From NCBI GenBank assembly GCA_030834095.1, contig JAURGA010000001.1, positions 40,018-104,017 on the forward strand: a DNA stretch of 64,000 nt, in the 5' to 3' direction. Positions 1 to 64,000 of this stretch are shown piece after piece. Below the pieces are notes generated by a model. That model saw only the letters and a list, made by a program, of their open reading frames with translations. It did no database searches and had not been told where the DNA came from. This stretch comes from Candidatus Nanopelagicales bacterium (GTDB taxonomy: Bacteria; Actinomycetota; Actinomycetes; Nanopelagicales; Nanopelagicaceae). The translations under genes and the position numbers were made by a program. Every line of letters starts with the position of its first letter. Position 1 is the stretch's first letter.

Positions 1-234
1 AAGAAGAATGGTTCGAAGTTAAGTAGCGCAGCATTTTCGCCAATAGGTTATTCAGGCACCACTCACGAAGCCTTCACCGGTTTCTGGTTAGGTGAATATG
101 ATGCCTCGTTAGTACTCAAGCCAATCGATGGAACTCGTGTTGTTTACACAACTGATTCCGCAAATGGCCCAGTAACTGTCTCAAACTACAAGCGCCCAGC
201 AATCGCTGCTGATGCGCTTCCAAGGGTTGGGTAA
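1..234 (+). CDS. C-terminal fragment of a CDS truncated by the window edge; unknown product
   Basis: Frame 1 is open from base 1 to TAA at 232-234: KKNGSKLSSAAFSPIGYSGTTHEAF...PAIAADALPRVG*. The next gene starts 7 bp later. Confidence 0.6.
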   Translation, partial: KKNGSKLSSAAFSPIGYSGTTHEAFTGFWLGEYDASLVLKPIDGTRVVYTTDSANGPVTVSNYKRPAIAADALPRVG

Positions 235-241
235 GGATAAA

Positions 242-1888
242 ATGAAAAACGTTAACTTGAAAAAACTAATCGCAACACTTGGTGCTACTGCGCTGATCTC
301 AGCCGGTTTGGTAGTCGCAGTTGCGACTCCAGCTCAAGCTGCTGATCCAGTTTGTGTCACTGATGCAAAAACTGGTCTCATAACTTGTAATGGAACCCTA
401 AGCAACGGTGCTAAGTACAGAACTATGGAACCGTCTAATTACGGTGGAACCTTCTTCTTCTGGCAGCACGGTGTTCGCCCTTCATATCCTTACCCAGGTT
501 ATGTCGTGCCAACAGGTGTTGAACAAATGTCACCAACAAGTGTTAACCACAAAGTCAGCACAGTAAAGTCAATGCTTCAACTTGGCTACGGAATTGCTGC
601 ATATGATTGTTCATCAAGTGGCTTGCGCGGCTGGAACACAGCTGATTGCGTTGAAATGCTAAATGAACTAGTAACCATTACTAAGAAGCGCATTTCGATC
701 ACCAAGACAGTTGTCTACGGTGCTTCAATGGCTGGCGCAATTTTGACTCCATACATTGAAAAGTATCCAAATGGTGCAGATGCAGTCGGAATTCTTGCCG
801 GTGTATCGCCATCAATTGCTAACACACTCAAGTCTGGTTGTGACTTCCTCTATATCTTTAGTGTTTTCTTTGATCCAACAATCAAGGGCTGCACAGTTAT
901 GGGGACCAAGGGTGTACCTGGTCATATGGCAGTTCTAGGTGACTTTGCAAAGGTTGGTGCACTTCTTACAAAGTGGAGCGTTAATTACGGCAGCTTGCCA
1001 ATTGCTTATCCAGCCCCACTTGCAGCGGCTGGAATTCCACAACGTTCTGCCCTATTGATGGCAGGACTAATTGCTGGTATCCCAACAAAGTCTGCTCACA
1101 TGGATGGAATCTCAACAAATAGAACTCTCATTCCAGAGGGAAGTATTAACTCGACCGTTGCGATTCTTGAAAATGCTCAAGACTTTCTTGGAACCGCTTA
1201 CTTCGGTGGCCAAGGTGTTGCTGAAGTCGTAGGGGCTGGTTTCTACGACAACACAAAGACTGATTTCTCGGCACTTCTTTCAGATGAAGATCTAGGCCGC
1301 TTTACGGTTGGTCTATCTGGCGAAGAAGCAGTCGGTGCGATGCTTGCAACACTTGCAGCGTATCCACGCGTTGAGGGAGATCCAGCTGCAGTCGCAAAAT
1401 TAGCTGCACTTGATAAGTCTAAATTCGACACCACAAAGCCAGTAGTCCTGCTTTCAAATGAAGCAGATCGTCTGGTGCTGTCTGGTAACCAGGTTCACTA
1501 CGTAAACAAGGCGAAAGCTATTTATGAAGCAAGAATTGCTGCCTGGGATAAGAGATATGCGGAAGCAACAGATGAATCTGAAATAAGGTTCTTGCTAAAG
1601 AACAAGCCGGTCTGGAATACAGTGTCAATGTATGCGCTGACTCCTGAAACGTATACAAAGTTCACCGCAACTGGTGCACCTGATTTGACTGCTCCGGTCG
1701 CTATTTCTGGCGTCGGACACGAATCATTTACCAAAGAGCAGTTAATGACTTGGGTTCGAGTTCTAGCTTCTTCAGCTAAGACTGGAAAAGTTCCAAGCCA
1801 GACTGTCTTGGACACAATTCTGCCAAAGGTTCCGAATCTAAATACTGATCCGGATTACCAACCAGCCGAGTTGAAGTATCAGGACTAA
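242..1888 (+). CDS. Exported alpha/beta-hydrolase-like protein (putative secreted esterase/peptidase)
   Basis: Start refined to ATG 242. Signal peptide MKNVNLKKLIATLGATALISAGLVVAVATPAQA; nucleophile-elbow-like VYGASMAGA; late GVGHESF His segment. Confidence 0.7.
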   Translation: MKNVNLKKLIATLGATALISAGLVVAVATPAQAADPVCVTDAKTGLITCNGTLSNGAKYRTMEPSNYGGTFFFWQHGVRPSYPYPGYVVPTGVEQMSPTSVNHKVSTVKSMLQLGYGIAAYDCSSSGLRGWNTADCVEMLNELVTITKKRISITKTVVYGASMAGAILTPYIEKYPNGADAVGILAGVSPSIANTLKSGCDFLYIFSVFFDPTIKGCTVMGTKGVPGHMAVLGDFAKVGALLTKWSVNYGSLPIAYPAPLAAAGIPQRSALLMAGLIAGIPTKSAHMDGISTNRTLIPEGSINSTVAILENAQDFLGTAYFGGQGVAEVVGAGFYDNTKTDFSALLSDEDLGRFTVGLSGEEAVGAMLATLAAYPRVEGDPAAVAKLAALDKSKFDTTKPVVLLSNEADRLVLSGNQVHYVNKAKAIYEARIAAWDKRYAEATDESEIRFLLKNKPVWNTVSMYALTPETYTKFTATGAPDLTAPVAISGVGHESFTKEQLMTWVRVLASSAKTGKVPSQTVLDTILPKVPNLNTDPDYQPAELKYQD

Positions 1889-1908
1889 TTCCTGAATAAG
1901 TAGAAATT

Positions 1909-1939
1909 GCGGGGTCAGTTAATTCTGGCCCCGCTTTTT
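1909..1939 (+). terminator. Rho-independent terminator
   Basis: GCGGGGTCAG-TTAATT-CTGGCCCCGC followed by TTTTT (one G:T pair). Confidence 0.85.
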
Positions 1940-1957
1940 CATGGGTAACCTTCTCTT

Positions 1958-2407
1958 GTGTGTGAAAAAATTGAAGTTAATAGCCTGGCTGAGATGCACA
2001 AATTAGGTGCACGAATTTGCACACAATTAAAGCGCGGAGATTTACTACTTTTATCTGGCCCCTTGGGAGCAGGCAAAACCGGACTGACTCAAGGTATTGG
2101 CCAGGCACTTGGAATTGAAAACATAACTTCACCAACCTTTGTAATTTCTAGAATCCATCCCACCAAAATTCCGCTGGTCCATGTCGATGCTTACCGATTG
2201 CAGGGCGATTCAGCCGCGATATTCGATGATTTAGATTTAGAGAGTTTCCTTCCGACAAGTATCACAGTTGTGGAATGGGGCGAAGGTTTAGCAGATCGGT
2301 TAGCCGATGATTATCTCGAGATCCAAATTGAGTTTGGTGCAAACGATGGCCAAAGATTGGTCTCATTAATTGGCCATGGTCAGAGATTTGCTGGATTTAA
2401 ACTGTGA
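1958..2407 (+). CDS. tsaE: tRNA threonylcarbamoyladenosine biosynthesis ATPase TsaE
   Basis: P-loop SGPLGAGKTGLTQGIGQALG; ITSPTFVI; VEWGEGL. GTG start. Adjacent to tsaB and tsaD. Confidence 0.93.
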   Translation: MCEKIEVNSLAEMHKLGARICTQLKRGDLLLLSGPLGAGKTGLTQGIGQALGIENITSPTFVISRIHPTKIPLVHVDAYRLQGDSAAIFDDLDLESFLPTSITVVEWGEGLADRLADDYLEIQIEFGANDGQRLVSLIGHGQRFAGFKL

Positions 2408-3399
2408 GCACTTATCTTCTAATTGACACATCAACTTCTCGCACAAGTGTCGCGATAGTGGGGGATGGCAAAACTCTCTTTGCTTCTCATCACGATGGTG
2501 CACTTTCACATGGTGAAGCCCTGCCCGAACTTGTTGCGCAAGGTCTAAAGCTTGAAAGCAGAATTGATCAAGTGATTGTCGGAATGGGCCCAGGTCCATT
2601 TACTGGACTTCGAGCCGGTATCTCATTTGCCCAGAGCTTTGCACTTGGCCGTGGGATCCCCTGGCAAGGAGTCTGCAGTTTGGATGCGATTGCAACCCAA
2701 AATTCTGAAAGTGATTTCATCGTCGCGATTGATGCCAGACGAAAAGAAGTTTTCTACGCCAGATATACAAATGGATTACGTATTGGCGAACCAAAAGTTT
2801 GTCAGCCATCCCAGTTGGCTGCATTTGATTCTCCGATTTACGGTGAAGTATCGAATCAATATCCAGATCCAACAGAATTTATCGCTATTGCAGAATCCAG
2901 CGCCATTTATTCGCAGCCTATTTATGTTCGAAGGCCCGATGCTTACCCAGCACCTGTCGGTGTGAAATTTAGGCCGATGAATCAACTCGATTTAGTCCCA
3001 ATATTTTCAATCGAGAGAAGCGCTTATGGCAAAGAGGCCTGGACTATGGCTCAACTTAAAGAAGAATCTGCTGGTAAAGATCGGATGTATGTAGTCGGAG
3101 AATTCGAGGGGGAACTTATTGCTTATGCTGGGGTAGTTAATCTGGCAGGAACTGCAGATGTTTTAACACTTACTGTTGCCGATCCACATCGCCGTAAAGG
3201 GATTGGCCGTGAATTACTGCGCAGATTAATTGATTGGTCTCGAACCCAAAAGTGCGAAGCAATAATGCTTGAGGTCCGAGTTGGAAATGAAGAAGCAATT
3301 CCGCTCTATGAAGCATTTGGTTTTATCGAAATTTCGCGTCGTAAGGATTATTACGGCCCTGGTAAAACCGCAATCATCATGCGAAAAGAGTTGGTATGA
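2404..3399 (+). CDS. tsaB-rimI: TsaB-RimI fusion: t6A protein TsaB plus ribosomal protein alanine N-acetyltransferase
   Basis: N-terminal TsaB ([27 protein letters not shown]); C-terminal GNAT ([46 protein letters not shown]) in one ORF. Confidence 0.9.
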
Positions 3400-4433
3400 A
3401 AAGCTCTGGCGTCCTAGTTCTTGGAATCGAAACTTCTTGCGATGAGACTGCAGTTGGAATTGTCCGTGGTCGAAAATTACTCGCCAACGTAATTTCATCG
3501 AGCGTTGATGAACATGCCCGATTTGGCGGCGTGGTTCCCGAGATTGCTAGCCGTGCACATTTAGAAGCTATGCCAAACGTTATTGCAAAAGCACTTAGCG
3601 ATGCCAAAGTTTCACTGAAGGATATAGATGCCTTTGCTGTTACTGCTGGTCCAGGTTTAATTGGTGCGCTATTAGTCGGAACTTCGAGTGCTGCTGGTTT
3701 AGCACTTGCGCTAGATAAACCACTTTATGGCGTTAATCATTTATCGGCACATATCGCAGTAGATTCACTGAATTCGATTCACAAGTTGGATCCAGCAATC
3801 GCACTGCTAGTGAGTGGTGGCCATAGTTCGATTCTGCAAGTAAATGATTTGACAAGTGATGTTAAAACACTTGGTTCAACTATTGATGACGCTGCTGGTG
3901 AGGCTTTTGATAAAATTGCCAGAATTTTAGAGCTTGGCTTTCCGGGTGGACCCGCGATTGATCGTGAAGCAAAGTCTGGCAATCCAGATGCGATTGAATT
4001 CCCAAGAGGGCTTACTCTGGCTCGCGATTTGGTTGATCACAAATATGATTTCTCATTTTCAGGGCTGAAAACTGCAGTCTCAAGATACCTAGCAAAAACT
4101 CCAAACCATCTGCGAGCCGATGTTGCAGCATCATTCCAAGAAGCCGTTGTTGATGTGCTGCTGATGAAGGCAATTGGTGCAGCAAAAGATAGTGGTATTG
4201 AAACTTTGATTATTGCTGGCGGCGTCGCCGCCAACAGCAGGTTGCGAGATCTGGCTTCGGAACGGACGACTAAGGCCGGTCTTCAACTGCGGATTCCCCC
4301 TATGGATTTATGCACTGATAATGGGGCAATGGTTGCGGCAATTGGCTCTCTTGCCGTGGCAAAGGGCTTAAAACCCTCACAAATCGGCTTTGCCGCCGAT
4401 TCCAGCTCAGGTATTTCAAAGCCCATCTTTTGA
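3396..4433 (+). CDS. tsaD: tRNA N6-adenosine threonylcarbamoyltransferase TsaD
   Basis: [52 protein letters not shown]. Confidence 0.97.
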
Positions 4434-4479
4434 TTAGTTATCTTTTGACGCCCCGCCCACCCCTGCCTTAGAGTTTGCG

Positions 4480-4506
4480 TTAGCACTCGAAGGGTGAGTC
4501 TGCTAA
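4480..4506 (+). promoter_or_regulatory. CIRCE-like (HrcA) operator upstream of groES
   Basis: TTAGCACTC-N9-GTCTGCTAA; the consensus right arm is GAGTGCTAA (2 mismatches). Lies 43 bp before groES. Confidence 0.75.
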
Positions 4507-4548
4507 TCGAGTAGAGCCCTCCAATAAGTCAATCATGAAGGAGCAATC

Positions 4549-4845
4549 ATGGCCGTAACCATCAAGCCACTAGAAGATCGCCTAGTTGTAAAGGCAAATG
4601 AAGCCGAACAAACAACAGCATCAGGTTTAGTAATTCCAGATACTGCAAAAGAGAAGCCACAAGAGGGCACTGTTATTGCAGTTGGTCCAGGTCGTTTTGA
4701 TGATGGCGTTCGCACACCAATGGATGTAAAAGTTGGCGATGTAGTTCTTTATAGCAAGTATGGCGGAACTGAAGTTAAGTACAACAACGAGGAATACCTT
4801 GTTCTTTCAGCTCGCGACGTATTAGCAATTATTGAGAAGAAGTAA
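4549..4845 (+). CDS. groES: Co-chaperonin GroES
   Basis: [48 protein letters not shown]. Confidence 0.97.
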
Positions 4846-4848
4846 TAG

Positions 4849-6486
<1,638 letters not shown>

Positions 6487-6514
6487 CTTAGGCGCTAATT
6501 AACGCTTGATATTT

Positions 6515-6550
6515 AAGGCCCCAAACTTTTATTAGTGCGGGGCCTTTTTT
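6515..6550 (+). terminator. Rho-independent terminator after groEL
   Basis: AAGGCCCC ... GGGGCCTT followed by a T-run. Confidence 0.8.
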
Positions 6551-6567
6551 ATTGCTTTAATTAGCAC

Positions 6568-7332
6568 ATGGCAAATTCCCCAACCATGACACTCAGCATT
6601 GATTGCGGTGGTCTCAGCATCAAAGCCTCTGTTCTCGATGAAGATGGCACGATGCACGCACCTGCAGTTGCAGTGCCTACGCCATACCCACTTACACCAG
6701 CTGGCTTAATCGAGGTTTTTAAAGATATCGCAGCAAAGTTGCCAAAGGCTGATCGCATAACAGTTGGATTTCCAGGAATGGTTCGACATGGCGTTGTTGT
6801 TCACACCCCGCATTACATAAATGTAAAGGGTCCCCGAACCAGAGTAGATCCAGAGTTGTTTTATGCTTGGAAAGGTTTAGATTTTAGAAGTCTGGTCCAA
6901 GAAACATTTGGCCTTCCTACACTTATGTTAAACGATGCAGAAGTTCATGGCGCCGGCGTAGTTGCAGGTTCAGGTTTCGAAGTTGTTTTAACTCTTGGAA
7001 CCGGCCTAGGTTGCGCGGTATTTGATGGCGGAAAACTAGCCCCACACATTGAACTTTCACATGCACCAATTCGACGTTCAACTATTTATGACGAGTGGAT
7101 TGGCGAACACGAACGTCGCCGACTTGGGGACTCATTCTGGTCGCGGCGAATTCGCCTAATGGTCACAGACTTGCGCCCCGTCTTTCACTGGGATCGACTT
7201 TATTTAGGTGGCGGAAATGCTCGCCGAATTCGCCCTGAAGTCTTAGAACTTATCGGGGATGACGTTGTTATTGTTCCGAACGCAGCTGGAATTGTTGGCG
7301 GCGTGCGGGCTTGGAATCTCACTCGGGTTTAA
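6568..7332 (+). CDS. ROK-family sugar kinase, polyphosphate glucokinase-like
   Basis: LSIDCGGLSIKASVLDEDG, TVGFPGMVRHG, NDAEVHGAGVV, VLTLGTGLGCAVFDGGKL. Confidence 0.8.
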   Translation: MANSPTMTLSIDCGGLSIKASVLDEDGTMHAPAVAVPTPYPLTPAGLIEVFKDIAAKLPKADRITVGFPGMVRHGVVVHTPHYINVKGPRTRVDPELFYAWKGLDFRSLVQETFGLPTLMLNDAEVHGAGVVAGSGFEVVLTLGTGLGCAVFDGGKLAPHIELSHAPIRRSTIYDEWIGEHERRRLGDSFWSRRIRLMVTDLRPVFHWDRLYLGGGNARRIRPEVLELIGDDVVIVPNAAGIVGGVRAWNLTRV

Positions 7333-7384
7333 GCAAGTTCTAAGCCAAAATGCGCAAGTAACTTTGCTCAGGTAATCTTTTCGC

Positions 7385-8236
7385 ATGCGCAAATCATTAG
7401 CAGGGGCTTTAGCATTTTTAATTATTGGGTCAAGTATTGGCAGCGGGGTAGCCAATGCTCATCAACCTTTAGTTCTGTTGGATACAGATACATCAGCTGC
7501 TAAAGGTCCGCTGATTGTCGATGGAACACTTTCATTTGCTGTGCGAGCTGCATTCACTAAAGCCGGCCAGAAGAAGGCTTTTCGCGCCCAATTTAAAGAG
7601 GGCGAAGAGCTCACTGTTCAGTATTTGATAGTTGATAAAAAACCAGAGAGCGCTTTGCGCAAAAAGTCTTTGCCAAAACTTGTGATTACAAGTCCAACGG
7701 GATCTAAAGTTAGAATGAAATTTACAGAACGAACAAAATTTTTTGAGCCTTACAGTGGCGTTAATTATCTTTATCTTGGGCGCTATAACAGTGAAGCGCA
7801 GGGTGGTATTTATAGCTTTGAAATCACTTCAAAGAGTAGAGCAGCAATCACAATTGGCGTTGGCGAAAAAGAGGGTGTAGTTGGTGAGGTAATTCGCGGA
7901 AATAATGAGGCACCAAAACCAGTTGCAACTCCAACTCCAACACCAAAGCCAGTTGCAACTCCAACACCAACTCCAACATCAACTCCAATGGCAGAACAGA
8001 GTGGTTACACCATGGGGAAAGTTCGGGCCAATAACAGCGAGGCTAGCTGCTGGTCAGTTATCGATGGAAATGTTTATGATTTAACAAAGTGGATTGGTTC
8101 GCACCCAGGTGGAAGGGGAAACATACTTTCACTTTGTGGCAAGAATGGAACTGCAGAATTTGCAGCTAAACACAGAGGGGATAGCAATCCTCAAGCACGG
8201 CTAAGGGGATACTTGCTAGGGCCACTAGCAGATTAA
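7385..8236 (+). CDS. Exported protein with Pro/Thr linker and C-terminal cytochrome b5-like heme-binding domain
   Basis: Signal peptide; PTPTPKPVATPTPTPTSTP linker; CWSVIDGNVYDLTKWIGSHPGGRGNILSLCGKNGTAEFAAKHRGD, with HPGG and a second His. Confidence 0.75.
   Translation: MRKSLAGALAFLIIGSSIGSGVANAHQPLVLLDTDTSAAKGPLIVDGTLSFAVRAAFTKAGQKKAFRAQFKEGEELTVQYLIVDKKPESALRKKSLPKLVITSPTGSKVRMKFTERTKFFEPYSGVNYLYLGRYNSEAQGGIYSFEITSKSRAAITIGVGEKEGVVGEVIRGNNEAPKPVATPTPTPKPVATPTPTPTSTPMAEQSGYTMGKVRANNSEASCWSVIDGNVYDLTKWIGSHPGGRGNILSLCGKNGTAEFAAKHRGDSNPQARLRGYLLGPLAD
7911..7989 (+). repeat. Low-complexity CCA/ACT-rich repeat encoding a Pro-Thr linker
   Basis: Repeated ccagttgcaactccaactccaacacca units within the cytochrome b5-like gene. 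Confidence 0.7.
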
Positions 8237-8257
8237 ATTTTTAGAGAGTGAAGTAAT

Positions 8258-8566
8258 TTAAGAAGCAGAAGAGAATGAGTGCTCGACAACTTTCTGTTCA
8301 CGACTTAAAATTGTTAAGCGATCTTCTTCAGTAAGTCCGCCCCAAATACCATATGGCTCAGCCAGAGTTAGTGCTTGTTTTCTGCACGCTTGAATTACTG
8401 GGCAAGAAGCACAAACTGCCTTAGCAGCGTTCTCGCGATTCTTGCGGCGAGGACCACGTTCGCCATCTGTGTAGAAGAACATTTCAGTTGGAAGCTCGCG
8501 ACAGGCAGCAGATTCTTGCCACTCCCAATCAGATGCGATTGGTCTAGGTTCTAATTGACTTGTCAT
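8258..8566 (-). CDS. WhiB-family Fe-S transcriptional regulator
   Basis: Start refined to MTSQLEPRP. WQESAACRELPTEMFF, CASCPVIQACRKQAL, GIWGGLTEEDR with four Cys. Confidence 0.92.
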   Translation of the reverse strand: MTSQLEPRPIASDWEWQESAACRELPTEMFFYTDGERGPRRKNRENAAKAVCASCPVIQACRKQALTLAEPYGIWGGLTEEDRLTILSREQKVVEHSFSSAS

Positions 8567-8715
8567 TTTGGCTCCAATTCCTATTCCGTGTATGGCCCTA
8601 ATGCTACAACCGCGCCATAGGTTGTTCAAGTATTTTGGGGGTTTTGTTGCCAAATTGCTGCAAAATTCCAAGGTTTCAAGTGGCGCGCCTCACTCTTAGT
8701 AGGGAGAATTGCGGA

Positions 8716-9648
8716 ATGGCCCGCACAATCGACACAGTTGTCGAAACTCTTGACGAAGATGATTCTCTAACCGTCGCAGCCGTCGCCAGAAGGCTCGGAG
8801 TGGCCCCAGCAACCCTTCGAACCTGGGACCGCCGATATGGCATTGGCCCAAGTGAACATGATTCTGGAACTCATAGAAGATATTCCGCAACAGACTTAAT
8901 GAGATTAACCGCAATGGCTCGGCTAATTGTTGCTGGTGTTTCACCTAAAGATGCAGCTAGTAAGGCGCTCGCTTTAAGCACTAAGAGCACAAAGAATAAA
9001 GTTGAGAAAGTCGTTCAAGAATCTGAAGCTAAATGCGATTTAGTCGCACTGCTCTATAAATCTGCCTTGAAGTTTGATCAAGCTAATATCGAAAAGTTGT
9101 TGAAGAAATCAATATCCGAAAGCGGATTGGAAACGACCTGGATTGAAGTTATCGCACCGTTGCTGACTGACGTCGGCAATGATTGGGCTCGAACTGGAAT
9201 CGGTATTGAGACCGAACATTTCTTAAGCGAAGTCTTACGTAAAATCCTTAGCGAAAATTTAGGGAAAATAGCAAAGCCAAAAAACGCTCGACCGGTCTTG
9301 CTGGCGTGTGTTGAAAATGAATACCACTCACTTGCACTAGCCGCTCTTGCCGCGGTCCTTGCTGAGTCAGGAGTTGAATGTATCTATCTTGGCGCAAGGA
9401 CTCCACAAAGTGCATTGAACGAAGTCATCATTAAATCTGCGCCACCAGCAATTTTTCTCTGGGCTCAGTTGAGTGAAAATGCAGATCATAAGTATGTTAA
9501 ATCCCTGCCAGCAATCCGACCGGCTCCACGAATACTTCTTGGCGGACCAGGATGGAAATCTTCGAAAGTTGAGTTAACAAATAAGTTGGTTATCACCAAA
9601 GGATTAAGCGATGCTCGAGAGCAGATAATGCAGGCTGTTGCTCTTTGA
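8716..9648 (+). CDS. MerR-type HTH regulator with C-terminal B12-binding (CarH/LitR-like) domain
   Basis: HTH LTVAAVARRLGVAPATLRTWDRRYGIGPSEHDSGTHRRYSATDLMRL; W-ARTGIGIET-EH; ENEYHSLALAALAAVLAESGVECIYLGARTP. Start refined to ATG 8716. Confidence 0.85.
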   Translation: MARTIDTVVETLDEDDSLTVAAVARRLGVAPATLRTWDRRYGIGPSEHDSGTHRRYSATDLMRLTAMARLIVAGVSPKDAASKALALSTKSTKNKVEKVVQESEAKCDLVALLYKSALKFDQANIEKLLKKSISESGLETTWIEVIAPLLTDVGNDWARTGIGIETEHFLSEVLRKILSENLGKIAKPKNARPVLLACVENEYHSLALAALAAVLAESGVECIYLGARTPQSALNEVIIKSAPPAIFLWAQLSENADHKYVKSLPAIRPAPRILLGGPGWKSSKVELTNKLVITKGLSDAREQIMQAVAL

Positions 9649-9709
9649 TTCCCGCTTAAAAGGCGGGTGAAACGGGGGAAAACTAGCCAATTTGATTGAC
9701 TAGACTTAA

Positions 9710-10834
<1,125 letters not shown>

Positions 10835-10836
10835 CC

Positions 10837-11949
10837 ATGAACGAAATCGAAATCGGACCAGGCAAGCGGGCCCGCGTAGGTTATTCATTCGATGATATTG
10901 CAATAGTTCCTAGCCGACGAACCCGAGATCCAGAAGAAGTTTCGATTGCCTGGCAGATTGATGCCTACAAGTTCTCACTTCCAATGATGGCAGCACCAAT
11001 GGATTCTGTTGTGTCACCCGAAACTGCAATTACTATCGGAAAACTTGGTGGCCTTGGTGTTTTAAATCTTGAGGGACTTTGGACTCGCCATGATGATCCA
11101 AGAATTCCACTTGGTGAAATTGCTTCAATGCCACAAGATAAAGCTATTCGCAGAATGCAGGAACTTTACTCACTGCCAATTCGACCAGAATTAATTAAAG
11201 AGCGCATTGCCCAGATTCGTGCCGCAGGAGTAACTGTTGCGGCAGCACTTTCGCCTCAACGCACAGCAGAACATGCAAAGGCTGTTATTGATGCCGGCGT
11301 AGATATTTTCGTTATCCGTGGAACAACTGTTAGCGCTGAACATGTATCTGCCGAGATCGCGCCCCTTAATTTAAAGAAGTTTATTTATGAATTAGATGTG
11401 CCGGTAATCGTTGGTGGATGTGCAACCGGAACTGGTGCTCTGCATCTAATGCGCGCAGGCGCAGCAGGTGTATTAGTTGGTTTTGGTGGTGGAGCCGCCC
11501 ACACAACGCGTTCAGTACTGGGAATTGCAGTACCGATGGCATCAGCAGTTGCTGAAGTTGCATCAGCACGTCGAGATTACATGGATGAATCTGGTGGACG
11601 TTTTGTTCACGTAATTGCAGATGGATCTGTAGGAAAGTCTGGCGATATTGCAAAAGCTATTGCATGTGGCGCAGATGCAGTGATGATGGGTTCACCACTT
11701 GCTAAAGCGGTTGAATCACCAGGAAAAGGCTGGCACTGGGGATCGGAAGCACATCATCTCGAATTACCTCGCGGCGACAGAGTTCAAGTTGGAACTGTCG
11801 GAAGCTTGGAAGAAATTCTCATCGGACCATCACATCTTGCTGATGGCAGCATGAATTTATTTGGCGCACTACGACGTGCAATGGCTACATCTGGCTACTC
11901 GGACCTCAAAGAGTTCCAGCGCGTTGAAGTTGTAATTGACCGTGTCTGA
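10837..11949 (+). CDS. guaB3: GuaB3-family IMP dehydrogenase-related protein
   Basis: [46 protein letters not shown]; tandem with guaB. Confidence 0.88.
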
Positions 11950-13501
11950 TTCAAAGAATCAGGAACTAGTTTTAGTAGTTGATTTTGGCGCTCAATACGC
12001 ACAGTTAATTGCTCGTCGCGTTCGCCAAGCGCAGGTTTATTCTGAAATAGTTCCGTCATCAATGCCGATTGCAAAGATGTTAGAGAAAAACCCTAAAGCT
12101 ATTATTTTATCTGGTGGACCTTCTAGTGTTTATGAAGCCGGTGCGCCAACTCTTGATTCCAAGATTTTTGAAGCCGGTATTCCAATCTTTGGAATTTGTT
12201 ATGGTTTCCAGGTTATGGCCGCCGCGCTTGGAGGAGTAGTAACTAAGACTGGAAAATCAGAATTTGGTCGAACCACACTTACCCATAAATCGAATTCAAA
12301 ATTATTGGCCGATCTACCAAAAGAGTTCAGTGTTTGGATGAGTCACGGCGACAGTGTCACAACCGCACCATCTGGATTTACATCAACCGCAAGCACCAGT
12401 GACACTGAAATTGTTGCATTCGAAAATAGTGATGCCAAATTTGCTGGTGTGCAATTTCATCCTGAAGTTTTACATTCCGAAAATGGCCAAGAAATTCTGC
12501 GTCGTTGGCTGATAGATGTTGTTGGATGCAAACCAACTTGGAATTCTGAAAATATTGTGATTTCTGAGGTTGAAAAGATTAAGAAACTTGTTGGAAGTGG
12601 AAACGTGCTTTGTGGTTTATCCGGTGGCGTGGATTCGGCGGTCGCCGCAGCCATCGTGCAAAAAGCGGTGGGCTCTCAACTGACTTGCGTATTTGTAGAC
12701 CACGGTTTACTTCGTGAAGGTGAAGCCGAACAAGTAGAGCGTGACTTTGTTGCATCAACTGGAATAACTCTCAAAGTTGTGGATGCCAAGGAACGCTTCT
12801 TGAGCGCCCTTGCGGGTGTTACCGATCCGGAAACAAAGCGAAAAATTATTGGCACTGAATTTATTAGAGTATTTGAAGCTGCAGCTCGCGAAATTTCAGC
12901 AACCGAGCCAATTGATTTTCTGGTTCAAGGAACTTTGTATCCCGATGTTGTTGAATCTGGCGGTGGGGATGGCGCAGCAAATATTAAGTCGCATCACAAC
13001 GTAGGTGGCTTACCTGAAGATTTACAATTCAAATTAATTGAACCACTTCGCACTTTGTTTAAAGATGAAGTTCGTTATGCGGGCTTATCTCTGGGTTTGC
13101 CGGAAGAAATTATCTGGCGTCAGCCCTTCCCGGGACCTGGCCTAGCGATTCGAATAGTTGGCGAAGTGACTGAGAATAGACTTAGAATATTGCGAAAAGC
13201 TGATGCGATTGCCCGAAATGAATTGCGCATTGCAAATTTAGATCGGATAATTTGGCAGTGTCCAGTTGTTTTATTAGCTGATGTAAGAAGTGTAGGAGTC
13301 CAGGGCGATGGCCGAACTTATGGTCATCCAATTGTGCTTCGACCAGTTTCATCAGAGGATGCAATGACTGCAGATTGGAGTCGGATTCCATACGAAGTAT
13401 TGGAGAAGATTTCAACTCGCATTACAAATGAAGTAAGTGAAGTAAATAGAGTAGCTCTCGATGTAACATCGAAGCCACCAGGGACAATTGAGTGGGAATG
13501 A
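11936..13501 (+). CDS. guaA: GMP synthase (glutamine-hydrolyzing)
   Basis: [42 protein letters not shown]-terminal KPPGTIEWE. Confidence 0.97.
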
Positions 13502-13528
13502 TTGAGTGGGAATGATTGAATGGGAAAG
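13487..13528 (+). repeat. 14-bp tandem repeat (about 3 copies) over the guaA stop codon
   Basis: ATTGAGTGGGAATG / ATTGAGTGGGAATG / ATTGAATGGGAAAG. Confidence 0.9.
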
Positions 13529-14245
13529 ATTGGAGATAATGTGCAGATGAGACGAGTCAGCCGTTCAATAACCTTTACAGTTGTTGCCGCTTTTAGTCTC
13601 TCGCTATTTGCGGTATCTCCGGCAAGCGCTGAAAAGAGGGCAAAGAATGGAAAGAAAGTTAGCCAAATAAATAAAGTGCAATCAATCTGCAAGCCAACTA
13701 AAGCTGTTGGTCACAAGCCAATGAAGCTTCCGGTCCCAGAAGTTAAGAGGCCATATGTAAATCGAACTTTTACTCTGATAACAAACTGTGGCGAGATTAA
13801 GATCCAAGCAGATGGAGTAAGTGCGCCGCTCACTGTAATTTCAATGTCTTACTTAGCGAATAAAGGGTTTTTTAATAAATCGCCATGTCATCGCTTAACA
13901 ACGCGGGGGATATTTGTTCTGCAATGCGGTGATCCTTCAGGCACAGGTTCGGGAGGTCCGGCCTACACAGCGCCCGATGAGAATCTTCCAAGGGGAATTG
14001 GGAATATTTATCCTGCAGGTTCGGTAGCGATGGCAAATTCTGGACCAGGAACAAATGGCAGCCAATTTTTTATTGTTTATGATGACAACTCTAGACTTGG
14101 CCCTAATTACACCTTATGGGGCAGAGTTGTTAAGGGCTTAGACATTGTGAAAGCAGTAGCCGCACGTGGTTCTAATAATTCAAACGGACCCGGAGATGGT
14201 GCACCAAACCAGCCGATTGCAATCGAAAAAGCTGTAGCTCGTTAA
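13520..14245 (+). CDS. Exported cyclophilin-type peptidyl-prolyl cis-trans isomerase
   Basis: Signal peptide; FFNKSPCHRLTTRGIFVLQCGDPSGTGSGGPAY, GSVAMANSGPGTNGSQFFIVY. The true start may be GTG or ATG further downstream. Confidence 0.88.
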   Translation: MGKIGDNVQMRRVSRSITFTVVAAFSLSLFAVSPASAEKRAKNGKKVSQINKVQSICKPTKAVGHKPMKLPVPEVKRPYVNRTFTLITNCGEIKIQADGVSAPLTVISMSYLANKGFFNKSPCHRLTTRGIFVLQCGDPSGTGSGGPAYTAPDENLPRGIGNIYPAGSVAMANSGPGTNGSQFFIVYDDNSRLGPNYTLWGRVVKGLDIVKAVAARGSNNSNGPGDGAPNQPIAIEKAVAR

Positions 14246-14971
14246 TTAATCGCTAGAAACTATTTTAAATATTTCAACTAATCTTCCATCAGGCAGATTA
14301 TGCAACTTTGCATTTTTCTCGCCCCATTCGCGCAACATATTTTCTAGATTTGGATTATGTGCAGTCTGGCTCACATGTGCATGCAATGCAGCAATCTTCC
14401 TATCGAAAGTATCAGTCACATCAACAACGTGATCGGGTGTGTGGTGAGACATCACCCAAAGTTCCTGAACCCGCCAAGGCTCTAAGCCCTCATTCTTTAG
14501 TAAATCCTCAAAGGCAAATGGATTTCTGGCATCTGGATAGACGGCTTGAATTGCAGCTTCTCCTGCTGCCATGTGATCTGGATGGCTTGCAAATAACCGA
14601 TCCCAATTCCGCTCGGGACTTTGGACCAACATCCGCTGTGGTCTGCTCTTTCTAATTTCACGCACAATTTGTTTACGCAATTCAATAGTTGGAACTAACC
14701 AGCCATCGCGATGATTTAAAAATTCGATATTCGTAACGCCTAAAATTTTTCCAGCATCACGCTGCTCTTTCTGTCTGATCTTAGGCATTTCTTCACGTGG
14801 AACATCAGGATCTTCGCCGCCTTGATCACCGTTGGTGCAGATGCAATATGAAACTTCGATTCCTCGCGCCGTCCATTGTGCAATAGTTCCGGCGGCTCCA
14901 AAATCAAGGTCATCCGGATGCGCAGTAACGACTAAAACACGTTCAATTTCAGAATCATCTAAAGGAGGCAT
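14246..14971 (-). CDS. PIG-L (LmbE) family deacetylase
   Basis: VTAHPDDLDFGAAGTIAQW, ASHPDHMAAGEAA. Confidence 0.88.
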   Translation of the reverse strand: MPPLDDSEIERVLVVTAHPDDLDFGAAGTIAQWTARGIEVSYCICTNGDQGGEDPDVPREEMPKIRQKEQRDAGKILGVTNIEFLNHRDGWLVPTIELRKQIVREIRKSRPQRMLVQSPERNWDRLFASHPDHMAAGEAAIQAVYPDARNPFAFEDLLKNEGLEPWRVQELWVMSHHTPDHVVDVTDTFDRKIAALHAHVSQTAHNPNLENMLREWGEKNAKLHNLPDGRLVEIFKIVSSD

Positions 14972-14994
14972 TACCCAATCTTAGGAGACTTCCA

Positions 14995-15018
14995 CACATT
15001 ATGTGTACCGATAATGTG
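14995..15018. promoter_or_regulatory. Inverted repeat in the PIG-L/pcrA divergent promoter region
   Basis: CACATTAT-N8-ATAATGTG (perfect 8-bp arms). Confidence 0.4.
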
Positions 15019-15036
15019 AGTCGTTAGACTCCGTCT

Positions 15037-17262
15037 ATGTCAGCAGAATCGCTAGTAAATGGCTTAAACCGGCAGCAGCAAGCTGCTGTGATTCACCAAG
15101 GTTCGCCACTGCTTGTCGTGGCCGGAGCCGGGTCTGGGAAGACCCGAGTTTTAACTAGACGGATTGCTTATTTACTTGGGCAACGCGGAGTTAATCCTTA
15201 TGAAGTTTTAGCAATTACCTTCACAAATAAAGCAGCAGCAGAAATGAAAGAGCGAGTCGCCGAACTTGTTGGCGATCGCGCAAGGTCGATGTGGGTTTCA
15301 ACATTCCATTCAGCTTGCGTTCGAATACTGCGCCAAGAAGCGGCAAAGCTTGGCTATTCAAATTCCTTTACGATTTATGATTCATCTGACAGTTTGCGAC
15401 TGATTACCTTAGTAATGAAAGATATGAATTTAGATATCAAGCGCTATGCTCCAAGGGCGGTCGCTGGGCTGATATCTCAAGCCAAGAATGAATTACAGGG
15501 ACCAGCAGATTTTGTGCAATCAGCAGATAATCAATTCAATGAAGTGGTTGCCGAAGTTTTTGCGCATTATCAAAGGCGATTAATCAGCGCTAATGCTATG
15601 GATTTTGATGATTTGATTGGCAGGACTGTAGAGATATTGCAACGCAATCCAGAGAGTCGCCAGCGATATCGATCGCGTTTTAGACATGTGCTTGTTGACG
15701 AGTATCAGGATACAAATCACGCACAATATATGTTAATTAAAGAGTTAGTAGGAACTGAAGGTGAAGGAATTCCGTTAGCTGAATTATGTGTAGTTGGAGA
15801 TGCAGATCAATCTATCTATGCATTCCGTGGAGCGAACATTAGAAATATTCTGCAATTTGAGGCCGACTATCCAAGTGCAAAAACAATTCTTCTTGAACAG
15901 AATTATCGATCTACTCAAAACATCCTTTCGGCTGCAAATGCAGTGATTTCAAATAATGAGGGTCGCAAGGCTAAGAACTTATGGTCAGAGTCTGGATCCG
16001 GTTCAAAGATAACTGGTTATGTGGCAGAGAGCGAACATGATGAAGCGAACCATGTGGTCACTGAAATTAGTCGACTGCGTAATGAGAATATTTCACAGCC
16101 AGGGGAGGCGGCAATCTTTTACCGAACCAATGCGCAATCACGTGTTTTTGAAGAAACCTTCTTGCGTTCCTCAATTCCCTACAAAGTTGTCGGCGGTGTG
16201 CGATTTTACGAACGTAAAGAGGTAAAGGATTTCCTTGCATATTTAAGAGTCTTAGTTAATAGCGAAGATGAAATTTCCCTACGAAGAATCATTAATACTC
16301 CAAAGCGGGGGATTGGCGATCGTGCACTAGATACCGTCGATTTATTTGCTAAAGACGCAGGTATCTCGTTCTGGAGCGCACTAAATCGGGCATCAGAAGT
16401 TCCGAGTATTCCCACCAGATCTATTACTGCAATCAATGATTTTGTTCATTTAATCACTTCGCTAACCGTCCTTGTCGAGGCAAAGAGCCGACCATCGATA
16501 ATCGCCCAGGCAGTTCTAGAGCAATCAGGTTTATTAAACGAGCTCGAGAAGAGTGATGACTTGCAGGATGAAAGTCGGGTTGAAAACTTACAAGAATTAG
16601 TATCGGTTGCCGTTGAATATGAAGAGGGCGAAGTTGAAGTTGGTGAAGAGATTTCGTTACTAGGCTTTTTAGAGAACGTATCACTTGTCGCAGATTCAGA
16701 TCAGATTCCAGATGGTGAAGATCATGGTGGAGTTGTCACCTTGATGACTCTGCATACTGCAAAGGGGTTGGAATTTCCTACAGTTTTTCTTACCGGTATG
16801 GAGGAAGGAATTTTTCCACACTCTAGAACTTTGGGAGATCGCGAAGAGATTGAAGAAGAACGAAGACTTGCATATGTTGGCCTAACAAGAGCGCGTGAGC
16901 GGTTATATGTTTCAAGATCTGAATATCGAAGTTCGTGGGGCGCACCAACTTACAACCCACCTTCTCGTTTTCTTGCAGAAATTCCAGATGAAGTTATCGA
17001 ATGGAATGAACATGCACCTGCACCTTCTCGTGCCAGTGTTCTTAAGACTTCACACTTCACTCCGGCGCCACGAGCTACGGGGCGAAAGGCTTCGACAACT
17101 ATGGTCTTAGTAACTGGAGATCGTGTGTCACATGACACATTTGGTTTAGGGACTGTAGTTGCGGTTGTTGGCGACGGTGATCGCGCGGAAGCTACGATTA
17201 ATTTTGGCTCGCTCGGCGAAAAAAGGTTGTTGCTCCGTTATGCGCCGGTAGAGAAGCTCTAA
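15037..17262 (+). CDS. pcrA: UvrD/PcrA-type ATP-dependent DNA helicase
   Basis: LNRQQQAAVIHQGSPLLVVAGAGSGKTRVLTRRIAYLL, VDEYQDTNHAQY, TLHTAKGLEFPTVFLTGMEEGIFPH. Confidence 0.96.
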   Translation: MSAESLVNGLNRQQQAAVIHQGSPLLVVAGAGSGKTRVLTRRIAYLLGQRGVNPYEVLAITFTNKAAAEMKERVAELVGDRARSMWVSTFHSACVRILRQEAAKLGYSNSFTIYDSSDSLRLITLVMKDMNLDIKRYAPRAVAGLISQAKNELQGPADFVQSADNQFNEVVAEVFAHYQRRLISANAMDFDDLIGRTVEILQRNPESRQRYRSRFRHVLVDEYQDTNHAQYMLIKELVGTEGEGIPLAELCVVGDADQSIYAFRGANIRNILQFEADYPSAKTILLEQNYRSTQNILSAANAVISNNEGRKAKNLWSESGSGSKITGYVAESEHDEANHVVTEISRLRNENISQPGEAAIFYRTNAQSRVFEETFLRSSIPYKVVGGVRFYERKEVKDFLAYLRVLVNSEDEISLRRIINTPKRGIGDRALDTVDLFAKDAGISFWSALNRASEVPSIPTRSITAINDFVHLITSLTVLVEAKSRPSIIAQAVLEQSGLLNELEKSDDLQDESRVENLQELVSVAVEYEEGEVEVGEEISLLGFLENVSLVADSDQIPDGEDHGGVVTLMTLHTAKGLEFPTVFLTGMEEGIFPHSRTLGDREEIEEERRLAYVGLTRARERLYVSRSEYRSSWGAPTYNPPSRFLAEIPDEVIEWNEHAPAPSRASVLKTSHFTPAPRATGRKASTTMVLVTGDRVSHDTFGLGTVVAVVGDGDRAEATINFGSLGEKRLLLRYAPVEKL

Positions 17263-17330
17263 TTAACCACTAAGATTTTGCCTATTCGCAAGCACTAAAA
17301 ATTTGCAATGATTAATGGACGGGGAAACTA

Positions 17331-18491
17331 ATGGATCTCTTTGAGTATCAAGCTCGAGATCTTTTTGAATCACATGGTGTTCCAGTATTAGGTGGCGCAG
17401 TTGCGTTCACACCTGAGGAAGCCGAAGCAGCTGCCGCATCAATGGGTGGCCGCGTGGTCGTAAAAGCTCAAGTAAAAGTTGGCGGTCGCGGAAAAGCTGG
17501 TGGCGTAAAGCTTGCAGAAAGCGCAGCAGATGCCCGAGAAAAAGCTGCAGCAATTCTTGGAATGGATATCAAAGGCCACACAGTTCACAAAGTAATGATT
17601 GCGCAAGCTGCGCCAATTGAAGCTGAGTATTACTTGGCAATTCTCTTAGATCGCGCAAACCGAAACTTCCTGGTTATGGCATCAGTTGCTGGTGGTATGG
17701 AAATTGAAGAAGTTGCACATAAGACTCCAGAGAAGTTAGCTCGAATTGGTATTGATCCAAATGTTGGAATTTCAAAAGATAAAGCTCGCGAAATTATCTT
17801 GGCTGGACAATTCCCCGTAGATGTAGTTGATCAAGTAGTTGAGGTTCTTCTCAAGTTGTGGGCCGCATTTGTTGCAGAAGATGCAACTCTTATGGAGATC
17901 AATCCACTCGTTAAAACTAGCGATGGAAAAGTTGTTGCACTAGATGGCAAAGTAACTCTTGATGACAGTGCAGATTTTCGTCACCCAAGCCATGAAGATC
18001 TAATTGATCACGCAGCAGCAAATCCACTCGAAGCTGCAGCTAAAGCTAAGAATCTCAATTATGTAAAGCTTGATGGCCAAGTCGGAATCATCGGCAACGG
18101 AGCAGGCCTAGTAATGAGCACTCTCGATGTTGTTGCTTATGCCGGCGAAAAGTTTGGTGTTAAACCAGCAAACTTCCTAGATATTGGCGGAGGTGCATCA
18201 GCGCAGGTTATGGCAGATGGCCTAGGGATTATTCTCGGCGACCCTGATGTTCGAAGTGTTTTTGTAAATGTCTTTGGCGGAATCACTGCTTGTGACGCTG
18301 TCGCTAATGGAATTGTTCAGGCGCTAACAATGCTTGGTGCCCAAGCAACTAAACCAATCGTCGTTCGCCTAGATGGAAACAATGTAATTGAAGGTCGTCG
18401 CATTCTTAATGAAGCGGCGCACCCACTAATTCAGCAGCTCGAAACTATGGATGGCGCAGCAGCACGCGCTGCAGAATTGGCGGCAAAGTAA
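17331..18491 (+). CDS. sucC: Succinate-CoA ligase beta subunit
   Basis: [52 protein letters not shown]. Confidence 0.97.
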
Positions 18492-19378
18492 TGGCTATTT
18501 TCATTAATGAAAACACCAAAGTTCTAGTTCAGGGGATGACTGGATCTGAAGGAACCAAGCACACTGCCAGAATGATTAAGTCCGGAACCAAGATTGTCGG
18601 TGGTGTTACTCCAGGCAAGGGCGGACAGAGCGTCGAAATCGAAGGCGTCACACTTCCGGTTTTCAATAGTGTTACTGAAGCAGTTGCCGCAACCGGTGCG
18701 AATGCATCTGTTGTGTTCGTTCCACCAAAGTTTGCAAAGGCTGCGGTTATTGATGCGATTGATGCAAAATTGCCACTAGTCGTTGTAATCACTGAGGGAA
18801 TTCCAGTTCATGATTCAGCAGCTTTCTACGCTTACGCTGTTGAGAAAGGAACAACTCGTTTAGTTGGGCCAAACTGTCCAGGACTTATAAGTCCCGGAAA
18901 ATCAAATATCGGAATTATTCCAGCGGACATCACAGGTCCAGGTCGTATTGGTTTAGTTTCTAAATCAGGAACACTTACTTACCAAATGATGTACGAACTT
19001 CGTGACTTCGGCTTTAGTACCGCAGTTGGTATCGGTGGAGACCCAATCATCGGAACAACTCACATTGATTGTCTGCGCGCATTCCAAGATGACCCAGATA
19101 CTGATGCAATTGTCATGATTGGTGAAATCGGCGGAGATGCTGAGGAGCGAGCCGCAGCCTTTATTGGTGAATATGTAACAAAGCCAGTAGTTGGTTATGT
19201 TGCAGGCTTCACTGCACCAGAAGGAAAAACTATGGGACATGCCGGCGCAATCGTTTCTGGATCATCCGGAACAGCTGCTGCTAAGCAGAGTGCACTTGAA
19301 GCTGTTGGCGTGAAAGTAGGGAAGACACCGAGTGAGACCGCGCAGCTAATGCGCGATATCTTAAATAATAAAGGTTAA
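18491..19378 (+). CDS. sucD: Succinate-CoA ligase alpha subunit
   Basis: [49 protein letters not shown]. Confidence 0.97.
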
Positions 19379-19383
19379 CTAAC

Positions 19384-20481
19384 TTGAGCCGCATCCTGCT
19401 GATTGCTTTTCAACAGGCGCTGCGCAGTGTGGCCTTAATTCTGCTTCCCTTGAGCTTTATCACGCTCTTTGCCTGGTCCACCGCAGGAAGTGCAACTGGA
19501 AATACCTCTGATCCAATTCGGGCTGCGATTTGGATGTGGCTAGGCAGTCACTTAGTTCCATTTGAGCTATCCCTCTCCGCAGGTTTTTCAAGTGGCGCAC
19601 TTTCTTATCTTCCAATTGGCGCGGCAATATTTCCGTGGCTAGCGATTCGAAGTGGCTACAAGCGAGCAAGTGAATTCTCGAATAACTCTAGGGGCTCACG
19701 AACTTTCGTAATATTTTTCTATACTGCGATCGCGGCCATTGCAGCAACTCTTAGCCAGAGCGAAAATATAAAGCCGAACCTACTTTTAACCCCAGTATTT
19801 GTTCTCTTTTTGGGACTAAGTGCGACACTAAATTACCAAGGTAATTTCTTCCAAAAATTTAAGTTCATTACTTTTACATTCATCTCACTTTTGGGACTAT
19901 CAATTCTGGCAATAGGAATTTCCTTGGTTCTGCACTTTGAAATTGTTAAATCATTGGCGATCGTGATTCAACCAGGAATCATGGGCGGAATTCTATTTAC
20001 AATTTTACAATTACTTTATCTACCAAATTTTGCACTAGCAGGCCTCTCATACTTCTTCGGCCCAGGATTCTCTATCGGGCTTGGAACTCTGATTTCACCG
20101 GTAACACTAGATATAAATTCGCTTCCAGCGATTCCATTACTTGGTTCACTTCCAACATCAGAATATCCACTAGTCCTAATTGCTTTGGTTGTTCCAGTCC
20201 TAATTCTTGCTTTAAACCAGTTAATGATTTCGCTAGCGCATAATGAATTTAGAGTTCGGCAAAAAGAGATTATGTTCAGCGTAATCCCATTTTTAATCTT
20301 GCTAACCCTCTTCTCATTTTTAGCAGGTGGCACACTTCTCACTCAAGATATGCACCCAGTGGGAGTTACTTGGTGGAAACTTCCAGCAATATTCGGAGCC
20401 ATTCAGATACTAATTTTAATTTTTGGCCTGTATCTACCTAAGTTGGTTAAGTCATTTAGATCATCTAAGAGGGAAATCTAA
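19384..20481 (+). CDS. DUF6350-like polytopic membrane protein
   Basis: Many hydrophobic segments; located between sucD and purN as in other actinobacteria. Confidence 0.7.
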   Translation: MSRILLIAFQQALRSVALILLPLSFITLFAWSTAGSATGNTSDPIRAAIWMWLGSHLVPFELSLSAGFSSGALSYLPIGAAIFPWLAIRSGYKRASEFSNNSRGSRTFVIFFYTAIAAIAATLSQSENIKPNLLLTPVFVLFLGLSATLNYQGNFFQKFKFITFTFISLLGLSILAIGISLVLHFEIVKSLAIVIQPGIMGGILFTILQLLYLPNFALAGLSYFFGPGFSIGLGTLISPVTLDINSLPAIPLLGSLPTSEYPLVLIALVVPVLILALNQLMISLAHNEFRVRQKEIMFSVIPFLILLTLFSFLAGGTLLTQDMHPVGVTWWKLPAIFGAIQILILIFGLYLPKLVKSFRSSKREI

Positions 20482-21051
20482 ATGCGCATTGTTATATTGG
20501 CCTCTGGAAATGGTTCACTTGCGCAATCGATTATTGATGCAAAGCAAACAGGAGCATTGGACTTAGAAATCCTCGAGCTAATTTCAGATAAAGAATGTGT
20601 AGCTATTGAACGAGCAAAGTCAGCAGGCATCGCCACACAATGTTTACCCATACTTGAGCATCGATCAACTTGGGATAACCAAATATTTGAAGCTGTTTTG
20701 CGATTAAATCCTGACCTAGTTGTGAGCGTTGGGTTCATGCGGATTTTGGCTGCGCCATTTGTTTCTAAGTTTCCAACTATTAATACACATCCCGCTTTGC
20801 TACCTAATTTTCCGGGTGCCCATGCGGTTAGAAATGCATTGGATTCGGGAGTTGAAGTAACTGGTTCAACCGTGCATTGGGTAGATGCGGGGATTGATAC
20901 CGGAGCCATAATCCGGCAGCAAGAAGTCGCAGTTCTGCCACAAGATGATGAGGCAAGCCTTCATGAACGCATTAAGATTGTGGAACGATCGCTCATAGTT
21001 GAGACTCTTCAACGTTTTATTGCTGATGGAATACCAAGGCGGAATCAATGA
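20482..21051 (+). CDS. purN: Phosphoribosylglycinamide formyltransferase
   Basis: [50 protein letters not shown]. Confidence 0.95.
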
Positions 21052-22586
21052 ATCGTAAGAAAATATCACGTGCACTTGTCAGTGTTTTTGACAAGACCGG
21101 CTTAGCAGAACTTGGTAAAAGCCTTGAAAAACATGGAATCGAAATACTTTCTACCGGTTCGACGGCAAAGGTATTGCGTGACGCTGGAGTAAAAGTAATC
21201 GCAGTTGAAGATCACACCGGATTTCCTGAAATGCTTGGCGGTCGAGTGAAAACACTACACCCACGAATTCATGGTGGAATTTTGGCTGACCAGAGCAACC
21301 CAAATCACTTGCAAGAGTTGGCTGATGCTGACATTGCACCTTTTGATTTGATAGTTATAAACCTTTATCCATTCACACAAACAATTGGGAGTGGCGCCGA
21401 GTTCACTGAATGCATAGAACAAATTGATATCGGTGGCCCAAGTATGTTGCGGGGCGCAGCCAAGAACCACAATTCGGTTGCTGTTATTTCAGACCCATCC
21501 CAATACACATTGCTAAATTCCGCGCTCGAACAAGGCGGCTTTACGCTAGAAGAGCGCCGTAATTTAGCCATGAATACATTCCGCAAAACTGCCGAATATG
21601 ACATTGCGATAGCTGATTGGCTTGCCAATGAATTAAATCAGAGCGATTGGCGCGCAAAGGTTTGGCACAAAGTTGCAGATCTTCGATATGGCGAGAATCC
21701 ACATCAAAGCGCAGCAGTCTTCACAGATATTTCGAGCACTAAGGGAATTAGTAGCGCTAAGCAGCACCATGGCAAAGAGATGTCCTTCAATAATTTTACC
21801 GATGCCGATGCTGCACTTCGTGCAGCATTTGATCACAGCCAACCATGTGTAGCGATTATCAAACATGCAAATCCATGTGGCATTGCAATAGCAGCCGATA
21901 TTAAAAGTGCATATTCGGCAGCCAATGCTTGTGATTCGGTTTCAGCATTCGGTGGCGTAGTTGCTGCAAATCGCACGGTCACTGTTGAAATGGCAAGAGT
22001 GTTAAGTGAGGTATTTACTGAAGTTATTGTGGCTCCGGGATATGAAGCAGGGGCAATTGAAATATTGGCCGCTAAACCATCAATCAGAATTCTTGAACTA
22101 GCTAATTACAAGATTGCTAAAGAGGAGCTCCGACCAATTTCTGGAGGAATCTTGATTCAACATAGCGATTTGATTGATGCCCGTGGTGATGATTCTGCAA
22201 ATTGGCAGCAGGTCTCAGGTGGGGAAATTAGTGTGCAAGTTAAAAACGATCTTGAGTTTGCCTGGCGGAGTGTGCGCTCGGTAAAAAGCAATGGGATTCT
22301 TCTAGCAAAAAACGGTGCATCAGTCGGTATTGGAATGGGCCAAGTAAATCGCGTTGATAGCGCAAAGCTTGCAGTGGCACGTGCCGGCGAGCGAGCAAGT
22401 AATTGTGTTGCCGCAAGTGATGCATTCTTTCCCTTTGCCGATGGACTGCAGATTTTGCTTGATGCTGGAATCACAGCAGTAGTGGCTCCGGGTGGAAGTG
22501 TGCGCGATGCCGAAGTAATCGAGGCGGCAAAAGCGGCAAATATTGCGATGTTCTTCACGGGAGTCCGTCATTTTTCGCATGCTTAA
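21048..22586 (+). CDS. purH: Bifunctional AICAR transformylase/IMP cyclohydrolase
   Basis: [56 protein letters not shown]. Confidence 0.97.
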
Positions 22587-22608
22587 TGCTTCTCGATAGG
22601 ATTCGAAT

Positions 22609-23448
22609 ATGAGCGCGATAATTCTTAATGGCAAGGCAACTGCCACCATTATTAAAGATGAATTACGCCAAGTCGTTTCAAAGATGGCAAAGAAGCCCGG
22701 CCTCGGAACAATACTTGTTGGTGATGATCCTGGTTCGATGTCTTATGTATCTGGAAAGCATAGAGATTGCGCCGAAGTTGGAATAAATTCGATTCGAATT
22801 GATTTGCCTGCTACAGCGTCTGCAAGTGATATTTCTGCAGCCCTTAAAGATTTAAATAACAGCAATGATTGCACAGGATACATAGTTCAACTTCCATTAC
22901 CTTCCAGCATCAACGCGAATAGTATTTTGGAGAGCATTGATTCAAATAAAGATGCTGATGGTTTGCATCCACTGAATTTAGGTAAATTAGTTATGGGAGC
23001 AAAGGCCCCATTGCCTTGCACGCCTCGCGGAATCTTAGAGTTGCTGCACCGATATTCACTTACTACATCAGGCAAAGAAGTGGTTGTTATTGGTCGAGGC
23101 TTAACCGTTGGCCGACCACTTGGTTTATTGCTTTCACAACGAGGATGCGATGCCACAGTCACAACTACGCATACCAAGACCAAAGATTTGATTTCTCATA
23201 CAAAGCGTGCAGATATTGTTATTGCTGCAATTGGTAGCGCGCACTTCTTAACTTCCGAAATGGTAAAACCTGGGGCAGTGGTTTTAGATGTTGGAATTAC
23301 GCGAACAAGTTCAGGTTTGCAAGGTGATGTTCATCCTGATGTTGTAAACGTTGCATCTGCATTTGCACCAATGCCTGGTGGCGTAGGACCAATGACAAGA
23401 GCAATGTTGCTATCTAATGTTGTAGAAATGGCCCAGAGTAATTCATGA
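22609..23448 (+). CDS. folD: Methylenetetrahydrofolate dehydrogenase/cyclohydrolase
   Basis: [57 protein letters not shown]. Confidence 0.96.
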
Positions 23449-23684
23449 AAATTGCAGTCGGTCGAATTCAACTTTTAGCTTTTGCTTTGATCGTTCTGGG
23501 CATTATTTTCGGGATTTTTGATGCGGTCCGGACCGGCGCACTGCTTCTTTCAATCGGAACCGGAATAGTTGCAACAACCAAGTATTTACGCTCAAATCGT
23601 CGTCGGAAAATTGAATTAATACTTCCAGTAGGCATGGCAGCGCTGCTCTTTGTGGTGGCGCTCACACTGCCTAACGCCAAGTAA
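23445..23684 (+). CDS. Small membrane protein, DUF3017-like
   Basis: 79 aa with hydrophobic segments, overlapping the folD stop by 4 bp. Confidence 0.6.
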
Positions 23685-23754
23685 TATTTAGCCAGTGAAT
23701 TTTCAAAGAGTCTCAATCCAAATCAAGTCAAAGTAAATAAAGAAGGAAGAGAAC

Positions 23755-24711
23755 ATGAGCAGATCAGGGAAAGTAACAGTTGTCGGAGCTGGTTTTTATG
23801 GATCAACAACCGCACTTCGATTAGCCGAATATGACATCTTTGAAACAGTTGTCCTTACAGATATTTTAGAGGGAAAGCCTGAAGGTCTAGCTCTTGATAT
23901 GAATCAATCAAGATCTATCGAAGGCTTTGAAACCAAGATTGTCGGGGCCACAACAACAGCAGATGGCGCCGGATACGAAGCAACTGCTAACTCAGAAGTT
24001 GTAGTTATCACTGCAGGACTTCCGCGCAAACCAGGTATGAGCCGAATGGATTTAATTGGTGTAAATGCCGGAATCGTTCGTAGCGTTGCTGAAAATATTG
24101 CAAAGCACTCACCAAATGCCGTAATCATCGTGGTTTCAAACCCACTCGATGAAATGACTGCACTTACCCAACTTGCAACTGCATTCCCTAAGAATCGCGT
24201 TATGGGTCAAGCTGGAATGTTGGACACTGCACGATTCACAAATTTTGTTGCCGAAGAGTTAAAGGTTCCAGTATCAGCAGTGAAGACACTTACTCTGGGA
24301 TCACATGGGGACACCATGGTTCCAGTTCCAAGTCGTTGCACAGTCAATGGCAAGGCACTTACCGAATTGCTTGATGCTGCAAAGATTGAATCACTTGTTG
24401 ATCGCACTCGAAATGGTGGCGCCGAAGTTGTTGCGCTACTAAAAACAGGTTCTGCATATTACGCACCATCAGCAGCAGCAGCTCGTATGGCTAAAGCAGT
24501 TAAGGAAGATTCAGGCGAAGTTATGCCAGTCTGTGCCTGGGTAGATGGCGAATATGGAATCAGCGGTGTTTATCTTGGAGTAGAAGCCGAGATTGGAAAG
24601 AGTGGAGTTCGTAAAGTTGTCGAAAGCGCTCTGACTGCAGGAGAAGTAGAAGCCCTAATGGCTGCAGCAGAAGCTGTCCGCGCTAAGCAAGCAGATGTTA
24701 AAGACCTCTAA
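23755..24711 (+). CDS. mdh: Malate dehydrogenase (LDH-like type)
   Basis: KVTVVGAGFYGSTTALRLAE, ITAGLPRKPGMSRMDLI, VVSNPLDEMT, LGSHGDTMVPV. Confidence 0.95.
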   Translation: MSRSGKVTVVGAGFYGSTTALRLAEYDIFETVVLTDILEGKPEGLALDMNQSRSIEGFETKIVGATTTADGAGYEATANSEVVVITAGLPRKPGMSRMDLIGVNAGIVRSVAENIAKHSPNAVIIVVSNPLDEMTALTQLATAFPKNRVMGQAGMLDTARFTNFVAEELKVPVSAVKTLTLGSHGDTMVPVPSRCTVNGKALTELLDAAKIESLVDRTRNGGAEVVALLKTGSAYYAPSAAAARMAKAVKEDSGEVMPVCAWVDGEYGISGVYLGVEAEIGKSGVRKVVESALTAGEVEALMAAAEAVRAKQADVKDL

Positions 24712-24744
24712 AACTTACGGATAACAGAGAAACGAGCAGAGAAC

Positions 24745-25959
24745 ATGTCGAAGATAAAAGTTGAAGGAACAGTTGTAGAGCTTGATGGCGATGAGATGAC
24801 TCGCATTATCTGGTCATTCATTAAAGAAAAATTGATCTTGCCTTACCTCGATATAAACCTTGAATATTATGATCTTGGAATCGAGCATCGAGATGCTACA
24901 AATGATCAGGTAACAATTGATTCTGCCAATGCAATCAAGAAGCATGGCGTTGGAATCAAGTGCGCAACTATTACTCCAGATGAAGCTCGTGTCGAGGAAT
25001 TTGGTCTTAAGTCGATGTGGAAGTCTCCTAACGGAACTATCCGTAATATTTTGGGTGGCGTAATTTTCCGCGAGCCAATCATCATGAAGAACGTTCCAAG
25101 GTTGGTCCCTAATTGGACTAAGCCAATTGTTATTGGCCGTCACGCATTTGGTGATCAATACAAGGCAACAGATTTCAAGGTTCCAGGTGCTGGAACTCTA
25201 ACAATGACTTTCACGCCAAAAGATGGTTCAAAGCCAATGGAGTTCAATATCTTTGATTTCCCAGCAGCTGGTGTTGCAATGGGTATGTATAACCTCGATG
25301 ATTCAATTCGTGATTTTGCACGTGCATCGATGAACTACGGCTTAATTCGTAACTATCCAGTATTTCTCTCGACAAAGAACACAATCTTGAAGGCCTACGA
25401 TGGCCGCTTTAAAGATATCTTTGCTGAAATATTCGAAAGTGAATTTAAGGCGAAGTTTGATGCAGCAGGAATCACCTACGAGCATCGCCTAATCGATGAC
25501 ATGGTTGCAACCTCACTTCGATGGGAGGGTGGTTATGTTTGGGCTTGTAAAAACTATGACGGAGATGTGCAATCAGATACTGTCGCACAAGGTTATGGCT
25601 CACTTGGCTTAATGACTTCAGTTCTTATGACTCCAGATGGAAAGACTGTTGAATCAGAAGCTGCACACGGAACTGTTACTCGCCACTATCGCGATCACCA
25701 AGCCGGAAAAGCAACATCTACGAATCCAATCGCATCAATCTTTGCTTGGACTCAAGGCTTAACTCATCGTGCGAAATTGGATAACAATCCTAAGCTCGCT
25801 GAGTTTGCATCAACACTTGAGAAAGTTTGTATCCAAACAGTTGAATCGGGAAAGATGACAAAAGATCTTGCAATCCTTATCTCAAAAGATAGTCCATGGT
25901 TAAACACCCAGGACTTCTTGGCTGCAATCGATGAAAATCTAAAGATCGCACTTAAGTAA
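24745..25959 (+). CDS. icd: NADP-dependent isocitrate dehydrogenase (dimeric, eukaryote-like subfamily)
   Basis: [61 protein letters not shown]. Confidence 0.95.
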
Positions 25960-25965
25960 TTACAA

Positions 25966-26005
25966 TAAAAAAGCCCCGCACCAGAGATGGCAGCGGGGCT
26001 TTTTA
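25966..26005. terminator. Bidirectional terminator between icd and the ABC ATPase
   Basis: AAAAAAGCCCCGC-N13-GCGGGGCTTTTT. Confidence 0.9.
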
Positions 26006-26012
26006 ATTTAAA

Positions 26013-27098
26013 TTAATTGATTCGTTCTCCGGAATTAGCATCAAATAGATGAACTGCTGATGCAATTGCATTAACCGAAATAGTGTCACCTGGCTTAGGT
26101 GGATTCTTTGGATCCCAACGCACAATTACTTGGGCACCCTCATCAGTTTCTTGGGCAAACTTAATGCTCTTATCTGCTGGCTTTCCATAGATAAATGCAT
26201 CAGAGCCAAGCTCTTCAACAACTTCAACTAGAACATCGAAGCCACCTGAAGCAGCAGGAGTAAATCCTTCTGGGCGAACACCGACGGTCACAAGTGCACC
26301 AGCGCTTACTGGAACATCAACACTAAATCCACCAAGGTTTGCTTTACCGCCAGAAACTGGAACGTTTAGCAAGTTCATTGCAGGCGAGCCTATGAATCCA
26401 GCGACGAATGCATTTGAAGGCTTGTCGTAAAGATTGCGAGGCGTATCGACTTGCTGTAGCAAACCATCCTTTAGCACTGCAACGCGATCTCCCATGGTCA
26501 TCGCTTCAACTTGATCGTGTGTTACATAAACAGTTGTGATTCCAAGGCGGCGTTGTAGCGCAGCGATTTGAGTACGAGTTGCAACGCGAAGCTTTGCATC
26601 CAAGTTTGAAAGTGGTTCATCCATCAAGAAAACTTGTGGTTCTCGAACAATTGCGCGACCCATTGCTACGCGCTGGCGTTGTCCACCAGAAAGTGCCTTT
26701 GGTTTGCGATCTAAATAATCTTCAAGGTCAAGAAGTTTTGCAGCTTCTTTAACGCGGCGATCACGTTCGGCCTTATCTACACCAGCAATCTTTAGTGCGA
26801 AGCCCATATTTTCAGCGACGGACATATGTGGGTAGAGCGCGTATGACTGAAACACCATTGCAATATCGCGATCCTTAGGTGCAACGTGAGTCACATCTTT
26901 ATCGCCAATACGAATTGATCCAGTATCAACTTCTTCTAGGCCAGCGAGCATGCGGAGTGATGTTGATTTTCCACAACCAGATGGGCCAACTAGAACAAGG
27001 AATTCACCATCATTAATTGTTAGATTTAATTTATCTACTGCAGGCTTGGTGGTGCCTGGATAAACCCGTGATGCGTTTTCAAAGACGACTGATGCCAT
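26013..27098 (-). CDS. msiK: Sugar ABC transporter ATP-binding protein, MsiK/UgpC/MalK family
   Basis: VGPSGCGKSTSLRMLAGLEEVDTGSIRIG, LSGGQRQRVAMGRAIVREPQVFLMDEPLSNLDAKLR, TVYVTHDQVEAMTMGDRVAVLKDG. No permease nearby, consistent with a shared ATPase. Confidence 0.88.
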   Translation of the reverse strand: MASVVFENASRVYPGTTKPAVDKLNLTINDGEFLVLVGPSGCGKSTSLRMLAGLEEVDTGSIRIGDKDVTHVAPKDRDIAMVFQSYALYPHMSVAENMGFALKIAGVDKAERDRRVKEAAKLLDLEDYLDRKPKALSGGQRQRVAMGRAIVREPQVFLMDEPLSNLDAKLRVATRTQIAALQRRLGITTVYVTHDQVEAMTMGDRVAVLKDGLLQQVDTPRNLYDKPSNAFVAGFIGSPAMNLLNVPVSGGKANLGGFSVDVPVSAGALVTVGVRPEGFTPAASGGFDVLVEVVEELGSDAFIYGKPADKSIKFAQETDEGAQVIVRWDPKNPPKPGDTISVNAIASAVHLFDANSGERIN

Positions 27099-27110
27099 TT
27101 TCTTCCTCCT

Positions 27111-27270
27111 TTTCCGGGCAGGTACGTGCCCGACGATCCTTTGGATAAAGGTAAAGCTGGTAGTTCGCGCTCGGGTGAGCGTTGCCTTAGGTTACGCGCC
27201 CGCCGCCGCTTTGGCTATCGGAAGCCCGGAAATCAGCATTTCCCTTAAGGTAAAGAAGTTACCCTTACGC
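27111..27270 (-). ncRNA. Candidate structured 5' leader (msiK-RNA-like) of the ABC ATPase
   Basis: Six closely spaced inverted repeats (27115-27132, 27136-27146, 27168-27181, 27213-27226, 27228-27243, 27246-27267) in a GC-richer intergenic region, ending just before the minus-strand AGGAGG and ATG. Confidence 0.55.
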
Positions 27271-27272
27271 CT

Positions 27273-28580
27273 GTGAGCATTCAAGTCCTCGGCGATATTG
27301 GCATAGTCCTCTTGTTTATCGGGACTGCCGGGATCTTCGTGGCAGCCGAGATTGCTCTGATCTCGCTTCGAGAGTCACAGATTCGCCAGCTTGCGGGCAA
27401 GGGCAAGCGCGGAGACCGAGTCGTTGCACTGACGAAAAATCCAAATGGGTTTCTAGCAGCAGTTCAAATTGGAATTACCTTCCTTGGCTTTCTTTCAGCG
27501 GCATTCGGTGCTGAGCGATTGGGCAGATACATCTCTCCAGTATTTGAAGATTGGGGATTGTCAGAAGGAGTAAGTAAAACCCTTGCGCTTATCTCGATAA
27601 CTATTGTCATTGCATATGTGTCATTGGTATTTGGCGAACTCGTTCCCAAACGTTTGGCACTTTTTCGAACTGAGATAATTGCGCTCGCCGTCGCGCCACT
27701 TATTGATTTCACCGCAAAGGTTTTTCGCCCGGTAATTTGGTTGTTATCTAAATCAACGGATGCCATCGTTAAGATTTTTGGAATAGGCGCTAAAGAGATT
27801 AGAAATGAGATTTCTGAAGCTGAATTAGCTGAATTGGTCTCGGGCCACACTTCGCTGAGTGATGAAGAGCGTGAAATTGTCGAAGAGGTTTTTGCAGCTG
27901 GCGATCTTCAACTTCATGAAATTATGGTTCCAAGAACTGAAGTTGATTTCATGGATGTTGGCCTTTCAATCACGGATGCAATAGCTGTTGCAATTGAACA
28001 TTCACATTCTAGATATCCAGTAACTCGTGGCAGCACAGATGAAGTTATCGGCTTTCTCCATGTCCGTGATTTATTAAATCCAAAGATTCATTCTTCTGCC
28101 GGCGAAACAATTTTGGATTTAGTTCGCCCAGTACTCAATCTACCCGGAACAAAGGGAGTTCTTCCCGCCCTTGCTGAAATGCGATCTAAACGAAGCCACA
28201 TAGCGGTAGTCCTAGATGAATACGGTGGCACTGATGGAATCATCACCCTTGAAGATTTAGTTGAATGTTTAATTGGGGATATCCACGATGAATATGATTC
28301 CGAAGAGGTTGAAGTAACTCCACAGGCAAGAACCGGAGAGTTCGAAATTGATAGTTTGATTTCACTCGAGGATCTATTTGATGAAACTGGAATAGTTCTC
28401 CCAGAAGGTCCATATGAAACTGTAGGTGGATTGGTTATGGATCACCTAGGGCGGATTCCAGAACCTCATGATTCAATAACCGTCAACCAAGTTCAGATTA
28501 CAGTTCTGACAATAGAAGGAAAACGCGCTGGGCAATTATTAATCTCAAGTAATAAATGGAAAGATACACCTCATGAATAA
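27273..28580 (+). CDS. CNNM/CorC (HlyC-type) DUF21-CBS membrane protein
   Basis: DUF21 membrane domain; [66 protein letters not shown]. Confidence 0.9.
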
Positions 28581-29586
28581 CACTGTGAAGGAGCGAGTGT
28601 TATCTGGCATTCAGCCAACTCATGGTTCTTTTCATCTAGGGAATTACTTAGGCGCAATTAAGCAATGGGTGGATTTACAGAACACCAACGATGCCTTTTA
28701 CTGCGTTGTTGACCTTCATGCGCTTACTGTTGAAACCAAACCAGAAGATTTTCGCAAGCGCACACTGGCCTCTGTTGCTCAGTTAATTGCGCTAGGGCTC
28801 GATCCAGATAAGTGCACGCTCTTTATCCAATCCCATGTTCCCTCCCACAACCAATTGAGTTGGGTTCTGGAGTGCTTAACTGGATTTGGTGAAGCAAGTC
28901 GGATGACCCAATTTAAAGATAAGTCGCAGAAGGCTGGTTCGGATCGCACCGTTGTTGGTTTATTCACCTATCCAATTTTGCAGGCCGCTGACATCTTGTT
29001 ATATCAAGCAAATAAGGTTCCGGTAGGCGAAGATCAGAGACAACATATTGAATTAACACGAGATCTTGGGCAACGTTTCAACTCAAAATTTGGTCAGACT
29101 TTTACAGTTCCTGAAGGCTATATTCTTAAAGCTGGAGCGAAGATAAATGATTTGCAGGATCCAACATCGAAGATGAGTAAATCAAGTTCATCAGGCGGTG
29201 GTGTAATCGAGCTGATGGATAGTCCCGAGGTAAATACTAAGAAGATAAAGAGTGCAGTTACCGACACTGGTCGCGAAGTAATCTTCGATGAAAAGGAAAA
29301 GCCTGGAGTATCAAATTTACTTACTATCTATAGTGCTTTAACTGGTAAGACTATAGATCAAGCACAGAATGATTTTGCTGGTAAGGGCTATGGAGATTTC
29401 AAGTCCGCTGTTGCAGAAGTCGTAGTCGAGTATCTAAACCCAGTTAGAGAAAGAGCGGAAGAATTATTGAAAGATGAAGCACACTTGAAAAAGCTACTAA
29501 AAATTGGTGCAGAGAAAGCAGATGCAGTTGCTTCGAAAACACTAAAAGATGTTTATGAAGCGCTAGGACTAATTCCCCGTGGCTAA
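28573..29586 (+). CDS. trpS: Tryptophanyl-tRNA synthetase
   Basis: [45 protein letters not shown]. Confidence 0.97.
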
Positions 29587-30580
29587 GAGATTTTTTATAA
29601 TTGCTGCGCTCATGGCACTTCTGCCAATTGCGCCAGTAATTGCCGCACCAGAAAAAGTAAAAATCGGAATTATTTACGATGTAGGTGGCCGAGGCGATAG
29701 AGCCATAAATGATGCTGCTGCCGCCGGAGTAGATAGCGCCAAAGCGAAGTTAGGTTTTTCAGATTTCGATGTGCGCGAATTAGTGACAACCGGAATAGAT
29801 TTTGATCGCGAAAACCGAATCGAATTCTTGGTTAAAGCAAGTTATGACTTAATAATTGGTGTTGGACCTTCTTTCAACCAAGCAATGATCTTTATGTCAG
29901 ATAAGTATCCAGAGTCCCAATTTGCTGTAATCGCAAGTGATGGCGTTGAATCTCTAAATGTGAGTTGCATGGCCTTTGATTTAAATCAGGGCTCGTTCTT
30001 GGCAGGAGTGACGGCAGCCTTAAATTCAAAGTCTAAAAAAGTCGGATATCTAGGAGATGCATCCAATCCGAACAATTCAATTAATCGTAAGAATTTTAGA
30101 GCTGGCGTAAAATATGCTGGGGTTAAAGCAAAGGTTTTTGCCGCAAATGCATCGACATCTGCTGAAGCTGAACTTGCAAAACTTTCAGGGCAGGGTGGGG
30201 ATGTTTTTTTCATAAACTGGTCACGAAATGGCAGTGTTTTAACGGAAGCAAATAAGCTGGCAAAGGCTAAGAAATCTATAAAGTTAATTGGCATTCGGCC
30301 AGATCAATTCTTTATTGCAACCAAGAGCGCCCAGAAATTTCTAATTGGTTATGTTAATCAAAGATATGACATTGCTATCAGCGATTTATTCAGTGCCGCA
30401 ATAACTGGAAGATCAATTACGGAAGAGGTAGATGGCGAGCGGGGTGTCTTTGGTCGAAATTACACATTTTCGAATAAGGGAATAGATTTAATTGCAACAT
30501 CATCTAATTCGGCTTCAAAGAGCGCTCTAACCCGAGTAAAGAGAGCAATCATTTCAAAGAAAATTACAATCGTAAGCTAA
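29579..30580 (+). CDS. BMP/PnrA-type ABC transporter substrate-binding protein
   Basis: Signal peptide; [45 protein letters not shown]. Confidence 0.82.
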
Positions 30581-30583
30581 AGC

Positions 30584-31423
30584 TTAGATTCCAATCGGGT
30601 GCCAAATAGTTTTAATCTCCATAAAGCTTGTCATCCGTTTCGTCGATTGTAATTCGCCGAAGGTATGTATCCGCTTTAGATTCTCTGAACCAAGCTCTCT
30701 AAGTTCCGCTAGATCCTTGCTGCTGGCTCCGGTTGCATCAATTCCATCAATATCCATGTGCGAACCAGCCCAAGTTACGAATTGATCAAACTTTCCGGTC
30801 AGGATATTTACTACTCCGGCAGGGACATCGCTTGTTGCCAGACATTCAGCTAGCGTGATTGCGCATAATGGGAACTCTTCATTTGCAATGAGAATCGCAG
30901 TATTTCCTGAAGCTATAACTGGTGCTAATCCTGAAACTAAATTAAGCAGAGATGGCTTGGCATCAGCAAAGATTGCAATTACACCTAAGCTTTCTGGAAT
31001 TGAGAAGTTATAGAACGGTCCAGAGACTTGATTCGATGATCCTGAGATAGCTTCAATTTTGTCACACCAACCGGCATACCAAACCCAAGTATCTATTGCG
31101 CTCTGCACTTGAGCCTTTGCTGCCGCAGCAGTTGCTCCTTCTTGCGCAATGATCTCTGCAATGAATTGATCGGCACGTCCTTGCATTATTTCGGCTACCC
31201 GATAGAGAATCTGGCCACGATTAAACGCACTTGCGTTAGACCAACCTTGATGGGAATTGCGCGCTGATACAACAGATTCACGTAAATCTTTTCTTGATCC
31301 AAGACAGGGATTTGCCAGAAACCTTCCCTTGCTATCAGTGATTTCATAGACTCGACCAGATTCACTTCGGGGAAAGCTGCCATTTATAAATAATTTATAA
31401 GTTTTCATAACATCAATGCGCAT
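30584..31423 (-). CDS. Aldehyde-dehydrogenase-like protein lacking the catalytic domain
   Basis: N-terminal ALDH features (YKLFINGSF, GNTAILIANEEFPL, DVPAGVVNILTG), then directly the C-terminal SFMEIKTIWHPIG; no catalytic Cys/Glu region. ATG overlaps the upstream ALDH stop (TAATG). Confidence 0.8.
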   Translation of the reverse strand: MRIDVMKTYKLFINGSFPRSESGRVYEITDSKGRFLANPCLGSRKDLRESVVSARNSHQGWSNASAFNRGQILYRVAEIMQGRADQFIAEIIAQEGATAAAAKAQVQSAIDTWVWYAGWCDKIEAISGSSNQVSGPFYNFSIPESLGVIAIFADAKPSLLNLVSGLAPVIASGNTAILIANEEFPLCAITLAECLATSDVPAGVVNILTGKFDQFVTWAGSHMDIDGIDATGASSKDLAELRELGSENLKRIHTFGELQSTKRMTSFMEIKTIWHPIGI

Positions 31424-32865
31424 TATTTTTCGCCCTTCAAATAGCCACTTAGGCCATGCCGTCCACCTTCGCGGCCCCAACCAGATTCCTTATAGCCACC
31501 GAATGGGCTAGCAGGATCAAATTTATTAAATGTATTTGACCAGATTACGCCAGCTCGAAGTTGCTTCGCGGCCCAGAGAATTCGTGAACCTTTATCGCTC
31601 CAGATTCCTGCTGATAGTCCGAAAGGAGTGTTATTCGCTTTATCGATTGCTTCTTGTGGAGTACGGAAAGTAAGAACAGATAGAACCGGCCCAAATATCT
31701 CTTCGCGCGCAATTCGATGTGATTGTGAAACCCCAGTAAAGATTGTTGGGGGATACCAGAAACCAGTTGTCGGAAGTGAGCAATTTGGACTCCAACGCTG
31801 CGAGCCTTCAATGTCACCTGAATCAGCAAGCTCTTTAATCCTAGAGAGTTGTTCTGAACTATTGATTGCACCCAGATCAGTGTTCTTATCCATTGGATTA
31901 CCAATCCGAATTAAATTAATTCGGTTCTTGAGTTTCTCTAGGAGTTCATCCTGGATGTTCTCTTGAACTAATAACCTTGATCCAGCACAGCAAACATGTC
32001 CCTGATTAAAGAAAATTCCATTAACTATGCCTTCAACCGCTTCGTCAATCGCGGCATCTTCAAAAACTATGTTCGCACCCTTGCCGCCAAGTTCAAGGGT
32101 TGCACTCTTCTTGGTTCCAGCAATCGCTTTAGCAATCGCCTTTCCAACACTTGTTGAACCAGTAAAGGCAACTTTATCTACCCCTGGATGATTGACTAGA
32201 TGAGAGCCAGTAGCGCCATCGCCGGTAATTATGTTGACAACACCTGCTGGCAATCCTGCTTGTTGGCAAACTTCTGCAAACAAGAGCGCGGTAAGTGGTG
32301 TTGTCTCTGCCGGCTTTAATACAACTGTGTTGCCAGTTGCAAGTGCTGGTGCAATTTTCCAGGCCAACATCAGCATCGGGAAATTCCATGGAATTATCTG
32401 AGCAGCGACACCATAAGGTTTTGGATTTGAACCAACGCCCGCGTATGAAAGTTTGTCAGCCCAGCCAGCATGGTAAAAGAAATGAGCAGCAGCAAGTGGG
32501 ATATCAGTATCTCTAGTCTCCCGAATTGGTTTTCCATTATCTAAAGTTTCAAGGACAGCGAATTCCCGGGATCGCTCTTGCAAGATTCGGGCAATTCTAA
32601 AGAGATACTTTCCACGTTCAGATGCAGGCATTTTTGACCAAGTTTTTGTAAAAGCGTTGCGGGCAGCTGTTACAGCTAGGTTTACATCAGCAAGTTCGGC
32701 ATAAGCAATTTTTGCCAATACTTCTTCGGTTGCTGGATTAACGGTTGTGAATGTTTTGCCAACCTTTGGTGCAACAAATTTTCCATTTATAAACAGCCCA
32801 TAATGGCTCTTAATATCTACAAGCGCGGCCGATTCTGGCGCTGGTGCGTATTCAAACTTTTCCAT
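31423..32865 (-). CDS. Aldehyde dehydrogenase family protein
   Basis: IIPWNFPMLMLAWKIAPALATGNTVVLKPAE, TLELGGKGANIVFEDA, FFNQGHVCCAGSR, EEIFGPVLSVL. Confidence 0.94.
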   Translation of the reverse strand: MEKFEYAPAPESAALVDIKSHYGLFINGKFVAPKVGKTFTTVNPATEEVLAKIAYAELADVNLAVTAARNAFTKTWSKMPASERGKYLFRIARILQERSREFAVLETLDNGKPIRETRDTDIPLAAAHFFYHAGWADKLSYAGVGSNPKPYGVAAQIIPWNFPMLMLAWKIAPALATGNTVVLKPAETTPLTALLFAEVCQQAGLPAGVVNIITGDGATGSHLVNHPGVDKVAFTGSTSVGKAIAKAIAGTKKSATLELGGKGANIVFEDAAIDEAVEGIVNGIFFNQGHVCCAGSRLLVQENIQDELLEKLKNRINLIRIGNPMDKNTDLGAINSSEQLSRIKELADSGDIEGSQRWSPNCSLPTTGFWYPPTIFTGVSQSHRIAREEIFGPVLSVLTFRTPQEAIDKANNTPFGLSAGIWSDKGSRILWAAKQLRAGVIWSNTFNKFDPASPFGGYKESGWGREGGRHGLSGYLKGEK

Positions 32866-32881
32866 TACTTATTCACTCTCA

Positions 32882-33829
32882 TCAATCTAGCGTCACGTAG
32901 TTTGGGCTAGCGTAATACCCATCACGCATTTTCATGCGCTGCATGAGCAAATCATTTAGAAGCGCACTTGCTCCGATTCTAAATAGCGAAGGATCAAGCC
33001 ACTTTGGACCAGCTATTTCATTCACCAAGACCAATTGCTTGATTGCATCTTTAGTATTTCGAATTCCGCCAGCTGGCTTTACCCCAATTCGGGTGCCAGT
33101 CATCTTGTAATAATCTCTTACCGCTTCAAGCATTACATATACGACGGGTGCTGTGGCAGCGGGTGCAACTTTTCCGGTGCTGGTCTTAATAAAATCGGCG
33201 CCAGCAAGCATTGCCAGATAGGACGCCATTCTTACATTATCTAAGGTAACAAGTTCGCCAGTCTCTAAAATAACTTTTAGATGGATATCACTTCCGCAAA
33301 CCTCTTTAATAGTTCTGATTTGATCAAAGACATATCCCAACTTACCTGCCAAGAAAGCGCCGCGATCAATGACCATATCGATTTCTGTTGCGCCATTTGC
33401 AATCGCATCTCGCGTATCTTGAATCTTGACTTCAATACTTGCTCGCCCAGATGGGAACGCGGTCGAGACTGCTGCGACTGGAATATTCTTACCGCCGCCA
33501 GCATCAAGCGCCTGGCGAGCAATTTTCACCATGTCGTTGTAAACGCAGATTGCACCAACAGATGGAACGGTTAAATCAGTTGGGTCCGGATAAACACCTT
33601 TTGCACAGAGCGCTCTTACTTTTCCTGGAGTATCCGCGCCTTCGAGGGTAGTTAGATCCACCATTCGAATTGCTAAATCTATTGCCCAATTTTTGCTTGA
33701 AGTCTTGATGCTTCGAGTGGCGAGCATCTCTACTCGGGCTTTTGCACCAACTTCATCAACAGCAGAGAGCGTATTTAGGAATTTCTTTAACGAAGCTTCG
33801 CTGTTATCTGCCAGTAGCGTTGAATTCAC
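32882..33829 (-). CDS. deoC: Deoxyribose-phosphate aldolase
   Basis: EIDMVIDRGAFLAG, KVILETGEL, GADFIKTSTGKV, GVKPAGGIRNTKDA. Confidence 0.94.
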   Translation of the reverse strand: MNSTLLADNSEASLKKFLNTLSAVDEVGAKARVEMLATRSIKTSSKNWAIDLAIRMVDLTTLEGADTPGKVRALCAKGVYPDPTDLTVPSVGAICVYNDMVKIARQALDAGGGKNIPVAAVSTAFPSGRASIEVKIQDTRDAIANGATEIDMVIDRGAFLAGKLGYVFDQIRTIKEVCGSDIHLKVILETGELVTLDNVRMASYLAMLAGADFIKTSTGKVAPAATAPVVYVMLEAVRDYYKMTGTRIGVKPAGGIRNTKDAIKQLVLVNEIAGPKWLDPSLFRIGASALLNDLLMQRMKMRDGYYASPNYVTLD

Positions 33830-33868
33830 GCCACAAATCTAGCACTTAGTAATTAGCCTGCTATCTAT

Positions 33869-35584
33869 TTAATCTTCAATTAAACATAAGGTCGCACCGC
33901 TGGCAACAGTCTGGCCGACATTTACTTGCAACTTTGCGATGGTTCCGGCCTTATGTGCAATAAGTGGCTGCTCCATCTTCATTGCTTCTAGAACGACTAT
34001 TAAATCCCCAACTTCGACGCGGTCACCGTTGGATTTAACAATTTTTACAACGGTGCCTTGCATCGGGCTTTCAAGTGAATCACCAGCAAGTGCGGTGATT
34101 GCATTGCTTTTAACACGATGTCGCTTCTGGATTGGCTCTGGGGTGTGAAGTAAAACTTCGAATCTGTGCCCATCAACTTCGGCAATTATCTTCTGAGATG
34201 CAGCCTTGGAATCAGCAGTTCCTTGCTTGAAGGAGAATGGTGGAATCTCATTTTTGAACTCATTTTCGATATAACTTGTGTAAACCTTAAAATCTTTATT
34301 GAAGTTTGGATCATCAACAATTGCGCGGTGAAAAGGTAGCGCGGTTGCCAATCCGCCAATATCAAATTCGCGAAGTGCGCGACGTGCTCGTTCTATCGCT
34401 TCTTCGCGAGTAGCAGCTGTCACAATTAACTTTGCTAGAAGTGAATCAAAGTGTGAGCCGATTGTGTGGCCGTGGTCGAAGCCAGCATCAATTCGGACTC
34501 CGGGACCTGATGGAACTTCCCACTTGGTAATTGTTCCTAGTGATGGAAGGAAGCCCTTACCGGGATCTTCGCCATTGATTCTAAATTCGATACTGTGCCC
34601 GCGGACTATTGGATCAACTGGATTAATACTCTGACCATCTGCAATTCTGAATTGTTCGCGAACTAGATCTAGTCCTGTTACTTCTTCACTGACCGGGTGT
34701 TCTACCTGAAGTCGGGTATTTACTTCAAGGAACGAGATTGTTCCATCCGAACCAATTAAGAACTCACATGTTCCGGCGCCGATGTATCCAGCATTCTTCA
34801 TAATTGCTTTACTTGAAGAGTAAAGCTGATCTATCTGTCCTTGCGTCAAAAATGGCGCAGGAGCTTCTTCGACTAATTTTTGATGGCGGCGTTGTAGCGA
34901 ACAATCACGAGTGCTTACTACGATCGCATTTCCCTTTGCGTCAATCAATACTTGAGTTTCGACGTGACGTGGTTTATCTAAATAGCGTTCAACGAAACAT
35001 TCACCACGGCCAAAACCGGTTATAGCTTCACGAACTGCAGATGCAAATAACTCTGGAATTTCTTCAATCGTATGAGCAACTTTTAACCCACGGCCACCGC
35101 CACCATGCGCCGCCTTTATTGCAACCGGAAGCCCATGTTCTTTAGCAAAGGCAATGATTTCTTCAGGCGAATCAACTGGATCAACTGTTCCGGCAACTAG
35201 AGGGGCACCTACTTCAGCGGCAATTTTTCTAGCTGAAACTTTATCGCCAAGAAGTCGAATTGCATTTGGTGGGGGACCAATCCAGATTAAATCTGCAGCG
35301 ATAACTAGATCAGCGAAGTCGGCATTCTCGGATAAGAAACCATAGCCAGGATGCACGGCATCGGCGCCAGATTTCTTTGCAATCTCAATAATCTTCTTCT
35401 GATCCAAATAAGTTTCAGCGGCCGATAAACCATTTAAAGCATAAGCCTCATCAGCAGTTGCGACATGAAGTGAGGTGCGATCTTCATCTGAATAGATTGC
35501 GATTGATTTGATTCCGTGATCACGGGCAGCTCGGGCCACACGGACTGCAATCTCACCGCGGTTCGCGATTAAAACAGCTTTCAT
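33869..35584 (-). CDS. Acyl-CoA carboxylase alpha chain (biotin carboxylase plus biotin carboxyl carrier)
   Basis: [82 protein letters not shown]. Confidence 0.95.
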
Positions 35585-36201
35585 GCGCTCACCGCCGATT
35601 TTGCAATTGAATTCCAAGATAAGCCCAGCGAGTTAACAACGCGACGAAGTAATGGAAGAGAGAGCCCAATAATTCCTGACGGATCGCCTTCGATTCTTAT
35701 AATGAATGGCGCGCTCAAACCATCGAGAGTAAATCCACCCGCAACATTTAGTGGCTCACCTGATGCAACATATTCAGCAATCTCGGCATCAGTCATATCA
35801 GCAAAGAAGACTTTGGATGTTGAAACATCACTGATCTCGATACCTTGTTTAGTATCGATAATGCAGTGACCGGTGTGCAGAAGTCCGAAATTGCCACGCA
35901 ACTCTTTGCAACGTGCAGTCGCGAGCTCTGGTGTTAAAGGTTTGCCAAGTGATTTACCCTGAAATTCAAAGGTGGAATCGCAACCAATTATTAAATGTTC
36001 GCTGCCAACCTGAGATTTGATGGTGTGGGCCTTAAGTATTGCGAGTGCAATAACCATCTCTCTTGGCGCAAGTGAGGTTAGCTTTGGATCTTCTTCGTCG
36101 ACCCCACTTACAATTACTTGGGCCGAGATCCCGCAAGATTCTAATAATCTTCTGCGCGATGGCGAAGACGATGCCAGAACAACACTTCTTGAATCTGACA
36201 T
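35581..36201 (-). CDS. maf: Maf-like nucleotide pyrophosphatase
   Basis: [35 protein letters not shown]; start refined to MSDSRS. Confidence 0.93.
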
Positions 36202-36368
36202 TAGAAGCTCTGCCCCCACTTGCGTGGCAATGGTTGGCGAATCTGCGATTTACGCCAGAGGCTAGCTGTATCTACCTTCTTTATAACTGGAGTTGGCAGA
36301 GCTTTCTCTAGAGCAGCAAGTTCTTTATCGGTTGCAGTTCCGTTTAGAATCGTAAATTTCTTATTCAT
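36201..36368 (-). CDS. AccE-like acyl-CoA carboxylase epsilon subunit (55 aa, absent from the supplied ORF list)
   Basis: Manual translation [55 protein letters not shown]. Coupled by 1-bp overlaps to the beta chain (36368) and maf (36201). Confidence 0.8.
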   Translation of the reverse strand: MNKKFTILNGTATDKELAALEKALPTPVIKKVDTASLWRKSQIRQPLPRKWGQSF

Positions 36369-37939
36369 TAAAGTGGAATATTTCCGTGCTTCCGAGGAGG
36401 AAGTGCTACTCGCTTATTTCGAAGCGCATTGAGCGCCTTAACAATTTGATGTCTAGTTTCTTGTGGCTCGATTACGGCATCGATAAATCCACGATCTGCT
36501 GCGATGTATGGATTGAGCAAAGTCTCTTCATAATCTTCAATAAGTTCTTTTCGCTTAGCTTCAGTATCTTTAGCATCTGCAAGCTCTTTACGGTGAAGAA
36601 TGTTTACAGCCCCTTGTGCACCCATAACTGCAATCTGCGCAGTCGGCCAGGCCAGGTTTACATCTGCTCCAAGATGCTTTGATCCCATAACAATGTAGGC
36701 GCCACCATATGCTTTTCGAGTAATTACTGTAATTAATGGGACAGTCGCTTCACCATATGCATAAAGCAGTTTTGCACCACGGCGAATGATGCCGTTCCAC
36801 TCTTGCTCGGTGCCCGGCAAGAAACCTGGGACATCGACTAGAGTAATAACTGGAATTCCAAAGGCATCACAAGTGCGGACAAAGCGCGCGGCTTTCTCGC
36901 TTGCTGCAATATCTAGAGTTCCGGCCAGCGCTTGTGGCTGATTGGAAATGATCCCAACTGAATGACCTTCGACTCGGCCAAAACCAACCAGAATATTTGG
37001 CGCATATAGCGTGTGCACTTCCAAGAAATCAGCTTCATCTAAAATTGCTTCGACGAGAACCTTCATGTCATAAGGCTTATTTGGATTATCTGGAATCAAT
37101 GAATCAAGTGCGCGATCGGATGGTGAAACATCTTTACTCTCGGTCGCAGCCAATACAGGTGATTCATCCATATTGTTACTTGGCAAATAGGAGAGAAGTG
37201 CCTTTACATAATCAATTGCATCGTCTTCGCTATCGGCAAGGTAATGTGAATTTCCAGTTTTTGTATTGTGAGTTCTTGCGCCACCAAGTTCTTCCATCTC
37301 AACTTCTTCGCCAGTCACAGTTTTAATCACATCTGGACCAGTAATAAACATTTGAGAGGTTTCATTAACCATAATTACAAAGTCGGTTATCGCTGGTGAA
37401 TAAACTGCGCCGCCAGCTGTAGGCCCCATGATTAGGGAAATTTGCGGGATAACGCCAGAAGCACGAACATTTCGCTTAAAGATTTCGCCATATTGGCTTA
37501 AAGATGCAACGCCTTCCTGGATTCGAGCGCCACCAGAATCGTTGATTCCAACAATCGGAATTCCACTTTTAAGTGCAAACTCCATGACTTTTACAATCTT
37601 TTCACCAACGACTTCACCAAGGCTTCCGCCAAAAGTTAAGAAATCTTGCGAGTAAATCGCGATCGCGCGACCATCAACAGTTGCATGTCCAGTTACAACA
37701 CCATCTCCGTAAATTCGATTCTTATCCATACCAAAATTTGAAGAGCGGTGACGAGAGAACGCATCCATCTCGACAAAAGAACCTGGATCTACGAGGCGGG
37801 CAATCCGCTCGCGAGCGGTTAACTTTCCTTGGGCATGACGCTTCTCGATTGCCTCTGGCGTTCCATTTGTCTCCGCTTGTAAACGACGTCTACGAAGATC
37901 AGCAATCTTTCCGGCTGTAGTGCGAATATCATCGGTCAC
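36368..37939 (-). CDS. Acyl-CoA carboxylase beta chain (carboxyltransferase)
   Basis: [81 protein letters not shown]. Confidence 0.95.
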
Positions 37940-37988
37940 GGTCGTAGATTACTAGTTCTCATCAGTTATTCCTACAAAGTAATATGAA

Positions 37989-38762
37989 ATGAGTCAGCAA
38001 GTGAAGCCAGAATTATTGAGCGCCGATTCAATTACAGGCGCAGTGAAGAGCAGTTACTGGCGAGTATCAGTTGTAGACGAGATTGATTCAACACAGAATT
38101 ATTTACGCACCAGTAATCCAAAACCTGGAGATTTAATTACTGCCGAGTATCAAAGTGCTGGACGAGGTCGCCTTGATCGTAAATTTGATGCAGAGAAATC
38201 GAGCGCACTTCTTTTTTCTTTTTATCTTGAACCAGAAATTAAAGTAGAAAGCCTTGGTTATTTAACCCTGCTTGTTGGGGCTAGTGTGACTGCTACTTTA
38301 AACGAAGTTACAAATTCAAATAAATTTAAATGTAAGTGGCCAAATGATATTTTGTTCGGCAATCTCAAAGTTGCGGGATTACTTGCTGAAAAAACAAAGA
38401 GTGGAGTAATTGTTGGAATTGGAATAAATGTTTCAACCGTAAAGAACGAACTTCCAGTTGCTCATGCAACATCAATATTTCTTGCAACTAATGCCCGCCT
38501 TGATCGAAATATTTTGCTTGCCCAGATCTTGAATAACTTAGAAAAGGATTTACTTTCTTGGCAGAATGGGGAGGACCTGACCTCAAAATACCGAGAACTG
38601 AGTGCAACTATCGGAAGAGAGGTTCGAATTGAGCGGCCAGATGGTTCGAAAATTGAGGCAACAGCTGTAGATATTGATGAGACAGGAAGCCTTCACCTCG
38701 ATAATGGTCAACTTATAACGGTTGGAGATGTTGTTCATCTGGACAGTAAACTTTCGCAGTGA
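37989..38762 (+). CDS. birA: Biotin-[acetyl-CoA-carboxylase] ligase
   Basis: DEIDSTQNYL, GDLITAEYQSAGRGRLDRKF, KWPNDILFGNLKVAGLLAE, GIGINVS. Confidence 0.94.
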   Translation: MSQQVKPELLSADSITGAVKSSYWRVSVVDEIDSTQNYLRTSNPKPGDLITAEYQSAGRGRLDRKFDAEKSSALLFSFYLEPEIKVESLGYLTLLVGASVTATLNEVTNSNKFKCKWPNDILFGNLKVAGLLAEKTKSGVIVGIGINVSTVKNELPVAHATSIFLATNARLDRNILLAQILNNLEKDLLSWQNGEDLTSKYRELSATIGREVRIERPDGSKIEATAVDIDETGSLHLDNGQLITVGDVVHLDSKLSQ

Positions 38763-39871
38763 GCTTTCCACGAGTCGGAGTAATTGGCGCCGGCCAACTT
38801 GCCCGGATGATGGCAGTCCCAGCAAGCGATCTAGGAATAGATTTCAAAGTATTCGCTGCAATTCCAAATGACTCTGCTGCTCAGGTTTCACATTTTGTTC
38901 TGGGTGACTATACAAAGATCGATGCAGTCCTTGAATTCGCAAAGAGCTGTGATGTTCTGACCTTCGAACACGAGCTAGTCCCGCAAAGTGTTATCAAAGC
39001 GGTGGAGGCAGCTGGCATAAAGGTCTATCCACAATCGGAATCATTTACTTATTCGCAAGACAAGTTAGAAATGCGTATGAAGATAGCCGAATTGAATTTG
39101 CCCAATCCAAAATGGCAGAAATACCAAGGCGAAGGCTGCGAGATAGGTTTTCCATTGATAGCTAAATTACCCTCGGGTGGATATGACGGTCGGGGCGTAT
39201 TCCAAATAGATTCTGAAGCACAATTACAGGAGCTACATACAAAAGCTGGCACTTTGTTGCTCGAAGAGAAATTGAATTTTGATTATGAAATCTCAGTTAT
39301 GGTTGCCAGATCTCCACATGATCAAGCAGCAACTTGGCCGGCAACGCTAACGATTCAGAGCGATGGAATCTGCACTTCGACAGTTACGCCCGTTCCTGAA
39401 ATATCTGATGCTCTTGCAAATAAAGTTCAAGCTGCTGCACTAGAGATAGCATCCGGAATCTCGCTAGTAGGTGTGATGGCGGTCGAGATGTTTATCATTG
39501 GTGAAGTTTTTTATATAAATGAACTTGCACTTCGCCCACATAACTCGGGGCACTGGAGTATTGAAGGATCAGAAACTAGTCAGTTCGAACAGCATCTTCG
39601 TGCAATCTTAGATTTACCTCTTGGCAGCACAGCACTTCGAACCAAATTTACGGTTATGGGAAATGTGTTGGGTGGCGAAAAGAGCGACATGTATCGACCA
39701 TATCTTCACCTGATGGCACGAGCACCAAACCTTAAATTTCATCAATATGGCAAAGAGGTTAAGCCTGGACGAAAGATTGGCCACGTAACCATGTGTGGTG
39801 AAAATCTTCTACAATTGCAGCAAGAAGTTGCCCATGCCGTTGACTATATGAATGGAGTTATTGATGAGTGA
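38759..39871 (+). CDS. purK: 5-(carboxyamino)imidazole ribonucleotide synthase
   Basis: [62 protein letters not shown]. Confidence 0.96.
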
Positions 39872-40370
39872 TGTAGCAATAATCATGGGTTCAGATTCTG
39901 ATTGGCCAATCATGGAAGATGCCGCAAAAGTTTTAGATTCACTTGGTATCACTTATTCAGCAGATGTTGTTTCTGCTCACCGCATGCCCCTTGAAATGGT
40001 CGAATTTGCGCAGAGCGCAAAAGCAAAAGGTTACAAAGTAATAATTGCAGGAGCCGGTGGCTCCGCGCACTTGCCAGGAATGGTTGCATCACTAACGCCA
40101 CTTCCAGTAATTGGAGTTCCAGTAGCACTTAAGAATTTAGATGGAATGGATTCATTACTTTCAATCGTTCAAATGCCAGCAGGAATTCCGGTTGCAACCG
40201 TTGGCGTTGGAAATGCAAAGAATGCTGGTCTGCTTGCGGCAAGAATTCTTGGAGTAAGCGATGAGGAAATTTCAAAGAAAGTCAGTGGAGAACTTGCAAA
40301 GATAAACACCGAAGCTAAAGAAAAAGGTGCAAACTTAACGAGCAAACGCAACCATAAAACTGGGTTTTAG
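39852..40370 (+). CDS. purE: 5-(carboxyamino)imidazole ribonucleotide mutase
   Basis: [49 protein letters not shown]; start may be ATG 39864. Confidence 0.96.
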
Positions 40371-40379
40371 TAGTCGTTA

Positions 40380-41615
40380 ATGAAAATTCTTTCACCAGAG
40401 TCACATCAGAGAAAAATTGTTAGAGTTCTTGGATTAGCCCAGGTTCTAAATGGAATTGGTGTAGCCGGAACAGTTGCTGCTGGTTCATTACTTGTCTCAT
40501 CAATAACTAAATCTGATGGCCTATCCGGTCTTGCACAAACTATTTCAGTTCTAGGAGCTGCCGTTATGGCGCTTCCGCTTGCTCGGCTTACTCAGAGTGG
40601 TGGGCGCAGACTTGCATTGACCTCTGGTTACTCCATCGGTGTAGTCGGTGCGGTGTTAGCAATTATTGGTGGCGCAAATCAGAATTTATTTTTTATGCTC
40701 CTGGGAGCTTTTATGGTTGGCGCGGCATCAGCATCGGGCTACCAAGCAAGATTTGCCGCAATTGATTTAGCAACACCAGAAAAGAGATCCAAAGATTTAT
40801 CTTTTGTGGTTTGGGGTTCAACGATTGGAGCTGTGACCGGGCCGAATTTAATGGAGCCATCTGGTGTATTTGCTGCAGCTTTAGGTCTTCCAAAACTAGT
40901 TGGGCCATATTTCATAGCTGCTTTTACTCTTGCGCTTTCAGTAGTTGTTATTCAATTATTCCTAAAGCCTGATCCCTTTCTAACTGCGAACAAGGTAGCG
41001 GCAGGGAGCTCTCTGCAAGAACAAAAATCTATGCGCTCGGCACTCAAACACATTCGAGAGTATCCGTTAGCGATTTTTGCAATTACTTCTGTAGCTATTG
41101 GGCATCTAGCGATGGTTTCAATAATGGTTATGACACCAGTGCATATGGCGCACTCCGACGCATCCCTACGAATAATTGGCTTTGTAATAAGTGTTCACGT
41201 TCTAGGAATGTATGCCTTCTCCCCAATAGTTGGTGCAATGAGTGACAAGTTCGGTCGAGTAAAAACTATTCAAGTTGGGATTTTAATTTTAATCGCATCC
41301 GCACTAATTTCTGCCCTGGCCCCACACCATGATTCATTCACACTAGGAATCGCATTATTTCTCCTTGGCCTTGGGTGGTCTTTTACGTTAATTGCGGGCT
41401 CAACACTTTTATCCGAAACTGTAAGTTTAGAAATGCGCCCATCAACGCAAGGCGCTAGTGATTTAGTTATGAACTTAATGGGTGCAGGAGGTGCCGCAAT
41501 TGGTGGTGTAATAATCGGATTCTTCTCATATGCTGTACTCTGTTATGCAACCGGATTGGTCGTTGTTGCTTTAGGAATTTGGTCTTTCAAACTTAAAACG
41601 CAAAAAGGCTCTTAA
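40380..41615 (+). CDS. Major facilitator superfamily transporter
   Basis: About 12 hydrophobic segments; GAMSDKFGRVKTIQVG. Confidence 0.88.
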   Translation: MKILSPESHQRKIVRVLGLAQVLNGIGVAGTVAAGSLLVSSITKSDGLSGLAQTISVLGAAVMALPLARLTQSGGRRLALTSGYSIGVVGAVLAIIGGANQNLFFMLLGAFMVGAASASGYQARFAAIDLATPEKRSKDLSFVVWGSTIGAVTGPNLMEPSGVFAAALGLPKLVGPYFIAAFTLALSVVVIQLFLKPDPFLTANKVAAGSSLQEQKSMRSALKHIREYPLAIFAITSVAIGHLAMVSIMVMTPVHMAHSDASLRIIGFVISVHVLGMYAFSPIVGAMSDKFGRVKTIQVGILILIASALISALAPHHDSFTLGIALFLLGLGWSFTLIAGSTLLSETVSLEMRPSTQGASDLVMNLMGAGGAAIGGVIIGFFSYAVLCYATGLVVVALGIWSFKLKTQKGS

Positions 41616-42061
41616 CCCTGTTTTTGGTATTCAATTGCGGGGCAGCGATCCATAACAGTCAATAAACCAGCAGCTTTTGCTCTATCAACCGCCTCCAGGT
41701 CAATAACATCTAATTGCAACCAGACCGCTTTTGCACCAATTGCAATGGCTTCATCTACAACTTTGCCAACTAGGTTGGAATTAACAAAGCAATCAACAAC
41801 ATCGATTTCAAATGGAATTTCTGAGAGTGTTTTGTAACCAACTTCGCCATGAACAGTCTCGGCACGAGGATAAACCGGAACAATCCGATGGCCTTTATTT
41901 TGCAAGAGCTTTGAAACTCCGAGCGCTGCACGCTCTGGATTATTCCCAAGCCCAACTACCGCCCAAGTCTTTAATCCAAGAATGGTTTTAATATCTTCTT
42001 CTTGGCTAATTTGCGCGCCCCAAAGCCCTAAATTTCCAACCAGCAGCAATCCAAGCTTCAC
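41612..42061 (-). CDS. CoA-binding (YccU-type) protein
   Basis: TWAVVGLGNNPERAALGVSKLLQNKGHRIVPVYP, VWLQLDVID, MDRCPAIEY; the exact start overlaps ugd. Confidence 0.87.
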   Translation of the reverse strand: MKLGLLLVGNLGLWGAQISQEEDIKTILGLKTWAVVGLGNNPERAALGVSKLLQNKGHRIVPVYPRAETVHGEVGYKTLSEIPFEIDVVDCFVNSNLVGKVVDEAIAIGAKAVWLQLDVIDLEAVDRAKAAGLLTVMDRCPAIEYQKQG

Positions 42062-43316
42062 GATCTAGCGCATTGCGGCCATCAATCATTATTGGATTTG
42101 CTACCAGCTTGGCCATCTTTGCCGGATCAAGTTCGCGATAAATTTTCCATTCGGTTAAATGCAGAACTAAATCTGCGCCCTCAAGTGCGCCTTCAATATC
42201 TTCCGAGAAACCAAGAGCAGGGAATCTCTTCCTTGCAGGAGCAATGGCTTTTGGATCATGAATTGTGACAGTGGCACCAGCTGCTGCAATTTGGGCAGCG
42301 ATATCTAGCGCAGGGGAGTCGCGAACATCATCGCTATCTGGCTTAAATGCCGCACCGAGAACTGCAATCTTCTTACCTGCAAGATTGTCTGATAAATCTC
42401 TACGGACTAATTCGATTACACGTTGTCTAGCGCGTAGATTAATTGAATCAATTTCGCGCAAGAATTCAAGTGCCTGATCAGCGCCAAGTTCACCAGCTCG
42501 TGCCATAAATGCACGAATATCTTTCGGTAAGCAGCCACCACCAAAACCAATTCCGGCTTGCAAGAAGCGGTTTCCAATTCTTGGGTCATACCCAATTGCC
42601 TTTGCGAGCACTGTTACATCTCCACCAGCAGCTTCACAAACTTCAGCCATGGCATTGATGAAGGAGATCTTTGTTGCAAGAAATGAATTTGCAGCCACTT
42701 TAACTAATTCCGAAGTCGGCAAATCTGCCCGAACCCATGGTGTATTTTCTGCCAAGTTACTTGCATAAATTTCCTTCAATTTTGCTTCGGCAGCATCACT
42801 AGTAACACCAACAACTAGACGATTTGGGCGCAGAGTATCTTCAACTGCAAAGCCTTCACGAAGGAATTCTGGGTTCCAAGCTAAATCAGCGCCCGGATTA
42901 ATTTTTAGCAATCGTTCACGGAGCCTGGCGGCAGTTCCGACTGGAACTGTTGATTTACCAACCACAAGAGCACCTGGTTTACAGATTGCAGCTACTGCAT
43001 CTAAAGCCGCATCGACATATTTAAGATCAGCCGCCAAGGAATCAGCCTTCTGCGGGGTTCCGACACAAATAAAGTGAACATCAACATCTGCAATCGCATT
43101 GAAATCTGTGGTGAATGTAAGTCGGCCAGAAGCAATCTCTTTCTGCAATAAGTCTTCTAGATCTGGCTCATAAAATGGAACTTTGCTAGCACTTAAAAGT
43201 TCAATTTTGGCAGCATCTACATCGACGCCAATTACTTCGAATCCCAGCGATGACATACAGGCCGCATGGGTGGCGCCCAAATATCCAGTGCCAATTACGG
43301 AAACTTTAAGCTTCAT
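42006..43316 (-). CDS. UDP-glucose 6-dehydrogenase family protein
   Basis: KVSVIGTGYLGATHAACMSSLGFEVIGVDVD, GKSTVPVGTA, GIGFGGGCLPKDIRAFM. Confidence 0.93.
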   Translation of the reverse strand: MKLKVSVIGTGYLGATHAACMSSLGFEVIGVDVDAAKIELLSASKVPFYEPDLEDLLQKEIASGRLTFTTDFNAIADVDVHFICVGTPQKADSLAADLKYVDAALDAVAAICKPGALVVGKSTVPVGTAARLRERLLKINPGADLAWNPEFLREGFAVEDTLRPNRLVVGVTSDAAEAKLKEIYASNLAENTPWVRADLPTSELVKVAANSFLATKISFINAMAEVCEAAGGDVTVLAKAIGYDPRIGNRFLQAGIGFGGGCLPKDIRAFMARAGELGADQALEFLREIDSINLRARQRVIELVRRDLSDNLAGKKIAVLGAAFKPDSDDVRDSPALDIAAQIAAAGATVTIHDPKAIAPARKRFPALGFSEDIEGALEGADLVLHLTEWKIYRELDPAKMAKLVANPIMIDGRNALDREAWIAAGWKFRALGRAN

Positions 43317-43356
43317 TTGCCCGATACTAGTGCGAGGTAACACTAACCTTGGAGAT

Positions 43357-44349
43357 ATGAATCAGGTTTCTGACGGTTTGATGGGCGTATCGGTTGTTCT
43401 GCCCATTCTCAACGAGGAGCGACACCTGCGGGAAAGTGTTTCAGCAATTTTGGCCCAGAATTTCAGCGCTCCCTTTGAAGTCATTCTGGCCCTTGGACCT
43501 TCCACTGATCGCACTACTGAAATTGCAAAGGAGATAGCCGCGGGTGATTCGCGGGTTGTTTTAGTAGATAACCCGACTGGGCGCACGGCAAATGGTCTGA
43601 ATGCAGCAATCGCTAGTTCAAAGTATTCGATTATTTCGCGCATCGATGGACATGCTGAGATATCTCCAACATATTTGCGTGATGCAATAGAGTTGTTGAA
43701 TAAAACTGGCGCCGTAAATGTTGGCGGCATCATGGCAGCTGTTGGTAAATCAAAATTCGAGAAAGCAGTTGCAACCGCGATGCGCTCGCCACTAGGTGTT
43801 GGTTCTTCAAGATTTCATACCGGAGGCAGCGCTGGCCCAGCCGATACGGTTTATCTTGGAACCTTTAAAAAATCAGCACTACTTGAAGCTGGCGGTTATG
43901 ACGAGAGATTTACTAGGGCGCAAGATTGGGAATTAAATTTTAGATTACGTAAGAATGGTGGTGTCATCTGGTTTGATCCATCCTTGGTTGTTGCTTATCG
44001 ACCACGTTCAACAATTAAGGCTCTTGCTAAACAATATTTCCAATATGGCACTTGGCGCCGCGCGGTCTCACGTAGCCATAAGGGAAGCGTTAATTTGCGT
44101 TACCTGGCGCCGCCGACCGCCTTCGCTGTTAATGCGCTATCCATAATCTTAGGCTTTTTTCTCTCACCAATATTTTTTCTTCCAGTAGCAACTTATCTAG
44201 CACTAATTCTTATTGGCTCGTTATTTTTAGGTAAGAGCATCGCAGAGAAGATTATTCTGCCAACAGTTTTGGTAACTATGCATATGGTTTGGGGGGCTGG
44301 CTATTTGTCATCACCAAAAGGATTGATGGCAGAAGAAGCTCAAGAATAA
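43357..44349 (+). CDS. Family 2 glycosyltransferase
   Basis: VSVVLPILNEERHLRESVSAIL, SRIDGHAEISPTYLRDAIE, FTRAQDWELNFRLRK; C-terminal hydrophobic segments. Start refined to MNQVSD. Confidence 0.9.
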   Translation: MNQVSDGLMGVSVVLPILNEERHLRESVSAILAQNFSAPFEVILALGPSTDRTTEIAKEIAAGDSRVVLVDNPTGRTANGLNAAIASSKYSIISRIDGHAEISPTYLRDAIELLNKTGAVNVGGIMAAVGKSKFEKAVATAMRSPLGVGSSRFHTGGSAGPADTVYLGTFKKSALLEAGGYDERFTRAQDWELNFRLRKNGGVIWFDPSLVVAYRPRSTIKALAKQYFQYGTWRRAVSRSHKGSVNLRYLAPPTAFAVNALSIILGFFLSPIFFLPVATYLALILIGSLFLGKSIAEKIILPTVLVTMHMVWGAGYLSSPKGLMAEEAQE

Positions 44350-45539
44350 TGAAACGGTATCTAGCGCTAATTGTCTTATTCTCTCTGACTACAATCAGCA
44401 GTGCTTATGCAGTTGTCCCAAAGAGGTTTACCTTTACCGGTTCTGGATTCGGTCATGGCGTTGGACTTAGCCAATATGGGGCAAAGGGCCAGGCCCTTGA
44501 AGGAAAATCAGCAGTAGAAATTCTTAAATACTATTTTCCACAAGCAGAGGTAACGCCTGTTGTAGACACCGCAACAATCAGTGTGAATATTGCACATAGA
44601 GTGACAGCGCTTTCAATTGTTGTTCCACAATCTGATTCTGCAACGGTTGTAATAGGCAATGCAGTTGCAACTCCACTTCCTCAAAATTCACCACTAAATT
44701 TTGCCGTGAGTGACAAATCCATTATCGGTCCTGGTGGAATCGGTAGAACCTGGACGATCAGATGGAATAATCCGCAATCAGTTGTTTCTGTAAATTTTGG
44801 GAAAACTAGCTTCCAAGTCAGTCACGGTTATCTCCGCTTAAAGGCTGTGCGCGCACCCGGAATCGGATTTCGAATCGAAGCAACTAACTTGTTGAGATTG
44901 CGCGATCAATACCTTTATGGAATTGCTGAAGTCCCATCTTCGTGGCCAGAAGCAGCGCTGCAGAGTCAAGTGATTGCATCTCGCACCTATGCATTATTGC
45001 GAATGAATTCAATTAAAAGAGCTTGCGATTGTCATGTTTACAATTCAATGTATGACCAAGCCTTTGTCGGCTATTCCAAAGAGGGCGAACCTAGATATGG
45101 CCAGCTCTGGAAAGCGGCAGTTGATTCAACTCTTGTAGATGAGAGTCATGGGTTAGTCATAACTATTAACCAGCTTCCAGTACGCGTTTTCTTCTCTTCT
45201 TCTTCGGGTGGAATGACCCAACTCCCAGTTGATGTTTGGGGAACAGATATTCCACATCTAGAAAGTGTTCCTGATCCTTGGAGTATTGATCCTGCAGTTA
45301 ATAAAAATTTTGCGCTCTGGAAGAAGAAGGTTTCGCAGAGAGTTATGACAAAAGCATTTGGCTTAACTGATGTTGTTGATTTAAAACTGGGAGATCGAAC
45401 TGCAACTAATAGTGTTTTGAATGTAACTGCAACTTCAAGTGATGGCAGTTCAAAAACTCTGCCTGTTGGAACTTTCAAAAGCGCAGTAAAATTACCCTCT
45501 TCTTGGTTTGAATTAACAGCACAAAGCCAAAAAAACTAA
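44349..45539 (+). CDS. Exported SpoIID/LytB-domain protein
   Basis: Signal peptide; FTGSGFGHGVGLSQYGAKG, LYGIAEVPSSWPEAALQSQVIASRTYAL. Confidence 0.88.
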   Translation: MKRYLALIVLFSLTTISSAYAVVPKRFTFTGSGFGHGVGLSQYGAKGQALEGKSAVEILKYYFPQAEVTPVVDTATISVNIAHRVTALSIVVPQSDSATVVIGNAVATPLPQNSPLNFAVSDKSIIGPGGIGRTWTIRWNNPQSVVSVNFGKTSFQVSHGYLRLKAVRAPGIGFRIEATNLLRLRDQYLYGIAEVPSSWPEAALQSQVIASRTYALLRMNSIKRACDCHVYNSMYDQAFVGYSKEGEPRYGQLWKAAVDSTLVDESHGLVITINQLPVRVFFSSSSGGMTQLPVDVWGTDIPHLESVPDPWSIDPAVNKNFALWKKKVSQRVMTKAFGLTDVVDLKLGDRTATNSVLNVTATSSDGSSKTLPVGTFKSAVKLPSSWFELTAQSQKN

Positions 45540-46453
45540 TTAGCGTGAAGAACTGAATTCAATCCACCCCAACTGCCAGTCTTAGGTAGCGCCTCGAGTG
45601 CGCCGCTCTTTGAGTTGCGTCGGAATAACAGGTTATTTGCACCAGAAAGTTCACTAGCTTTAACAACACTGTCATCTGGAAGCGATATTTTTGAACCTGC
45701 AGTTATGTAAGTTCCAGATTCAACAACACAATCGTTTCCAAGTGAGATTCCCAAACCAGCATTTGCGCCCAATAAACAGCGTTCGCCAATTGAAATTACT
45801 TGCCTACCGCCGCCACTCAAAGTTCCCATGATCGAAGCTCCGCCACCAATATCACTTCCATCTCCGACAACAACGCCTGCACTGATACGGCCTTCAACCA
45901 TAGATTTGCCGAGCGTTCCTGCGTTGAAATTAACAAAGCCTTCATGCATGACAGTTGTGCCACTTGAAAGATAGGCACCAAGTCGAACTCGATCCGCATC
46001 AGCAATGCGAACACCTTCTGGAACTACGTAATCAACCATTCTTGGGAACTTATCTACTGAAAAAACTGTGAGGGTTCCATGTTTAGCTCGTAACTTTGGC
46101 CCAACCGAGCTAAAAGTTGAAACCGAACATGGTCCAGCAGATGTCCAAACCACATTATTTAAAATGCCAAATATTCCATCTAGTGATTGGCCATGAGGTT
46201 TAACAATTCGATGCGAAAGTAGATGAAGCCTTAGATAGGCATCGGCAACATCTGCCGGAGGAGCATCTAAATCGATTTCGATACTAACCTTTGATTTGGT
46301 TACCTCTCGGATTGGATCATCTCCGGTAAATTGCGAAAGGTCTGGGTCGTTATTTTCCGCAAGCTTGCCAATTCCAAGTGAATCAAACCAGACATCTAAA
46401 ACTTCGCCAGAATTTGTGGTACTGGCGATTCCAAATCCAAAGGCGCTTCTCAT
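45536..46453 (-). CDS. dapD: Tetrahydrodipicolinate N-succinyltransferase (actinobacterial type)
   Basis: Hexapeptide-repeat region EGRISAGVVVGDGSDIGGGASIMGTLSGGGRQVISIGERCLLGANAGLGI. Confidence 0.93.
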   Translation of the reverse strand: MRSAFGFGIASTTNSGEVLDVWFDSLGIGKLAENNDPDLSQFTGDDPIREVTKSKVSIEIDLDAPPADVADAYLRLHLLSHRIVKPHGQSLDGIFGILNNVVWTSAGPCSVSTFSSVGPKLRAKHGTLTVFSVDKFPRMVDYVVPEGVRIADADRVRLGAYLSSGTTVMHEGFVNFNAGTLGKSMVEGRISAGVVVGDGSDIGGGASIMGTLSGGGRQVISIGERCLLGANAGLGISLGNDCVVESGTYITAGSKISLPDDSVVKASELSGANNLLFRRNSKSGALEALPKTGSWGGLNSVLHAN

Positions 46454-46498
46454 GAGATAACGCTACCAAAACCAATCTGATACTAGACTTCATTTATT

Positions 46499-47041
46499 AT
46501 GCGAATAGCCGTTTATTGCTCAGCATCGACAAGTATTGACCAGAAGTATCTTGATCTGGCCTTCGATGTTGGTGTTGCTATCGCCACCAGTGGCGCTGAT
46601 TTAGTCTGGGGCGGTGGTCAAGTTTCGATGATGGGTGCAGCTGCCCGAGGCGCACGTGAACGTGGCGCTAAAACTTTTGGAGTGATTCCGGAGAAACTTT
46701 TAACAATAGAGTTTGTCGATCCAGAAGCTACCGAAATGTTAACTGTTTCAAATATGCGAACTCGCAAAGCCAAGATTGAGGAGATCTCTGATGCCTTCAT
46801 AATGTTGCCTGGTGGAATCGGAACCTTAGAAGAGTTCTTTGAAATTTGGGTCGGTCGTAAATTGGGATACCACTCAAAACCCGTAGTCGTTTGTGACCCT
46901 TTCGGAACTTATGAGATGCTGCAAACTTCGCTGGATTATTTAAGTCAAGAAGAATTCATCGGCGCCACTTCAAATGAATTAGTTGCTTGGTGCCGCGACA
47001 TCCCAAGCGCAATTCGTGCCTGCAAGCCCCACAGGGATTAA
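46499..47041 (+). CDS. LOG-family (TIGR00730) protein
   Basis: VWGGGQVSMMGAAARGARERGAKTFGVIPE, MRTRKAKIEEISDAFIMLPGGIGTLEEFFEIW. Confidence 0.93.
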   Translation: MRIAVYCSASTSIDQKYLDLAFDVGVAIATSGADLVWGGGQVSMMGAAARGARERGAKTFGVIPEKLLTIEFVDPEATEMLTVSNMRTRKAKIEEISDAFIMLPGGIGTLEEFFEIWVGRKLGYHSKPVVVCDPFGTYEMLQTSLDYLSQEEFIGATSNELVAWCRDIPSAIRACKPHRD

Positions 47042-47092
47042 CCTGGAAGTTAGTTACTTATAAACCTTAAGTTAGACGGGTAATCTAGGGTT

Positions 47093-47278
47093 ATGGGCGC
47101 ACTCTCCGAACTTCTCGCTAGTTTGCCGGAGGAAGAGCGTTTCATTCTTACGATGCATTACATCCGATCCATGTCGGCCGAGGAGATTGCCGAGGCGCTT
47201 GGAGTCCCAGAACGCGCGGTTCAAAGCGTTATCACGAGCGGCAAATCTCGTCTACTCTCCGCGTTAAATCAGGGCTAA
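47093..47278 (+). CDS. Stand-alone sigma-70 region 4-like HTH mini-protein (61 aa)
   Basis: LPEEERFILTMHYIRSMSAEEIAEALGVPERAVQSVITSGKSRLLSAL resembles sigma region 4; no region 2. Confidence 0.75.
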   Translation: MGALSELLASLPEEERFILTMHYIRSMSAEEIAEALGVPERAVQSVITSGKSRLLSALNQG

Positions 47279-47404
47279 TCCCGAGGTTAATTTCAATTTC
47301 CTTTCACTACCGCTTTTGCGAGATACTTACCCACAGACTTACCCCCAAGATTTAAAGCACCACTAAATCATCAATAATGCAACCAAATGTAAAAGGAGCA
47401 AAAC

Positions 47405-47584
47405 ATGGCAGCCATGAAACCCCGAACTGGTGATGGACCCATGGAAGTTACCAAGGAGGCTCGCAGTTTCGTTATGCGGATCCCTCTAGAAGGCGGCGGA
47501 CGTTTGGTCGTCGAGTTAAATGTTGAAGAAGCCACAAATCTTGGAAATGCACTACAGGCAGCGGTCTCCCTCGTTAAGAAGTAA
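47405..47584 (+). CDS. DUF3117 family protein (59 aa, absent from the supplied ORF list)
   Basis: Manual translation MAAMKPRTGDGPMEVTKEARSFVMRIPLEGGGRLVVELNVEEATNLGNALQAAVSLVKK*, preceded by AAAAGGAG. Confidence 0.9.
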   Translation: MAAMKPRTGDGPMEVTKEARSFVMRIPLEGGGRLVVELNVEEATNLGNALQAAVSLVKK

Positions 47585-47618
47585 CAAGTCCTTGCGGGTA
47601 TTGGGATAAGCAAAAGTC

Positions 47619-49121
47619 GTGAAACTATTGCCGGAAATTGATTGCTTATCGATTTCAGATATCGATTTTTCTAAGTATGACGCTGTCGCGGTTCCAATTG
47701 TTAAATCAGATAATGGTCTTGAACTGGGCAATCCAAAAGCTATTAAGGCAATTGAAAAATCTTTTGATATTAAATTAGATAACTTACTTTTAAATTGGCC
47801 AGATGCCACTGGTAAAGCTGGTGAATTAATTGAAGTTCCAATTTCGGCGCCAGAAGCAAAAATATCTCGGATCTATTTTGTGGGGATTGGCGATAATAGT
47901 TCTGATGATTTACGCAAGGCCGGAACTTCGCTATCGCGTAAAGTTAAGAGCTCTGGATCCGCAATATTAAATGCGCTAGTCACAACAAAGCAGAGCGCTC
48001 GCAACCATTCTGTTGCAATTGCTTTAGCAAGTTATTCCTGGAGCCAGAAGAGCCCACCTCCAAAAGGTCTGAAGGCAGCCAGTTTTACCTTGGCCGGAAA
48101 TTTTAAAAATGAAATATCTGATGCCAGATTGCTTGCCGAAGGTGTCTGGGTTGCTCGCGATTTAATTCATACCCCTTCAAATATAAAGAATCCACTCTGG
48201 ATTGCGGACCAAGCTAAAGCTCTTGTCACAAAAGCGAGAGATTCTTCACTTAAGATTGAAGTTAAAAGCGGAGCGGCACTAGCTAAATTCGGCGGCCTAC
48301 TTGCAGTTGGAAATTCTGCTCCTAAACCCGGACCAAGGTTGGTTCAAGTTTCATACGAACCGCGGGGTTCTAAGAATTGGCCACATGTTGTTTTGGTAGG
48401 CAAAGGAATCACCTTCGATACTGGAGGAGTCTCGCTTAAACGACCTTATGAAAATATGGTTGGAATGAAGAGCGACATGTCTGGCGCAGCTGCAGTTCTA
48501 GCCACAGTAATTGCAATTGCAAAATTGGGTGCAAATGCTCCAAAGCTTCGGGTAACTGGAATTTTGATGTGCGCCGAAAATGCTTTATCTAGCACTTCAC
48601 AGAGACCTTCTGATGTTATTACTCATTATGGCGGAACCACAGTTGAAGTAATTAACACTGATGCTGAAGGCCGGTTAGTTCTTGCAGATGGTCTTGCTTA
48701 TGCAGATGCTGAACTAAAGCCAGATTATTTAATTGATGTTGCAACTCTCACAGGTGCAGCAACTCTTGGACTTGGCAGACAGTATGCAGCGATGTATACC
48801 CGCGATATTTTATTAGCCCAAGCTTTATACGATGCTGGGCAGAGCTCTGGCGAGCGGGTATGGCATATGCCTTTAATTGATGATTACAAAACCGCACTTG
48901 CAAGTGAAATTGCAGACTTCAATCACACCGCAGAAAAACCAGATTTTAACGGCGGCTCGATCACAGCCGCACTTTTCTTGGAGCATTTTGCTGGCAATCG
49001 AAAATGGGTGCACCTCGATATCGCCGGTCCGGCTCGCTCTGAAAATGATTCTGGAGAAAATCCAAAAGGCGGCACTGGCTTCGGCGTTAGATTGCTAATC
49101 GAGTGGTTGACTTCGCTATGA
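47619..49121 (+). CDS. pepA: Leucyl aminopeptidase (M17)
   Basis: VGKGITFDTGGVSLKRPYENMVGMKSDMSGAAAV, NTDAEGRLVLADGL, DVATLTGAA. Confidence 0.95.
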   Translation: MKLLPEIDCLSISDIDFSKYDAVAVPIVKSDNGLELGNPKAIKAIEKSFDIKLDNLLLNWPDATGKAGELIEVPISAPEAKISRIYFVGIGDNSSDDLRKAGTSLSRKVKSSGSAILNALVTTKQSARNHSVAIALASYSWSQKSPPPKGLKAASFTLAGNFKNEISDARLLAEGVWVARDLIHTPSNIKNPLWIADQAKALVTKARDSSLKIEVKSGAALAKFGGLLAVGNSAPKPGPRLVQVSYEPRGSKNWPHVVLVGKGITFDTGGVSLKRPYENMVGMKSDMSGAAAVLATVIAIAKLGANAPKLRVTGILMCAENALSSTSQRPSDVITHYGGTTVEVINTDAEGRLVLADGLAYADAELKPDYLIDVATLTGAATLGLGRQYAAMYTRDILLAQALYDAGQSSGERVWHMPLIDDYKTALASEIADFNHTAEKPDFNGGSITAALFLEHFAGNRKWVHLDIAGPARSENDSGENPKGGTGFGVRLLIEWLTSL

Positions 49122-49762
49122 CCACTGAGAAGCCGTTATCCAACCGCGGTGACATGTCAGCCTTTGCTGAAAACTTTCCGCATGAAGATTTCTTTATGCA
49201 GCAGGCGAGAAAAAATGGTGCTGAAATCGGAGCACCCGATCCAACAATTGGTGTTGGTGGTTTAATCAATTTTGTTGCCGGATTAATCTCTGCAAAATCA
49301 ATTGTTGAAATCGGAACTGGCTCTGGCGTGAGCGGTCTATGGATTTTTAATGGAGCGCCAAAAGATGCGACATTTACCTCTATTGATTCTGAGCGCGAAC
49401 ATTCAGCCAGTGCGAAAGAGATTTTGGAAGAAGCCGGCATCTCTGCGCAAAGATTCAGATTAATCACAGGGAATATTGTTGAAGTTGTTGGAAAGTTAGC
49501 GGATTCTAATTACGACTTAATGATTGTGAGATCACCAATAGATATGGTTGATGTAGTGCAAGAGAGTTATAGATTATTGAAGCCAAGTGGCGTGCTGATT
49601 ATTGATAACGCGCTTGATGGTGGCAAGGTTGCCGACCCTACCCAACGCGACTTTGAAACCATTGCCCGCCGCGATTCCATTAAGGCCATCAAAGAAGATT
49701 CGAGATGGAGCTCATCACTAATTCCAATTGGCGGCGGGGCGCTTCTCGCTCGTAAGATTTGA
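49118..49762 (+). CDS. O-methyltransferase family 3 (SAM-dependent)
   Basis: IVEIGTGSGVSGLWI, VLIIDNALDGGKVADP. Confidence 0.88.
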   Translation: MTTEKPLSNRGDMSAFAENFPHEDFFMQQARKNGAEIGAPDPTIGVGGLINFVAGLISAKSIVEIGTGSGVSGLWIFNGAPKDATFTSIDSEREHSASAKEILEEAGISAQRFRLITGNIVEVVGKLADSNYDLMIVRSPIDMVDVVQESYRLLKPSGVLIIDNALDGGKVADPTQRDFETIARRDSIKAIKEDSRWSSSLIPIGGGALLARKI

Positions 49763-49764
49763 TT

Positions 49765-50919
49765 ATGGCCGGTAACTCGAACAACCCTGATGGACCAGTT
49801 ACTCCATGGTGGATTTCAGATTATAAAGTTGTAACAGCGCAAGACATTAAGAAGCGAAATACCAGAACCGTAAGTTTCGGAATTGCGATTGCAATGGCCT
49901 TAATTGCTGGAGTAGTTGGAAGCATTGTTGGGCGAACTTCGGCAGAACTTGATACACGAACCAATTTAGTATCAACAGAGAGCACAATCGAACGTAGACC
50001 AGGGTCAATTGCCGGAATTGCAGCTCGGGTTTCACCATCAGTGGTGTCGATTGAAGTCAGCAGAGGCAACAGTGGTGGTTCTGGGTCAGGATTCTTTCTC
50101 GATAACACCGGGCACATACTTACAAATAACCATGTGATCTCACTTGTTGCAACAGCTGGTGCTTCGATGCGAGTTCAATTAGCTAACGGCAAGACTTATG
50201 GCGCCGAATTAATTGGTCGCGATATTGCATATGATTTAGCAGTAATCAAAATTAAAGTAATCGATGCGCCTGCATTACAACTGGGTGATAGCGATGCGGT
50301 TCAAGTTGGCGATGGTGTAATCGCAATTGGCTCACCACTTGGCTTAACCGGAACTGTTACATCAGGAATCATTAGTGCAAAAAATCGCCCTGTAACATCT
50401 GGAAGCGGAACTAGAGAGAGCTCATTTATAAATGCTATTCAGACTGATGCCGCAATTAATCCTGGCAACTCTGGTGGTCCATTGGTAGATCTTTCAGGTG
50501 CAGTCATTGGAGTGAACTCTGCAATCGCCACAACCGGTTCAGTATTTAGCGGCCAGAGTGGATCGATTGGATTGGGTTTTGCAATACCAATTAATCAAGC
50601 ACGGAAAACTGCTGATCAATTAATTAAAAATGGTAGTTCTACTTATCCAATTATGGGCGTCTCTCTTGACATTGCCTTCAATGGAACCGGTGCGAGGATT
50701 CCTGATGCGGCTGGCTCTGTAACTCCAAATGGTCCAGCGGATCGTGCTGGAATTAAACCTGGGGATGTCATCATTGAAATTGCTGGCAAGGCGATAAATA
50801 CTGCGGATGAGGCAATCATTAAGGTTCGCTCATTTAACGTTGGTGACAAGATTGAAATTAAATTCAAACGCGACGGCGTTACCAAAGATGTCTCACTTGT
50901 GCTTGTCGCTGCAAAATAA
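49765..50919 (+). CDS. Membrane-anchored S1C (HtrA/DegP) protease with PDZ domain
   Basis: One TM; GSGSGFFLDNTGHILTNNHVI, AYDLAVIKI, INPGNSGGPLVD, PDZ GPADRAGIKPGDVIIEIAG. Confidence 0.94.
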   Translation: MAGNSNNPDGPVTPWWISDYKVVTAQDIKKRNTRTVSFGIAIAMALIAGVVGSIVGRTSAELDTRTNLVSTESTIERRPGSIAGIAARVSPSVVSIEVSRGNSGGSGSGFFLDNTGHILTNNHVISLVATAGASMRVQLANGKTYGAELIGRDIAYDLAVIKIKVIDAPALQLGDSDAVQVGDGVIAIGSPLGLTGTVTSGIISAKNRPVTSGSGTRESSFINAIQTDAAINPGNSGGPLVDLSGAVIGVNSAIATTGSVFSGQSGSIGLGFAIPINQARKTADQLIKNGSSTYPIMGVSLDIAFNGTGARIPDAAGSVTPNGPADRAGIKPGDVIIEIAGKAINTADEAIIKVRSFNVGDKIEIKFKRDGVTKDVSLVLVAAK

Positions 50920-50954
50920 ATGCAGATAACTGAAATTAGGGATAGGCTTCGAAA

Positions 50955-51260
50955 ATGTTCGGAATCGGTGCTGGGGAGTTCATTGCGATAGCCTTGGTTG
51001 CTGCAGTTTTAGTCGGTCCCGATCGGCTACCAAAATTAACCTCCGACTTAGCAAGTCTTATTCGCAAAGTTCGCAATCTGGCGCAGGGAGCAACTAAGGA
51101 TTTACGCCAGAATCTTGGGCCCGGTTATGAAGATTTGACCGTCGCGGATTTAAACCCGAAGAAGTTTATTTCAAGGCACGTCAGTGAAGCTTTGGCGGAA
51201 CCTGCAGCTGAAATAGCAGAAATAAAAAAAGCTGCGAAGATTGATCCCGATTTACTATGA
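50955..51260 (+). CDS. Sec-independent translocase TatA/TatB-type protein
   Basis: MFGIGAGEFIAIALVAAVLVGPDRLPKL plus amphipathic helix. Confidence 0.88.
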   Translation: MFGIGAGEFIAIALVAAVLVGPDRLPKLTSDLASLIRKVRNLAQGATKDLRQNLGPGYEDLTVADLNPKKFISRHVSEALAEPAAEIAEIKKAAKIDPDLL

Positions 51261-52381
51261 CAAGTGCAATAGTTGAAAGAATTCACGAAGCGCTAAAGGG
51301 TGTTTCTGATCCAGAATTACATCGCCCACTTCCAGAATTAGGAATGGTGCAATCAGTTGAATTCGTAAATGGTGTTGCTGCAATAACAATTCTGTTAACC
51401 ATCTCTGGTTGCCCAATGCGCGATAGGTTGCAGAAAGATATTTCAGACTCGCTCGAACCGATTACTGAAGTGAAGTCTCTCGATTTAACTTTCGGCGTTA
51501 TGAATGAAGAACAACGCAACAATGTTAAGAAGTTGTTAAATGGTGGTCGCGAAAAATTCATTCCATTTGCCCAACCAGATTCGCTGACCCGGGTCATAGG
51601 AATTGCCTCAGGCAAAGGTGGCGTCGGAAAATCATCAGTAACTGCAAATTTGGCAGTTGCAGCAGCACAGAAAGGTTTGAAAGTTGGAATTTTGGATGCC
51701 GATGTTTACGGACATTCAATTCCAAGACTAATGGGAATTGTTGGCAAGCGACCAACAGCAATTGATCAAACTTTTATTCCAGTCGAGGCATATGGCGTAA
51801 AAGTTGTTTCAATGGAGATGTTTAAGCCAGAGCGTTCAGATGCAGTTGCATTTCGGGGGCCGATGTTGCATAAGGTTCTAGAACAATTATTGAGTGATGC
51901 TTATTGGGGAGATCTTGATTTACTCCTTTTGGATTTGCCACCAGGCACCGGTGACATTGCAATCTCATTGGGCCAGCTATTACCAGCATCGGAAATTATT
52001 GTTGTTACTACACCACAAATTGCGGCTGCTGAAGTTTCAGAGCGTGCTGGACGAATCGCTCACCAATTAAAACAGCACATCATTGGGGTTATCGAAAATA
52101 TGTCGGACTCGGCTTGTGCTAAATGCGGAGAACCAATTGCGATATTTGGCACGGGTGGCGGATTGGAAACCGCAAAACAACTATCTGAATTAGTTGGCGC
52201 TGATGTTGCATTGATTGGGCAGATTCCATTTGCCCCTGCACTGCGTGAGGGTGGAGATATCGGAAATCCAATTGTTATAAGTGATCCAACATGTCCAGCA
52301 AGTGAATCTTTCGCGGCGATAGTCGAGAAAATTACCCTTCGGCCGAAGTCTCTAGTTGGGGTCAGGCTCTCCCTCTCTTAA
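51257..52381 (+). CDS. mrp: Mrp/NBP35-type Fe-S carrier P-loop ATPase
   Basis: N-terminal MIP18-like domain; GIASGKGGVGKSSVTANLAVAAAQKGLKVGILDADVYGHSIPRLMG; CAKCG. Confidence 0.95.
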   Translation: MTSAIVERIHEALKGVSDPELHRPLPELGMVQSVEFVNGVAAITILLTISGCPMRDRLQKDISDSLEPITEVKSLDLTFGVMNEEQRNNVKKLLNGGREKFIPFAQPDSLTRVIGIASGKGGVGKSSVTANLAVAAAQKGLKVGILDADVYGHSIPRLMGIVGKRPTAIDQTFIPVEAYGVKVVSMEMFKPERSDAVAFRGPMLHKVLEQLLSDAYWGDLDLLLLDLPPGTGDIAISLGQLLPASEIIVVTTPQIAAAEVSERAGRIAHQLKQHIIGVIENMSDSACAKCGEPIAIFGTGGGLETAKQLSELVGADVALIGQIPFAPALREGGDIGNPIVISDPTCPASESFAAIVEKITLRPKSLVGVRLSLS

Positions 52382-52400
52382 CATCGCCTAAGATTGGGAT

Positions 52401-53738
52401 ATGAGAACGCCACCAGTAAAGAGCATCAACACGGTGGCTAAACGGTTCGCCGGCCGCAGCGAATTAGCCTTGAAACGTAAAAGTATTCGCGAATCTTTGG
52501 TCTCATTAGCTGGCTTAATTGGTAAGCCCGTTAAATATCAAGGCGGAAAAGAAATTGGGCGCCTTGTAGATGTTGTAGTTAGACATGGGGAAGATTCATA
52601 TCCACCAGTATCAGGATTAATCATAAAAGTTGGTCAGAGCAAATCATTTATTGATGGTGCCAGAATTTCAAAGTTAGCGCAGAATGAAATTGAATTATCT
52701 TCAGCAAAAGTGGACCTGACAGAATTCACAAGACGCGAGGGTGAATCCTTGTTGGAAGCTGATGTTCTAGACCATCAAATTGTCGATGTAAATGGGCTCC
52801 GGGTAGTTCGGTCTTCCGATCTTTACTTGGCACCACTAGATCGTGAAATTCGAGTTGTGGGGGTAGATATTTCATTTAAAGCATTCATTCGCAGAATTTT
52901 CCCAGGTGCGCTTGGCCGTGGACCAATTCCAAAGCATGTTATTGACTGGGCGAATGTGGCTTCGCTGGCACATGGAACTGGAGTTGTTAAATCCACCGAA
53001 TCTCGCGCTGCGCTTGGACAACTTCGGCCAGCAGATTTGGCAGACTTGATTGAGGATTTAGCAGGCCGTGAACGAAATGCCTTAATCGAAATGCTCGATC
53101 CAGATCTCGCTGCAGATGCGTTAGAAGAGATGGAAGATGAAGAGTTACAAGGATTATTGCGTGGCTTATCAGCACAGAGATCTGCCGAACTGGTTTCACG
53201 CATGGAGCCAGATGAAGGTGCCGAAGTTCTTCGTGACTTAGATGACAATCACCGTGAAAGTATTTTATTGGAGATGGATGTTTCGGTCGCAAAGCAACTT
53301 CGCAAGCTGGTTGAATTCGATGAAACTCTTGCTGGTGGAATCATGACTTCTCACATGCTTATTACTCACGAAGACGATACGGTTGCATCAGCTTTAGCAC
53401 TTCTAGTTGATCATAAAGGGCGCGATATTTCAGATGGCATTGTTGTAGTAGATGCTCGCGGAAAACTTCTTGATCACATTCAAATTATCGAGTTAATAGC
53501 TGCAAAACCCAGCGCTAAATTGTCATCCCTAATGGGTCCGCCATTTCCAACTACAGTGAACTTAAATACTAGGCTAGATGAAGTAATTGATGAATTTGCA
53601 AACAATCGTGGATCTTCAATAATTGTTGTCGATGAAAAAAATAAACCAGTTGGTCGAATTCTTGCCGATGATCTGGTTGATGCGCTGGCATCAACATCAG
53701 ATACCCAAGGTTTCTCTCAGGGAAGTGGTGCGCTCTAA
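52401..53738 (+). CDS. Soluble PRC-barrel/MgtE-N/CBS protein (no transmembrane channel domain)
   Basis: PRC-like LIGKPVKYQGGKEIGRLVDVVV; MgtE-N LRPADLADLIEDLAGRERNALIEMLDPDLAADALEEMEDEEL; two CBS-like regions. Confidence 0.88.
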   Translation: MRTPPVKSINTVAKRFAGRSELALKRKSIRESLVSLAGLIGKPVKYQGGKEIGRLVDVVVRHGEDSYPPVSGLIIKVGQSKSFIDGARISKLAQNEIELSSAKVDLTEFTRREGESLLEADVLDHQIVDVNGLRVVRSSDLYLAPLDREIRVVGVDISFKAFIRRIFPGALGRGPIPKHVIDWANVASLAHGTGVVKSTESRAALGQLRPADLADLIEDLAGRERNALIEMLDPDLAADALEEMEDEELQGLLRGLSAQRSAELVSRMEPDEGAEVLRDLDDNHRESILLEMDVSVAKQLRKLVEFDETLAGGIMTSHMLITHEDDTVASALALLVDHKGRDISDGIVVVDARGKLLDHIQIIELIAAKPSAKLSSLMGPPFPTTVNLNTRLDEVIDEFANNRGSSIIVVDEKNKPVGRILADDLVDALASTSDTQGFSQGSGAL

Positions 53739-54982
53739 TGGCAAATAGAACAACGCTGTCACCAAAGAAAATTCGAATAGCAGCATTTGTGGCTGTAATG
53801 GGTCCAGGGCTTATTGCTGGACTTGCTGACAATGATCCTGCAGGCATTACAACTTACTCAGTTCTCGGTGCTGATTATGGTTATCAACTGCTCTGGGTTT
53901 TGGTTGCTTCGATGTTGGCGCTCATTGTCTTACATGATTTAGCAGCAAGAATTGGCGTTGTTACTCGCCAAGGAATGATTGGCTTGATTCGCCAGAAATA
54001 TGGTGCAAGAGCGGGAACCTTAAGTGCAGGTGCGCTAATTCTTGCAAATGTTGGAACAATGACTGCAGAGTTCGCCGGCATTGCAGCTGCAGGACAGCTA
54101 TTTGGTTTTAGCAAGTATGTAACAGTTCCAGTGGCTGCGATTGCAGTTTCATTTCTGGTATTACGTAATTCATTTGCCACGGTTGAGAAAGTTTTCTTTA
54201 TTATCTCCGCTGGTTTTATCGCCTACATAATTGCTGGCTTTATGTCAGGACCTGATTGGGGGGCAGCAGCTCGCGGCGCTCTAGTCCCAACAATCCCATT
54301 TACCGAAGAAGCTATTTTTATTGCAACTGCAACAATCGGAACGACACTTGCACCTTGGGGGCTGGCTTTTATTCAGTCGTATGCCGTTGATAAGAGATTA
54401 ACCAAAGATGATTTAAAACTTCTAAGAGTTGATGTTTGGACAGGTTCTCTGCTCACCGGAGTAATTGGTTTCTTTGTGGTTGTTACTTGCGCTGCAACTC
54501 TGCATAAGCAGGGGATTCAAATAAATGATGCTGCTGATGCCGCAATTGCTCTTGAACCGCTGGCCGGGGCCCTAGCCAAAGAACTATTTGCCATTGGCTT
54601 AATTGGCGCAGCGCTTCTTGCTGCTTCGATTCTTCCGCTATCAACCGCATATTCAATAAGCGATTTAACTGGTAGACCAGCAGCGTTAGATGACAGTCCT
54701 AGGGAAGCACCACTTTTTTATCTCACCTTTGGCTTGATAACCGGAGTCAGTGCTTTCTTAATTTTGATTCCTGGTGCACCATTAATCAAAATTCTCATTA
54801 TCACACAAGTAATTAATGCAGTTCTGTTGTTGCCATTATTGATTTACATGTTTGGCATCTCCAAAGATAAGCAACTAATGGGTGAATTTGTAGCTACTCG
54901 CACGATGAAAACGATTTATTCGATCATAATTACAGTTGTTGGATTCGCAATTGGTTGCATGCTCTGGTTTATGATTAATTAA
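53738..54982 (+). CDS. Nramp-family divalent metal transporter
   Basis: MGPGLIAGLADNDPAGITTYSVLGADYGYQLLWVL. Confidence 0.92.
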   Translation: MANRTTLSPKKIRIAAFVAVMGPGLIAGLADNDPAGITTYSVLGADYGYQLLWVLVASMLALIVLHDLAARIGVVTRQGMIGLIRQKYGARAGTLSAGALILANVGTMTAEFAGIAAAGQLFGFSKYVTVPVAAIAVSFLVLRNSFATVEKVFFIISAGFIAYIIAGFMSGPDWGAAARGALVPTIPFTEEAIFIATATIGTTLAPWGLAFIQSYAVDKRLTKDDLKLLRVDVWTGSLLTGVIGFFVVVTCAATLHKQGIQINDAADAAIALEPLAGALAKELFAIGLIGAALLAASILPLSTAYSISDLTGRPAALDDSPREAPLFYLTFGLITGVSAFLILIPGAPLIKILIITQVINAVLLLPLLIYMFGISKDKQLMGEFVATRTMKTIYSIIITVVGFAIGCMLWFMIN

Positions 54983-55881
54983 TGAGCAAACATGACCACA
55001 CTGCAATCCCTGGAGCCAAAGACTTAGGACTTCTATCTATTGGTGTGGTTGGTATTGGAACTTCTGGTCCAGTTATCGCAGCTAGCATCATGCCGGTGCC
55101 CTCACTAATTTTTTGGCGCAATCTCGGTGGCGCGTTAATGATGCTTCCCTTTGCACTTAAAAGAGCAGAGTGGCGAACCAAGGATCAGCAGCGAGCCATT
55201 GCCTGGTCAGCTCTTGCCGGTTTTTTTCTTGCAATGCACTTCATATGTTTCTTTCTTGCAATGCGATACACAAGTGTTGCAACTGGGACTGCACTCACCG
55301 CTTTGCAACCGATTTTTGCCGCAATTTTCTTTAAGGTTCGCGGTGGAGTAATTCCCTCACGTGCATGGAGTGGAATGCTGATTGCATTTTTCTCAGTAGC
55401 GCTAATTACCGGCATCGATCTTCAGATTAGCCTGCGCAATTTTGCTGGAGATTTGCTTGCGATATTAGGTGCTGCTCTGTCAGCCGGGTATGTCTTGATT
55501 GGATCTAAAGCCCAGCAAAAACTAACAACATCTACTTATACAACTGTTTGTTATCTGACCTGCGCAGTGACTGGGTTTGTTATTGCGATTGCAAGTGGAA
55601 GCGAGCTCTTTAACTTTCAAGCGGGGCAATGGTGGTTGGTATTGGCTCTGATAATTGGCGCTCAATTCCTGGGTCACACAATGTTCAATATGACACTCTC
55701 TCGGGTTTCGCCAGTTATCGTTTCACTGGTTGTCTTCTTTGAAGTTCCAGTAAGCGCGATTATTGCTTTTATCTGGCTAGATCAAATTCCTGCTGCTGGA
55801 ATAATTCCGGGAATTATTGGGCTATTAATAGGCTGCGGTATCTTTGTTTCACGAGCGAAAGTGCGGCCAGATAATGATTGA
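54982..55881 (+). CDS. EamA/DMT-family transporter
   Basis: 10-TM pattern; ISASIMPVPSLIFWRNLGG-like and MRYTSVATGTALTALQPIFAAIF segments. Confidence 0.88.
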   Translation: MSKHDHTAIPGAKDLGLLSIGVVGIGTSGPVIAASIMPVPSLIFWRNLGGALMMLPFALKRAEWRTKDQQRAIAWSALAGFFLAMHFICFFLAMRYTSVATGTALTALQPIFAAIFFKVRGGVIPSRAWSGMLIAFFSVALITGIDLQISLRNFAGDLLAILGAALSAGYVLIGSKAQQKLTTSTYTTVCYLTCAVTGFVIAIASGSELFNFQAGQWWLVLALIIGAQFLGHTMFNMTLSRVSPVIVSLVVFFEVPVSAIIAFIWLDQIPAAGIIPGIIGLLIGCGIFVSRAKVRPDND

Positions 55882-56719
55882 TCTTCATACTCATTCACTT
55901 GCGAGTGATGGCACAGATACTCCGGGCGAACTTATAAATAAAGCACATGCTCGTGGAATTTCAGTTTTAGGCCTGATGGATCACGACACTGTTGCCGGGT
56001 GGGATGACGCTACTAGTAATCTGCGACCAGGTATGTCTCTTGTATTAGGTTCAGAAATTTCTTGCCAAACTTTAGATGGCACCAGTGTCCATATGCTTGG
56101 TATGTTATTCGATCGTGAAAATACTGCTCTCGCAGAAGTTCTATCCACTACTCGTGACAATCGATTAACTCGAATGAATCGCATAATTGGGCGGCTAAAT
56201 GAAGCTGGATTTGAAATAACTATTGAAGATGTTCTGGCACAACTTGCTCCAGGCGCAACTCTTGGTCGCCCACACCTTGCCGATGCCTTAATTGCTAAGA
56301 AGATTGTGGCAAGTAGAGATGAAGCATTCACCGAACTGCTTCACAATAATTCTAAATACTATATCTCTCACTATTCACCAACGCCTGAAGATGCAATTAA
56401 GTTAATTAAGCAAGCTGGTGGAGTTGCAGTTATTGCTCATCCACTTGCTTCACTGCGCGGGCGGACTGTAAGTATCGATAGTTTTAAATCAATGGTTGAG
56501 GCCGGATTAGATGGAATTGAAATTTCTCATCGCGATCAGAGCGAAGATGAGCGTCAATTGCTGCGCGAGGTAGTTGAGCAATATGGCATTATTGCCACTG
56601 GTTCGAGTGACTACCACGGTAATGGAAAGTTAAATGAGTTGGCAGAATTTACGACTACGCCCGAAGATTTCGAAGCCTTAGAATCTAAGGCAGATGCAAG
56701 AAGAGTGGTCCGCAAATGA
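55874..56719 (+). CDS. PHP-domain phosphoesterase
   Basis: MIDLHTHSLASDGTDTPGELINKAHARGISVLGLMDHDTVAGWD, VIAHPL, TGSSDYHG. Confidence 0.93.
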   Translation: MIDLHTHSLASDGTDTPGELINKAHARGISVLGLMDHDTVAGWDDATSNLRPGMSLVLGSEISCQTLDGTSVHMLGMLFDRENTALAEVLSTTRDNRLTRMNRIIGRLNEAGFEITIEDVLAQLAPGATLGRPHLADALIAKKIVASRDEAFTELLHNNSKYYISHYSPTPEDAIKLIKQAGGVAVIAHPLASLRGRTVSIDSFKSMVEAGLDGIEISHRDQSEDERQLLREVVEQYGIIATGSSDYHGNGKLNELAEFTTTPEDFEALESKADARRVVRK

Positions 56720-57336
56720 ACGATGTCCTCTTAGTTTCAGCAACAACATTTGGAATTCAAGCTTTCGTAACGCTATTTGTCATCATGGATCCACCTGGCG
56801 CAACCCCAATATTTTTAGCTCTAGTTAAAAATGAACCATCTCGTAAACGAATTCTGATGGCCTGGCAAGGCGCAACAGTTTCGCTAATTGTGATTGTTGT
56901 CTTCGCAATTTTTGGAAAGTTTCTTCTCGACTATTTGCATATCTCAGTTGAGGCCCTGCAAGGCGCAGGAGGGCTTCTTTTATTGCTAATCGCCCTCGAA
57001 CTGTTAACTGGGCGAGATAGTTCTAGTGATAACTCTAAGGATGTAAATGTCGCGCTAGTTCCTCTCGGAACACCGCTACTGGCTGGTCCTGGAGCGATAG
57101 TCACAACAATCGTCTTCGTACAAAATGCTGAAACTACTTCTATGAAATTAGCTTTAGCAGCTGCAATCGTCGCTGTTCATTTAGCAATCGGATTGACCTT
57201 GATGTTCTCGACAAAAATTGTCTCTATTATTAAGGAGTCAGGCGTAACTTTGCTAGCAAGGATTGCAGGTTTACTTCTTGCAGCAATTGCAGTGGAGATG
57301 ATTGTTCAGGCAGTTAAAGGATTCTTTAATCTTTAG
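56716..57336 (+). CDS. MarC-family integral membrane protein
   Basis: FVIMDPPGATPIFLAL, PLGTPLLAGPGAIVTTIV. Confidence 0.9.
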   Translation: MNDVLLVSATTFGIQAFVTLFVIMDPPGATPIFLALVKNEPSRKRILMAWQGATVSLIVIVVFAIFGKFLLDYLHISVEALQGAGGLLLLLIALELLTGRDSSSDNSKDVNVALVPLGTPLLAGPGAIVTTIVFVQNAETTSMKLALAAAIVAVHLAIGLTLMFSTKIVSIIKESGVTLLARIAGLLLAAIAVEMIVQAVKGFFNL

Positions 57337-57590
57337 GCTGAAGCAAAACCAACTTTTCGCTCTTCACTCTGTCCAACTTCGACAAAAGAAATCTTGTTGT
57401 TAGCTATTATAGTTTGACGGCCACGGATATCGGTAAGGGTCAGAGATTTTCCTGAATCTAGCGCTAACGTCACCGCTTCAATAACTTTATCTAGCGCTAA
57501 TTCACACTCGATATGAAGTTCTTGGGTTGAATCTGAAATACCAATACGAACTTCTGTTGTAGATCCTAATGAGGCTTTTTTAGTTGACAT
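57333..57590 (-). CDS. DUF3107-family protein
   Basis: 85 aa; EVRIGISDSTQELHIECELALDKVIEAVTLALDSGKSLTLTDIRGRQTIIANNKISFVEVG. Confidence 0.85.
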   Translation of the reverse strand: MSTKKASLGSTTEVRIGISDSTQELHIECELALDKVIEAVTLALDSGKSLTLTDIRGRQTIIANNKISFVEVGQSEERKVGFASA

Positions 57591-57607
57591 GCTCTTAGTT
57601 TAATCGA

Positions 57608-58246
57608 TTAATTTGCTTTAGGGAATCCAGAAATTCCACGCCAGATGAGATTTGAAACTAATTCGACCGCTGTTTCACGATCCAACTTTCCATCACGTTC
57701 TAACCAATGGCGGGCTGAAGTCTGTGCTGTTCCGATTAAGCCGACAGCGAGCATCATTGAAGCCTCTTTTGTTAATCCGGTATCAAGAGAAATAACTGCA
57801 CTGAGAGCGGCCGCTGAATCGTAAGTCATACGACTTAAGCGTTCACGAACTTGGGGCTCAACGCTCATGTCACTTTCAAAGAGCAATCTAAAAGCTTCAC
57901 CTTCACGGTTTATGAATCCAAAATAGGCATCAACGGTCGCATGAACACGCGCTGCGTTATCAGAAGTTGAAGCAATTGCTTTTTGAATATCAAAGACCAA
58001 GGAATCAATATGCAGGTCAAGAACTGCAAGATAGAGATCTAGCTTTGATGGAAAATGTTGATAGAGAACCGGCTTACTGACTTTCGCTCGGTCGGCAATC
58101 TCATCCATGGCGGCAGAGTGGTATCCGGCCTGTGTGAAAACTTCGAGCGCTGCAGCGAGGAGTTGCGTGCGACGCTCATCTCGAGGAAGGCGCCCTTTAT
58201 TTCCATTCATAGCCGCTGCTGGATCAGTGCTCATTGAGTTGCTCAT
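57608..58246 (-). CDS. TetR-family transcriptional regulator
   Basis: RRTQLLAAALEVFTQAGYHSAAMDEIADRAKVSKPVLYQHFPSKLDLYLAVL. Confidence 0.93.
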   Translation of the reverse strand: MSNSMSTDPAAAMNGNKGRLPRDERRTQLLAAALEVFTQAGYHSAAMDEIADRAKVSKPVLYQHFPSKLDLYLAVLDLHIDSLVFDIQKAIASTSDNAARVHATVDAYFGFINREGEAFRLLFESDMSVEPQVRERLSRMTYDSAAALSAVISLDTGLTKEASMMLAVGLIGTAQTSARHWLERDGKLDRETAVELVSNLIWRGISGFPKAN

Positions 58247-58410
58247 TGGGCCAATCGTAGGTGTATTGCGCTATTAATGCGAGTTTCTGCGAGCAACTTG
58301 CAAGAAGAATCTAATTTTCAATTTTGAATTGCGAGGAATATCAGCGAAAATTAGGGCGTTGTAATAATGGCCCAACTAAATAATTGGCAAAATTAAAGAG
58401 ATGAGTATTT

Positions 58411-59598
58411 GTGTCGGCCACCTTAAAGCCACTGGTAACAGAAGGTCCACCGCTTAGCGTTGATGAAGTTCGTCGCTATAGCCGCCATCTCATAATTCCT
58501 GATGTAGGAATGAGCGGGCAACGTCGTTTAATGAATGCAAAAGTTTTATGTGTCGGAGCCGGCGGTCTTGGATCTCCTGCCTTGATGTATCTAGCTGCAG
58601 CAGGCGTCGGAACTTTGGGCATTGTTGAATTCGACACGGTAGATGAATCGAATTTACAACGTCAGATAATTCACGGTCAATCAGATATTGGTAAGAGCAA
58701 AGCGCTAAGTGCTAAAGAAGCGATTGCCGAGATTAATCCATATGTAAATGTGGTCTTGCATGAAACCAGACTAGATGTCGATAACGTGATGGAGATTTTT
58801 GCGCAATACGATTTGATAGTTGATGGCACTGATAATTTTGCAACTAGATATCTAGTTAATGATGCTGCAGTTCTATTAAAGAAGCCTTATGTATGGGGAT
58901 CTATTTATAGATTTGATGGGCAAGCCAGTGTGTTCTGGGCTGAACATGGTCCTTGCTATCGCTGCTTATATCCAGAGCCACCACCACCAGGGATGGTGCC
59001 AAGTTGTGCCGAAGGTGGCGTTCTTGGAGTTCTCTGTGCATCTATTGGTTCAATCCAAACTACCGAAGCAATTAAATTAATTGCTGGTATCGGCGAACCA
59101 CTTATCGGGAACTTAGTTGTTTACGACGCACTTGAGATGGAATATCGCAAGGTAAAGATTCGCAAGGATCCGGCTTGCCCAATCTGCAGTGCAAAACCAA
59201 CACAAACGCAATTGCTTCCAGATTACGAATCTTTCTGCGGAATGCTCTCAGAAGGTGCGGCCGAAGCTGCGACTGGTTCGACCATTGCGGTTACTGAATT
59301 GAAAGCCAAGATGGATAGCGGTGAAAAGTTCATGCTTATTGATGTGCGCGAACCTGGTGAATTCGAGATTGTTCGAATTCCTGGCTCAGTCTTAATTCCT
59401 AAACAAGAATTCTTAAATGGTTCCGCTCTTGAGGGATTGCCTCAAGATGTTCCAATTATTCTGCACTGTAAATCCGGTGTTCGGTCTGCTGAATGTTTAG
59501 CAGTATTGAAGCAAGCTGGATTTGCTGATGCAACACATGTTGCTGGTGGAGTTGTTGCTTGGGTTAAGCAAATTGATCCAGCGCTCCCTATTTACTAA
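58411..59598 (+). CDS. moeZ: MoeB-rhodanese fusion, adenylyltransferase/sulfurtransferase MoeZ
   Basis: RYSRHLIIPDVGMSGQRRLMNAKVLCVGAGGLGSPALMYLAAAGVG; C-terminal rhodanese IILHCKSGVRSAECLAVLKQAGF. Confidence 0.93.
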   Translation: MSATLKPLVTEGPPLSVDEVRRYSRHLIIPDVGMSGQRRLMNAKVLCVGAGGLGSPALMYLAAAGVGTLGIVEFDTVDESNLQRQIIHGQSDIGKSKALSAKEAIAEINPYVNVVLHETRLDVDNVMEIFAQYDLIVDGTDNFATRYLVNDAAVLLKKPYVWGSIYRFDGQASVFWAEHGPCYRCLYPEPPPPGMVPSCAEGGVLGVLCASIGSIQTTEAIKLIAGIGEPLIGNLVVYDALEMEYRKVKIRKDPACPICSAKPTQTQLLPDYESFCGMLSEGAAEAATGSTIAVTELKAKMDSGEKFMLIDVREPGEFEIVRIPGSVLIPKQEFLNGSALEGLPQDVPIILHCKSGVRSAECLAVLKQAGFADATHVAGGVVAWVKQIDPALPIY

Positions 59599-59613
59599 CG
59601 GTTAGGTTAATCA

Positions 59614-60483
59614 ATGTCTGATCGCTCGCTACTTCTTGTCCATGCGCATCCTGATGATGAGACTATCAACAATGGTGCGACCATGGCGAAATATGTAAGC
59701 GAAGGTGTTCGAGTAACTCTGGTTACCTGCACTAGAGGCGAAGAGGGCGAAGTCTTAATTCCAGAACTTGCCGAACTAGCAAGCTCGCTTAAAGATCAAT
59801 TGGGAACGCATCGTGAAACTGAATTAGCAGATGCGATGGCTGCCCTTGGTGTTGTTGATTTTAGATTTTTAGGAGCCCCTGATCGCAAGTGGCGAGATAG
59901 CGGAATGATGGGAACTGAACCTAATAATCGTAGTGATGTTTTTTGGCAGGCTGGTTTAGACGATGCTGCAAGTTATTTAGTGAAAATTATTCGCGAGGTT
60001 AAGCCACAAGTTCTGATTACTTATGATGAATTTGGTGGTTACGGTCATCCAGATCATATTCAAGCTCACCGAGTTGCAATGCGAGCAGCTGATTTAGCGG
60101 CCGATGCAAATTTCGGTGATGGCTCACCCTGGGAAATCTCTAAAATTTACTGGAACACAATGCCAAGGTCGGTCATTCAAGAGGGCATCGACAAGATGAA
60201 AGAGATAGGTTCTGATTTCTTTGGTGCTGAAAGCGCAGATGATCTGCCATTCGCAAAGCCTGATGAACTTGTTACAACTCTTATCGACGGCACTGAATAT
60301 ATTGATGCAAAGATGAAGGCTATGGCCGCGCACCCAACCCAGATTGAATTAGATGGCCCATTCTTTGCACTTTCAAATAACTTAGGTAATCAAGTTTGGG
60401 GCCACGAGTATTACACCCTGGTAAAAGGCGAGAAGAGCAAGAACTTAGATGCCAAGGGACGCGAGGCGGATTTCTTTGCTTAG
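59614..60483 (+). CDS. mshB: Mycothiol-pathway PIG-L deacetylase MshB-like
   Basis: LLLVHAHPDDETINNGATMAKYVSEGVRVTLVTCTRGEEGEV, KWRDSGMMGTEPN, TYDEFGGYGHPDHIQAHRV. Confidence 0.9.
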   Translation: MSDRSLLLVHAHPDDETINNGATMAKYVSEGVRVTLVTCTRGEEGEVLIPELAELASSLKDQLGTHRETELADAMAALGVVDFRFLGAPDRKWRDSGMMGTEPNNRSDVFWQAGLDDAASYLVKIIREVKPQVLITYDEFGGYGHPDHIQAHRVAMRAADLAADANFGDGSPWEISKIYWNTMPRSVIQEGIDKMKEIGSDFFGAESADDLPFAKPDELVTTLIDGTEYIDAKMKAMAAHPTQIELDGPFFALSNNLGNQVWGHEYYTLVKGEKSKNLDAKGREADFFA

Positions 60484-60790
60484 GGCGATTGGCGCTCTAT
60501 TTTTTGGCGCGATAATTGGATTTATTGGAACCGTTCTCCACAATGCTTTCCAACCAATTGGAATTTTACTTGCGTTACTGACAACCGCAATTGGTATTAA
60601 CTTTGCTGGTCAAATGTTTGGATCCCAAAGATACAAGTTGATTGCCGCTATTACCTGGCTTGCAGTGGTATTGCGCGCTGGAACCTACGGGGTAAGTAAT
60701 GAAATCTTAATTATTTCAAATCTCTACGGAAACATATTCTTACTAGGTGGTTTATTGTTTGCATTTATCGCTGTTATCAAACGACGCTAA
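60449..60790 (+). CDS. Small membrane protein (DUF6113-like)
   Basis: Hydrophobic ORF following mshB; the real start is probably the TTG/GTG near the mshB stop. Confidence 0.6.
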   Translation: MPRDARRISLLRAIGALFFGAIIGFIGTVLHNAFQPIGILLALLTTAIGINFAGQMFGSQRYKLIAAITWLAVVLRAGTYGVSNEILIISNLYGNIFLLGGLLFAFIAVIKRR

Positions 60791-62196
60791 ATCCAATCCC
60801 ACTCTTGCCCACTCGGTGAATCTTTAATTGAAATTCCAAGCTTCAACAATTGATCTCGCAACTTATCACTCGCTTCAAAATCTTTTGATTCGCGGGCACG
60901 CTTTCGCTCTTCAAGTAAACCTGATATTTCTTGTGTAGCTTCAGCCTTAACCTTTGGCGCTCTTGCAATTTCTAGACCATAAATCTCATCAACTCTTTTA
61001 AAGCATACAACTTTCGTGGCCCCAGAAATCAATTCATCCTTCTCAAGTCTTCGGAGTTGCTGAAGCGCCCTAGGAGTATCTAAATCTTGTTGAACGTCGC
61101 CCAAAGTTCCTTCGCAAAAATCACTTACAAATTTATTATCTATTTCACCCTGCTCTGACCACTGCACCATTTTTTTTCGCCAGCGATCTAGCGTTGCATC
61201 AGCAGCGCGAAGCGAATCCCAAGTTAAATCCATCTGACTGCGGTAGCGGTTCTCTAAGAAACATAACCTCAAAGCCAGGGGATCGAGCCCCTTTTCAATT
61301 ACGTCACTAAGCAGAACGACATTTCCTGCACTCTTCGACATTTTGCGGCCTTCAAATAACAAGTGCTCGCCATGCACCCAATTTTCAACTACTTCATAAC
61401 CAACCGCAGAATTCGATTGTGCTCGCTCGTTTTCATGATGCGGAAAGCGCAGATCAATTCCACCTAAATGTAGATCAACGTTTCCCTCTAAAAGTTCTAA
61501 AGACATTGCAGAACATTCAATATGCCAACCAGGAAATCCCGGTCCCCATGGTGAATCCCAGATCATTTCACTGCGATTTGCTGCAGCTTTCCAGAGCGCC
61601 CAATCAGCATGAAACAATTTTGCGCCCTCTTCTGCTGAGTCATGTCGGTGACCCGGCTTTAGCGAATCCAGTCTGTTGCCCGAAATTTCCCCATACGATT
61701 CAAAGGTTGATGCCGCGAAATAGACACAACCATCAGAGCCCACATAAGCATGATTTGATGAAATCAAATCGGCAATAAGTTTTAACATCAAATCAATAGT
61801 TTCACTCGCTCGCGGATAAGCCGCTGCAGGAATCACATTTAACTTTGCTAGGTCTGCATGAAAACTGGCTTCATATTTCCGGGCGATATCAAATGGATCT
61901 TTTGCTTCTAGCTTTGATTGTTCAAGCAGCTTATCGCCACCGACCTCGTTGCCAGCTATATCTTCAGCCATATGACCGACATCGGTTATGTTCTGAATTA
62001 ACCTTGAATCTATTCCAGAAAATGTCAGAGTTCGTTTTATTAAATCACCGAGTAAGAATGTGCGCAGATTTCCGACATGAGCATCGCGATAAACAGTCGG
62101 TCCACAGCAATAAATAGAGACCTCGAAACCATTCTTAGCGCAGACTTCCTTTACCGATCTGGCCTTGGTATCAAAGATAAATAGTCCAGTGTTCAT
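60787..62196 (-). CDS. cysS: Cysteinyl-tRNA synthetase (NITDVGH variant)
   Basis: YCCGPTVYRDAHVGNLRTFLLGDL, GWHIECSAMSLELL, HHENERAQS, EGRKMSKSAGNVVLLSDVI. Confidence 0.9.
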   Translation of the reverse strand: MNTGLFIFDTKARSVKEVCAKNGFEVSIYCCGPTVYRDAHVGNLRTFLLGDLIKRTLTFSGIDSRLIQNITDVGHMAEDIAGNEVGGDKLLEQSKLEAKDPFDIARKYEASFHADLAKLNVIPAAAYPRASETIDLMLKLIADLISSNHAYVGSDGCVYFAASTFESYGEISGNRLDSLKPGHRHDSAEEGAKLFHADWALWKAAANRSEMIWDSPWGPGFPGWHIECSAMSLELLEGNVDLHLGGIDLRFPHHENERAQSNSAVGYEVVENWVHGEHLLFEGRKMSKSAGNVVLLSDVIEKGLDPLALRLCFLENRYRSQMDLTWDSLRAADATLDRWRKKMVQWSEQGEIDNKFVSDFCEGTLGDVQQDLDTPRALQQLRRLEKDELISGATKVVCFKRVDEIYGLEIARAPKVKAEATQEISGLLEERKRARESKDFEASDKLRDQLLKLGISIKDSPSGQEWDWI

Positions 62197-62384
62197 TTTT
62201 CAGGAACCACTTTCCAGAGCGCAATCACATTGTGATCAAACCGAACAAGTGAGCCATCTTTTTTGCGGACCGTATCAATCTCTTCCAAGGTCCCAAGTAA
62301 ATCTCGGAAGCCACCACCCGGCTCGTGTAGCCGAATTGATACTCGCTTTCCAATCTCAGCTAGCGAAGGAGTGGGATTTCCCAT
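62193..62384 (-). CDS. Stand-alone small beta-barrel/SH3-like domain protein
   Basis: IGKRVSIRLHEPGGGFRDLLGTLEEIDTVRKKDGSLVRFDHNVIALWKVVPEK; its stop overlaps the cysS ATG. Confidence 0.65.
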   Translation of the reverse strand: MGNPTPSLAEIGKRVSIRLHEPGGGFRDLLGTLEEIDTVRKKDGSLVRFDHNVIALWKVVPEK

Positions 62385-62486
62385 ATTGGATGCTCCTTCT
62401 TTCTGCGAATTACTGAAGTTCGAGACCTACGAATTTGCAGGTATTCGCTATCCTAGGCGCATTAGATTAGTTAGAAAGGTAGCAAA

Positions 62487-62807
62487 TTGACATACATAAT
62501 CGCAGAACCATGTGTAGACGTTAAGGATAAATCCTGTATTGAGGAATGTCCTGTTGATTGCATTTACGAGGGTGGCCGGATGCTTTATATCCAACCCGAT
62601 GAATGTGTTGATTGCGGTGCCTGCGAACCAGTATGTCCAGTTGAAGCTATCTATTACGAAGATGACATTCCTTCGGCATGGAAAGAGTTCGGAAAAGCCA
62701 ATAGCGAATTCTTCGTAGAAATTGGTTCACCTGGCGGCGCTGCCAAAGTTGGTGCATCTGCAACAGATCACGCAATGGTTAAAGCGCTACCTCCTAAAGC
62801 TGAGTAG
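62487..62807 (+). CDS. fdxC: 7Fe/4Fe-type ferredoxin
   Basis: [60 protein letters not shown]. Confidence 0.94.
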
Positions 62808-62845
62808 TTAGAACTCTGAAACTTCCAGATTTTCCTTGGGATACG

Positions 62846-63883
62846 TTGGCGCCTTTTGGTGCACGCGCTCGGGAACATACTGGCGGAATAATTGATTTAT
62901 CTCAGGGGACGCCTGTTGATGCGACTCCAGAATTTATTCAACAAGAGTTAAAGAGCGCAGCGAATTCTCCTGGTTATCCGTTAACAATCGGAACACCCGA
63001 ACTTCGAAGCGCAATGCGTAATTGGGCAACCAACGTTCTTGGTGCCAGTGGCGAATTTGATGTATTGCCAACAATCGGTTCTAAAGAATTAGTTGCTTGG
63101 CTACCCACAATTCTTGAGGCAAAAACTGTTCTGTATCCCAGAATTGCTTATCCGACTTATCTAGTCGGTTCAATGATTCATCAATCCACAAATATTGCAG
63201 TTGATATAGATGCAAAAAGTTGGCCAAAGTCCGATCTGGCTTGGATAAATTCACCTTCAAATCCAACGGGCCGGGTGCATAGCGAATCAGAACTTGAAGC
63301 AGTTATCGGGTATGCACGAGAACATAACACGGTCATTGCGAGCGATGAATGTTACATAAATTTTCCGGCAACAGGTCCAAAGCCAATTTCAATTCTCAAG
63401 GTAGCGGCCGGTAGCAATAAAAATCTATTGGCTGTTCACTCAATGTCTAAACGCTCTAACTTAGCTGGATATCGTGCTGGGTTAATTGCTGGTGATCCTG
63501 ATTTGATTGCCGAAATTCGTGAAGTCAGAAAACATGCTGGAATGTTAACTCCGCTTCCAATTCAAAGAGCGATGACTGCGGCACTTGGAGATGAAGAACA
63601 TGTTGCGATTCAGGCTGCGCGATATGCCAATCGTCGCAAGGCGCTAAGTTCTGCACTAATTGCAGCTGGATTTCAGATTGATTTTTCAAACGCTGGCCTT
63701 TACATCTGGTGCACACGAAACGAAGATTGCTGGAATTCTGTTTCGTGGCTTGCTGACATCGGAATTCTTGCAACGCCCGGAGTCTTTTACGGTGAAGCAG
63801 GTGCTCAACATATTCGGATTGCAATGACTGCTACCGATGCTCAAATTGCAGATGCCGCAGCTCGAATAATGAAAAGCCTCTAA
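62846..63883 (+). CDS. dapC: Succinyldiaminopimelate aminotransferase (DapC-like PLP enzyme)
   Basis: SQGTPVDATP, SPSNPTGRVHSESEL, SDECYINF, HSMSKRSNLAGYRAGLIAG; follows fdxC. The start may lie a little upstream. Confidence 0.88.
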   Translation: MAPFGARAREHTGGIIDLSQGTPVDATPEFIQQELKSAANSPGYPLTIGTPELRSAMRNWATNVLGASGEFDVLPTIGSKELVAWLPTILEAKTVLYPRIAYPTYLVGSMIHQSTNIAVDIDAKSWPKSDLAWINSPSNPTGRVHSESELEAVIGYAREHNTVIASDECYINFPATGPKPISILKVAAGSNKNLLAVHSMSKRSNLAGYRAGLIAGDPDLIAEIREVRKHAGMLTPLPIQRAMTAALGDEEHVAIQAARYANRRKALSSALIAAGFQIDFSNAGLYIWCTRNEDCWNSVSWLADIGILATPGVFYGEAGAQHIRIAMTATDAQIADAAARIMKSL

Positions 63884-64000
63884 ATGGCTACTGAATTAGA
63901 GGCAGCATTTAACAGCGCAGAACAATTAATTTCAGATACTTCAAAGCTGGTCCGAGTTGTTCTCTCAGGCCGACGCCGAAACATGAGCGTTCCATTTGAA
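63884..64000 (+). CDS. N-terminal fragment of a CDS truncated by the window end; unknown product
   Basis: MATELEAAFNSAEQLISDTSKLVRVVLSGRRRNMSVPFE..., ATG directly after the dapC stop. Confidence 0.6.
   Translation, partial: MATELEAAFNSAEQLISDTSKLVRVVLSGRRRNMSVPFE

Follow-up and report, generated by a model that had tools for sequence, protein, structure and literature searches.

The window analysed here, meaning the whole stretch of 64,000 nt, comes from Candidatus Nanopelagicales bacterium (assembly GCA_030834095.1, contig JAURGA010000001.1, positions 40,018-104,017, forward strand). Within it, a spacer of 174 bp (27099-27272) separates msiK, on the minus strand with its ATG at 27098, from a divergent CNNM/CorC-HlyC family gene on the plus strand. 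MsiK is encoded by a single gene in this genome, the next paralogue being 47% identical over residues 19-280, and SugC and MalK are among the best PDB relatives of the protein. A preliminary description had regarded the entire spacer as one multi-hairpin leader of msiK, richer in GC than its flanks and closely packed with six inverted repeats, and had suggested that it might contain the msiK RNA motif. The GC content of the spacer is indeed 54.6%, against 44.7% for the window, with 45.9% and 43.9% in the genes on either side. The features recognized at the locus are as follows.

26013-27098, minus strand: msiK, encoding an MsiK/UgpC-type ATPase of carbohydrate ABC importers, 361 aa (NF008653, 460 bits, cut-off 432)
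27100-27158, minus strand: msiK RNA, RF01747, model positions 1-60, full length (cmscan, 63.6 bits, gathering threshold 33, E = 3e-13)
27105-27112, minus strand: Shine-Dalgarno sequence AAAGGAGG (from the sequence; computed P1 pairing of its GG 0.86 in the window)
27108-27114, minus strand: 3' arm of the basal stem P1, GAAAAGG, overlapping the Shine-Dalgarno sequence (Rfam alignment)
27115-27132, minus strand: apical hairpin P2, CGGGCA-CGUACC-UGCCCG (Rfam alignment; pair variation in relatives)
27133-27143, minus strand: conserved 11-nt bulge CAAAGGAUCGU (family consensus CAACGGAUCGU), the presumed recognition site (Rfam alignment)
27144-27150, minus strand: 5' arm of P1, CUUUAUC, partner of the Shine-Dalgarno strand (Rfam alignment; compensatory changes in relatives)
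27168-27181, minus strand: hairpin P0, CGCUC-ACCC-GAGCG, at the predicted 5' end of the transcript and outside the Rfam model (stem excess, double changes, anchoring to the -10 box, G.U bias)
27189-27194, minus strand: predicted -10 box TAACCT of msiK, in the conserved block GCGTAACCT (genus footprint, order-wide position)
27260-27265, plus strand: likely -10 box TACCCT of the CNNM gene (TTACCCTTACGCCTGTGA block kept by most of the genus in the alignment)
27273-28580, plus strand: divergent CNNM/CorC-HlyC family membrane protein gene, outside the RNA (Pfam CNNM, CBS and CorC_HlyC domains)

All six inverted repeats of the preliminary description were found where it had placed them, and their density is unusual for the window. 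Its 174 bp hold six perfect inverted repeats that do not overlap, with 31 bp of stem in all, whereas the window averages 2.9 repeats per stretch of this length, and only 1.5% of the 174-bp stretches of the window equal it in repeat count and 0.1% in amount of stem. Hairpin density alone is no proof of a regulatory RNA, however, because the whole spacer folded as one RNA showed no excess stability over dinucleotide shuffles (z = +0.34); nor is the predicted leader unusually stable (z = -0.81). This folding result would suit a spacer that is simply a GC-rich divergent promoter region, its inverted repeats due to chance and no regulatory RNA encoded, but the Rfam match, its conservation throughout the order and the compensatory changes described below contradict chance repeats and make such an explanation extremely improbable.

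Across the whole window, the msiK RNA (RF01747) is the sole Rfam family detected at gathering level (cmscan, Rfam 15), with a full-length match on the minus strand that scores nearly twice the gathering threshold and is the one copy in the genome; the motif that had been suggested from the sequence, and the model search proposed for it, were thus both borne out. The element is a member of the described msiK RNA family, with which it shares its sequence, a long hairpin carrying an 11-nt bulge between paired basal and apical stems, a ribosome-binding site within the basal stem and a position directly upstream of msiK, as in other Actinobacteria (RF01747; PMC2864571). In the window, P1 pairs 27150-27144 with 27114-27108, one of the pairs being an A-A mismatch. 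The GGAUCGU of the bulge is nearly invariant in the loci read, as is the P2 loop CGUACC. The bulge in the genus of the window differs from that of the family at 27140-27143 (minus strand), where the genus mostly has CAAA and sometimes CAAT, whereas the family has CAAC and most relatives CAAC or CTAC; the CAAA reading lengthens no helix and leaves a local repeat, AUCC-AAA-GGAU. A possible pairing between bulge and loop (GG..CG with CG..CC) was also considered by eye, and covariation is uninformative for or against it because both sides are almost invariant.

Both Rfam helices show the compensatory changes among relatives that the preliminary description had named as a check. Thirty distinct leaders from one part of the order preserve both stems in 99-100% of cells; the compensatory changes among them run from C-G to A-U in P1 and from G-C to A-U in P2. 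Outside the order, the variable outer pair of P2 is C-G, G-C or U-A in all 94 of 94 distinct sequences (85 in the best of 300 shuffles), and the third pair of P1 is formed in 81 of these 94 (best shuffle 74). The earlier placing of a hairpin immediately before AGGAGG and the ATG was correct: the Shine-Dalgarno sequence AAAGGAGG (27112-27105) overlaps the P1 strand 27114-27108, so that the ribosome-binding site lies within the basal stem. For 80% of 229 distinct relatives, the computed probability that the Shine-Dalgarno GG is paired in P1 exceeds 0.5, pairing being weak in about a fifth of the relatives, and translational control by occlusion is supported by this pairing in most relatives.

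Of the 296 genomes of the order, 262 have the msiK RNA, among them all 108 that are near-complete. Sampling of the class gave 203 positive genomes out of 395, and a phylum sample gave 24 out of 398. All 24 belong to the same class, and none was found outside it in that sample. An MsiK-like ORF lies directly downstream of the core in 221 of 224 testable loci (tblastn of MsiK against the downstream DNA), and among the strong matches msiK was the only gene found behind the motif. Genomes outside the order with two good copies carry two msiK paralogues with the RNA before each, and the element has therefore been duplicated together with the gene; the RNA was seen before two different paralogues at loci L063 and L168 of one genome, L093 and L169 of another, and L172. 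Two weak extra matches of 28-29 bits (L170 and L171), in two genomes where a better copy is present as well, have no detectable MsiK-like gene downstream and are possibly decayed copies. MsiK-like genes with no core upstream were encountered as well, the named loci including Modestobacter, Nocardia testacea, Amycolatopsis, Saccharopolyspora and Crossiella (core-less loci L215, L224, L228-L231, L233, L237, L240, L242, L244, L245, L250, L252 and L253). These lineages either lost the RNA or never acquired it, unless the gene concerned is a paralogue.

The transcript that would carry the core is predicted to start at ~27181-27183, from a consensus-based assignment of the -10 box TAACCT. Within the genus of the window, the conserved blocks are CGCGTAACCT together with P0, and the core together with the Shine-Dalgarno sequence, with a variable linker between them. 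The GCGTAAYCT block occurs nine times in the genome, too few for a promoter-motif control on other genes, and GCGTAACCT occurs at msiK only. In Corynebacterium glutamicum the motif is transcribed from a start 29 nt upstream of it (PMC3890552), in C. diphtheriae it lies in the transcript (PMC5784534), and in S. lividans it has been reported as predicted and validated (PMC8079986). On the minus strand, the predicted leader contains no start of an ORF of 20 aa or more. A start of the ATPase transcript inside 27100-27130, which had been raised as an objection to a regulatory RNA at this site, is at odds with the predicted start at ~27182. The view of the whole 174-bp spacer as one leader has to be given up, however, since transcription toward msiK is predicted only for the part from ~27182 to 27099.

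The six repeats are three different kinds of thing, and it is conservation that tells them apart. Two of those proposed as leader stems were retained, 27115-27132 being the apical stem of the msiK RNA and 27168-27181 the conserved 5' hairpin P0; those at 27136-27146, 27213-27243 and 27246-27267 were not. As an RNA helix, the repeat at 27136-27146 (AUCC-AAA-GGAU) would pair P1 bases with the conserved 11-nt bulge, and it is absent from the Rfam structure. The repeats at 27213-27226 and 27228-27243 are unconserved in the genus and lie upstream of the predicted start. The sixth (27246-27267) overlaps the likely promoter of the CNNM gene; its left half is not conserved, and its right half, the only part kept in the genus, belongs to the promoter-like block TTACCCTTACGCCTGTGA, so the repeat is regarded as a by-product. 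The TACCCT of this block stands seven bases before the CNNM GTG at 27273, and judged from this spacing the mRNA of the CNNM gene is probably leaderless, with that GTG as its start.

Upstream of P1, the leaders contain a further hairpin, P0, that lies beyond the Rfam model, which has 60 positions and begins with unpaired bases; only one long hairpin is mentioned in the main text of the msiK RNA description (Weinberg et al., 2010; PMC2864571). Stem formation in the 34 nt before P1 (-46 to -13) was compared with dinucleotide shuffles in 116 non-redundant leaders and was strongly in excess (Fisher 2.4e-16 in the order and 1.8e-7 in other Actinomycetes), with no such excess in two control stretches further upstream (stem score p = 0.24-0.85). 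The boundary of this test was set at the P1 arm; with a cut at -20 the 3' arm is missed and the z-scores are weak. Compensatory double changes occur in five of the five pairs tested, in 14 cells against 3.9 in shuffles (unmodified MAFFT alignment, fixed columns), and shifting the register of P0 abolishes the pairing. RNAalifold did not propose P0 on the MAFFT alignment, the reason being that some rows have the variable hairpins out of register.

The position of P0 is tied to the predicted promoter. In the order, its first paired base lies 8.3 +/- 2.7 nt after the TAnnnT hexamer (6-10 nt in 58 of 68 leaders), and the linker from P0 to P1 measures 5.3 +/- 5.5 nt. Leaders of the Streptomyces type have a hairpin AGTYCAC...GTGGACT 6-9 nt after a TAGCGT-like hexamer in 21 of 28 cases, counted with the best stem chosen automatically and linkers of up to 40 nt. 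This near-constant distance from the -10 box leads to the prediction that P0 is the first structure of the transcript. The comparison covers msiK leaders only, which is the main limit on regarding P0 as specific to msiK.

A palindrome just after a transcription start could also be a DNA operator bound by a transcriptional repressor, an alternative that suits the position of P0 and the good conservation of its sequence within the genus of the window and within Streptomyces. Against this, the sequence differs strongly among genera (TGGTCC-ACCC-GGACCA, TGAGTCC-ATCC-GGGCTCA and TGATC-ACCT-GATCA, for example), with both arms changing together. A second argument comes from imperfect pairs: G.T and A.C are equivalent in a DNA palindrome, each being the opposite-strand reading of the other, but they are not equivalent in an RNA hairpin. 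Where a stem of the P0 region has a single internal position that departs from Watson-Crick pairing, G.U exceeds A.C on the msiK strand by 31 to 11 (13:5 in the order and 18:6 elsewhere), a bias that is unexplained by DNA symmetry. The share of G.U is also higher than the 1/6 that random non-pairs would give (p = 5e-5 and 2e-4, values that are optimistic because related sequences are not independent). An operator thus appears rather improbable, and the covarying pairs, together with the preference for G.U over A.C, point to RNA of the msiK strand; as far as sequence comparison can tell, this indicates that P0 is an RNA hairpin.

From the order of the window to Streptomyces, the msiK leader would thus consist of two parts, the core and a covarying P0 held at a near-fixed distance from the predicted start and independent of its distance from the core, and we are inclined to think, with some reservation, that the known description misses a functional half of the leader. 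P0 is a modest new point, the core being already known. Stabilizing stem-loops at the 5' terminus occur on bacterial mRNAs, for example ompA, and P0 would resemble them in lying at, or a few nt from, the predicted 5' end of the transcript; it differs in preceding a known cis-regulatory RNA and in recurring through a family of leaders, and a stabilizing role is here only inferred.

The structure suggests a model in which P1 would hide the Shine-Dalgarno sequence from the ribosome, giving a low rate of msiK translation, and in which something binding the bulge and loop would shift the equilibrium of P1; a surplus of MsiK, or else a dedicated partner, would lock P1 closed. P0 may serve as a cap at the 5' terminus, shielding the mRNA or insulating the core, and such a cap would add control of mRNA lifetime to the translational control exerted by the core. 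Taken as a whole, the model of Shine-Dalgarno occlusion by P1 is considered highly probable, any particular ligand clearly less so. One ATPase serving several sugar importers is established for MsiK of Streptomyces and assumed for the organism of the window; since one ATPase probably serves several importers here, the most plausible signal would be the amount of MsiK itself. Weinberg et al. (PMC2864571) had already placed the ribosome-binding site in the basal stem and proposed MsiK-mediated feedback, and their main text gives no ligand for the family. Autoregulation is unsupported from the protein side, since an exploratory protein comparison found no MsiK residue that separates loci with the RNA from those without it, a result with which MsiK as the ligand is still compatible.

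Alternatively, the msiK RNA could be a metabolite riboswitch: a sugar, sugar phosphate or nucleotide would be bound in a pocket made by the bulge and loop, and P1 would close or open in response. Near-invariant single-stranded residues throughout the class, combined with variable stems, are what a small-molecule pocket would give; the structure is nevertheless small, a single bulged hairpin, only msiK is found behind the motif in strong matches, and Weinberg et al. (PMC2864571) describe msiK genes as unresponsive to glucose. A riboswitch is accordingly viewed as possible but unlikely, and control by the amount of MsiK is preferred.

To our knowledge, the msiK RNA has been without a known ligand since its description in 2010. 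It is close to obligatory throughout an order of small-genome actinobacteria and stands before msiK only, second copies of the gene included. The msiK-like genes that have no core (in Modestobacter, Amycolatopsis and others) provide natural controls, and constructs cut to the Rfam boundaries would omit P0, a conserved part of the leader.
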